A DNA stretch of 40,959 nt from Puniceicoccaceae bacterium (GTDB lineage: Bacteria > Verrucomicrobiota > Verrucomicrobiia > Opitutales > Opitutaceae), in NCBI GenBank assembly GCA_007695295.1, contig REEB01000155.1, positions 1 to 40,959 of the forward strand, read 5' to 3'. The notes under the pieces were generated by a model. The model saw nothing but the letters and a program-made list of their open reading frames with translations, was not told the origin of the DNA and ran no database searches. Position numbers and translations under genes: made by a program. The first letter of the stretch is position 1. Each line of letters starts with the position of its first letter. Below, in pieces: positions 1 through 40,959 of this stretch.

Positions 1-530
1 TATGGGTTTCTTATCCACGACGGCCCCTTTGTTCCGTTGGCGGTACTCCTGGCTTTTACCGTTACTCAGTTATTTGAAAGTTGCTTTCTTACTCCCAAAT
101 CATCGGACGCAACGTTCTTCATAATCCTCTCGTAATTTTCGTCGGCCTGCTCGCGGTGGCGTTGGTCTGGGGTGTTATTGGGATGATCATTGTCATTCCC
201 GTGCTCTCCATTGCGAAGCAGCTCTTAAAATTGAGTCCCAAGGCCGAGCCTTTTGCTTTTCTGCTCGGACCTTCCCACAGGCCACCCGGGAAAGCAATGA
301 TGAACTCCTCCGATGCTGTTCCAGAGCGCAGGCTTCTTTGCAGGCAGAGTGGCGAGAGTTCTCACTGGTTGCCACCATCCATCCTTCGACCAAGAAGAGC
401 CATGCCTGTGAATTGGGAAGACGGAGTCTTAAAGAGGTCGATCCATATCTTAGCCACCCCAATCGCTGTGCTGACCCCGCGGAATAGCGGACTTTCAACT
501 TCCGGTTTCTTGTCGAACCGCCGGCAATAG
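1..530 (+). pseudogene. AI-2E family transporter, C-terminal remnant with frameshift
   Basis: The segment is the C-terminal part of an AI-2E/PerM-type polytopic membrane protein and is cut by the window edge. Frame 1 reads a transmembrane stretch ending ...QLFESCFLTPK near base 98 and then meets a stop at 130-132. The family continuation (IIGRNVLHNPLVIFVGLL, then a hydrophobic helix and VIPVLSIAKQLL) is in frame 3 from about base 99. One base appears missing in the A-run at 96-98 (CCCAAATC where CCCAAAATC would keep the frame). Family-like sequence ends near base 271 (FAFLLG). The frame then runs on to 530 through low-complexity sequence that I do not recognise, so the normal stop also seems lost. 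A real pseudogene or a base-calling error would both explain this. The family assignment is fairly secure; the pseudogene state is inferred. Confidence 0.65.
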
Positions 531-563
531 TTGCCACGATGACAGAATCCACGCATCGCCGGA

Positions 564-1334
564 TCACGGGTATGGAAAATCCAGACCTTGCGGGAAGACG
601 TCCTCCGGCTCGTAGCCGAGCCACTCACGGGCGGGGGCCAGTTCCAGCACCTCCCCGGTCTTCGGTCGGCTGACCACAAACACGGTTGCACACTCCCCGG
701 GACCGGGCCGATCCGAGAGAACACACCGTTCGAAAAAACGGGCCGCATCGGCGTGGCTGAGGTAAACGTTTTCCCCGCCGACTTCCGCGATCCGGGCCGC
801 CCCCCGGGTACTCCGCGGCAGCCAGCCCACTCGTGCGTTGACCACTGAAATGGCGTGGCAGCGCGCAACCATCGCCCCCATTTCCTCACCCCAGACCTTG
901 GTCAGGGCATAGTGGTTGCGCGGATTCACCCCATCGGCCACCCGGATGGGCGCGTTCTTCTTCCAGCCACCGCCCACCACCTGTAGCGTGCTCGCCAGCA
1001 CCAGCCGCTGGATCCCAAACTCGCGGCACGCTTCGCAGATGTGGAAAAGGCCTTTCACATTCGGCTCCAGCAGCACGTCGAGAAAATCTGCATTGTCGGG
1101 ATAGGCCCCGAGATGAATCACCACCTCCATGCCTTTGACGGCGGCACGGACTTTGTCCCGATCCGCCAGATCGCCTTCCACGCTATCCTCCAAGCCTGGT
1201 GTCGGCCGGCGGGCGAAACCCCTCACGTGATGCCCCGCTTCCACCAGCCGCCGCACCACGGGGGCACCGACCGCTCCGGTGGAGCCGGTGACGAGGATGC
1301 GCCGGCTTTGTTCAGATCCGCTCGTGGCTGTCAT
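564..1334 (-). CDS. NAD(P)-dependent epimerase/dehydratase (extended SDR family)
   Basis: A 256-residue soluble Rossmann-fold enzyme of the extended short-chain dehydrogenase class. The nucleotide-binding glycine motif TGSTGAVG is at residues 16-23, an acidic SVEGDLAD turn near 51-58, the active-site Ser near 115 and the catalytic pair YxxxK as Y142 and K146. The short C-terminal domain and the HLGAYPDN segment resemble uronate dehydrogenase-like SDRs, but the substrate cannot be fixed from sequence. I chose the ATG at 1334 because it lies 11 codons before the first beta strand; the same frame is open upstream to 1529 but that stretch is not family-like. It stands alone, with no operon partner visible on this strand. 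Confidence 0.85.
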   Translation of the reverse strand: MTATSGSEQSRRILVTGSTGAVGAPVVRRLVEAGHHVRGFARRPTPGLEDSVEGDLADRDKVRAAVKGMEVVIHLGAYPDNADFLDVLLEPNVKGLFHICEACREFGIQRLVLASTLQVVGGGWKKNAPIRVADGVNPRNHYALTKVWGEEMGAMVARCHAISVVNARVGWLPRSTRGAARIAEVGGENVYLSHADAARFFERCVLSDRPGPGECATVFVVSRPKTGEVLELAPAREWLGYEPEDVFPQGLDFPYP

Positions 1335-1571
1335 CACTACGCAGTGGCACCCGGTGGTGGAATCAAACGGCGCCAGCGTGAGGCGGGCAACCGTGAACCG
1401 TATTCCCGGCGTTTCCCATCGTTCGTTCTCATGACCGGCAGCAGAAAGCAACGCCCCATGTGGGGGCAAGTCCCGAGTTTGCCCGCCGTCTACACCGGAA
1501 ACGGAGTCCGCCGAAGCAAGCCTGAGCACCAGTGGTTTCGCTTTCTGACGGCGAGGCTACCCCTTTTGGAA

Positions 1572-1611
1572 GGGAAAGACCCCATTGGAGCGCACCGTGG
1601 ATTGGGGTATC
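1572..1611 (+). promoter_or_regulatory. bipartite upstream motif, copy 1
   Basis: GGGAAAGACCCCATT (1572-1586) is followed after exactly 20 bases by GTATC (1607-1611), 8 bases before the ATG of the small membrane peptide. The same pair with the same spacing occurs at 7554-7593 ahead of the response-regulator/lipoprotein genes. It resembles a two-box promoter or operator. If GTATC were a -10 box, the transcript here would be almost leaderless, and the GGGG at 1604-1607 could instead serve as a ribosome binding site. Confidence 0.35.
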
Positions 1612-1619
1612 CTCGTTGC

Positions 1620-1775
1620 ATGAACCTACTGCTATTGATTGTTGTATTGCTCCTGCTCTTCGGTGGTGGAGGCTTTTATCTTGGCGGACCCGCTTTCGGA
1701 GGCGGAGCCCTTGGCCTGATTCTTTTGGTCTGTCTGATCATCTTTTTAATGGGTGGATTCAGTCGCAGGGCCTGA
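1620..1775 (+). CDS. small glycine-rich hydrophobic membrane peptide (DUF3309-like)
   Basis: A 51-residue protein made of two hydrophobic segments (about residues 2-14 and 30-45) separated by a glycine-rich turn (FGGGGFYLGG, then FGGGALG), with a basic SRR tail. Length and pattern match DUF3309-type peptides, which are often found in stress-gene neighbourhoods; no biochemical role is established. The ATG at 1620 gives the whole hydrophobic protein; a much longer frame upstream is antisense to the epimerase and is not coding. The bipartite motif at 1572-1611 lies just upstream. Family assignment is by pattern only. Confidence 0.7.
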   Translation: MNLLLLIVVLLLLFGGGGFYLGGPAFGGGALGLILLVCLIIFLMGGFSRRA

Positions 1776-1954
1776 GGCTCCGGGAACAGAAAAAGCCGAA
1801 ATCTCCCAACCCGGGATGCTGAGGCGGCACATTGATGCCGCTACAGCTCCCGGTGCAACGACTGTCGTCTGGTCTACCGCACACTGCGACCAAGGTAGCG
1901 CTTCCATGGTCTCATCCCATGGGCACTTGCATCGGGCATCACTGCCTTCGAGGG

Positions 1955-2166
1955 CGCCATCCCACTACGGCCAAAAAATTACCATTGTGGAGAAATCACA
2001 CTCCCTGCACCCGTGCCGCGCAGCCCTTGCCATCCAGGCGGGGTCCGCTTTGTCACCTGACCTGAAGCGCTAAGGCGCGGCCACACCGCTCAGCCGGTCG
2101 TCTCCTGGACCCGGCTCTCCACGATGCCCATGCCGACGGCATAGCGGGTGAGGGTGGCGGTGTCGT
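1955..2166. repeat. long direct repeat 1A: duplicated 3' end of the response regulator gene
   Basis: This segment matches 2442-2660 on the other side of the element at 2167-2441. Its right part (2090-2166) repeats the last 77 bases of the LuxR-type regulator gene (2584-2660), including its stop codon, with two mismatches. Its left part (about 1955-2089) matches the region downstream of that gene at roughly three quarters identity. The copy ends exactly where the element begins. The relic lacks the rest of the gene and is not expected to be translated. Confidence 0.8.
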
Positions 2167-2441
2167 CCTGAGTTCAACATTGGGAGACCCCTCTGTCCAA
2201 ACCCGTAATCGTAATCCTAATCCTAATCCTTCTCGTAATCCCATTTCCCGTTCTTCTGCAGGTCCTGCGCCGTACCCCGATGATTCTTCATCGATGCGGC
2301 TGGCAGATTGGCACTCGATCAGTCGATTATGATTACGAGCAGGATTACGATTACGATGGGTCGGGGGACACCCGATCCCGTAAAATCTCCATAGGAAATC
2401 AACGACTTACCCACGCAATGGGAAGTGCTGTTGAACTCAGG
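2167..2441 (+). mobile_element. MITE-like repeat element, copy 1
   Basis: A 275-bp element bounded by a perfect 13-bp terminal inverted repeat, CCTGAGTTCAACA at 2167-2179 and its complement at 2429-2441. Inside are two arms of complementary hexamer repeats, GTAATC-type at about 2203-2241 and GATTAC-type at about 2323-2358, able to form a long imperfect stem around an 80-base core. The core contains TCATCGATGCGGCTGGCAGA. A second copy lies at 10056-10310 in inverted orientation. No transposase is encoded, so mobility would need a factor supplied elsewhere. Confidence 0.7.
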
Positions 2442-2660
2442 AAGCCGCTTACCCACTAAATCCAAAACACCGCCATCGCGGGGAAACCACCGCTGCTCCC
2501 TGCACCCACGCCGCGCAGCCCCGGACTCCAAGCGAGGTCCGCTTCGCTGCCTAACCTGATCAGGCAAGGCGCGGCCCCGCCGCTCAGCCGGTCGTCTCCT
2601 GGACCCGGCTCTCAACGATGCCCATGCCAACGGCATAGCGGGTGAGGGTGGCGGTGTCGT
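2442..2660. repeat. long direct repeat 1B: native 3' end of the response regulator gene
   Basis: This is the partner of 1955-2166. It starts immediately after the right terminal repeat of the element and runs into the coding region of the intact LuxR-type regulator gene up to base 2660, where the similarity to copy A stops. It includes the stop codon region and about 140 bases of downstream sequence, with a perfect palindrome CCTGATCAGG at 2555-2564. Confidence 0.75.
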
Positions 2661-3258
2661 GGATGTTGAGTTTGCGCATGAGGTTGGTGCGGTGTTTTTC
2701 CACCGTCTTGATGCTGATCCCCAGTTCAACGGCGGTTTCTTTATTGGCCTTGCCCTCCGCGATCAACTGCAGCACCTCGGACTCGCGCGGAGTCAGGGCC
2801 GGCCGCTTTTTCGGGTCACCTCCCTCGTGAAGCCCGGAATGGATGTCACGGTAGCGCTGGAGAATGGCCTCGCTGAAAAACCGCCTCCCCTCATGGACCT
2901 CGCGAATGGCGTGGGCGAGGGCGCTGCCGGGTGCATGCTTGAGCACGAAACCCGCCGCTCCCGCTTCGATCGCACCTTCGACATAGGCGTCGTCGCCGTG
3001 CGCCGAAAGCATAAGCACGCGGCAATCCCGGTGCGCTTTGTGGAGTTGCCGGCAGGCATCGATGCCGTTGAGCAGAGGCAAGGCGATGTCCATGACAACC
3101 ACATCCGGGCGTAGTTCGGCAACCTTTTTAATGGCCTCCCGTCCGTTGGTGACTTCGCCGACGACCGTAAAATCGCCTTCGCCTTCAAGCAGAGTGCGGA
3201 TCCCCTCGCGCACGATGAGGTGATCTTCAGCCAGAATGATAGATATGGGGGATTTCAT
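2584..3258 (-). CDS. NarL/FixJ-type response regulator with LuxR HTH
   Basis: A 224-residue two-component regulator. The receiver domain spans residues 4-120 with the acidic pair E11/D12, the phospho-acceptor D57 in VVVMDIALP, the conserved Ser in MLSAHGD and Lys in GFVLKHA. A LuxR-type helix-turn-helix follows at about 150-215 (LTPRESEVLQLIAEG, then TVEKHRTNLMRKL). Phosphorylation by the kinase encoded just upstream, whose stop overlaps this start by 4 bp, should control DNA binding. It is the last gene of a three-gene signalling operon. Its 3' end is duplicated at 2090-2166 on the far side of a repeat element, but this copy is intact. Confidence 0.93.
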   Translation of the reverse strand: MKSPISIILAEDHLIVREGIRTLLEGEGDFTVVGEVTNGREAIKKVAELRPDVVVMDIALPLLNGIDACRQLHKAHRDCRVLMLSAHGDDAYVEGAIEAGAAGFVLKHAPGSALAHAIREVHEGRRFFSEAILQRYRDIHSGLHEGGDPKKRPALTPRESEVLQLIAEGKANKETAVELGISIKTVEKHRTNLMRKLNIHDTATLTRYAVGMGIVESRVQETTG

Positions 3259-4667
3259 GAGTTGATCGTGGGATCAGGGGTGGCGGTGGCGGTGGCGGCC
3301 GGACCCGTTCTGAAGCGGGGGACCGTCACTCGAATAGTGGTTCCTTTGCTGCGGGAGGAGGTGATCGAGAATTTACCGCCCACCATTTCCACGCGCTCCC
3401 GCATCCCAATCAGGCCCAGCCGTTTGACGTTCTTTCCATGGAGCGTCTTTTTCACATCAAACGATTTGCCGTCATCGCTGATTTCCAGGTGGATGCGCCG
3501 CTGCGTTTGCCGGAGACCCACCTCCACCCGCGTGGCCTTGGCGTGTTGCGCAACATTCGTCAAGGCGGCCTGAGCCACGCGATAGAGTACCACGGAGCGG
3601 TTGTCGCCGAGGGTATACATCTCGCGGGGCGCCGCCAGACTGACCGGAATCTCTGTCCGTTTCGTGAATTCCTTGATATAACTCCGGAGGGCCTGAACCA
3701 AGCCAAGGTCGTCCAGTTGGGTCGGCCGGAGCCCCATGGCAAATCGGTGCACACTATCAACCGACTGTTCCACCAGCTTTTGGGTTTTAATAATCTTCCC
3801 GGAGATGTCCATTGCGTCCGAAGCAGCCCCCCGGGCAAGGTCGGCCAGGTGAACATTGATCGCCACAAGGGTCTGCGCGATTTCATCGTGCAAATCATGG
3901 CTGATGCGTTTGCGCTCCTCCTCCTGCACATGCAGGACTTGGTGAGAGAGAAGCCGCAGTTCTTCCTCCATCAGCTTGGCTTGCTGCAGCAAACGACCTT
4001 GGCTTCGCCGGCTTTCCCGGAGTGATGCTTCGACCGCCTTGCGCCTAGAAATCTCACTCTCGAGCGCGGTGTTCATGGCCTCCAGCGCTTCCACCCGAAG
4101 CCGCGCCTCCTCCACGTGTTTTTGCGCCGTAATGTCAGAGACTGCGAGGCGACACAGCCGCCGGCCGTCCTGCGGAGACACGGTCAGCGCTGCCTGCAGA
4201 TCGACCCAGGCCGGTTCTTTCCCTTCGAGGTCAAGAGCCAGCTCGCAGACCTGCTTCTCCAAGCCCCCGAAGACATTGCGCAAAAACCCTTCCAAGGCTT
4301 CCCGGTCCCCCTTGGCGACAAATCCCGAAAAGCGCCGGCGTAGCAGTTTGGAGCGCTCGACCCCGAGCATGGCCGCTCCCGGCAGGTTCACCTCCAGAAT
4401 CCGGCCCCCTTCGTCCAGTGAGAAATAGCCCACCGGTGCGAAGTCATAGAGGTCGGTGTATTTCTCCACCAAGGCTTCGAGGTTGGCGCGGGCGGCGCGC
4501 AGCTCCTCGTTTTGCATCTCCAACTGAATCTGATGGACTTGGAGTTCATGCAGGATCCTGCGCGGATCGAGTTCCGGTGATGCCGGTGCCTCCGCCCGCA
4601 ACTGGTCTTCAGCCCGGCAGCGCAACGCGGCGGCATCCTCGTGAGGGCGGGCGGGCTTAGGTGCCAT
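3255..4667 (-). CDS. PAS-domain sensor histidine kinase (HisKA_3 type)
   Basis: A 470-residue cytoplasmic kinase with no transmembrane segment. A coiled coil (about 40-70) leads into a PAS domain (about 70-185, DFAPVGYFSLDEGGRILEVN), then a second coiled coil (185-245). The HisKA_3 dimerisation domain carries the phospho-acceptor in RKRISHDLHDEIAQ, most likely H260. The HATPase domain at about 350-455 has the N box (ALTNVAQHAKA) and a glycine box (GLIGMRERV). Such kinases pair with NarL-type regulators, and the next gene is one, overlapping by 4 bp. The start overlaps the end of the CheB-CheR fusion gene by 11 bp, which supports translational coupling. The short basic N-terminus and Ala/Thr-rich C-terminal tail look unstructured. 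Confidence 0.92.
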   Translation of the reverse strand: MAPKPARPHEDAAALRCRAEDQLRAEAPASPELDPRRILHELQVHQIQLEMQNEELRAARANLEALVEKYTDLYDFAPVGYFSLDEGGRILEVNLPGAAMLGVERSKLLRRRFSGFVAKGDREALEGFLRNVFGGLEKQVCELALDLEGKEPAWVDLQAALTVSPQDGRRLCRLAVSDITAQKHVEEARLRVEALEAMNTALESEISRRKAVEASLRESRRSQGRLLQQAKLMEEELRLLSHQVLHVQEEERKRISHDLHDEIAQTLVAINVHLADLARGAASDAMDISGKIIKTQKLVEQSVDSVHRFAMGLRPTQLDDLGLVQALRSYIKEFTKRTEIPVSLAAPREMYTLGDNRSVVLYRVAQAALTNVAQHAKATRVEVGLRQTQRRIHLEISDDGKSFDVKKTLHGKNVKRLGLIGMRERVEMVGGKFSITSSRSKGTTIRVTVPRFRTGPAATATATPDPTINS

Positions 4668-7317
4668 CGGAATCCCCCTTCGTTTTCAGTTCGCGGGAGA
4701 CCCGGGCCTCCAGATCGGCGTGTTGATCGCGCAACCGACCCTCCAACTGCTTGGCCGCCGTGATATCCGAAAAAGTAATGACCACGCCGTCGATCCGGTT
4801 GTCCAAGGTCCGGTAAGGCATAATGCGCACCGTGAACCATGAGCCATCCTCGGTGCTGACGGCTTTCTCCGATGCGAGCAGGCTCCGCAAAACCCCCCGC
4901 GCATCCTCCTCCAACTCGGGATAACAGAGGCGCGAGGCCAAGTCGGTGATGGGGCGCCCGAGGTCGCCCTTGATCAGCTTGAAGATGGAAGTCGCCCGTT
5001 CCGTGAACCGCCGCACCTTGAGGTCATCATCCAGAAAGAGAGTGGCGATGTCGGTGCTGTCGAGGAGGTTCTTCATGTCGTTGCTTGCGCGGGACAACTC
5101 CTCGACCTTGGCCTGCAGCTCGGCGTTGACCGTCTGCAGCTCCTCGTTCAGCGACTGCATCTCCTCCTTCGAAGTCATCAACTCCTCATTGGCAGATTGG
5201 ACTTCCTCATTGGTGGACTGCAGCTCTTCGTTGGCCGAGAGAAGTTCCTCCTGTGCGGTTTGCATGCTCTCGCGGGTATGGCGCGCGTCTTCCCGCGCTT
5301 CGTGCAACTCGCGCCGGAGTTCCTCCAATTGTGGTTGCGTGGCCGATGCCGCGGCGGAACGCCCGCGGCGTTTCTCTTCCGCGGGAAGCGCCACTTCGTG
5401 AAAGGCGATCATGATCAAGCCCTCCAACTCGCCGGCCTCGGTGATGCGCTCGACCCCGACATCCACCGCCCGGCCCTCGCCGATCCCCTCGGGCCGCAGT
5501 CCCCGGACCAAAATGCGCTCCTCCTTCCGCAAAGCCTTCTGAAAAGCGCCCAGGAGTTCGTTGCGCAAGCCGTCGCGCACCATGGCAAAGAGGTTCCAAT
5601 TCGCCTTGCCCGCCGCCGGCTCCAGAAATTTGCCCGTGCGCCCGTTGATGTAAAGAATGTCGCCCTTGTCATTGGCGAGGACCGAAGGGGGGGCATAGGA
5701 CCGCAGGACAAATGCCTCCGCCAGCGACTGCAGGTTCTCGCCCGGCTTCGGGTTTCGCAAGGCATGGACCCGATCCGGCACCCGCTTGCCGAAGGTCGCC
5801 GGAAACTCCGGCGGATGGTACCGGGCCTTGGGTTCGAGACACTGGTACAGGCGCAGCTTGGCGTCAATGGGCGCAAACAGGGAGGGGAACTCGCCCACCG
5901 TCTCCGCGCTGCCAAGAAAAAGGATCCCGCCCGGATTCAAGCTGTAGTGAAAGAGCGGGATCAACTTCCGCTGGATTTCCGGGTCGAGGTAGATGAGGAG
6001 ATTGCGGCAACTGAGGATATCCAACTTGGTGAAGGGCGGATCCGAAATGAGATTCTGGGTCGCGAAGATGACCATCTCCCGGATCTCGCCGCGGATCCGG
6101 TAGCCGCGCTCTTCCTTCATAAAAAAACGATTGAGGTGGTTCGCCGGAACATCGGCGGCGATATTTTCCGGGTAGTGGCCGGTTCTCGCCCGGTCGACGG
6201 CGTCGCCATCGAGATCGGTGGCAAAAACCTGCATGGGGCAATGCCCCGCGGACGGGTGTGCGCCGGCGGCCGTCTTCATCACCATGGCCAGGGAGAAGGC
6301 CTCCTCTCCGGTCGAGCAACCCGGCACCCACGCCCGCAGGGGACTCCCCGGCGCATGGTCCGCCAGGAGCTTGGGAAGGATGCCCTCCCGGAGCCGGTCC
6401 CAAGCGGGACGATCGCGAAAAAAGCTCGTCACTCCAATCAGCAATTCCTTGAAGAGCAGATCCAGCTCCTGGGAATTGTCGCGCAGGTAGCGGATGTAGA
6501 GCTCGATCCGATCGATCTGGTGGATGCCCATGCGGCGCCCGATCCGCCGGTACAGGGTGTTGCACTTGTAGTGTGAAAAATCGTGCCTGGAATGCTCGCG
6601 CAGCAAGATCACGGCCTTCTCCAACGCGCTCCGCGAACTCTCCTGCAACTCCTCCGCACTCTCCCGGCCAGGCGGCACCCGGTCCAGCCAGGCAAGGATC
6701 CTTGCCGGAAGTTCCCCCGCCGGAGCGACGATATCGGCCAAGCCGGCCTCGATCGCGCTGCCCGGCATGCTGTCGCATTTGGCCGTTGAGGGCTCCTGCA
6801 CCAGAACCAGCCCGCCCTGCTCCTTGATCGCCCGCAGCCCCAGCGTGCCGTCGGATCCCATCCCCGAAAGAATCACCCCGATGCTCCGCTCCCGTTGGTC
6901 CAAGGCAAGCGAGCTCAGGAAATAATCAATCGGCAGGCGCTGGCCGCGCGGCGCTTTGGGCTCCAGCAGATGCAAAACCCCGTGCAGCAACGACATGTCC
7001 TTGTTCGGCGGAATCACGTAGACGTGGTCCTTCTTCACCGGGGTGCGGTCTTCCACTTGGACAACGGGCAGAGCGGTGCCGCGCTGCAGCAACTCCGGCA
7101 TCATGCCCTCGCGGGTCGGGTCGAGGTGTTGGATGACCACATAGGCGATGCCGCCGTCCGCGGGTGCGGTGGCAAAAAACTGCTCCAGCGCCTCCAACCC
7201 CCCCGCGGAGGCACCAATGCCCACCATGGGGAAAGCATCTTCCCCCGGGTTCCGCACTTGCTCCTGCCCCGCCTCACGATCGTTTCCCTTCGGATCCCCG
7301 TTTGTTTCCACATTCAT
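4657..7317 (-). CDS. CheB-CheR-PAS fusion signalling protein
   Basis: An 886-residue protein. Residues 28-210 form a CheB methylesterase domain with catalytic S37 (GASAGG), H64 (VIQHLDP) and D156 (GMGSDG), but no receiver domain precedes it. Residues 228-500 form a CheR methyltransferase with SAM motif VPGCSTGEEA (331-340), FATDLD and the CRNLLIYLD segment. A PAS-like region (about 535-640), a coiled coil with repeated EEL/QS(T/A)NEE units (about 670-755) and a second PAS domain (about 755-865) follow. In this family the PAS parts probably sense a cytosolic signal. No chemoreceptor gene lies in the window, so the methylation target is unknown. It is the first gene of the operon with the PAS kinase and the LuxR-type regulator. 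Confidence 0.93.
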   Translation of the reverse strand: MNVETNGDPKGNDREAGQEQVRNPGEDAFPMVGIGASAGGLEALEQFFATAPADGGIAYVVIQHLDPTREGMMPELLQRGTALPVVQVEDRTPVKKDHVYVIPPNKDMSLLHGVLHLLEPKAPRGQRLPIDYFLSSLALDQRERSIGVILSGMGSDGTLGLRAIKEQGGLVLVQEPSTAKCDSMPGSAIEAGLADIVAPAGELPARILAWLDRVPPGRESAEELQESSRSALEKAVILLREHSRHDFSHYKCNTLYRRIGRRMGIHQIDRIELYIRYLRDNSQELDLLFKELLIGVTSFFRDRPAWDRLREGILPKLLADHAPGSPLRAWVPGCSTGEEAFSLAMVMKTAAGAHPSAGHCPMQVFATDLDGDAVDRARTGHYPENIAADVPANHLNRFFMKEERGYRIRGEIREMVIFATQNLISDPPFTKLDILSCRNLLIYLDPEIQRKLIPLFHYSLNPGGILFLGSAETVGEFPSLFAPIDAKLRLYQCLEPKARYHPPEFPATFGKRVPDRVHALRNPKPGENLQSLAEAFVLRSYAPPSVLANDKGDILYINGRTGKFLEPAAGKANWNLFAMVRDGLRNELLGAFQKALRKEERILVRGLRPEGIGEGRAVDVGVERITEAGELEGLIMIAFHEVALPAEEKRRGRSAAASATQPQLEELRRELHEAREDARHTRESMQTAQEELLSANEELQSTNEEVQSANEELMTSKEEMQSLNEELQTVNAELQAKVEELSRASNDMKNLLDSTDIATLFLDDDLKVRRFTERATSIFKLIKGDLGRPITDLASRLCYPELEEDARGVLRSLLASEKAVSTEDGSWFTVRIMPYRTLDNRIDGVVITFSDITAAKQLEGRLRDQHADLEARVSRELKTKGDSDGT

Positions 7318-7672
7318 GCAGCACTTTGATTCAACTCATGCGTTCAGCTCGGGCCACGCGTTTAGAACCGGCAAACCATACGATTGGGCCGGCGAAATTT
7401 CACGATAGCTCGGGCCAATCGCCCCCTGCAAGCGAATATGGGTGGGGTGATGACCCACCCTGCCATCGGACAGTCCGCCACTCCCGGTGGTGTCACCCAA
7501 AAGTAGTCAACCACCCGTGCTGCGTGGTTTCGTTTGTGAAAAAATGCGGTGTAGGGGAAGACCCCATTTAAAAACCAGTGCTGGGTTCGTATCATTACCG
7601 GCGTGAACGGCTTTCTCCATTCAATCGAACAATTTGTTTCAGTGCCTCAGTGACACAGACCACACAGCCGCC
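7318..7672. other. divergent intergenic region
   Basis: These 355 bases separate the start of the CheB-CheR operon (leftward) from the response regulator (rightward) and must hold both promoters. Visible items are a perfect hairpin GGGTGGG/CCCACCC at 7440-7460 without a T-run and the bipartite motif at 7554-7593. I see no convincing sigma-70 hexamer pair and no coding frame that resembles a protein. Confidence 0.5.
7554..7593 (+). promoter_or_regulatory. bipartite upstream motif, copy 2
   Basis: GGGGAAGACCCCATT (7554-7568), a 20-base spacer and GTATC (7589-7593) repeat the arrangement found at 1572-1611, with 14 of 15 bases of the first box shared. It lies 79 bases upstream of the regulator ATG at 7673, a normal distance for a promoter. 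A promoter for an alternative sigma factor is a reasonable guess. Confidence 0.4.
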
Positions 7673-8185
7673 ATGAACCTACGCCAATCGGTCCCATCTC
7701 CCCCCGGTTCCTACTTTCCGCTCGCAACCAAGAATGCCTTCCCCACCCCGATCTTCGCCGACCGGTGCCCCATACTCGTTGTCGCCGAAGACAATGAAAT
7801 CACACGCGAGCTAATTGCCTTGGGACTGGCTGCGGAGGGATGCATTGTCCGTTGTGCAGAAGACGGCGAAGAGGGATGGCAAAGCCTTTGTGCCGAACCC
7901 TTCGATTTGCTCATCACCGACCTCGAAATGCCCAAGCTCAGCGGGCTCGATTTGGTGCGCCGCATCCGTGCGCAGTCCCTTCGCCAGCCCATCATTCTCA
8001 TGTCGGGGAATTTGCCGGAGCTCACCCCCGAATTGGAGGCATTGCTCACTCCGGGTGCCGCCCTTGCCAAGCCCATTCCCCTCCAGAACCTTCTTTCCAC
8101 GATCACGGCCCTGCTCGAATCCGCCCGCAGTGGTGAAACACCCCATAGTCTGGAGGGGGCCGGCAACGGTAGCGTACATCCATGA
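7673..8185 (+). CDS. single-domain (CheY-like) response regulator
   Basis: A 170-residue protein with one receiver domain at about 33-148: acidic pair E39/D40, phospho-acceptor D83 in LLITDLEMP, conserved Ser in ILMSGN and K133 in ALAKPI. No output domain follows; the C-terminus is a short polar tail. The first 30 residues are Pro/Ser-rich and may be non-structural, so translation could also begin further in. A TTG 13 codons upstream (7634) is an alternative, but the ATG is preferred. It probably works by phospho-dependent protein contact, possibly with the kinase encoded on the opposite strand. The stop overlaps the lipoprotein ATG by 4 bp. Confidence 0.85.
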   Translation: MNLRQSVPSPPGSYFPLATKNAFPTPIFADRCPILVVAEDNEITRELIALGLAAEGCIVRCAEDGEEGWQSLCAEPFDLLITDLEMPKLSGLDLVRRIRAQSLRQPIILMSGNLPELTPELEALLTPGAALAKPIPLQNLLSTITALLESARSGETPHSLEGAGNGSVHP

Positions 8186-8652
8186 AAACCGCATATTTGA
8201 TTATCGGCCCGCTCGCCCTTGCCACCCTCGTGATCGGATGCAAACCATCGGCCCGCTCCGGAAGCGAGCCGGAAACCTCTGCGACCCGCCAGATCAGTCA
8301 GGCGCCAGCGGAGACCCGTCCGTCAACGGCCGACTTGGACTCCTTCAGGCATGCCCAAAAAGCGGCCTATATCAAAACCCTCGAAACTCGTCTGGCAGAG
8401 CTTAATCAGAACATTGACGAGCTTTCCGCCGACATCGAGAGATCAAGTCTGGCCGTCAAAGCGGAAGCACAACCGCGGGTCATGGCCTTGCGTGCTCAGT
8501 CCGACCTGCTCCAGGAGCAATTGGACACGGTGAAAGACGCCGGTGAATCAACTTGGGAAAGCGTCAAGACCTCCACGAGCAATGCTTACAGCGAATTGAA
8601 AGAAGGCTTTCACAACACCCGGGAATGGCTGGGCGAAAAGATCTCACCCTGA
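8182..8652 (+). CDS. coiled-coil lipoprotein, stress-protein-like
   Basis: A 156-residue predicted lipoprotein. A hydrophobic signal segment (residues 5-19) ends in the lipobox VIGC with the lipidated Cys at residue 20. A Ser/Thr/Pro-rich linker follows, then a long amphipathic helical region (about 55-125), and a C-terminal segment (ESTWESVKTSTSNAYSELKE) of the YtxH/LEA-like type seen in envelope stress proteins. It starts inside the stop codon of the response regulator, so the two are co-transcribed. The molecular function is unknown; an envelope stress role is inferred from its sequence type and neighbours. Confidence 0.75.
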   Translation: MKTAYLIIGPLALATLVIGCKPSARSGSEPETSATRQISQAPAETRPSTADLDSFRHAQKAAYIKTLETRLAELNQNIDELSADIERSSLAVKAEAQPRVMALRAQSDLLQEQLDTVKDAGESTWESVKTSTSNAYSELKEGFHNTREWLGEKISP

Positions 8653-9004
8653 TCGCGGCCTTCATCATCGCCCGGCCTTGCTTCCTGCAGTGCAGTCGGC
8701 AAAGGACGATGGAATGCATGGACGAGAACAGAACACCATCACCAGGCGGATTCAAGCCGCAACCCTTTGGGTGGGCCGCCCAGTGCGGCCGCGGAAACGC
8801 ACTTCTGACCAACGCTAGCCGTGAATCTTGTCAGCGGGCCCGTTCGTTGACCAAGTCCGGCCTGAACATCAAATTCTGCGAAACAGCGTCGCGGTAACAG
8901 CGAGTCCCATCCTGGACGGTAATAATGGATCCTGTCCGGCATGATTCGGAGGCCTGAAATCGATTGCGGCCGGCGACAACTTGCGGTCCGGGACAATCCG
9001 AGCG
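8653..9004. other. intergenic stretch without recognised content
   Basis: These 352 bases lie between the lipoprotein stop and the transglutaminase start. Short open frames exist on both strands but show no domain-like pattern. I found no clear terminator, promoter hexamers or repeat. Confidence 0.4.
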
Positions 9005-9946
9005 ATGAGTACTGCCTATCCAGCCATGAATCCCACTTTTCCTTTCGATATCACCCTGCGCGTGGGCTGCAGCCTGGCCTACGAAGTCACGGGCACCGCT
9101 TCACTCCTGCTCAACGTCCAGCCCCGAACCTCAGGCCAGCATGCCGTCATTTTTGAAGCCTTGACGCTGGGCAACGAGCTTCCGTCCACTGAATTCACCG
9201 ATAGTCACGGCAACCGCGTCCTGAGGGTGAAGCTCGCGCCGGGCTCCAACTACATCCGGCACGATGCGATCGTCGCGGCGTCCTCCCGCCCCGACAACCA
9301 CGGCATGCCCGACGTGCAACCGCTTCCCCCCGACCAGTTGCCCCCGGAAGCACTCCGCTACCTTGCGCCCAGCCGCTATTGCGATTCCGACAAACTGTCC
9401 AATTTCGCCTGGGAAAAATTCGGGCACATCGAACACGGCCTGCCGCGGGTCCGTGCGATCAGCAAGTGGATTCATGATACTATCGAATACCGCTACCTGT
9501 CAGGTCGACCCGATCTCTCAGCTTGGGATGTCTTGCAGCGCGGCTACGGCGTCTGTCGCGATTTTGCCCATTTGGCCACGGCACTAAACCGGACCTTCAA
9601 CCTCCCCGCGCGCTATGTGGCCGGCCATATGCCGGACATCGGATTCCCCGATCCCGAAAATCACATGGATTTCCACGCCTACGCCGAAGTCTTTGTCGGG
9701 GGGTATTGGTTCGCAACCGATGCCCGGTTTCACGTGCCCCGGATCGGCCGGATCAGGATTGCCCACGGAATGGACGCGGCCGACTGCCCGTTCTCAACCA
9801 TTTACGGCAGTGCCGTCCTCAGCTACTGCCAAGTCTGGGCCTACCAAGTGGAGCGGGGGACGGTGGGCGTCGGAGATCCGCTCGATTTATCAAAACGCCT
9901 CGACAACCAGACGACGATCCGAACCGAAAGCCTGGAACCCCGCTGA
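9005..9946 (+). CDS. transglutaminase-like cysteine protease family protein
   Basis: A 313-residue protein of the bacterial transglutaminase-like superfamily. An N-terminal beta-rich domain (about 1-130) precedes the papain-like core, which shows the catalytic Cys in GYGVCRDFAH, the His in HMDFHAYAEV and the Asp in WFATDARF. Such proteins are usually proteases or amidases on peptides, and the substrate is unknown. No signal peptide is evident. The ATG at 9005 is chosen; the ATG at 9026 is equally possible. The last few codons lie inside direct repeat 2A (9927-10059), so the C-terminus may have been affected by the element insertion. Confidence 0.85.
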   Translation: MSTAYPAMNPTFPFDITLRVGCSLAYEVTGTASLLLNVQPRTSGQHAVIFEALTLGNELPSTEFTDSHGNRVLRVKLAPGSNYIRHDAIVAASSRPDNHGMPDVQPLPPDQLPPEALRYLAPSRYCDSDKLSNFAWEKFGHIEHGLPRVRAISKWIHDTIEYRYLSGRPDLSAWDVLQRGYGVCRDFAHLATALNRTFNLPARYVAGHMPDIGFPDPENHMDFHAYAEVFVGGYWFATDARFHVPRIGRIRIAHGMDAADCPFSTIYGSAVLSYCQVWAYQVERGTVGVGDPLDLSKRLDNQTTIRTESLEPR

Positions 9947-10059
9947 GAAACGTGCCGGGCGTTGGTCGGACGCTGGTCAGAACGCACCCCGGCAAATCCT
10001 TGGACCCGGCATCCTCCGCGGAGGCCCTGCGGCGGGCGACGGCTCCGTCATTCCTCCTG
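9927..10059. repeat. long direct repeat 2A
   Basis: This segment matches 10311-10432 at about 90 percent, apart from an 11-base insertion that partly repeats GGTCGGACGCTGGTCAG. It begins inside the last codons of the transglutaminase gene and ends at CCTG, the first bases of the element. Its right end repeats the stop codon and last codons of the membrane protein gene that lies beyond the element. Confidence 0.8.
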
Positions 10060-10310
10060 AGGTCAACAGCACTACCCATGGCGTCCGTAAGTCGTTGCTC
10101 ACCAATGGAGAGATTGCGCCCGTACCCATCATAATCGTAATCCTGCTCGTAATCCTAATCGACGGATCGAATGCACTTCTGCCAGCCGCATCGATGAAGA
10201 GTCCTCTGGGTACGGTCCAGGACCTGCATAAGAACGGGGAGTGGGACTACGATTAGGATTACGAGAAAGATTACGGGCTTGGACCAATGTGTCCTATTGT
10301 TGAACTCAGG
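10056..10310 (-). mobile_element. MITE-like repeat element, copy 2 (inverted)
   Basis: A 255-bp copy of the element at 2167-2441 in reverse orientation. The terminal inverted repeats are 10056-10068 (CCTGAGGTCAACA, one mismatch) and 10298-10310 (perfect). The GTAATC/GATTAC arms are at about 10131-10161 and 10245-10275, and the conserved core block TCATCGATGCGGCTGGCAGA is readable on the minus strand. Apparent open frames rich in Ile/Val/Leu across it are products of the hexamer arms, not a protein. Confidence 0.7.
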
Positions 10311-10432
10311 AAAGGTTGGAACCCCGCTGAGGCATTTGCCGGGCGCTGGTCAGAACGCACCCCGGCAAATCCTTGGACCCGGCATCAGTCGCGGAGGCCC
10401 TGCGGCGGGCGACATCTCCGTCATTGCTCCTG
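10311..10432. repeat. long direct repeat 2B with GC-rich hairpin
   Basis: The partner of 9927-10059. It starts directly after the right terminal repeat of the element and ends four codons into the membrane protein gene, stop codon included. It carries a perfect 10-bp inverted repeat ATTTGCCGGG/CCCGGCAAAT at about 10334-10370 with a 17-base loop, which could act as a two-way transcript end between convergent genes, though no T-run follows. Confidence 0.75.
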
Positions 10433-11302
10433 CACAAAGGCGTTGCGGAAGGTACCGGTCTCCGTCCGCAGGTCGTCGGGAAGATCCGCGCCGGTGGCAT
10501 ATTGAAAGAGCAGGGTCTTGAACACCGAGTCCACCGCCGAGGAAAACGAAAACCACAGCAACATCACCAACGCGGCGAGGGCGATGGTCAGGCTGAGCGT
10601 CAGGCCGCCGGTTTCCCAAGTGGCGAAAATCGCCAGCCCGAGCAGCAGGTAAAGGGGGATGCCGAGCAGAAACAGAACGCCGTTGATCGAAAACGTCCCC
10701 ACCAGCGCCGTGCCCCAGGTTTCCCTGACCAACCGCAGCGAGGACTTGAAGGCCGAGACCGGCCCTTCCCCCCGCACGGCGATGATCGGCACTACGAAAA
10801 ACGTCATCGCGGTCCAGGCGGTTCCCAAGAGCGACACCACCAGGCGGCCGACTTTTCGATTGTTCTCCAGGGATCGGATCACCATCCCGACCGCCGCGGC
10901 AACCAACGCCCAGGCGGCGATCTGCGGCAGGCGCTTGAGCGCGCCCCGCAAACCGTCCCCGACCCGCGGCGCATCGCCTTCGATCACCCGCATGGCGGAG
11001 ATCATCAGCGCACTGTTGAAAAAGACGATCACCAGGTAATTGACGAAATAAAACCCGAAAACGACCAACCCCGCGGCGATCCGCTCGCCATCGGTCATGG
11101 TGCCGGCATCCTGGGCCTCCATCCATCCCTCGATTGTGCCGCTGCCCCAAAGGGGCCCGGCAAACGAAAGCAGCACCAGGATCGTGGCTAATCCGGAAAG
11201 CACCGGAAAGACCATCAGGACTTTGTGCGTCCAGACGGTGCCGAGGCTGAGCTTGGTAAACTCCCAACTGCGCTTAAGGGTACTGAACATAACCGCCATC
11301 AA
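10421..11302 (-). CDS. polytopic integral membrane protein, DUF6159-like
   Basis: A 293-residue membrane protein with about six hydrophobic helices: near 28-50, 78-100, 130-145, 158-180, 205-230 and 232-262. The soluble loop MEAQDAGTMTDGERI separates the first two. The overall plan, with the RxxEFTKLSLGTVW N-terminus and the FKSSLRLVRETWG amphipathic segment, is like DUF6159 proteins, which resemble glycerophosphoryl diester phosphodiesterase membrane domains. No enzymatic motif is visible. The ATG at 11302 or the internal ATG five codons later (MFSTLKRSW) could be the start. The final codons and stop are inside direct repeat 2B. Confidence 0.75.
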   Translation of the reverse strand: MMAVMFSTLKRSWEFTKLSLGTVWTHKVLMVFPVLSGLATILVLLSFAGPLWGSGTIEGWMEAQDAGTMTDGERIAAGLVVFGFYFVNYLVIVFFNSALMISAMRVIEGDAPRVGDGLRGALKRLPQIAAWALVAAAVGMVIRSLENNRKVGRLVVSLLGTAWTAMTFFVVPIIAVRGEGPVSAFKSSLRLVRETWGTALVGTFSINGVLFLLGIPLYLLLGLAIFATWETGGLTLSLTIALAALVMLLWFSFSSAVDSVFKTLLFQYATGADLPDDLRTETGTFRNAFVQEQ

Positions 11303-11812
11303 GAAGAAGATTTCCCGGCCCGCAAGCGCGGAGTCCCGGCCGTGATAGGAGAGGAATCAGGCGGCAATCTGCTTCCGCCGCTTCCCATACCAGGCGGGTG
11401 AAAAACCGAATTCGGGCTGGCTGGTTCGATCGATTTATTGTCGGAGGTGGGTTGTTAATCGCGTGGATATTCCGGCGATGAAATCACTCCAGTTCCGCAG
11501 GGCATGGAATGGCTCCCTCCACCGCACACCCGGGCAACCAACGCGCCTTTCAGGGTTCTCCAGCCTCTGCACACCTGATCCTCGCGGTCTGCCGTGAGAC
11601 GCCACTCGACGAGCAAACCGAGATCGATCGACCGCAGGCCGCACCTGCCATCTTTTGACACCAGATTCTCGGCGGTGGCCGGAGGGCACCAGCCCGCCGC
11701 TGCTCGCTCAGCAGCAGAGGCCGCCGGTCGGGCCGCGTGGAACGTGACCGCCGGTAAAACCTTCCTCTGACCAACCCTCGGTCGACCCGGAGACTCGCCG
11801 TCCGGCCGGGCA
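11303..11812. other. 510-base stretch without recognised gene
   Basis: This lies between the PurA stop and the start of the membrane protein, both on the minus strand. Short frames on the minus strand (for example 11455-11661) show no family resemblance and no ribosome binding site. It may hold the promoter of the membrane protein gene and the PurA transcript end, but I cannot point to either. Confidence 0.4.
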
Positions 11813-13387
11813 CTACACGGTCAATTCCTCCACCCCGCCGCGGTCCAGCCGCAGCAACTCGTCGGTCGGCGGGAGATCGCGGATGACCTGCTCGCGGTCG
11901 GGACCGACGCCCAAGTAGCGCAGGTTGGGCAGGGGATCCAAGGGCGCGCCCTCCGGCCAAGCCGCCTCGATCACCGCCCGCATCATCCCCGCGGTGTAGG
12001 CGCGGGCCGCTTCAGGCAGGTCAGCAAACCGGCGAACCGAGCCGAGATCTTCCCGCCAGGAGGGATAAAGGCGGTACACGGGCCGAAGGCGACGGCGCAC
12101 CGCCTCATCACGCGGGACCCGTTGGATCCGCCGCCCGGCCTCATCCTCATAAGCGTATCCGATTTTCAGTGACGGAACGGCGCCGCCGTCCGCCCCGAGG
12201 GCGTCGATCTTGTTGATCATGAGATCGTCGAACCCGCCGTAGCGGAGAGTGTCGGCCTTTTCCACCGCATCAAACCAGCCGACCATGCGCTGGCGGCCGG
12301 TGGAGGTGCCGAACTCGAGGCGCTTGAGCCGTTCGCCCATGGGGTCGCCGTCCGGGATTTGGGTGAGAAAGGTGTGGGTGCCGACCTTGGTGTCGTAAGC
12401 CTTGGCCACCCCGAAGGTGTGGACGGGCTGCACGGGGATGCCAGCAGACTGGAACAACTCCGGCGTGTAGGTGTGGGAGGCGGTCACGTTGGGGGAAAAC
12501 CCGTGCCTCTTGTCCAGCCAGTAGGCTTGGCCGAACTCGCCGATCACGCTCCGCTCCGCCCGCAGCGCGCCCAAGACGCGCTCCCGCACATCCCCAATCC
12601 GCCCGGCCAAAGCCGATCCCGCCGTCCACCAGGTCTCGGCCATGGCCTCGACCTCGAGCGCGAATCCGCTTCCGCTCCGAAAGCGGCCGAAGTCGAACTC
12701 CGCCTCGGTGAAGATGCCCGCCTCGATCGCGGGCCGGTTGGCCCGCACTTCCGCCTCCGTGAGTCGGTCAAAAAAACCGGCGAAGGTCGCCGCATCGACC
12801 CGGCAGACATGCTCGATGGTGCGGAGCGCGCGGTCCGCCCGCGCCGCCAGCCGATCCCGGAAAGACCGCGCGTCGCCCCGAAACTCGGCGAAGAAGATGG
12901 GGAACTGCCCGACCTCATCGAGGTAGGCGGGGGTGATGCCCCGGCCGGTGGAGCCGCGGGCGGGCTCGCCGAGCACGTGTTCGCGGTAGTGCTCCCAGGC
13001 CAAGTCGAGCAGCCGGTGGCAAAGGTCGGAGACCATCGTGCGTTCGTCGACCAACAGCCGGTCCCGGATCACATGACCGCGCGCCTCCAGCGGCCGCGTC
13101 TCCCACCAGATCTTGCGTGGGTCGGCCACCACCCCGGCCCCGAGCGCAAGGCACGGGACCGACTCCGCCACCACCCCGGCGGGGAGCAGGTTCAGCTTGA
13201 GGCCACCGGCGGTATGGCCGGAGTTGGCGCCTCCGTTGACCTTGAGGACGACTCCAACCGGCGCTTCCAGACCGGTGGCGGCGCGAAGTTCGTCGATCAC
13301 CTCCGGGATGAGCCGGCCCTTGCCTTCGTCGCCGGTGCTGACACCGACGTCGGCGATGAGATTGCTGCGAAAGGGTTTCAATGCCAT
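11813..13387 (-). CDS. purA: divergent, long adenylosuccinate synthetase
   Basis: A 524-residue protein, against about 430 for typical PurA, which makes adenylosuccinate from IMP, aspartate and GTP in AMP synthesis. Core motifs are present: GDEGKG (19-24, catalytic D20), NGGANSGHT (51-59, catalytic H58), GSTGRGITPAY (145-155), an LD..HGFSPNVTAS segment (291-304) matching the PurA substrate loop, the aspartate loop GTSTGRQR (360-367) and NKID (392-395) as the guanine-specificity motif. Extra length is mainly around 160-280. The aspartate loop is less basic than the usual TTGRxRR. Enzyme activity as PurA is likely but a changed substrate preference is possible. It stands alone, 133 bases downstream of the CNNM gene's stop. 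Confidence 0.83.
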   Translation of the reverse strand: MALKPFRSNLIADVGVSTGDEGKGRLIPEVIDELRAATGLEAPVGVVLKVNGGANSGHTAGGLKLNLLPAGVVAESVPCLALGAGVVADPRKIWWETRPLEARGHVIRDRLLVDERTMVSDLCHRLLDLAWEHYREHVLGEPARGSTGRGITPAYLDEVGQFPIFFAEFRGDARSFRDRLAARADRALRTIEHVCRVDAATFAGFFDRLTEAEVRANRPAIEAGIFTEAEFDFGRFRSGSGFALEVEAMAETWWTAGSALAGRIGDVRERVLGALRAERSVIGEFGQAYWLDKRHGFSPNVTASHTYTPELFQSAGIPVQPVHTFGVAKAYDTKVGTHTFLTQIPDGDPMGERLKRLEFGTSTGRQRMVGWFDAVEKADTLRYGGFDDLMINKIDALGADGGAVPSLKIGYAYEDEAGRRIQRVPRDEAVRRRLRPVYRLYPSWREDLGSVRRFADLPEAARAYTAGMMRAVIEAAWPEGAPLDPLPNLRYLGVGPDREQVIRDLPPTDELLRLDRGGVEELTV

Positions 13388-13520
13388 GGCGGGAGGCGGC
13401 CCGCACGGTCACCGGAAGGGTGCCGGGAGAAGACCGCAAAAACCAAAAGGTTAAGCTTTGCCCAGCCTTAGAAACGAGGAAAAACCGCCGCCTTTTCCCC
13501 GCCCGGGCCGCCGCGACGGT

Positions 13521-14834
13521 TCAGCCCTCGCCACCTTCACTCTCCAAGGCCGGCCGGACCTTGACCGCGGTCGAGATGATGCGTCGCTCGCTCACCTCGA
13601 GGATCCGGATCTCCAGCCGGCCCAGCGTCACCACTTCGCCGTGCTGCGGCAAATAACCCAGCTCCGAGGTGATGAAACCGCCGAAGGTCGAAACGTTCTC
13701 CCCCGTCAGCTCGAGGCCGAGCGCATCGCCGACGTCGTGCAGCGGCGCCAGCCCCGCCACCAGCAACTCCCCGACCTCTCCGCGGCGGATCAAAACCTCG
13801 TCTTTGTCAAACTCGTCCTGAATGTCGCCGACCAGCTCCTCGAGTACGTTTTCCAGCGTGATCGCCCCGACGGTGCCGCCGAACTCGTCCACCACCAACG
13901 CGAAATGCCGCCGCTGTTTGAGCAGGCGCTGAAGGACGGTTTCGAGCGGGTCGTTGACCGAGATGAACAGCATTTCGCGGCGGATTTTCCGCAGATCGAT
14001 GCGGGCCAGGGCGGTCCCATGCCGGAAGAGGTCCTTGATGTGGACGAGGCCAACACAGTGGTCGAGGTCGCCCTCGCAGAGCGGGTAGCGGGTGTGGCCG
14101 GCGCGCCGGGCGAGATCGAGGTTGGTCTCCAGGCTATCATACAAATCCAGATACTGGAGCTGATTGCGTGGGATGAGAATGTCCTGGGCGATGCGTTTGC
14201 GCAGGTCGAGGACGTTGTGGAGAATGGTTTCCGCCAGCGGCGGCAGCTTCTCCTCTCCGCTCACCAGGGAGTGGATCTGCGCTTCCACATCGACCAGGTT
14301 GAGGTCGACCCGGGACTCAATTCGGAAGACCCGCAGGATCCGCGAGGTAATCGCGCTCAGCAGCGCGATCGGCGGCGCCGCCACAACCCGGAAGGCCCCC
14401 ACCGGCCAGGAAGCGAAGGCCAGGGTGCGGACGGGAAACTGCAATGCCATCGACCGCGGCACCAGCTCGCCGAGGATGAAGTGGACGCAGGCCGCAAGGA
14501 GGAAGCTCACCGCCAGGGCGGTCCGAAACTCCCACGTCTCCGGCAGCCAACCCAGCCTCCCGAGCAACGCCAACATCACCGGAACGAGCAGAAAGCCGAT
14601 GCCGACGGTGCAGAGCGTGACCCCGAAGCGGATGACTTTCAGGTAGGTCCCCATCGCGTTGAGCATGCGCTCGATCCGCCGGTGGCGGCGGGTCTCCTCC
14701 ACCATGCCGGCGTTGAAGCGCGAGAAGCGCAGCTTCACGAGGCTGAACTCGGCGGCCACAAAGAGCGCATTCATCCCCAGCAGCAGGAGGATGAGCAGCA
14801 GGATCAGGAGCAGGGCGTGGAGTTCGAAGGTCAC
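13521..14834 (-). CDS. CNNM/CorC-type transporter with CBS domains
   Basis: A 437-residue membrane protein of the hemolysin C/CNNM family (UPF0053), linked to magnesium or cobalt efflux. The N-terminal DUF21 domain has about four helices (4-25, 60-90, 105-125, 140-165) with the family motif GMNALFVAAEFSLVKLR. A CBS pair follows at about 215-335 (DILIPRNQLQYLD; FALVVDEFGGTVGAIT), then the CorC_HlyC domain at about 345-432 (STFGGFITSELGYLPQHGEVV). Its stop is 133 bases from the PurA start and its start is 18 bases from the HisC stop, so it is probably co-transcribed with hisC. Confidence 0.9.
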   Translation of the reverse strand: MTFELHALLLILLLILLLLGMNALFVAAEFSLVKLRFSRFNAGMVEETRRHRRIERMLNAMGTYLKVIRFGVTLCTVGIGFLLVPVMLALLGRLGWLPETWEFRTALAVSFLLAACVHFILGELVPRSMALQFPVRTLAFASWPVGAFRVVAAPPIALLSAITSRILRVFRIESRVDLNLVDVEAQIHSLVSGEEKLPPLAETILHNVLDLRKRIAQDILIPRNQLQYLDLYDSLETNLDLARRAGHTRYPLCEGDLDHCVGLVHIKDLFRHGTALARIDLRKIRREMLFISVNDPLETVLQRLLKQRRHFALVVDEFGGTVGAITLENVLEELVGDIQDEFDKDEVLIRRGEVGELLVAGLAPLHDVGDALGLELTGENVSTFGGFITSELGYLPQHGEVVTLGRLEIRILEVSERRIISTAVKVRPALESEGGEG

Positions 14835-14852
14835 GGTGGCGGGCGGCAGCCG

Positions 14853-15977
14853 TCAGCCTCGGACGCCACCCAAGACCCGGGGCAGCACCTCCAGCAGACG
14901 CAGATTTTCCTGCTCGGCACCGACCGATACCCGGAGCCACTCCGCCATGCCGTAACCCACCAGCGGACGCACGATGATGCCCGCCCGCTGCAATCCTTCG
15001 AATACCTGCCGCGCCGGGCCCACCTTCACGGCGATGAAGTTGGCCACGCTCGGAATGGTTTCCAGGCCGAGCCGGTCAAGGCCTTCGCCGAGTTGATCCA
15101 AGCCGGCCCGGTTGGCCTCGCGGCAACGGCGCAGAAAGGCTTCATCTTCGAGGGCGCCGAGGGCGGCCGCCTGGGCGACCGCATTGGTGTTGAAGGGCTG
15201 GCGGACCCGGTTGAGCGCGGCAATCAGCTCTTTGGGTCCATAGCCGTAGCCGAGGCGAAAGCCGGCCAGTCCGAAAATTTTGGAAAAGGTCCGCAGGCAA
15301 AGCACCAGCCGGCCCTCCTTGATCAGTGGCCGCAGATCCGCGGGCCGGTCGAGGTACTCGGCATAGGCCTCGTCAAAGACCAGCAGCACCTCCTCCGGCA
15401 GGCCGGCGGCCCAGGCGAGGATTTCCTCCGGATCATTGGCGGTCCCGGTGGGATTGTTCGGGCTGGGCAGAAAAACCACCCGGGTTCGCTCCGTCACCGC
15501 CGCCCGCATCGCCTCCAAGTCGTGGCGGTGGTCCCGCAGCGGCGCCTCGACCGGGCGGGCGCCAAAGAGCAGTGTGACCAGCTTGTAGACGATGAAGGCC
15601 CTCTCTCCCATGACGACTTCGTCCCCGGGGCTGAGAAAAGCATGGCCCACCAGCTCGATCAGTTCGTTGGACCCGTTGCCGGGCAGAATCTGATCGGGGG
15701 CGAGAGCATGGCGGGCCGCCAGTGCGCCGCGCAGGTGGTAAGCCCCGCCATCCGGATAGAGATGGACCCCCGTCAGCGCCCGGCGGGCCGCTTCCAGTGC
15801 CTTCGGAGCGGGACCGAAGGGATTCTCGTTTGAGGCCAGTTTCAGGACCGTTTCCGGATCCAGCCCCAGCTCCCGGGCCACTTCATCGATCGGGCGGCCG
15901 GGTTCGTAAACCGGTTGTTGCAGAACGGAGGGGCGAAGGATTTTTTCGATTCTGGCGGCGGGCGCGGTCGCTGGCAT
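14853..15977 (-). CDS. hisC: histidinol-phosphate aminotransferase
   Basis: A 374-residue fold-type I PLP enzyme that transfers an amino group from glutamate to imidazole acetol phosphate in histidine synthesis. Recognisable parts are LKLASNENPFGP (46-57), the GNGSNELI phosphate-binding segment, PNNPTGT (173-179), FDEAYAEY with the pyridine-binding Asp, and SKIFGLAGFRLGYG with the Schiff-base Lys at K233. The N-terminal VYEPGRP is the family arm. It is divergent from the rhomboid gene (114-base gap) and leads into the CNNM gene 18 bases downstream. No other histidine genes are in the window. Broad aromatic aminotransferase activity cannot be excluded. Confidence 0.92.
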   Translation of the reverse strand: MPATAPAARIEKILRPSVLQQPVYEPGRPIDEVARELGLDPETVLKLASNENPFGPAPKALEAARRALTGVHLYPDGGAYHLRGALAARHALAPDQILPGNGSNELIELVGHAFLSPGDEVVMGERAFIVYKLVTLLFGARPVEAPLRDHRHDLEAMRAAVTERTRVVFLPSPNNPTGTANDPEEILAWAAGLPEEVLLVFDEAYAEYLDRPADLRPLIKEGRLVLCLRTFSKIFGLAGFRLGYGYGPKELIAALNRVRQPFNTNAVAQAAALGALEDEAFLRRCREANRAGLDQLGEGLDRLGLETIPSVANFIAVKVGPARQVFEGLQRAGIIVRPLVGYGMAEWLRVSVGAEQENLRLLEVLPRVLGGVRG

Positions 15978-16091
15978 TTGGATCTCCCCGGGTTAGCAAG
16001 CCCCCCCGCAATGGCAAACCTAAACTCCCGGCGATGGCAACCGCGCCTTGGTTGCCAACAGCGCCACCGCCCCACAGGCTTTCCGAAGTTC

Positions 16092-17054
16092 ATGGATTCC
16101 GGGCCACCTTCTCCTCCAGCGGCGGGGCCGCCACCCGAACCTCCGGACCTGCCGGCCGGCCTGGTCGAGGTGGGCCGCTACGCCCACTACCGCCAAGCCA
16201 CCGAAGAAGGACTCTGGCTGCTCGCCATGGGCGTGCCGTATTGGATGTTCCCGGTCGAGGGCGGCTACCGGCTTTGCGTCGAAAGCCGGCACCAGGGGAA
16301 GGCCGAGCACGAGCTGGCCCAGGCCCGCCGCCGGCGGGGCCGCTGGCCGCCGGCCTCACCCCAGTCCAGCCCCGCGGACCATGCCGCCGGTTGGGCCGCT
16401 CCGATCGCTTTCGCGGGAGCGCTCACGCTCAGCTATGGCCTGCAACAGGTCTGGCCGATCAGCAGCCTTGGCCTGGGGCGGCTCGACGCCGCCGGCGTCA
16501 TCGCGGAGGGCCAGCTCTGGCGCTGCCTGACCGCCCTCACCCTGCATGCCGATGCCGGCCACCTCGTCGGCAATCTCATCGGCGGGATCGTTTTCGGGCA
16601 TTTTCTGGCCCGGCGGATCGGACTGGGCGCTGCCTGGCTGGCCATCGTTCTGCTCGGCGGGGCCGGCAACTTTGTCTCCGCCTGGCTGCAATACCCATCC
16701 GACTACCGCGCCATCGGGGCCTCCACCGCGGTTTTCGCCGCCCTCGGGCTGCTGACCGGGCTGGCGGCCCGCCAATCCCACTTTCCCGGATCGGGAGTCC
16801 GGGGCTGGCTGCGGCAACCCCTGCTGCCGCTCGCGGCGGGGTGGATTCTCCTCGCCTGGCTCGGGGCCGGAGGCGACCGCACCGATGTGGTCGGCCATTT
16901 CACCGGCTTTGCCTGCGGCCTCTGCGGCGGCCTCTTGATCGCGGGTCTGCCGGATCCACTGCTCCGGAGCAAGCTTCGGCAGGCTCTCTGCGGCACCCTC
17001 GCCGTCGCCGTCGTGGGCGCCGCCTGGCTGGCGGCACTCTGGTGCGGTAACTAG
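16092..17054 (+). CDS. rhomboid family intramembrane serine protease
   Basis: A 320-residue membrane protease. An N-terminal soluble domain (about 20-75) precedes a Pro-rich linker and six to seven helices from about 103 onward. Rhomboid signatures are HADAGHLVGNLIGG (152-165, HxxxN motif), the nucleophile S211 in GASTAVFAALG, and the catalytic His H269 in VGHFTGFACG. The usual GxSG reads GAST here, with Thr replacing the Gly after Ser. The ATG at 16092 begins just before the folded domain; an open frame further upstream lies over the divergent hisC start and is less likely. The stop (TAG, 17052-17054) overlaps the stop of the convergent esterase gene within CTAG. Confidence 0.87.
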   Translation: MDSGPPSPPAAGPPPEPPDLPAGLVEVGRYAHYRQATEEGLWLLAMGVPYWMFPVEGGYRLCVESRHQGKAEHELAQARRRRGRWPPASPQSSPADHAAGWAAPIAFAGALTLSYGLQQVWPISSLGLGRLDAAGVIAEGQLWRCLTALTLHADAGHLVGNLIGGIVFGHFLARRIGLGAAWLAIVLLGGAGNFVSAWLQYPSDYRAIGASTAVFAALGLLTGLAARQSHFPGSGVRGWLRQPLLPLAAGWILLAWLGAGGDRTDVVGHFTGFACGLCGGLLIAGLPDPLLRSKLRQALCGTLAVAVVGAAWLAALWCGN

Positions 17055-18394
17055 GGGTGAAGCGGCCGCAGCGGCCTGGTCCGCTCAAGGTAAATCAAGG
17101 CATCAAACCGCTCTGCCAGCTCCGAGGGCACATACTGCCGCCGGTCATGTTGCGGATCGTAGGTCACACCCACCGCCCGCACCGCCCAGGAACGCTCCCA
17201 GACGGAATCCTCGCGCAGCCGCCACAACGGCAGCAGTCCCCTCCGAATCCCGGATTGAAAAAAAACCGCCTCCAGGCTGCCGGTGGCGGCCGGCGGCAGC
17301 ACCATCCGCTCCACCCGCCCGCCCCAGCGGCGCGAGGCGATCACTTCCCCCTGATGGCAGGCGAAACCGACCAGGAAAACTGCTTCGCGGCCCAGTTGCT
17401 CCCGCGTCAACTGGCCGATGTTGACCATCCCTTCCGCACCCATCGGCGTCGCCCGGGCATCGCCGATGTGCGTGTTGTGCGCCCAGGCGATGCCTTTGCT
17501 CTCCGGCCCGTAATGCTCGAGCAACCGCACCAGGGTGTGATGGAAATTCTCCGCCCGGTGATTCCAGGAAACCGGCCCAGGCTCCTGGGACGTCTGCAGA
17601 TGCCGCTTGGCCGCACCGAGCAGGCCGATCGACTGCTCCAACTTCAGGGCCAGCCGCGGCTCCACCCGCCCTTCCTCCACCAAACCATGCTTTTTGGCTT
17701 CCAGCGCTGCCAAGCTGGTTTGCCCATCAAAACCCCGCCTCCGCTGAGCACTCAGAAAACGTTCCGGACTCCCCTGCAACGCCGCCCACTCGCCCATCAA
17801 CTCAAGCACCCGTTCCTCCAGCTCGGGATCGATCCGGCCAAAATACCCGGGCAGCCGCTGCACCGTGTCCCCCCACCCATAGATATCGAGGCCATAAAAG
17901 CCCACCCGCTCTTCCGGCGCCCGCCCGCGGTTGTAATCCCTCAGCCACTCGACCAACTCCAGGGTCTCCTCGTTCGCCCACATCCAGCGGGGCCAACGGT
18001 CAAATCCGAGCAGAACCTCGCGCGCCGAGCCCCCCTCGCCCTCCCGCACGTACCGGTCCACCGCCAGGCACGCCTCCCAGTCCCCTTCCACCGCGATGAA
18101 GCGAAAACCCGCCTCGATGATCAGGCGGCGCGAAAGCTCCGCCCTCCATTCGTAGTACTCCCGGGTGCCATGGGTGGATTCGCCGAGCAAGACCGCCCGC
18201 CGCTGGCTCGCCGCTTCCACCAGCGGCGCCAGATCGCCGGGCGACTCCAGCGGAAGAAACTGCGACGGCAGCCCGCGCAGCCAGGCCCGGTCCGGGGCGG
18301 CCGTTCCGAGGGCCGCCGCCGCGGCCAGCGCCACCGCCAGGGCCGCGCATCTGCCAAGGCTGGGAAATGTGGGGATCAATGGTCCTTTGCCCAT
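17051..18394 (-). CDS. erythromycin-esterase family hydrolase, exported
   Basis: A 447-residue protein with an N-terminal signal peptide (hydrophobic residues 16-32, likely cleaved after GTAA). The mature part belongs to the EreA/ChaN-like family: GESTHGTREYYEWR (71-84, with E72 and H75), VEGDW (102-106) and AHNTHIGD carry the active-site acids and histidines. Family members cleave macrolide lactones, but most chromosomal members have unknown substrates, so this is not evidence of resistance. An open frame continues upstream to 18598 but the ATG at 18394 gives the signal peptide. Neighbours do not suggest a substrate. Confidence 0.87.
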   Translation of the reverse strand: MGKGPLIPTFPSLGRCAALAVALAAAAALGTAAPDRAWLRGLPSQFLPLESPGDLAPLVEAASQRRAVLLGESTHGTREYYEWRAELSRRLIIEAGFRFIAVEGDWEACLAVDRYVREGEGGSAREVLLGFDRWPRWMWANEETLELVEWLRDYNRGRAPEERVGFYGLDIYGWGDTVQRLPGYFGRIDPELEERVLELMGEWAALQGSPERFLSAQRRRGFDGQTSLAALEAKKHGLVEEGRVEPRLALKLEQSIGLLGAAKRHLQTSQEPGPVSWNHRAENFHHTLVRLLEHYGPESKGIAWAHNTHIGDARATPMGAEGMVNIGQLTREQLGREAVFLVGFACHQGEVIASRRWGGRVERMVLPPAATGSLEAVFFQSGIRRGLLPLWRLREDSVWERSWAVRAVGVTYDPQHDRRQYVPSELAERFDALIYLERTRPLRPLHP

Positions 18395-18511
18395 GCCCCC
18401 CAGCCTGGCCGCCGCAGCCGCCCAGGGCAAGCATCCAAGCCCCCGGAGACTACTCCTTTCCCCAGTGTCCTCCTCAGGGCAAAGCCTGATAATTTTGCGT
18501 GAAAGTTTTCC

Positions 18512-18540
18512 TTGACGCCCTGGGGTATTTTCTTGATGAT
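18512..18540 (+). promoter_or_regulatory. possible promoter of the PEP-CTERM gene
   Basis: TTGACG at 18512-18517 is followed by a poor -10 candidate TGATGA at 18534-18539 after a 16-base spacer, about 50 bases before the ATG. The -35 box is good and the -10 weak, so this is a tentative call. Confidence 0.3.
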
Positions 18541-18587
18541 GCCTGAGTATTTCCTCTGTCCCGGAATCGACAAAACCTCCTATCACC

Positions 18588-19223
18588 ATGACTTCCAAAA
18601 CATTAAAAGCTTTTTCGATCGCCGCCGCCCTCGGAGTTTCGGCAGGCTTGCTTCAGGGCAACCCCAATGACGTTCAGGTGCTTTTCACCTTCGATGACGG
18701 CCTCAACTTCACCGATGAGGCCATTATTCCCTCGGCCTTCCCTTCCGGCCTCACCAGCGCATCCAACTGGGACGTTGCCACCGGAACCCCCCTCGCCGCC
18801 GGCATCAGCCCGGCCGGCAACGCCGCCCTCAGCACTTCCGTCGGCGGTGAAATCGCCTTCGAGTTCAGCATCGAAATCCCGACCGGCTTCTACTACGAGC
18901 CCAACGAGGTGTCCTTCATCAGCGCCCGTCCGTTCGACGGTGTGACCGATTGGGGCCTCTACTTCGACGGCGTCCTTGCCGCTTCCGGCTCGACCGGGTC
19001 CGCCAACATGTGGGCCTTGGCCACCGCGGACATCTCATCCGCCGGCCAACTCGTCGGCAACGTGACGGTCACCCTCAAGGCCACCGGCGCGATGCAGCAA
19101 TCCTCCTGGAGCGTGGATAATTTCACCCTCTCTGGTGCGGTCATCCCCGAGCCCGGCACCTACGCCCTCATCTTCGGCGGCCTGGCCCTTGGGTTGGTCT
19201 TCTTCCGACGCCTCCGGCGCTAA
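18588..19223 (+). CDS. PEP-CTERM sorted exported protein
   Basis: A 211-residue secreted protein. The signal peptide covers residues 1 to about 23 (KTLKAFSIAAALGVSAGLL). The mature part is beta-rich, low in charge and contains a YYEPNEVSF segment like the jelly-roll domains common in these proteins. The C-terminus is a textbook PEP-CTERM sorting signal: VIPEPGT (PEP at 187-189), a hydrophobic helix (192-206) and the basic tail FFRRLRR. In known systems an exosortase cleaves at this site and the protein goes to the surface or exopolysaccharide. No exosortase or polysaccharide gene is in the window. It is monocistronic with its own terminator at 19248-19277. Confidence 0.92.
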   Translation: MTSKTLKAFSIAAALGVSAGLLQGNPNDVQVLFTFDDGLNFTDEAIIPSAFPSGLTSASNWDVATGTPLAAGISPAGNAALSTSVGGEIAFEFSIEIPTGFYYEPNEVSFISARPFDGVTDWGLYFDGVLAASGSTGSANMWALATADISSAGQLVGNVTVTLKATGAMQQSSWSVDNFTLSGAVIPEPGTYALIFGGLALGLVFFRRLRR

Positions 19224-19247
19224 TTTTGATTTGATCGATACTCCTGA

Positions 19248-19277
19248 ATCCCCGCGGTCTCCGCGGGGATTTTTTTG
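19248..19277 (+). terminator. rho-independent terminator
   Basis: A perfect 10-bp stem ATCCCCGCGG/CCGCGGGGAT with a 3-base loop is followed by a run of seven T (19270-19276). It lies 24 bases after the PEP-CTERM stop codon and is the clearest intrinsic terminator in the window. Confidence 0.9.
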
Positions 19278-19617
19278 TGCTCAGGTTCACTGCGTCGTTT
19301 CGCTGCCTCCAGCAGAAAATACAATCGCCTCCGGCGTTCCCCGGGTGACAACGCCGTCGACCGGCAGACCCGACGGATCGCATGCCAGTGCAAGTTGCTG
19401 TGCTCGGCCGGAGACAAGGACGGGGAGGGCTGCTGGATTACGGAAAGCATGATTCGGTAGAATTACCTACGCCTACCATCGGCGGTTTTAACCGAACTTG
19501 AGAGGGATCCCCCGCCTCTTACCTGGATTTTACCCGCCTCCCGAGGGCAGGTAGCTCCACCCGCCCAACACCCCTTACGGATTGACAGCACAACGGACCA
19601 AACCGAACACTGCCGCC
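19278..19617. other. intergenic region before the Fur-family gene
   Basis: About 340 bases between the terminator and the regulator gene. I see no convincing riboswitch, Fur box or promoter hexamers, and the open frames show no protein pattern. It should contain the promoter of the fur-tpr-nadA gene group. Confidence 0.4.
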
Positions 19618-20097
19618 GTGAAGATCGAGGGATGCCGTGACAAATTCCGCACCTACTTGGCCAGCCGCAACCTGCGGTTGACCAACCAGCGCATGGCCAT
19701 CTTCGATGCCGCCTTCGCCGAGTCTTCTCACTTCACCGCCGAGGAGCTTCTCGACAAGGCCCGCCGGCTGGATGCCTCCGTTTCCCGCGCCACCATTTAC
19801 CGCACCCTCCCCCTCCTGACCGAGAGTTCGCTCCTGCGGGAAGTCGATATCGGGAAAAACATCAAGTACTACCTCGCAAATCCCGGCGATCAACCCCAAC
19901 AAGCCCAGGTCATCTGCCTCGACTGCGAGCACATCTTCGAAATCAGCGCACCTTTCATGGACTGGTACGGCGTCACCGTGGCCACCAAACTCGGCCTCAC
20001 CCCAGTCTCGCAGCGCCTTCAGGTGAGTGCCCACTGCGATGTCTTCCGCCGGTCCGGCCAATGCCCCCACCACACCGCTGCCGGCAAACCGGCCTGA
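19618..20097 (+). CDS. Fur-family metal-dependent transcriptional regulator
   Basis: A regulator of about 159 residues from the GTG at 19618. The winged helix includes LRLTNQRMAIFDAAF, the recognition segment VSRATIYRTLPLLTESSLL and a wing. The dimerisation domain has the CxxC zinc site ICLDCEH. The C-terminal metal pair is unusual: the Cys residues in HCDVFRRSGQC are eight residues apart rather than two to five. Metal specificity (iron, zinc or peroxide-sensing) cannot be decided. A TTG at 19582 is an alternative start; neither has a clear ribosome binding site. The gene lies 7 bases upstream of the TPR gene and close to nadA, an Fe-S enzyme gene. Confidence 0.88.
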   Translation: MKIEGCRDKFRTYLASRNLRLTNQRMAIFDAAFAESSHFTAEELLDKARRLDASVSRATIYRTLPLLTESSLLREVDIGKNIKYYLANPGDQPQQAQVICLDCEHIFEISAPFMDWYGVTVATKLGLTPVSQRLQVSAHCDVFRRSGQCPHHTAAGKPA

Positions 20098-20104
20098 TTC
20101 CCCC

Positions 20105-20476
20105 ATGAGCGATCCCGAGGAAACCGACCACAGTTTCGAAATCCAGTTCTTCGAGAGCCTCCATCGCCGCGCTCCCAAGGATCCCGAGGTCATTGAAATT
20201 CTCGGTGGCCTCTATACCCGAGAAGGGCGCATCACCGACGGACTCAAAATGGACCGCAAGCTGGTGCGGCTACTGCCCGACAACCCGACCGCCCACTACA
20301 ACCTCGCCTGCAGCCTGGCCCTCAAGAAACGCTCCGCCGACGCCGTCCGGGCCCTCGAGAAAGCGATCGAACTGGGCTATAACGACACCGAGTGGATGCT
20401 CCAGGACCCGGACCTCCATCACCTGCACAAGTATCCCGCTTTCCAGCGGCTGCTCCGCACCCTGACCGGTTCCTGA
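20105..20476 (+). CDS. small TPR-repeat protein
   Basis: A 123-residue soluble protein made of about two and a half tetratricopeptide repeats, with the helix pairs DPEVIEILGGLYTREGR, PDNPTAHYNLACSLALKK and ADAVRALEKAIELGY, and a final LHKYPAFQRLLRTL segment. It would act as a protein-contact module with an unknown partner. The ATG at 20105 lies 7 bases after the Fur-family stop, and nadA starts 38 bases downstream, so the three are likely co-transcribed. Confidence 0.82.
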   Translation: MSDPEETDHSFEIQFFESLHRRAPKDPEVIEILGGLYTREGRITDGLKMDRKLVRLLPDNPTAHYNLACSLALKKRSADAVRALEKAIELGYNDTEWMLQDPDLHHLHKYPAFQRLLRTLTGS

Positions 20477-20514
20477 GCCCGGCACCCCGCCCGCGCCTCC
20501 ATCCCCCCCTTCCC

Positions 20515-21498
20515 ATGCCCGAGCTACTCGATTTCGAACCTCAGGTCTTTCCGCCTTCCGCGGATCAACCGACCACCCTCACGCCCATTCAGGAGGAAGT
20601 CCTTGCCCTCAAAGCCGAGCGCAAAGCCGTCCTCCTCGCCCACAATTACCAAGTCGCCGCCATCCAGCAAGTGGCCGACTATGTGGGCGATTCTCTCGGT
20701 CTCGCCTACAAGGCCGCCGAGACCAATGCCGAGGTCATCCTCTTCTGCGGCGTCCATTTCATGGCCGAAACGGCCAAGATCATCAATCCGGACAAGCCAG
20801 TCCTCCTGCCCGATCTCGAGGCCGGCTGCTCCCTCTCCGACTCCTGCCCGGCCGATCGCCTCGCCGCCTACAAGAATGCCCATCCGGAGGTCTACGTCGT
20901 CGCCTACATCAACTGCAGCGCCGGCGTCAAAGCCCTCAGCGACGTCATCTGCACCAGCGGCAATGCCGTCCGCATCGTCGAGCGCGTCCCCGCGGACCGC
21001 ACCATCCTGTTTGTGCCCGACCAGAACCTCGGCCAGTGGGTGGCGGGAAAAACCGGCCGCCCGATGCGCCTCTGGCCGGGCAGTTGCTACGCCCACGTGC
21101 TCTTCACCGTCCGCGCCCTCGAAAAGGTCAAGGCCCGCTTTCCCGATGCTCCCGTCGTCGCCCATCCCGAGTGCACCGAGACCGTTCGCGAACTCGCCGA
21201 CGAGGTCTGCAGCACCGAGCTGATGGTGAAATTCGCCCAAGAACACCCGGCCGAGCGCATCATTGTGGTCACCGAGTCGGGCATGATCCACCGGCTGCGA
21301 CGGGAGGTCCCCCACAAAACCTTCATTGCCGGCCCCACTGAAACCTGCGCCTGCAATGACTGCCGCTTCATGAAGCTGAACACCATCGAGAAGGTCAGGA
21401 ATGCCCTTCGCACGATGCAGCCCGAAGTCGATGTCCCCGAGCCGGTCCGCCGGGCCGCCTATGAGCCGATCCGCCGGATGCTCGACTGGAGCCGCTGA
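20515..21498 (+). CDS. nadA: quinolinate synthase A
   Basis: A 327-residue [4Fe-4S] enzyme that condenses iminoaspartate with dihydroxyacetone phosphate to quinolinate in NAD synthesis. Typical segments are LLAHNYQVAAIQQVADYVGDS (substrate-binding His and Tyr), the C105 region in LPDLEAGCSLSDSC, C191 in WPGSCYAHVLF, HPEC at 217-220 and the C-terminal CACNDCRFMKLNT (278-283 region), which together supply the three cluster ligands. Length fits the family. NadB and NadC genes are not in the window. It follows the TPR gene by 38 bases, and the MFS gene begins 42 bases later. Confidence 0.95.
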   Translation: MPELLDFEPQVFPPSADQPTTLTPIQEEVLALKAERKAVLLAHNYQVAAIQQVADYVGDSLGLAYKAAETNAEVILFCGVHFMAETAKIINPDKPVLLPDLEAGCSLSDSCPADRLAAYKNAHPEVYVVAYINCSAGVKALSDVICTSGNAVRIVERVPADRTILFVPDQNLGQWVAGKTGRPMRLWPGSCYAHVLFTVRALEKVKARFPDAPVVAHPECTETVRELADEVCSTELMVKFAQEHPAERIIVVTESGMIHRLRREVPHKTFIAGPTETCACNDCRFMKLNTIEKVRNALRTMQPEVDVPEPVRRAAYEPIRRMLDWSR

Positions 21499-21540
21499 GC
21501 GCCCCGGGCGGGGCCGCCGGGAAAGCCTCCGCCCGCCCAC

Positions 21541-22746
21541 GTGAGCCGCTGGCGCCAAGAGCTGCCCATGGATGCGCGGCGGACGTTCCGCCTCGACCGA
21601 TTCCGCGGCTCTTGTCATGGCATTCTGGAGACAGGAACACAGACTTTCCTCCTCCTCGTGGCGATCCGCGTCTTCGAGGCCGGCCCCACCGCCAAGGCCC
21701 TCCTCGTGGCCGCCCATCCCATAGGCCTCGTCCTCACCCCCCTCAGCCTCTACCTGATCTCGCGCACCGGGCTGCCCGCCGCCACCGCCTGTTCCTTTTA
21801 CTTCTTCACCGCCGCCGCCCTTTTCGCCGGCGGGGCTTGGCTGGGCCATGCCGGATTGTTTCTCACCGCGATGATCTCCGCGGGCATCGCCCTCGCCCAG
21901 TTCATGCCCCTGCTGGTTTCCATCTACAGCCGCAACTACCCCTCGGCCCGCCGCGGCCAGCTCCTCTCCCAAAGCATCCTCCTCTCCGTCACCACCGCGA
22001 TTGTCTTTTCCTTCGTCGGCGGCCGGCTGCTCGATGCCGACCTCGGCCACTACCCCTGGGTCATCACGGCCATGGCCGCGGCGGCTTTCTTCTCCGGCCT
22101 CGCCGTGCGGAGGATGCCCTCGGCCCCGCTGATCCGCTCCGCCAGCCGCAATCCTCTCGCCAGCCTGACCTATGCCTGGAAAGACCGCGTCTTCGGCGGA
22201 TTGCTCGTTATCTGGATGCTGATGGGGCTGGGCAACCTTCTCGTGCTGCCACTGCGGATTGAGTACATGGCCAATCCGGACTTCGGCATCAACGCCACCA
22301 ACGCCGAGATCGCCTTCATCACCGTCGTCGTGCCCTCCCTGATGCGCTTCGCCACCACCCACTTCTGGGGCATCCTCTTCGACCGGTTTAATTTCTTTCT
22401 CCTCCGCACCCTGCTCAACGTCTTTTTCCTCGTCGCCATCGTCATGTTCTTTCACGTCCAGACGCTCGGGCTGCTCGCAGTGGCCTCGGCCTTCTTCGGA
22501 CTGGCCCTGGCGGGTGGCAACATCGCCTGGAGCCTCTGGGTGACCAAATTCGCCCCGCCCGGGAAGGAAGCCGACTACATGGCCGTGCACACCTTTTCCA
22601 CCGGCCTGCGCGGCGTGGTGGCCCCGTTTCTCGGCTTCTACGCCATCACCCTGCTCAGCCCCTCCGCCACCTCCATCATCGCCGGCGGGCTGGTCGCCCT
22701 CTCCATCATCCTTATCCTCCCGCTGCGCCGCCGCGCGGAAGGTTGA
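21541..22746 (+). CDS. MFS-type transporter
   Basis: A 401-residue integral membrane protein with about twelve hydrophobic helices split by a cytoplasmic loop near 195-215 (VRRMPSAPLIRSASRNP), the major facilitator layout. The family's MFS motif A loop is weak. The substrate is unknown. The start is a GTG at 21541; an ATG ten codons in (21568) is a reasonable alternative. The gene follows nadA by 42 bases, so it may share its transcript. The stop is 31 bases from the convergent sufT stop. Confidence 0.82.
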   Translation: MSRWRQELPMDARRTFRLDRFRGSCHGILETGTQTFLLLVAIRVFEAGPTAKALLVAAHPIGLVLTPLSLYLISRTGLPAATACSFYFFTAAALFAGGAWLGHAGLFLTAMISAGIALAQFMPLLVSIYSRNYPSARRGQLLSQSILLSVTTAIVFSFVGGRLLDADLGHYPWVITAMAAAAFFSGLAVRRMPSAPLIRSASRNPLASLTYAWKDRVFGGLLVIWMLMGLGNLLVLPLRIEYMANPDFGINATNAEIAFITVVVPSLMRFATTHFWGILFDRFNFFLLRTLLNVFFLVAIVMFFHVQTLGLLAVASAFFGLALAGGNIAWSLWVTKFAPPGKEADYMAVHTFSTGLRGVVAPFLGFYAITLLSPSATSIIAGGLVALSIILILPLRRRAEG

Positions 22747-22777
22747 TCCGGCCGACCGGGCTGTATCCGGAAAACAG

Positions 22778-23323
22778 CTACTCCAGGCCGAGCGCCTTGC
22801 GGCCCTCGGGAGAGATCATCTGCGGTGTCCAGACCGGATCCCAGACGATGTCCACCGTGGCCGATTCGACTTCGGGCAACGCTTCGATTTTGGTCTGGGC
22901 ATCCCGCGCGATCACCGGCCCCATCCCGCAACCCTGGGCGGTCAGGGTCATTTTCACCGCCACCCGGTGGCGGCCGTCGCCCCCCGGCTCGATCTGCAGG
23001 TCGTAGATCAAGCCGAGATCGACGATGTTGACCGGGATCTCGGGATCAAAACAGCTCCGCAGGGCCGCCCAGACCGCTTCTTCACCGAAGTCTCCGCCCG
23101 ATCCCCCGGCCCCCTCCTCCGGCCCGAAGTCCTCCGGCGGCTCCGCCAACGCGTCCCGATCGGCCCCGTCGATCCGGAAGAGGCCTTCGCTGGTCCTCAC
23201 CGTGACACTGCCGCCGAGGCTTTGCGTGACCAGCACCCGGCTGCCTTTCTCCAAGGTGTGGGCGACTCCGGAGGGAATCGCGGTCACGTCACAGTCTCTG
23301 ATCAGCTCGGTTTCGTTGTTCAT
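22778..23323 (-). CDS. sufT: SufT-type Fe-S cluster assembly protein
   Basis: A 181-residue protein with a C-terminal DUF59/MIP18 domain (about 80-170): VWAALRSCFDPEIPVNIVDL, then LTAQGCGMGP with the conserved Cys, and VWDPVWTPQMISPEG. The N-terminal part (1-70) is the SufT-specific extension (AIPSGVAHTLEKGSRV, LGGSVTVRT). SufT helps mature or repair Fe-S proteins. No other suf genes are in the window. It lies 57 bases downstream of the sppA start on the other side and is convergent with the MFS gene. Confidence 0.9.
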   Translation of the reverse strand: MNNETELIRDCDVTAIPSGVAHTLEKGSRVLVTQSLGGSVTVRTSEGLFRIDGADRDALAEPPEDFGPEEGAGGSGGDFGEEAVWAALRSCFDPEIPVNIVDLGLIYDLQIEPGGDGRHRVAVKMTLTAQGCGMGPVIARDAQTKIEALPEVESATVDIVWDPVWTPQMISPEGRKALGLE

Positions 23324-23380
23324 AGCGGCAACACGATGGCATCACTCCCGCGGGGATGCGAACGAAAGCCTTGATCGCGC

Positions 23381-25186
23381 TCAGGGTATTTCCACCCGGA
23401 TCGGCAGTATCATGTGCCGCCCCCGTGGGTCGTTTAGTTTCTGCAGGATTTCGAGATCGGCCACGATAGTCCGCAGCGGGGATGGGAGACGCCCCGCCAC
23501 GCCGCTGAGCGGCCGATCCTGTTTGGCCAGGGATTCCAGCAACTGCTCAAAGAAGTCCACCGGCGGAGGATGATCCACCACCGTATACCGGTCGGCGATA
23601 CCGGCCAGCTCGGCGGCATGCCGGATTGCATCCCCAAGGCCGCCGATCGCGTCCGCCAACCCCAGCTCCACGGCCTGTTCCCCAGTCCAGACGCGACCTT
23701 GGGCGATCGCCTCGACCTGCTCGCGGGACATCGACCGGCCTTCAGCCACAAAGTCGAGAAACTGGTCGTAACTGGAGTCCACCCAGCCGCGCACCAGCTC
23801 GATTTCCTCTTCCGTCTTGGCACGCGAGACCGCCGTCAGATCAGCGAAACGGCCGGTTTTCAATCCGTCAAAGGCCACCCCCTGGCGATCGAGCAACTCG
23901 CTTAAATCAAGCATCGTAATCACCACCCCAATCGATCCGGTGATGGTATCAGGCTGGGTGAAGATGTGGTTCCCGTGGGTCGAGATCAGGTAGCCGCCCG
24001 ATGCGGCCGAGTCTCCGAAGGAAACGACCAACGGTTTCTCCCGGGCCGTCAGCTCCACTTCACGCTGGATGACTTCCGAGGCCGAGGCGCTCCCGCCGAG
24101 ACTGTTGACCCGCAGGACGACCGCCTTGACCGACCCATCGTGGCGCAGTTGGCGCAGCTCCCGCGCAAAGCGATCAGCCCCCACCATCCCGGCGTCGCCC
24201 TCCCCGTCGATGATGATGCCTTCGGCATAGATCACCGCCACCTTGTCGCGGACCGGAGGCCGCTTCGTGGCATCGAGGAGGTCGATGTAAGCCGGCAGGG
24301 AGGTCTGCCGAAAACTCTGCCCGTTGCGGGTCGCTCCCCCGATGCCCTGGAGGCGCTCCACCACTTCGGGGAAAAAGGCCAACTCGTCCACCAACCCGGC
24401 CGCATGGGCGGTCGGCGGGGTGATGAAGCCTTCATCGTCGACCAACTCCTGGAGCTGCCCCGGGGTCAACCCGCGCGACTCACTCACCGTGAGCAGAAAA
24501 GTGGACCAAAGCCCATCGAGCAGATCGCCGAGCTGCTCCCGGTCTTCGGGAGAAAGCTCGTGCTCGGTGACAAAATCCATCGCCGTCTTGTAGCGGCCCG
24601 CCCGGACCACTTCCACCCCGATTCCGTATTTCTCCAGCATCCCGGTGAGGAAAAACGGCCTCACACTGAGGCCGGGCGTGATCAGCATGCCGGCGGGATT
24701 GAGGTAAATTTCATCCGCCACCGAAGCCAGATAGACGTCCCGGGTTGTCGCCAAGGTCAGGTAGGCCACCACGGGTTTGCCCGCCTCCCGGACCGCCTCC
24801 AGGGCCGCCCTCACTTCGCGCAGGGCCGGAAACCCGCCTCCCGAGGTCGATGCGGAAAAGCTGCCGTGCAGATAGACTCCGCTCACCCGGTCGTCTTTGG
24901 CGGCCGCTTCAAGCGCATTCACCACCGAGCGGAGGGAAAGAACCGGCGGCCCGCCCATCCCCAGCAGCTCATTGACAACTTCCGCCCCCGTCGTCGCCGG
25001 CGGCGCATCGGTCAGGTTGATTCCGAGATCGAAGACAAGCACCGATCCCCGCTCCAGAGTCGGCTTCTTGTCGCCCATCAGGGCCACCAGCCCGCCCACG
25101 AAAACCAGCCCGGAGAACGCGATCACCGCGGCGATAAGCAGGAACGCCACCAGCACCGCAAAGACCATTTTGAAAAAGTCCTTCAT
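23381..25186 (-). CDS. sppA: signal peptide peptidase SppA, 67K type
   Basis: A 601-residue membrane-anchored serine protease that degrades cleaved signal peptides. One N-terminal transmembrane helix (about 8-36) is followed by two S49 peptidase halves. The catalytic Lys is K200 in VVRAGRYKTAMDF and the nucleophile S396 in GDSAASGGYLIS, the same Lys/Ser dyad arrangement as the E. coli enzyme. Length matches the tandem-domain type rather than the short SppA form. The sufT gene starts 57 bases after its stop on the same strand, so they may be an operon. Confidence 0.93.
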   Translation of the reverse strand: MKDFFKMVFAVLVAFLLIAAVIAFSGLVFVGGLVALMGDKKPTLERGSVLVFDLGINLTDAPPATTGAEVVNELLGMGGPPVLSLRSVVNALEAAAKDDRVSGVYLHGSFSASTSGGGFPALREVRAALEAVREAGKPVVAYLTLATTRDVYLASVADEIYLNPAGMLITPGLSVRPFFLTGMLEKYGIGVEVVRAGRYKTAMDFVTEHELSPEDREQLGDLLDGLWSTFLLTVSESRGLTPGQLQELVDDEGFITPPTAHAAGLVDELAFFPEVVERLQGIGGATRNGQSFRQTSLPAYIDLLDATKRPPVRDKVAVIYAEGIIIDGEGDAGMVGADRFARELRQLRHDGSVKAVVLRVNSLGGSASASEVIQREVELTAREKPLVVSFGDSAASGGYLISTHGNHIFTQPDTITGSIGVVITMLDLSELLDRQGVAFDGLKTGRFADLTAVSRAKTEEEIELVRGWVDSSYDQFLDFVAEGRSMSREQVEAIAQGRVWTGEQAVELGLADAIGGLGDAIRHAAELAGIADRYTVVDHPPPVDFFEQLLESLAKQDRPLSGVAGRLPSPLRTIVADLEILQKLNDPRGRHMILPIRVEIP

Positions 25187-25253
25187 GGCTCTTGGCTAGG
25201 CCCCGCTCCAGGGGTTCACAAGCCCGAAATCCTCCCCCAACACCACAGATCGC

Positions 25254-25282
25254 TTGACACCTGCACCACCCGACCCTACCCC
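25254..25282 (+). promoter_or_regulatory. possible leuA promoter
   Basis: TTGACA (25254-25259) is a perfect -35 hexamer, with a 17-base spacer to a weak -10 TACCCC (25277-25282). Transcription would begin near 25289, about 175 bases before leuA. The good -35 box and the spacing support the call; the GC-rich -10 weakens it. Confidence 0.35.
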
Positions 25283-25289
25283 ATCCCCC

Positions 25290-25346
25290 GTGCAGCGATC
25301 GACAGCAGTTTCGATTTTCTCATCCCTTTCCCTGCTTCGACTTTGA
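25290..25346 (+). CDS. putative leucine-rich leader peptide upstream of leuA
   Basis: A GTG-started frame of 18 codons ends in Leu-Ser-Leu-Leu-Arg-Leu then stop, so four of its last six codons are Leu. It lies 117 bases ahead of the leuA start, just after the possible promoter, and a short GC hairpin with a T-rich tail (25390-25412) follows. This is the layout of a transcription attenuator. There is no ribosome binding site, so translation would be leaderless, and chance is a real alternative. Confidence 0.3.
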   Translation: MQRSTAVSIFSSLSLLRL

Positions 25347-25389
25347 CGCGAGCGGAGTCTGGCCGCAACCGCACGCACCCCGTCACGGC

Positions 25390-25412
25390 CCGCCTCAGGC
25401 GGCTTTCCTTTT
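25390..25412 (+). terminator. possible attenuator hairpin before leuA
   Basis: CCGCC/GGCGG with a 3-base loop (25390-25402) is followed by CTTTCCTTTT. The stem is only 5 bp, so it would be a weak terminator; the position between the leader frame and leuA is suggestive. Confidence 0.25.
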
Positions 25413-25463
25413 CGGAATTGACGGATCCCCCCCACCCTTCCAACCCCATTCGTTTTCCATTTC

Positions 25464-27143
25464 ATGCAGCCACCACCCATCACCAAGTACCGGCCGTTTC
25501 CACGCGTCGATCTGCCCGACCGCCAATGGCCGGACCGCACCATTGACCAGCCACCGCTCTGGTGCAGCGTGGACTTGCGGGACGGCAACCAGGCCCTCGC
25601 CGTGCCCATGAGCGTCGAACAGAAACTCGAGCTGTTCGACACCCTCGTGCAGATCGGCTTCAAGGAAATCGAAGTCGGCTTTCCCGCCGCTTCCTCAATT
25701 GAGTTCGAGTTCATCCGCCGCCTCATCGATGAAAACCGCATCCCGGACGATGTCACCATCCAGGTCCTGACCCAGTCGCGCGAAGAGTTGATCGCGCGCA
25801 CCTTCGAATCCCTCGCCGGCGTCAAACGCGCCATCCTCCACCTCTACAACTCCACCTCGCCGGTCCAGCGCGAGGTCGTCTTCGGACTCGATCGGGAGGA
25901 GATCAAGGCCATCGCCGTGCGCGGCACCCGCCAAGTCCGCCAGCTCGCCGATGCGGCCATCGCCGCCGGCTCCAGGATCGTCTTTCAATACTCTCCGGAA
26001 AGTTTCAGCGACACCGAGCTGGATTTCGCCCTCGATGTCTGCGAAGCGGTCACCGGGGTCTGGGGGCCCTCCCCGGAGGACCGCATCATCCTCAACCTCC
26101 CCGCCACCGTGGAGGTTTCCACCCCCAATATCCACGCCGACCAGATCGAGTGGTTCTGCCGCCACCTCTCGCGCCGCGAAGAGGTCATCATCAGCCTCCA
26201 CGCCCACAACGACCGCGGCACCGCCGTCGCCGCCACCGAGTTGGGACTGATGGCCGGAGCCGACCGCGTCGAAGGCACTCTCTTCGGCAACGGCGAGCGC
26301 ACCGGCAACGTCGACATCGTCACCCTCGCCCTCAACCTCTACACCCAAGGCGTCCATCCCGGGTTGGACTTTTCCAACCTCAATGCCGTCCGCGAGGTCT
26401 ACGAACGCTGCACCCGCATGGAAGTGCCGCCCCGCCAGCCCTACGGCGGCGAACTGGTCTTCACCGCTTTTTCCGGCTCCCACCAGGACGCCATCAAAAA
26501 GGGCATGGCCCGCCAGGATGAAGCGCCCGGCGCCCGCTGGCGGGTACCCTACCTGCCCATCGACCCCAAGGACATCGGCCGCAATTACCGCGCCATCATC
26601 CGCATCAACAGCCAGTCCGGCAAAGGCGGGGTCGCCTATGTCATGGAGGCTGAGTTCGGCTTTATCCTCCCCAAAGCCATGCACCGCGAGCTGGGCCGCC
26701 TCGTCAACGAAATCGCCGACTCCCGCGGACTCGAAATCACCCCGGACGAGCTCTACGCGTATTTTGTTTCCGAATACATCGAGCGGCATTCGCCCCTCCG
26801 GCTGGTCGACTTCTCCGGCCGCCGGGAAGCCAACGGCACCGTCTCCGCCCGGGCCACCGTCGAGATCTCCGGCGAACTTCGCCAGATCGAGGGGAAGGGC
26901 AACGGGCCGATCGCGGCGTTTGTCCACGGCCTCGCCGGCACACCCTTCGGCGGTCGCTTCGAACTCCTCTCCTATGCGGAGCATTCCCTCGGGGTCGGCG
27001 CCGATTCCAAGGCCGTAGCCTACATCCAGATCCGCACCGACGGCGGCTATTCCTGCTTCGGCGCGGGCATGGACACCAACATCGAGATCGCCTCCATCCA
27101 AGCCCTCGTCAGCGCCCTCAATCGCGCCGGACTCGTCTCCTGA
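25464..27143 (+). CDS. leuA: 2-isopropylmalate synthase
   Basis: A 559-residue enzyme that condenses acetyl-CoA with 2-oxoisovalerate, the first step of leucine synthesis. The catalytic TIM barrel (about 30-310) has the metal and active-site SVDLRDGNQA, the metal-binding HAHNDRG motif and EGTLFGNGERTGN. The C-terminal regulatory domain (about 440-555) contains the leucine-binding fold ending in GGYSCFGAGMDTNI. The long form with the KYRPFP N-terminus matches the LeuA type 2 group (actinobacterial-like). The ATG at 25464 gives the usual N-terminus. It is convergent with the ROK gene. Confidence 0.95.
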   Translation: MQPPPITKYRPFPRVDLPDRQWPDRTIDQPPLWCSVDLRDGNQALAVPMSVEQKLELFDTLVQIGFKEIEVGFPAASSIEFEFIRRLIDENRIPDDVTIQVLTQSREELIARTFESLAGVKRAILHLYNSTSPVQREVVFGLDREEIKAIAVRGTRQVRQLADAAIAAGSRIVFQYSPESFSDTELDFALDVCEAVTGVWGPSPEDRIILNLPATVEVSTPNIHADQIEWFCRHLSRREEVIISLHAHNDRGTAVAATELGLMAGADRVEGTLFGNGERTGNVDIVTLALNLYTQGVHPGLDFSNLNAVREVYERCTRMEVPPRQPYGGELVFTAFSGSHQDAIKKGMARQDEAPGARWRVPYLPIDPKDIGRNYRAIIRINSQSGKGGVAYVMEAEFGFILPKAMHRELGRLVNEIADSRGLEITPDELYAYFVSEYIERHSPLRLVDFSGRREANGTVSARATVEISGELRQIEGKGNGPIAAFVHGLAGTPFGGRFELLSYAEHSLGVGADSKAVAYIQIRTDGGYSCFGAGMDTNIEIASIQALVSALNRAGLVS

Positions 27144-27146
27144 GCC

Positions 27147-27177
27147 GGCCGCTGCCGGCCCCCCGGGGCCGGCGGCC
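27147..27177. terminator. GC-rich hairpin between convergent genes
   Basis: GCCGGCCCC (27154-27162) and GGGGCCGGC (27165-27173) form a perfect 9-bp inverted repeat, extended by flanking GGCC blocks. It sits 3 bases after the leuA stop and 49 bases from the ROK stop, a typical place for a bidirectional terminator. No T-run follows. Confidence 0.5.
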
Positions 27178-27225
27178 CTTCCTCCGCGGTACTTGGATCT
27201 CCGCACGCGGCTTTGTGAAAACGCC

Positions 27226-28380
27226 TCAGACTGAGCCTCCGGCCGGAGCCGATGCGGCCGCGGACGGTCCCGGATCAAGCGCCGCCCGGGTTTCGCCCAA
27301 GTACAACTCCTGCAGCGCCAGCCAGGCAGCGGTCTGGGCGGAGCGAACCGCTTCATCCCCCCGGGCCGAGATTTTCACCCGCTCGGCCATGTCCGGCAAG
27401 AGCAGTTGGCGAACCCGCTCGATCAATGCCTCCTGAAAAACCTTCGATCCCAGCATCCGGCTCCAGATGACAAAGCGGGCCGGGCGCACGAGGTTGATTG
27501 CATTGGAGAGACCGAGCGCCAGGTAGTCCAGGATCTCAGCCACCGCGGCTTCGGCCAAACCTCCCCGCACGACCGCCTCCTCCAGCGTCCACTCCGGATG
27601 TCCTCCGCGCTGGTGGTAGAAGACCGTGCTGCAAATGCGCTCCAAGCAACCCTGGTGGCCGCAGAAACAGCGCTCCGTCTCCACCGGGAAGCGATTGTGG
27701 CCCAGCTCGTTGCCGCCGAGGATGCAACCGTCGTTGGGCCGCCCGTCGATCAGGATGGAGGCCCCGAAAGATCCATCCTCAAAGCTGACCAGCATCACAT
27801 CCTCGCTCACCGGGACGCCGTTCTCGAGGATCCAGCGGGCCGACAAGGCATGCATGTCGTTGTCCGCATAGAGGGGGCAGCCGCCGGCCGCATCCCGGAG
27901 CGGATGCAGGCTCAAGGGCTGCTTGCCCGGAAAGGCCGCGCTCAAGAGCAGCCGCCCTTCCGCAAGGTCAAGAAACCCCGCCACACTCACCGCCACCGCC
28001 AAGGTCTCCGGGACGACCGCCTCCCGCACGAGGGAAGCCGCCATCTCCAGCAGGTCCCGCCCGCCATCGGCCCCTTGCAGCGCATGGTAGGCCAGCGGCT
28101 CGCCGAAGAGATTCACACGGGTCGCCTCCACTTCCCGCGGATGAATCGCCACACCCACGATGTGGCAACGCTCGGACTCGAGCTCGAGCGGGATCTTGGG
28201 CCGCCCCGGCGCCAAGGTGGCCGCCACCGTTTCGCGGATGATGCGGCGCGCCAAAAGGTCATTGACCAGGTCACCAACCGTGTTGGGCCGGATGCCGGTG
28301 AGCTGGTGCAGCTCCCAGCGGCTCAAGGGACCACGGGCACGAAGCAACTGCAGGACCTGGACTTGTTGGGGCGTAACCAT
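27226..28380 (-). CDS. ROK-family transcriptional regulator
   Basis: A 384-residue regulator. An N-terminal winged helix (about 5-65; LSRWELHQLTGIRPNTVGDLVNDLL) binds DNA and the rest is a ROK sugar-kinase-like fold. It shows the ROK zinc site, here CFCGHQGCLE, and GGNELGHNRF. The ATP-binding residues look poor, consistent with a regulator rather than a kinase. I chose the ATG at 28380 because GGAGG precedes it by 6 bases; an open frame runs further upstream. The ligand is probably a sugar. It is divergent from the GNAT/GH3 pair (167-base gap) and might control them. Confidence 0.88.
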   Translation of the reverse strand: MVTPQQVQVLQLLRARGPLSRWELHQLTGIRPNTVGDLVNDLLARRIIRETVAATLAPGRPKIPLELESERCHIVGVAIHPREVEATRVNLFGEPLAYHALQGADGGRDLLEMAASLVREAVVPETLAVAVSVAGFLDLAEGRLLLSAAFPGKQPLSLHPLRDAAGGCPLYADNDMHALSARWILENGVPVSEDVMLVSFEDGSFGASILIDGRPNDGCILGGNELGHNRFPVETERCFCGHQGCLERICSTVFYHQRGGHPEWTLEEAVVRGGLAEAAVAEILDYLALGLSNAINLVRPARFVIWSRMLGSKVFQEALIERVRQLLLPDMAERVKISARGDEAVRSAQTAAWLALQELYLGETRAALDPGPSAAASAPAGGSV

Positions 28381-28547
28381 GTCTCGCCTCCACAAAGGAC
28401 CAATTTCACGCTCGTGCAAAGCCCGAACCTTGCCCCGCCCGTCTTTCCCCTTCAGACCCCGCCACCGGCGCGGGTACGCTCTCGGGATCACGGGTCGGCA
28501 CCCCACAGGCTTGCCCGCGGAGACCTTTCGCACCACGCTCCTCCGCC

Positions 28548-29225
28548 ATGCATCCCTCCTCCTCCGAGGCTCTCCGCATCCGCCCGGGCCAGCCCGGCGA
28601 CGAGGCCGCCCTTCTCCAGATCTGCCTGCTCACCGGCGACGGGGGAGGCGACGCCACCCCGCTCTTCGAAGACCCGGATCTCATCGGCCTTTGGTATGCT
28701 GCGCCCTACCTCCACCTGCCCTCCACATTGGCCTTTGTCGCCGAGGACGAAGCGGGTGTGGCCGGCTACATCGTGGGCGCGATTGATTCCCGCCTCTACC
28801 ACCAGGCCTTCGTGCGGGAGTGGGCTCCGCGCATCGCCCGCCGGTTTCCCGATCCGCCAGACGACCGGCCATCCCGTACACAAGACGACGATTACCGGCG
28901 ACGCTTTCACCATCCCGAGTTCGACGATCCTCCCTGGTTCGAATCCCACCCATCTCACCTCCACATCGATCTTCTGCCCCGCCTCCAGGGACGCGGCATC
29001 GGTCGCCGATTGATGGATACATTTCTCGATGCCCTGACTTCGGCCGGTTCCGGCGGCGTCCACCTCGGAGTGGGCGCATCCAACCACCGCGCCCGCCGTT
29101 TCTACCGGCGCTATGGCTTCACCGAACTGGAACCGGTCGATGAGACCACCTCCGGCAGTGTCTCACTCGGCTTGTGCCTGCCCCGCCCCTCCACTTCGCC
29201 CGCCCGCCATGCCCCCCTCTCCTGA
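28548..29225 (+). CDS. GNAT-family N-acetyltransferase
   Basis: A 225-residue protein with the acetyl-CoA binding motif RLQGRGIGRR (145-154), the preceding HLHIDLLP strand, and N179 with FYRRYGF (185-191) in the C-terminal part. An unusual insertion (about 85-132) rich in Arg, Asp and Pro carries YRRRFHHPEFDDPPW. The overall layout resembles GNAT proteins associated with hexosamine metabolism. The ATG at 28548 is chosen. The stop is 17 bases inside the GH3 gene, which suggests translational coupling with that glycosidase. The substrate is unknown. Confidence 0.85.
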   Translation: MHPSSSEALRIRPGQPGDEAALLQICLLTGDGGGDATPLFEDPDLIGLWYAAPYLHLPSTLAFVAEDEAGVAGYIVGAIDSRLYHQAFVREWAPRIARRFPDPPDDRPSRTQDDDYRRRFHHPEFDDPPWFESHPSHLHIDLLPRLQGRGIGRRLMDTFLDALTSAGSGGVHLGVGASNHRARRFYRRYGFTELEPVDETTSGSVSLGLCLPRPSTSPARHAPLS

Positions 29226-30285
29226 TCCCGGCCTTGAGGCCAAAGCCGGCCGGCTTCTGCTCGCCGGCTTCCGCGGGACTGCCATCGAGCCCGGCCATCC
29301 CTTGGAGCGCGACTTGGCCGAAGGCTTGCTCGGAGGTGTCATCCTTTTCGACTACGACATGACCCTGCGCCGGCCCGGGAGAAACATCACCTCGCCGGAT
29401 CAGCTCGCCGCCCTCGCCGCCGACCTCCGCCGACGCAGCCCCCACCCGCTTTTCATCGCCATCGACCAGGAAGGCGGGCGGGTCGCCCGCCTCAAACCGG
29501 AGTGCGGTTTCCCCCCCACTTCCTCTCATGCCGCACTCGGCCGTTCCGGAGATCCGGCCGCCACCGCCGCCGCCGCCGCCGGCATCGCCGCCACCCTCGC
29601 CGCCACCGGCGTCAACCTCAACTGCGCTCCCGTCGTCGACCTCGCCGTCGAACCGGACAATCCGATCATCGCCGGGAAAGAACGCAGCTTCTCCGCCGAC
29701 CCCGCCGTCGTCGCCGCCCATGCCGCCGCCTTTGTCCGCGCCCACCGCCAGGCCGGCGTCGCCTGCACCCCGAAACACTTTCCCGGCCACGGCAGCTCGC
29801 GGGCCGACACCCACCTCGGCTGGGTCGATGTCACCGATTCCTGGATACAGGATGAACTCGAGCCCTACCGCCGCCTGCTCGCGGAGGATCTTTGCGATGC
29901 CATCATGACGACCCACATCTTCCATCGCGGCCTCGACCCTGACTTTCCCGCCACCCTTTCTCCCCGCATCCTCGACGGTCTCCTCCGCAAGGATCTGGGC
30001 TTCGGAGGCGCCATCGTGACCGACGACCTCGAAATGCGCGCCATCGCCGATCACTTTCCACTCGAACAGGCCCTCCCCCGGGCCGTGCAAGCCGGAGCCG
30101 ACCTGCTCACCCTCGGCAACAATGTCGACTACGACCCCGCCATCACCAGCCGCGCCCGTCGCGCCCTCGTGCAAGCCGTCCACCGGGGCGAGCTGGCCGA
30201 AGAATGCCTCGACCACGCGCTCGTCCGGCTCCGGCGCCTGCACGATCGGCGGGCGGGCGGAGATTCACTGAGAACCGGCACATGA
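29209..30285 (+). CDS. glycoside hydrolase family 3, NagZ-like beta-N-acetylhexosaminidase
   Basis: A 358-residue single-domain GH3 enzyme. Seen are DQEGGRVARL (86-95), KHFPGHGSSRADTH (189-202) with the general acid/base His on its loop, and IVTDDLEM (269-276) with the nucleophile Asp near 272. This DDLEM/KHFPGHG pair is the NagZ signature, which removes GlcNAc from anhydromuropeptides in cell-wall recycling. No signal peptide is seen, so it would act in the cytoplasm. The ATG at 29209 lies within the end of the GNAT gene; a longer frame starting at 29113 is not family-like. The C-terminal GlcNAc-binding details cannot be confirmed by eye. Confidence 0.9.
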   Translation: MPPSPDPGLEAKAGRLLLAGFRGTAIEPGHPLERDLAEGLLGGVILFDYDMTLRRPGRNITSPDQLAALAADLRRRSPHPLFIAIDQEGGRVARLKPECGFPPTSSHAALGRSGDPAATAAAAAGIAATLAATGVNLNCAPVVDLAVEPDNPIIAGKERSFSADPAVVAAHAAAFVRAHRQAGVACTPKHFPGHGSSRADTHLGWVDVTDSWIQDELEPYRRLLAEDLCDAIMTTHIFHRGLDPDFPATLSPRILDGLLRKDLGFGGAIVTDDLEMRAIADHFPLEQALPRAVQAGADLLTLGNNVDYDPAITSRARRALVQAVHRGELAEECLDHALVRLRRLHDRRAGGDSLRTGT

Positions 30286-30336
30286 AACCGGCGGGACGCG
30301 GCCGTTCGCCAGCAAGCTCAACCAGCCGCACCAAGC

Positions 30337-30621
30337 TTAATATTCGCAGTGCAGCTCGGTGATGTTGCCGCAACTGCAGGTCACGCGGATGTGGGTGACG
30401 CGCCCGTTCTGCATCCGGTATTCCACCTTGGCGCCCCCATCCTCATGCTGGTGGGGAAGGTCCGCTTCCGATTTGCGCTCGCCACCGGCGCTACCGGCGC
30501 TGGCCGCAGGCGGAGAGCCGGGGACCGTCGAGGCCAGGGCCGGGGTCGCACCGGGGTCGTCGGGATCGGGCAGCTGAAAGCCGGTGGCGAGAATGCTGCG
30601 GCCTGAGAGAAAGTCGTCCAT
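30337..30621 (-). CDS. small conserved-looking protein at the end of the flagellar operon
   Basis: A 94-residue protein with no recognised family. The N-terminus (MDDFLSGRSILATGFQLPDP) is followed by an Ala/Pro-rich linker with repeated small residues, and a polar C-terminal domain ending VTCSCGNITELHCEY. Three Cys in CSCG and HC, with a His, could bind zinc. The ATG is one base from the motB stop, so it is translated from the flagellar transcript. A role in the motor or its regulation is inferred only from position. Confidence 0.65.
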   Translation of the reverse strand: MDDFLSGRSILATGFQLPDPDDPGATPALASTVPGSPPAASAGSAGGERKSEADLPHQHEDGGAKVEYRMQNGRVTHIRVTCSCGNITELHCEY

Positions 30622-30622
30622 G

Positions 30623-31357
30623 TCAGGGAAGGGGCGTGAGAGGAGCGGTAATGACCAAACTGATACTGAGGCGTTGGTTGGAGGGGTCTCCGGGATCGGT
30701 GCCGGGAAGGGGATGATTGTCGGCGTAGCCGGTGACTTGGTCGATGAGCCGGGGATCGACGGCATAGTGCTCGAGGGCGCGCCGGGCGGCGTTGGCGCGA
30801 TCGGTGGACAGCTCCCAACCGGTGTAGGCGGGATCGGCGGAGACAAAGCCGGCCGCGAGATGGCCGCCGATGCGCACCTTGAAACCGTAGCGTTCGATCA
30901 GCCAAGCCATGTTCTGGACCACAAACCGTCCCCACTCCGTGAACTCGGCGGTGCCGGGGCGGAAGAGGGGATGGCGGGAGCGGTCGAAAAGGATCACCCG
31001 CAGGCCGTCCGGCGCCACCTGCACATCGACAGGCCGGTCCCGGTCACCAAGATCGAGATCGAGCGCACTGTAGAACTCCTGGGCAATGGTGTGGAGGAGA
31101 TTGAGGTTGGAGAGTGACGGATTGGAATCGCCGGTCTCGTTGTTGAAGAGGTCGGAGCCGCCGTCGAAGCTCATCACCCCAAGGGAGGCATCGACGCTGA
31201 AGTTGAAGGGGCTCTGGAAGTAGCGGGCGGTGGCGATGAGGATCTCGTCGTCTTGGGCCGAAATCCACAGGACCATGAAAAGCGCCATCATCGCGGTGGC
31301 GAAATCGGCGTAAGCCACCTTCCATGATCCGCCGTGGTGCTCGCCTTTCTTGCCCAT
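30623..31357 (-). CDS. motB: flagellar stator protein MotB
   Basis: A 244-residue stator protein. The N-terminal segment KVAYADFATAMMALFMVLW (about 13-31) is the single transmembrane helix with the proton-binding Asp at YADFATAM. A plug region follows, then the OmpA-like peptidoglycan-binding domain (about 105-235), with RIGGHLAAG and DRANAARRALEHY. It pairs with MotA, encoded 6 bases upstream, to drive rotation. The linker between the helix and the OmpA domain is short. Confidence 0.93.
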   Translation of the reverse strand: MGKKGEHHGGSWKVAYADFATAMMALFMVLWISAQDDEILIATARYFQSPFNFSVDASLGVMSFDGGSDLFNNETGDSNPSLSNLNLLHTIAQEFYSALDLDLGDRDRPVDVQVAPDGLRVILFDRSRHPLFRPGTAEFTEWGRFVVQNMAWLIERYGFKVRIGGHLAAGFVSADPAYTGWELSTDRANAARRALEHYAVDPRLIDQVTGYADNHPLPGTDPGDPSNQRLSISLVITAPLTPLP

Positions 31358-31363
31358 CGCCGC

Positions 31364-32227
31364 TTATTTGCCCGGATTGAGGTTGCGGAGCATCTGCTCC
31401 AACTCGTCGGCCGTCGGCACAAGGGTGTTGTCGAGACTGCGGCGGGCCAGCTCGATCGCCATGATCGGGGCCAGCCCTTTGGCGAAGGCGCCGATCGCCT
31501 TGGACATGCAGATGTAATACTGTTCCTGGCTCTGGTTGTTCAGCTTGAGCAGGTTGGTCAGCGGATTGACAAAACCATAGGCGCCAAGGATGCCGAGAAA
31601 GGTCCCGGTGAGCGCGGCGGCGACTTTCTTGCCCACCATCTCCGGACCGTCCGCGATCGCGCCCATCGTATTGATGATGCCGAGAACCGCGGCGATGATG
31701 CCGACACCGGGGAGTGAATCGCCCACCAAGTTCATGACGCCGACCGGGGCCTCGGCCTTGCGCTCCATGGATTGGATCTCCGCTTCGAGCAGCGGCTGGA
31801 GCTGATCGGGCTTGATCTTGCCGTCGATGATCGGTTTGAGCGCATTGCAGAGAAAATCGACCCGCTCCTTGGACTGGGCGAAGTTGGGGTACTTCTGCAG
31901 TATCGTGCTCGTATCGGGCGAGGAGACATGCTCGTCAAGCGCGAGAAGGCCGTTGCGCCGGCCGACCATGAAGAGTTCGTAAAGAATCTTCAAAAGATCG
32001 AGGTATTGCTCCTTCCCCACCGAACGATTGCGCAAGGCGTCCATGATCTGCCCAACCAAGCCGATCAGGACCGACTTGGGACTGGCGATGACGAGAATGC
32101 CAAGGGCGATGCCGCCGATAATGACAAACTCGGACAGATGCATCAGCACCATCGGATGCCCGCCCGCCATCATGAACCCGATGATGGTCGAGGCGAGAAC
32201 GATGAAATATCCGATGACGATGAGCAT
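31364..32227 (-). CDS. motA: flagellar motor stator protein MotA
   Basis: A 287-residue membrane protein with four helices: about 1-20, 33-50, and a pair at about 170-195 and 205-228. The cytoplasmic loop contains the conserved charges (RRNGLLALDEHV) that contact FliG, and P173-like prolines sit in GVGIIAAVLG and NPLTNLLKL. It forms the proton or sodium channel with MotB. The coupling ion cannot be told from sequence. Gaps to fliA (12 bases) and motB (6 bases) support one transcript. Confidence 0.94.
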   Translation of the reverse strand: MLIVIGYFIVLASTIIGFMMAGGHPMVLMHLSEFVIIGGIALGILVIASPKSVLIGLVGQIMDALRNRSVGKEQYLDLLKILYELFMVGRRNGLLALDEHVSSPDTSTILQKYPNFAQSKERVDFLCNALKPIIDGKIKPDQLQPLLEAEIQSMERKAEAPVGVMNLVGDSLPGVGIIAAVLGIINTMGAIADGPEMVGKKVAAALTGTFLGILGAYGFVNPLTNLLKLNNQSQEQYYICMSKAIGAFAKGLAPIMAIELARRSLDNTLVPTADELEQMLRNLNPGK

Positions 32228-32239
32228 GGGCGGCGCGGA

Positions 32240-33043
32240 CTATTTTGACATGACGTTGGTCACGTAGCTGCGCAGGCCGACGATGGCTTGGGAGTGGATT
32301 TGGCAGATCCGGGATTCGGTCAGCCCGAAAACGGCCGCGATCTCGGCCAGGCGCATGCCTTCGAAGTAATACATGGCCAAGACTTTGCGCGGCATCTCCG
32401 GAAGCTGCTGGATGCGGGCGGCGACGAGCCGGGTGAGCTCCTCCTTCTCCATCTTGGCGGTCACGGGCACGAGGGTGTCGTCGGGGATGACTTCGTAGAG
32501 ATCGGTGGCCTCCCCCTCGTCCCCGCCGGGGCAATGGTCGAGGGGAAGGAAGGTCACGGGACGGACCTCCTCCATCAGGCTCTGGTATTCGCGCTCGCTG
32601 AGATTCATTTCCGTACGGATTTCGTCCTCGGTGGCGGGTCGACCGAGGCGTTGTTCCAGATCATCGACGGTTTTGCGCAGTTTCTTAAAGTTGGTCCGGG
32701 CATTGCGGGGCATCCAGTCCATGCGGCGCAGTTCGTCGAGAATGGCTCCGCGGATGCGCATGGCGGCGTAGGAGCCGAAGGACTTTTTCTGCTTGGGATC
32801 GTATTTCTTCAGCGCGGAGATCAATCCGGTGATGCCCACGCTGTGGAGATCGTCCTCGTCGATGTGCGGGGGCAGGTTGATTTTGATCCGGGTGACGATC
32901 GATCGCACCAGCGGGAGGTATTTATGAAACAGCTCCGGATGCTCTTCGAGAGGGCTGCGGGTGGCGGCTTCGTAGGTCTTCCATGCTTTTTCGGTGCCCC
33001 GCGCATCCTTTTGCGAGGTTTCTTTGGCTAGTGTCTGGCTCAT
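32240..33043 (-). CDS. fliA: FliA/WhiG-type RNA polymerase sigma factor
   Basis: A 267-residue sigma factor of the sigma-28 group. Region 2 includes LVRSIVTRIKINLPPHIDEDDLHSVG, GLISALKKYD and FGSYAAMRIRGAILDELRRMDWMPR. Region 3 follows (DLEQRLGRPATEDEI). Region 4 has VLAMYYFEGMRLAEIAAVFGLTESRICQIHSQA with the -35 recognition helix. It would direct late flagellar genes, so its own position in the operon means stator and filament expression can be timed together. No anti-sigma FlgM gene is visible. Confidence 0.94.
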   Translation of the reverse strand: MSQTLAKETSQKDARGTEKAWKTYEAATRSPLEEHPELFHKYLPLVRSIVTRIKINLPPHIDEDDLHSVGITGLISALKKYDPKQKKSFGSYAAMRIRGAILDELRRMDWMPRNARTNFKKLRKTVDDLEQRLGRPATEDEIRTEMNLSEREYQSLMEEVRPVTFLPLDHCPGGDEGEATDLYEVIPDDTLVPVTAKMEKEELTRLVAARIQQLPEMPRKVLAMYYFEGMRLAEIAAVFGLTESRICQIHSQAIVGLRSYVTNVMSK

Positions 33044-33046
33044 AGG

Positions 33047-33316
33047 TTAGATGGATTGAATGGGCTCCTGGGCGGTCTTGGGTTGGGGCTCGGAAGATGG
33101 CTCGTCCGGCCCGGCGGTGGTGCTGCTGCGATCGGCGCGTGCCGCGCGCAGGTGACGCACGCAGAGCTGACCGAACCAGCGGAAAAGGAGGGCCCCGGCC
33201 AGGCATGCGAGGCAGGCCTGGATGAGGACCTTGAGGGGGTCGTTCCCCGCGGCCAGGCCGGCTAGAAAGCTGAGGGCGAAGCCGCTGAAACCGCCGAGAA
33301 GAATGATGAACTTCAT
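33047..33316 (-). CDS. small membrane protein between flhF and fliA
   Basis: An 89-residue protein with two hydrophobic segments (about 3-20 and 31-47), a basic stretch RHLRAARADR and a Ser/Pro-rich acidic C-terminus. I do not recognise a family. It lies 3 bases from the fliA start and 9 bases from the flhF stop, so it is part of the flagellar operon. A role in motor assembly is possible but unsupported. Confidence 0.65.
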   Translation of the reverse strand: MKFIILLGGFSGFALSFLAGLAAGNDPLKVLIQACLACLAGALLFRWFGQLCVRHLRAARADRSSTTAGPDEPSSEPQPKTAQEPIQSI

Positions 33317-33325
33317 GGCGGTGGA

Positions 33326-34537
33326 TCAGCCGTGACGGGCGCGGCGGGCGCGCTCGGCGGGCGGCATGGCAAAATGGATGGCGGTTTCCGGCAGGGTGCG
33401 CTGGAGGAGGAGGCTGAAGATGCCTTCCTCATAGTCATCGGCCAGATTCGGGCCGATGCTGCCGAAGAGGGGTGGCAACCCCCCGGTGAGGAGGAATTTC
33501 CAGAGCTTGCCGGGATTGCGAACTTCATCGAGGTGGGTGAAGACCGCATGGGTGGCTTCCATCCGGCGGCCGAAGGCATAGGCGTCGCCGATCATCTCGG
33601 CTTCGTAGCCGGCGTGGATAACGAGGATGCGGCTGTCCACTCCGAGGCTGCAGAGCAGGTCGAGCAGCTCGGTCTCCTCGGAGCCGCGGGAGGCGGCCGG
33701 GCAACCCGGCAGGTCGACAAAGAGGGCGTCCCCACCGGACCAGCGGCGGACTTCACGGGTGGTGCGAAGCAAATCCACCCCCAGCACCTCGCAGAAAACC
33801 TCCAGGCCGTCGGTCGGGTTGGGCTGGCCGCCGTCGAGCTTGGCCACCGAGGGCCGGCGGCCGTGCAGAAACACTTCACGGGCGAGGGCCTTGCAAAGAG
33901 CGGTGGTTTTCCCGACGCCGGGAGTGCCGATGAAGGCGCGGCGGGGAGCGAGCTCCAACGCTTCGGGAGCGGGGTTCTGGCGGCGGAGCCAGTCGCAGAC
34001 CAGGGCCAACAACTCCTGCACGGGGAGCTTCTCCCAATCCTGGACGCGGTTGTCGGTGCGGATGCGCTCGATGAGAAAGCGGTCGAATCCGCACGCCTCG
34101 AGCAGGGCGAGGGCACGGCCGGCGCCGAGGATTTCTGCACGGGCGCGGGTCGGCAGAGGCGTCGCAGTGGCGGAGACGGTCGCTTCCGCTTCGTCGGGGG
34201 CGGAGGCGTCCTCCTCCATGGCGGGTGCAGGGGCGGCGGCGGGTTTCCGGGAGTGGACCGCGGGCTGGCCCTCATCATTGGCGGAGGCGGGCGTGGGCGT
34301 GGCCGCAGGAGTCGCCTCCGGGGCGACTTCGATGACCACTTCCAGCTTCGGCTTGCGAAAGAATCCTCCCAAACCACCACTCTGCACTTGGCGCACCGCC
34401 ACCACCCGGGCCCGGGTGCCAAAGCGCTTCTGAAGAATGGTCACCGCCTCTTGGGCCGACTCCACCACGAGGCGATAGCGGGCGGGGGCGGGAGTGGAAA
34501 CGGGGGCGGCGTTCGGTTTGGCGGTGGCGGTGCTCAT
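33326..34537 (-). CDS. flhF: FlhF-like SRP-family GTPase, degenerate motifs
   Basis: A 403-residue protein. The N-terminal B domain (about 20-70, YRLVVESAQEAVTILQKRFG) is FlhF-like, followed by an Ala/Pro-rich linker (75-130), an N domain (135-195) and a G domain (200-375). The P-loop GTPGVGKTT (204-212) is intact. Other GTPase motifs are altered: DLPGCPA (275-281) replaces DTAGR, THLDE (334-338) replaces TKLDE, and the usual DTYRIGA stretch reads LDGGQPN. FlhF normally places the flagellum and recruits FliF. Here GTP hydrolysis may be reduced or lost. It lies between flhA (41 bases) and the small membrane gene (9 bases). Confidence 0.85.
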   Translation of the reverse strand: MSTATAKPNAAPVSTPAPARYRLVVESAQEAVTILQKRFGTRARVVAVRQVQSGGLGGFFRKPKLEVVIEVAPEATPAATPTPASANDEGQPAVHSRKPAAAPAPAMEEDASAPDEAEATVSATATPLPTRARAEILGAGRALALLEACGFDRFLIERIRTDNRVQDWEKLPVQELLALVCDWLRRQNPAPEALELAPRRAFIGTPGVGKTTALCKALAREVFLHGRRPSVAKLDGGQPNPTDGLEVFCEVLGVDLLRTTREVRRWSGGDALFVDLPGCPAASRGSEETELLDLLCSLGVDSRILVIHAGYEAEMIGDAYAFGRRMEATHAVFTHLDEVRNPGKLWKFLLTGGLPPLFGSIGPNLADDYEEGIFSLLLQRTLPETAIHFAMPPAERARRARHG

Positions 34538-34578
34538 GTCGATCGGATGTCAGGGATGGGTGGCGGGGGTGATAAAAT

Positions 34579-36738
34579 TCAGGAAACGGCGGCCAACTCC
34601 GCGGGGGCGGGACGGACCGATGGCTGCGGTAGAAGAATAATGGATACGGTTTGAATGTCGGTGCGGGCCGGCAGTTCCTGGAAGCTGAGCACGGTCAGCT
34701 TGGGCAGGGAGGGCTCAAAGAAGCGCTTGAAGGGCAGGCGGATCTCGGCCGAGACGACCAGGATGGGGGCCAAGCCTTCCTCCATCATCGCGGGGATGCG
34801 CTGGCCAAGCTCCTTGAGCAGGTACTCGGCGGTGGCCGGATCGAGGCTGAGGGTGCACTCGGTGGGGGTGCGCTGCACCTTGCCGGCGAGAATCTGCTCC
34901 AGCTTCGGATCAAGGGTGAGGGCCTTGATCATGCCGGGTTCACTCTCGAGGGCGGTGACGAAGAACTCGCCCAGGCGCCGGCGGACCTGCTCGGAAAGGT
35001 CGTCGGGATTTTTCGAGAGCGGGGCGAAGTCCGCCACGGCTTCAAGAATGAGGGTGAGGTTGCGGATGGGGATGCCCTCTTTGAGCAGGTTCTGCAGCAC
35101 CCGCTGGATGATGCCGATGCTGACGAGATCCGGCAGCAGCTCGGAGACGAGCGTGGGATGCTTCTGTTTGACGTGGTCGAGAAGTTGCTGGGTGTCCTGG
35201 CGACCGATGAGGTGATGAGCGACCTGCTTGAGCGTTTCGGAAAGGTGGGTGACGAGGACGGAGGAGGGATCGACGATCGAATAGCCGTTGATCTCGGCGG
35301 TCTTTTTCTCCTCGTCAGCGATCCAGACCGCGGGGATGCCAAAGACCGGTTCGACGGTGGGCACGCCCTTGAGCTGCACCTGGCTGCCGCCGACATTCAT
35401 GGCCAGCCAGCGACGGGGCACGAGTTTGCCGCGGGCGACTTCCTTGTTGCGGAGCAGCAAACGGTATTCGTTGGAGTCCAGCTCCATATTGTCGCGCACC
35501 GCGATCGGGGGCACGACCAGGCCGAGCTCGCGGGCGAGATTTTTGCGCACCCCGGTGACACGCTCGAGCAGGTCGCCGCCCTGGGAGCGGTCGGCCAAGC
35601 CGAGGAGATTGAAGCCGATCTCAAGGGCGAAGAGATCCACCTCGATGAGTTTCTCCAGTTCGGCGGTGGGGGAAGCCGCGGGCGCTTCGCCGGCGGCAGG
35701 CGCTCCGGTGGCAGGCTTGGCGGTCTCTTCGGAGTCCTCCTCGGGATCGTCTCCGCGAAGCCGGGCGGACCGCCTCAGCACCAGCGCCACCAGACCCACA
35801 ATGGCCGCAATGGTCAGGAACGGCGTCGCCGGCATCCCGGGGATGAGCGCGAAAAGGAAGAGCATCACGGCCAGCACGCCGATGGCGCGGGGATAGGCGG
35901 TCACCTGCCGGGTGATGTGGCTGCCGAGGTTTTCCTTTTCGTTTGTCCGGGTGACGAGGATACCGGCGGAAAGCGAGATAATGAGCGCGGGAATCTGGGA
36001 AACCAGACCATCGCCGATCGAGAGCAAAGTGAACTTCTGCATCGCCCCGGCCACCGGCAGGCCCATCTGCAGAACGCCGATCGCGATGCCACCAACCACG
36101 TTGATCATCGTAATAAGGAGACCGGCCATGGCATCGCCGCGGACGAATTTGCTCGCACCATCCATGGCACCGTAGAAATCGGCTTCCTTCTGGATTTTCT
36201 GGCGGCGGGAGGTGGCGGCCGCTTCGTCGATGATGCCGGCGTTCAGCTCCGCATCGATGGCCATCTGCTTGCCGGGCATGGCATCGAGGGTGAAACGCGC
36301 CGCGACCTCCGCGATGCGGCCCGCACCCTTGGTGATGACAATGAAGTTGATCAACACCAGGATCAGAAAAACGACCGCGCCGACCACGTAGTTCTGCCGC
36401 ACGACAAAGGAACCGAAGGCCTCAATGACGTTGCCGGCATACCCATCGAGCAGGATGAGCCGGGTGGAGGCGACGTTGAGGCCGAGACGAAAGAGCGTCA
36501 GCCCGAGCAGGATGGTCGGAAAGGCGGAAAACTCGGGGGGATATTTGACATAGACGATGACCAGCAGCACGAGCAGGGAGAGGCCGATGCTGGTGGCCAG
36601 GAGCAGATCGAGGCCCACCGCCGGCAGGGGCATGACGAGCAGGAGAACCGTGCCGAAAAGACCGAAGACGATCAGCAGGTCACCGCGTTTGAAGCGCGCC
36701 AGCCGGTCGAGCAGGGTGTTGTTTTCCGCGGCCATCAT
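34579..36738 (-). CDS. flhA: flagellar export gate protein FlhA
   Basis: A 719-residue core component of the type III export gate. About eight transmembrane helices lie in residues 20-325, with the FHIPEP-family loop containing VVRQNYVVGAVVFLILVLINFIVI and AARFTLDAMPGKQMAIDAELNAG. A variable linker (about 325-365, acidic and Ala/Pro-rich) leads to the cytoplasmic domain, which includes RDNMELDSNEYRLLLRN and ILQPSV-like C-terminal strands. It binds export chaperones and FlhB. The start overlaps the flhB stop by 4 bp. Confidence 0.96.
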   Translation of the reverse strand: MMAAENNTLLDRLARFKRGDLLIVFGLFGTVLLLVMPLPAVGLDLLLATSIGLSLLVLLVIVYVKYPPEFSAFPTILLGLTLFRLGLNVASTRLILLDGYAGNVIEAFGSFVVRQNYVVGAVVFLILVLINFIVITKGAGRIAEVAARFTLDAMPGKQMAIDAELNAGIIDEAAATSRRQKIQKEADFYGAMDGASKFVRGDAMAGLLITMINVVGGIAIGVLQMGLPVAGAMQKFTLLSIGDGLVSQIPALIISLSAGILVTRTNEKENLGSHITRQVTAYPRAIGVLAVMLFLFALIPGMPATPFLTIAAIVGLVALVLRRSARLRGDDPEEDSEETAKPATGAPAAGEAPAASPTAELEKLIEVDLFALEIGFNLLGLADRSQGGDLLERVTGVRKNLARELGLVVPPIAVRDNMELDSNEYRLLLRNKEVARGKLVPRRWLAMNVGGSQVQLKGVPTVEPVFGIPAVWIADEEKKTAEINGYSIVDPSSVLVTHLSETLKQVAHHLIGRQDTQQLLDHVKQKHPTLVSELLPDLVSIGIIQRVLQNLLKEGIPIRNLTLILEAVADFAPLSKNPDDLSEQVRRRLGEFFVTALESEPGMIKALTLDPKLEQILAGKVQRTPTECTLSLDPATAEYLLKELGQRIPAMMEEGLAPILVVSAEIRLPFKRFFEPSLPKLTVLSFQELPARTDIQTVSIILLPQPSVRPAPAELAAVS

Positions 36739-37841
36739 GCCTGTCTCTCAGCAAGGCGGCGGGCCCGCAGCCGGTGAAAGTAGTAACGGTGGGTGCGGTA
36801 GACAAAGGCGAGGATCTCCGCGACCGCCTGGTAAAGCTGCGCGGGAATTTCCTTCCGCACCCGGCCGTATTTGTAGAGCATGCGGGCGAGCGGCCGGTTT
36901 TCGACCATCGGCACCCCGTGGCGGCGCGCGAGTTCCTTGATCCGCTGCGCGAAAAGGTTTTCACCGCGGGCGAGCACGACCGGCGCCCGATCCACGCCCT
37001 GCTCGTATTTCAGGGCGACGGCGAAGTGGGTCGGGTTGGTCACGACCACATCGGCGGTCGGCACGGCCGAAAGCATCTGCTTGACCAGCAGCCGCCGGGC
37101 CATGGCCCGTTGGGCACTCTTGACATGCGGATCACCCTCGGCGTTTTTCCGCTCCCGCTTGACCTCATCCCGGGTCATCCGCAGGTCCTTGCGCGTTTTC
37201 TGCTTCTGGTAGAAGTAACTGATGGCGGCAATGACCGCGGTGGCCAGCAGCACCCGCACCAGCACGTAGAGAGCTGTATCCAAAATAAAGTTACCGACGT
37301 GCCGGATGTCGACCGCACTGTGGAAAATCGGATCCTGCATGACCCGCCGCAGCGCCAGCAGGAGTATGCCCACCACCGCGATCAGCTTGAGCAGGTCGAT
37401 GCCAAAGCGCACCAGCACATCCGCGGAGACGAGGCGCTTGAAGCCGCTGGCCGGATTCATCTTTTCCCACTTCACCTCCAATGCCTTCGGCGAAAGCTGA
37501 AAGCCGCTCTGCAAGCCACCCGAGACGACCCCGGCAACGACTGCAGCCAAGGTGATGGGCATGACCAGTTGCATGACCTCACCAATGCCAAAGCGTGTCC
37601 ACATCCCGAGGCTGTCGCGGTTGACCTCGAACTCGGCCAGGCTGCCGAGGATCATTTGACCGATCTCCCCCACCCGCATGCCGATGGTGGGGCCGGCGAA
37701 GAGCAGGACGAGAAAACCCGCGCCCAGTCCGAAGGCAACCTGGATCTCCGGGCTCTTGGCGAACTGCCCTTCCTCGAAGGCGTCCTTGATCCGTTTTTCC
37801 GTGGGTTCCTCGGTCTTGGAGGCTTTGTCTTGATCGGCCAT
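36735..37841 (-). CDS. flhB: flagellar export switch protein FlhB
   Basis: A 368-residue export component that switches substrate specificity from rod/hook to filament. Four transmembrane helices lie at about 32-55, 88-112, 145-165 and 185-210. The cytoplasmic domain carries the autocleavage motif NPTH at 269-272 (VVVTNPTHFAVALKYE). The final 90 residues are the FlhB-C part with PLARMLYKYGRVRKEIP. The stop overlaps the flhA start by 4 bp and its start lies 1 base from the fliR stop. Confidence 0.96.
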   Translation of the reverse strand: MADQDKASKTEEPTEKRIKDAFEEGQFAKSPEIQVAFGLGAGFLVLLFAGPTIGMRVGEIGQMILGSLAEFEVNRDSLGMWTRFGIGEVMQLVMPITLAAVVAGVVSGGLQSGFQLSPKALEVKWEKMNPASGFKRLVSADVLVRFGIDLLKLIAVVGILLLALRRVMQDPIFHSAVDIRHVGNFILDTALYVLVRVLLATAVIAAISYFYQKQKTRKDLRMTRDEVKRERKNAEGDPHVKSAQRAMARRLLVKQMLSAVPTADVVVTNPTHFAVALKYEQGVDRAPVVLARGENLFAQRIKELARRHGVPMVENRPLARMLYKYGRVRKEIPAQLYQAVAEILAFVYRTHRYYFHRLRARRLAERQA

Positions 37842-37842
37842 T

Positions 37843-38604
37843 TCAGTTGCCCCGCAGGATCATGAAACGAAGGGTCAGCTCGGGGGTGCGGTTCACCATG
37901 AGCACGAGGTACTGGGAGATGAGCCCGACGGAAAGCGCCAGAAAGGTGAATCCGGCGAGGATGCGGGCCGGCAGGCTGAGGAGAAACACGTTCATCCGGG
38001 GCACGACCCGCCCGAGAAAGGCGAAGAGCAGATTGACGAGGAAATTCACCGCCACCAACGGTGCGGCCATCAACACGCCGATGCGGAAGATCGAGGCGCT
38101 GTGGCCCACGATCGCGGTCAAGGCCTCCGGATTGCTTTCACCGACGCCGGGAGGCAGGAGGGTGAAGCTTTGGATGAAGGCCAGCAGCACCGAATAGTGG
38201 GCGCCGCTCATCAGCACCAGCACACCGAGGTAGAAGAGCAGCGTGGAGAGGGGGCCGCCGCCGGCGCCGGCGCTGGGATTGAACTCCGGGCTTGGCATCA
38301 TCCCGACCTCAACGGTGATGAGGTGACTGGCGAAACCCAAGGTGATGAAGATCAATTGCACCGCCAAGCCCATGGAAAGCCCCACGGCCAACTCCTTGGC
38401 CATCATCGCGACGAGGGCGCCGGCGGTGTTGGGGATGGCCACTTCACCCAGAAACGGCGCCGCCATCACCGCCACGGCCATGGCCAGAAAAATCCGCACC
38501 ATCACCGGGACTCCCTTCTGCCCGAGAAAGGGCATGAGCAGAAAGAGCCCGAGAGCGCGGTTTCCGGCCAGCAGCCAGGCAATGAGATCGGCGGGGTCGG
38601 GCAT
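37843..38604 (-). CDS. fliR: flagellar export protein FliR
   Basis: A 253-residue membrane protein of the export gate with about six helices (9-25, 37-55, 70-95, 130-150, 175-200, 210-235). The family segment FLRAGA-like N-terminus reads LLMPFLGQKGVPVMVRIFLA, followed by ELAVGLSMGLAVQLIFITLG. It assembles with FliP and FliQ into the channel. Its start is 1 base from the fliQ stop. Confidence 0.94.
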   Translation of the reverse strand: MPDPADLIAWLLAGNRALGLFLLMPFLGQKGVPVMVRIFLAMAVAVMAAPFLGEVAIPNTAGALVAMMAKELAVGLSMGLAVQLIFITLGFASHLITVEVGMMPSPEFNPSAGAGGGPLSTLLFYLGVLVLMSGAHYSVLLAFIQSFTLLPPGVGESNPEALTAIVGHSASIFRIGVLMAAPLVAVNFLVNLLFAFLGRVVPRMNVFLLSLPARILAGFTFLALSVGLISQYLVLMVNRTPELTLRFMILRGN

Positions 38605-38605
38605 C

Positions 38606-38875
38606 TTAGCGGGCCATTTCGGGCAGTCGCTGGATCAGGCCGATGGCGAAATACATTAACGAGGTCATCATCCAATGCCCGGCCACCAGCAGCACCATGC
38701 CGACCGCGAACAGCTTCGGGACAAACGACAGCGTCTGCTCCTGAAGACTGGTCACCGCCTGCAGCATGCTGACCAAAAGGCCAACCGCGATCGCGGTTAT
38801 CAGTATCGGACTTACCAATACAAGAGCGTGGGTGACGGCCTCACGGAAGAGTTCAACGGCAATTTCCAGATTCAT
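38606..38875 (-). CDS. fliQ: flagellar export protein FliQ
   Basis: An 89-residue protein with two transmembrane helices (about 15-37 and 50-75) joined by the family loop LQAVTSLQEQTLSFVPKL. FliQ packs around the FliP ring in the export gate. I chose the ATG at 38875, which gives the normal family length; an open frame extends further upstream into fliP. It overlaps the fliP stop by 4 bp. Confidence 0.94.
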   Translation of the reverse strand: MNLEIAVELFREAVTHALVLVSPILITAIAVGLLVSMLQAVTSLQEQTLSFVPKLFAVGMVLLVAGHWMMTSLMYFAIGLIQRLPEMAR

Positions 38876-39615
38876 ATGACAAAGCTCTCCACGAGCGACT
38901 TGATGACCAGGCTCCACCCGTCCACGAGGACGAAAAGCAGAAGTTTGAAAGGCAGCGAGATTACCACCGGCGGCATCATCATCATGCCCATCGACATGAG
39001 CGTGGTGGCGACGAGGAAATCGATGATGATGAAAGGCAGGAAGATGAGGAACCCCATCTGAAAAGCCGTCCGCAGCTCACTCATGATGAAGGCCGGCACG
39101 ACCACGCGCATGGGCAGGGCTTCGGCCCGGGTCGGCCCGCTGCCGGAGAGCTGGAGGAAAAACTCGAGGTCGGAGGTGCGGGTCTGCGCGAGCATGAACT
39201 TGCGCAGCGGTTCCGCTCCCTGGTTGAGCGCGTCCATCGAGGTCATCTCCTGATTGAAATAGGGCTGGACGGCCTCGGCGTTGATCTGGCTGAAGGTCGG
39301 CCCCATGATGAAGAAGGTCAGGATCAGGGCCATGCCAACGATGATTTGGTTCGAGGGCGCCTGGTGGACACCGATGGCGGTGCGGATAAAGCCGAGCACA
39401 ATCACGATCCGCGTGAAGCTGGTCATGAGGATCACCACCGAAGGCCCCAGCGTGAGCAGGGTCATGATCAGCACCAGTTGGATGGCCGTTCCGAGGTCGC
39501 CGCCCTCCTCGCCAATGTTGACACTGACCTCGAGCCCAGCGGATTGGCCGAGTGCCGGCGCCGCCAGTCCAAAAAGGACCGGCATCGCGAGCAAGAACCT
39601 GCACACCGCCTTCAT
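38872..39615 (-). CDS. fliP: flagellar export protein FliP
   Basis: A 247-residue membrane protein that forms the core ring of the export gate. A signal-like N-terminus (residues 3-22, RFLLAMPVLFGLAAPALG) is followed by four helices. Conserved parts are TLLTLGPSVVILMTSFTRIVIVLG, RTAIGVHQAPSNQIIVGMAL and the C-terminal ELRTAFQMGFLIFLPFIIID with MGMMMMPPVVISLPFKLLLF. The ATG at 39615 gives the signal peptide; upstream frame is not family-like. It overlaps the fliO stop by 4 bp. Confidence 0.95.
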   Translation of the reverse strand: MKAVCRFLLAMPVLFGLAAPALGQSAGLEVSVNIGEEGGDLGTAIQLVLIMTLLTLGPSVVILMTSFTRIVIVLGFIRTAIGVHQAPSNQIIVGMALILTFFIMGPTFSQINAEAVQPYFNQEMTSMDALNQGAEPLRKFMLAQTRTSDLEFFLQLSGSGPTRAEALPMRVVVPAFIMSELRTAFQMGFLIFLPFIIIDFLVATTLMSMGMMMMPPVVISLPFKLLLFVLVDGWSLVIKSLVESFVI

Positions 39616-40145
39616 CGCCCCAGCACCGCGGCAAGCGGTTCTTCGCGAGTCGAGGGGCGGACTTCCTCGAACGAGGTGCTCTCGTTGAGGGCGCAAAGGT
39701 AGTCGATGCGACCCGGCACCACGCCGAGCAGGACTTTCTGCCCGTCATAGTCCACTACAAGCAGGAACTGGCGGTTGCCCAGCATGCGGGTCTCGGTCAC
39801 GTGCAGGCGACCTTCGCTCTTGTCGAAGGCGCGCTTGAAGCCGCCGCGGCGCACCAGGTGCCACACCACCACACCCAAGCCGGCCAGGATGATGAAGTAG
39901 CCGATGATCGGAAAAACCAGGCCAAGCAGGCCCGGACCGGCGGGGGCGGCGAGCGCCCCTCCGGGCGTCGGCCGCGGGTAAATCACTCCGCCGGCAACAC
40001 CTTCGGGTGCAGCCGCCAGAGCCTCAGCGGGCGCGGGTGCGGTCGCGGTGTCCGTGTCCAGCAAGGTTTCCGCCACCAGGGGAGGCACGGCTGAAGCCAA
40101 AACCAGCAGAACCGAAAACCGGCCGATCCTCATCATGGACTTCAT
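39612..40145 (-). CDS. fliO: flagellar assembly protein FliO
   Basis: A 177-residue protein. An N-terminal signal-like segment (about 8-25) and an Ala/Pro-rich periplasmic stretch precede the single transmembrane helix (about 75-95, IIGYFIILAGLGVVVWHL). The cytoplasmic part (LHVTETRMLGNRQFLLVVDYDGQKVLLGV) matches the FliO domain, which helps stabilise FliP during assembly. It overlaps fliP and fliN by 4 bp each. An ATG four codons in is an alternative start. Confidence 0.88.
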   Translation of the reverse strand: MKSMMRIGRFSVLLVLASAVPPLVAETLLDTDTATAPAPAEALAAAPEGVAGGVIYPRPTPGGALAAPAGPGLLGLVFPIIGYFIILAGLGVVVWHLVRRGGFKRAFDKSEGRLHVTETRMLGNRQFLLVVDYDGQKVLLGVVPGRIDYLCALNESTSFEEVRPSTREEPLAAVLGR

Positions 40146-40402
40146 TTCTGCTTTCCCGCCAACTCGGTGATTTTGATGCCGAAATGGTCCTCGACCACCA
40201 CGACTTCTCCGTAAGCGATCAGCTTGTCATTAACGTAAAGGCCCACCGGATCCTTGGCTTCCTGGTTGAGCTGGATGACGGACCCGGAGGACAGCTCCAG
40301 AATCTCTTTCATCGGCAGGTGGCAGGAGCCGAGCTGCACCGTTAGGCGCACTTTCACATCGAGCAAGAGCCCGAGATCCTTGGTTTCGGTATCCACAATC
40401 AT
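40142..40402 (-). CDS. fliN: flagellar C-ring switch protein FliN
   Basis: An 86-residue protein consisting almost only of the SpoA/FliN domain: LLLDVKVRLTVQLGSCHLPMKEIL, then SGSVIQLNQ, VGLYVNDKLIAYGEVVVVEDHFGIKIT. FliN forms the lower part of the C-ring, acting in switching and export. It lacks the extended N-terminal region of some FliN proteins. It overlaps fliM and fliO by 4 bp each. Confidence 0.95.
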   Translation of the reverse strand: MIVDTETKDLGLLLDVKVRLTVQLGSCHLPMKEILELSSGSVIQLNQEAKDPVGLYVNDKLIAYGEVVVVEDHFGIKITELAGKQK

Positions 40403-40959
40403 GATTCCTCCTCGGACGTTGTCCGGCTGCCGATGCGGACAACCACCCGGTCGCCCTCCAAGCCGACTTCGCCCTCGAATTTTGTTGTATTCATTAGCCG
40501 GACACGAGTGCGCCGGATAACCTCACGGGGCAGGCGGATGACATCGCCGGACCGCAGTTGCATCAATTCCTGCACGGTGACTTCCATCGCATCCCATTCC
40601 GCCGTCACGGGAACGCGGATACTGTCGTAGGCATCGCTCCAGTCGGGCCGTTTTTCGACCTTGGACTGGAAAGCCTCGCGCTGGCGGCGGGCGTGGATGG
40701 TTTTGATAATCGGCTCGAGAGTGTAATAGGGCACGGCGACCTGAATGGTCTCGGAGCAATCGCCGATGGTGGCCTCCATGCTGAGCACGAGCATGATCGC
40801 GTCCTGCGGGGAGGTCTGGAGAAAGCGACCATTGCTTTCGCGGCCGATGAGGCTCGCGTCCAACTCCTGCTCCTCCTTCCACTGCCGGCACCACTCCTCC
40901 AGGATAACTTGGACGACCTCCTCAAGGAGATTCATCTCGATCTCGGTCAGGTAGCGGTC
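40399..40959 (-). CDS. fliM: flagellar motor switch protein FliM, partial
   Basis: The C-terminal part of FliM, cut by the window edge; about 186 codons are present and the frame is open to 40959 (DRYLTEIEMNLLEEV). Residues of the middle CheC-like domain (DASLIGRESNGRFLQTSP, LEPIIKTIHARRQ) and the C-terminal SpoA domain (VPVTAEWDAMEVTVQEL, LRSGDVIRLP) are visible. FliM links FliG and FliN in the switch complex and binds CheY-P through an N-terminus not seen here. An internal ATG at 40935 is not the real start because the family sequence continues upstream. Confidence 0.94.
   Translation of the reverse strand, partial: DRYLTEIEMNLLEEVVQVILEEWCRQWKEEQELDASLIGRESNGRFLQTSPQDAIMLVLSMEATIGDCSETIQVAVPYYTLEPIIKTIHARRQREAFQSKVEKRPDWSDAYDSIRVPVTAEWDAMEVTVQELMQLRSGDVIRLPREVIRRTRVRLMNTTKFEGEVGLEGDRVVVRIGSRTTSEEES

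Follow-up and report, generated by a model that had tools for sequence, protein, structure and literature searches.

The window, by which we mean the whole analysed stretch of 40,959 nucleotides, carries two copies of a short element, each of which sits between the two halves of a long direct repeat. It corresponds to contig C266 of the 4.6-Mb, 278-contig genome of a Puniceicoccaceae bacterium (assembly 98.55% complete), and the same plan recurs at other loci of this genome with repeats of very different length. We think it likely that the element inserts between two widely and variably spaced nicks, that repair then makes the long duplication, and that the family consists of non-autonomous elements derived from S23/IVP elements. 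Bacterial transposable elements are usually known by short duplications, the length of which is fixed by the transposase. Duplications that vary about tenfold and reach about 200 bp would point to an insertion chemistry other than the usual one, for the study of which this genome offers about 14 natural junctions.

Copy 2 lies in a duplicated convergent gene end

Copy 2 of the element occupies positions 10056 to 10310 (255 bp, forward strand, strand being that of the ancestral IVP ORF). To its left lies one copy of the target duplication (9927 to 10055, 129 nt) and to its right the other (10311 to 10432, of which the 118 nt from 10311 to 10428 are aligned), both given on the forward strand. 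A sequence-only reading of this DNA had described a 122-bp repeat, about 90% identical apart from an 11-base insertion. The alignment bears this out: 106 of the 118 aligned columns are identical and 12 mismatched (89.8%), plus one gap of 11 columns. The length of 122 nt and the end at 10432 arise because CCTG, the first four letters of the element, by chance also follows in the right flank; if counted, these letters add 4 nt to each repeat copy (to 10059 and 10432). With a score of 149 the flank alignment stands far above 812 mismatched pairs of left and right flanks, the highest of which reached 44 and the next 36.

The repeat also contains the ends of two convergent genes, as had been claimed. 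The transglutaminase-like gene (8981 to 9946, forward strand; PF01841, E 2.6e-18) is intact and has its 3' end, with the stop codon, in the left repeat copy. The gene for a DUF6159 membrane protein (10421 to 11302, reverse strand; PF19656, E 3.2e-35) is likewise intact and ends in the right copy. Each repeat copy holds in addition a dead tail of the other gene: the last DUF6159 codons and stop on the left, and on the right the end of the transglutaminase (ERLEPR-stop versus ESLEPR-stop). Such reciprocal dead tails are what the duplication of one target stretch predicts.

The possibility that the flanks belong to a dispersed repeat family of their own was ruled out. When positions 9900 to 10460 were compared with the own genome, all 55 listed non-self matches fell within query positions 153 to 415, i. 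e. within the element. An Opitutales metagenome-assembled genome encodes a transglutaminase with 86% identity to that of the window; for those of Opitutaceae and other Verrucomicrobia the identity is 65-77%. Among 42 loci fetched for an orthologous convergent pair, all had a transglutaminase match and none a DUF6159 match (E <= 1e-6).

Copy 1 follows the same plan

Copy 1 (2167 to 2441, 275 bp) lies on the reverse strand and is thus oriented oppositely to copy 2. The earlier statement that two loci share one plan holds, the repeat at copy 1 being longer and more diverged (1961-2166 aligned to 2452-2660, 81.9% identical). Its right copy (2442 to 2660, forward strand) includes the last 77 bp of a LuxR-type response regulator gene (2584 to 3258, reverse strand; PF00072 and PF00196), which is 86% identical to a full-length ortholog in the relative G029. 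Its left copy (1961 to 2166, forward strand) holds a dead antisense fragment of the 3' end of this gene.

Divergence between the two copies is uneven. In the coding part 2 of 77 positions differ, in the rest 31 of 128 (24%; p = 2e-5). A single duplication without later gene conversion predicts even divergence, and the unevenness at copy 1 counts against it. Gene conversion between the repeat units is the simplest account, as a candidate only. Elsewhere, L047 shows a contrast similar to that of copy 1 (p = 0.03) and L043 shows none (p = 0.58).

Anatomy and distribution of the element family

Both copies have the ends CCTGAGTTCAACA and TGTTGAACTCAGG and inner arms rich in GTAATC/GATTAC. In copy 1 the terminal inverted repeats are perfect (13/13); in copy 2, where they read CCTGAGGTCAACA...TGTTGAACTCAGG, there is one mismatch at one end. 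The matches listed in the own genome numbered 55 with copy 2 as the query and 63 with copy 1. By profile search, the family comprises about 40 copies (counted as matches) in 35 loci. The 13-bp ends occur at 33 places with at most one mismatch, versus one place for a reversed control pattern. Copies are 244-285 bp long, about 260 bp being the family size; the element boundaries, which were placed by hand, shift by a few bases from one analysis to another. The largest full copy, at L059, has 609 bp and contains a decayed IVP ORF only.

Nucleotide similarity searches, from which distant relatives could escape, gave no match to the element in 28 relatives and in 34 further genomes reached via their transglutaminase loci. 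The GTAATC-type motif was present in 12 other genomes of the 252 searched in the family, G119 being the richest with 31 sites. Among the fetched loci of this fragmented assembly no transposase gene was seen between element-type ends, and no partner transposon with such ends was found.

Rfam gave no match in positions 1-13000 of the window. As single-stranded DNA copy 2 folds with z = -2.5. An alignment of 15 copies gave a weak RNA consensus (-16.9 kcal/mol) with two-sided changes in 2 of 29 pairs and an unfavourable covariation term. Thus we claim no RNA function for the element.

Long flanking repeats recur at other loci

The 320 bases to the left of the element were aligned to the 320 bases to its right at 29 loci, with all 812 mismatched pairs as controls (highest scores 44, 36 and 29). 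An earlier version of the test comprised 25 loci and 600 mismatched pairs, with a control maximum of 36. Six of the 35 element loci were left out, as the element there reaches or approaches the end of its contig or has a short flank on one side (L052, L053, L056, L057, L064 and L067); L068 and L069 carry no element. Fourteen of the 29 loci scored at least 39 and thereby exceeded 811 of the 812 controls; by the strict count, 12 exceeded them all. The repeats usually abut the element, so that the earlier proposal of a long duplication that belongs to the insertion itself is supported well beyond the two copies from which it was drawn.

Ten of the 14 repeat-bearing loci have a repeat no more than 10 bases away from the element on both sides. 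Aligned lengths at these loci are 206-209 nt at copy 1, 118-129 nt at copy 2, 108 nt at L035, 30 nt at L041, 143 nt at L043, 22 nt at L045, 51 nt at L046, 85-91 nt at L047, 30 nt at L059 and 62 nt at L060. A comparison of repeat lengths across copies, as had been suggested, therefore shows that long repeats recur and that their length is not constant: from 22 to 209 nt it spans about tenfold. At L037, L039 and L062 the repeat lies within 2 bases of one element end only, and at L042 it adjoins neither; L037, L039 and L042 begin at a contig start. Repeat identity ranges from about 82% to 100%, the youngest-looking repeats being nearly identical (51/51 at L046, 113/114 at L037). Element ends at most repeat-bearing loci are one conserved inverted repeat, and several junctions have an extra 2-7 nt between element end and repeat. 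Inspection of the junctions by eye revealed no target consensus at the nick positions.

No repeat above controls was found at 15 of the 29 loci, among which L036, L050 and L058 have weak ones (scores 26-29) that adjoin the left element end. That the copies without repeats are older is unsupported. They are not clearly more degenerate (mean identity 76.0% versus 76.8% for repeat-bearing copies, p = 0.23), and hence a part of the insertions may have left no long duplication behind.

A gene end lies inside the repeat at 8 of the 14 loci. It was recognized from coding-like ORFs at copy 1, copy 2 (two genes), L039, L043, L047 and L062, from comparison with a relative at L060, and as a 5' end at L037. 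For copy 2 the sequence-only reading had stressed that the duplication spares both genes. Both are indeed intact, yet there is no sign that insertion aims at gene ends. With a complete target stretch on either side of the element, an insertion at a gene end is less harmful. Since insertion is tolerated there, gene sparing probably reflects the survivorship of tolerated insertions and requires no targeting.

The long repeats also have consequences for the genome, as they create dead gene fragments and local tandem arrays, of which one was seen. In this case (L043:1-628 at the start of C67 and L052:1831-2275 at the end of C245) three repeat units alternate with two elements. The two elements are 96.1% identical outside a 13-column gap, versus a mean of about 76% between copies. 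To judge from these alignments, the array would fit unequal crossing-over in the long repeats.

A relative carries the gene ends in single copy

G029, which is about 83% identical in the aligned block and of which 61 stretches were fetched, has an ortholog at 3 of the 14 repeat loci and no match to the element. At all three comparable loci (copy 1, L060 and L037; one flank alignable at each) the gene end that is repeated in our genome is present once. The response-regulator end of both repeat units at copy 1 maps to one and the same place in G029. Unrelated origins of the two repeat halves, which would have spoken against a duplication, were thus looked for and not found at this locus. The gene tail at L060 occurs once in G029, and so does the UPF0047 gene of L037 (62% identical over 140 residues), of which the left unit in the own genome holds the first 22 codons only, followed by the element. 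These comparisons are one-sided empty sites, on the alignable side only. Correspondingly, the non-functional repeat copies carry dead fragments of a response regulator 3' end, a UPF0047 5' end (L037) and a gene tail (L060).

Relation to S23/IVP elements

S23/IVP elements carry an ORF of PF05635, the '23S rRNA-intervening sequence protein'. The larger family members at L058, L059 and L062 have a decayed ORF to which IVP ORFs found in relatives match (tblastn E 8.8e-5, 1.6e-9 and 4.5e-5, respectively), and exactly these three loci have the element interrupted by extra sequence. At L059 the GTAATC/GATTAC arms flank the decayed ORF on both sides. The longest frame of L059 has no Pfam match, and so only the translated similarity of broken frames speaks for the link. 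In the own genome (G000) no PF05635 match was obtained; 13 of 18 other genomes have at least one. To go by this similarity, the family looks as if it had arisen by internal deletion from an S23/IVP four-helix-bundle element. The repeat at L059 is 30 nt long, with 29 matches, despite the decayed ORF of this copy, which therefore probably moved in trans.

Like the element, S23/IVP elements have inverted arms around an ORF, and IVP genes of relatives carry comparable short inverted 7-mer arrays. What differs here is that most copies have no ORF, that extra outer termini (CCTGAGTTCAACA) are present and that the flanking direct repeats are long. At 40 loci with IVP genes in relatives no convincing long flush repeat was seen; only L163 scored above the control maximum of 33, with a repeat of low complexity. 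An AT-rich, heptamer-like sequence with an RBS-ATG-like end forms a direct repeat on both sides of the IVP gene at L163 (2022-2061 / 2465-2505, G020). Nor were long duplications seen by eye at the GTAATC-motif elements of 23 loci in other genomes. In G007 a 175-nt, 97% identical direct repeat (L162:705-879 / 1663-1837) stands on both sides of an IVP-type gene that neighbours a type I restriction-modification gene. We did not count it as a further case; no element-like end adjoins its left side, and the locus is a restriction-modification locus.

A passage in PMC4990558 reports heptameric repeats for the Coxiella IVS; there, function and origin of IVSs are called unclear and transposition is one of the cited hypotheses. 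A related family with long duplications may bear on how S23/IVS elements move.

Mechanism of insertion

The element has precise ends, the repeats start at these ends, and their length varies. This argues for insertion between two variably spaced nicks, and we infer staggered nicks with gap repair as part of the best explanation. The nicks in the two target strands would be separated by 20 to about 210 bases and follow no evident sequence, and the element would be joined between them. Repair synthesis would then copy the inter-nick stretch on both sides of the element. The enzyme would be supplied in trans. A gene with its end in the duplicated stretch would stay intact, by which such insertions could survive. 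The usual cut-and-paste enzymes fix the nick spacing.

A specific form of this explanation is target-primed retrotransposition as known from LINEs and SINEs: an element RNA would be reverse transcribed in trans from the target nick, and the second nick would be variable. We consider this possible, on the unlikely side. Target duplications of variable length are typical of non-LTR elements, and those found here are variable as well. L060 has no 5' end with respect to the ORF strand, its first model position being 49, and still has a 62-nt repeat that adjoins the truncated end. Truncation at this position recurs in L063, which has a weak flush repeat of 17 nt, and L035 is without the first 9 model positions. 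The extra 2-7 nt at several junctions point in the same direction, as does the resemblance of PF05635 proteins to Avd, the accessory protein of diversity-generating retroelements, which is described in a passage of PMC10053308. However, the sole RVT_1 match in the own genome is a broken fragment, and neither an intact reverse transcriptase nor an intact IVP gene was found there. Truncation is not clearly one-sided (7 copies without the 5' part versus 5 without the 3' part), and the element has neither an A-tail nor a conserved RNA fold. Furthermore, 7 of the 13 IVP-bearing genomes have no RVT_1 match (G001, G003, G005, G009, G011, G012 and G021), and by the same count there is no support for the view that IVP elements require a reverse transcriptase. 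The RVT_1 fragment itself (L200:307-534, contig C98) appears group II intron-like by eye.

In a more daring version the family would be the bacterial equivalent of SINEs: an S23/IVP (Avd-like) element would have given rise to a hairpin RNA which is inserted by target priming, with the reverse transcriptase of another element acting in trans. We regard this as doubtful. If true, it would give the S23/IVS elements, 'selfish but of unknown mobility', a transposition mechanism.

Alternatively, the tandem duplication could have come first or independently, by slippage or break repair, with the element inserted later or captured as filler at the junction. Tandem duplications with filler are a known product of break repair, and some loci show microhomology at the junction, e. 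g. CCTG at copy 2. We nevertheless hold this to be improbable: only 6 of 890 same-locus windows away from the element reached a score of 36, all six in L036, where a repeat of gene scale is native, and one conserved inverted repeat at most repeat-bearing loci would not be expected from the capture of filler. Recombination between alleles with independent insertions at nearby sites, by which the stretch between the sites would be duplicated in copies from diverged lineages, is very improbable. It would account for the uneven divergence at copy 1. Yet two independent insertions close together would be required at many loci, the near-identical repeats of L046 and L037 show no allelic divergence, and L043 has no contrast between coding and noncoding parts. 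A MITE of the ordinary cut-and-paste type, with duplications that are short and fixed, is hardly credible. It would agree with the terminal inverted repeats, small size, missing coding capacity and copy number of the element, and the long repeats would then be secondary or artefacts of an assembly in 278 contigs with several copies at contig ends. However, the repeats adjoin the element at independent loci, their length changes from locus to locus, and the two copies of a repeat differ (e. g. 89.8% and 81.9% identity), a pattern that neither collapsed nor duplicated assembly produces.

Comparison with known systems

Among the papers listed in searches of open-licence PMC text, no title or abstract opening describes a bacterial family with such duplications. 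With bacterial MITEs the element shares that it is short, noncoding, multicopy and non-autonomous and has terminal inverted repeats. The target duplication of a MITE, however, has the length produced by the partner transposase, normally short and fixed according to a passage in PMC3119063, whereas that of the element varies from 22 to 209 nt.

Non-LTR retrotransposons and SINEs have variable or exceptionally long duplications, and the element shares with them a truncated copy with a flush duplication. The rotifer element R9, which we compare by title only, reportedly makes an exceptionally long target duplication. Unlike these, the element is bacterial and has no reverse transcriptase and no A-tail.

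REP sequences and REPINs, which are moved by RAYT (Y1) transposases, are palindromic and intergenic like the element, and the own genome has 73 palindromic REP-like sites and 14 Y1_Tnp (RAYT-like) matches. The element, in contrast, is larger and of different sequence; to our knowledge, HUH enzymes should leave no target duplication when they move REPINs. REP pairs and the element occur together at several loci: at L039, L050, L044, L054 and L036 copies or fragments of it lie beside or around an inverted pair of REP-like palindromes of the GGGAGCATCTTGCTCCC type. At L039 and L050 outer element ends are found on both sides of this pair, as if the whole were composite.
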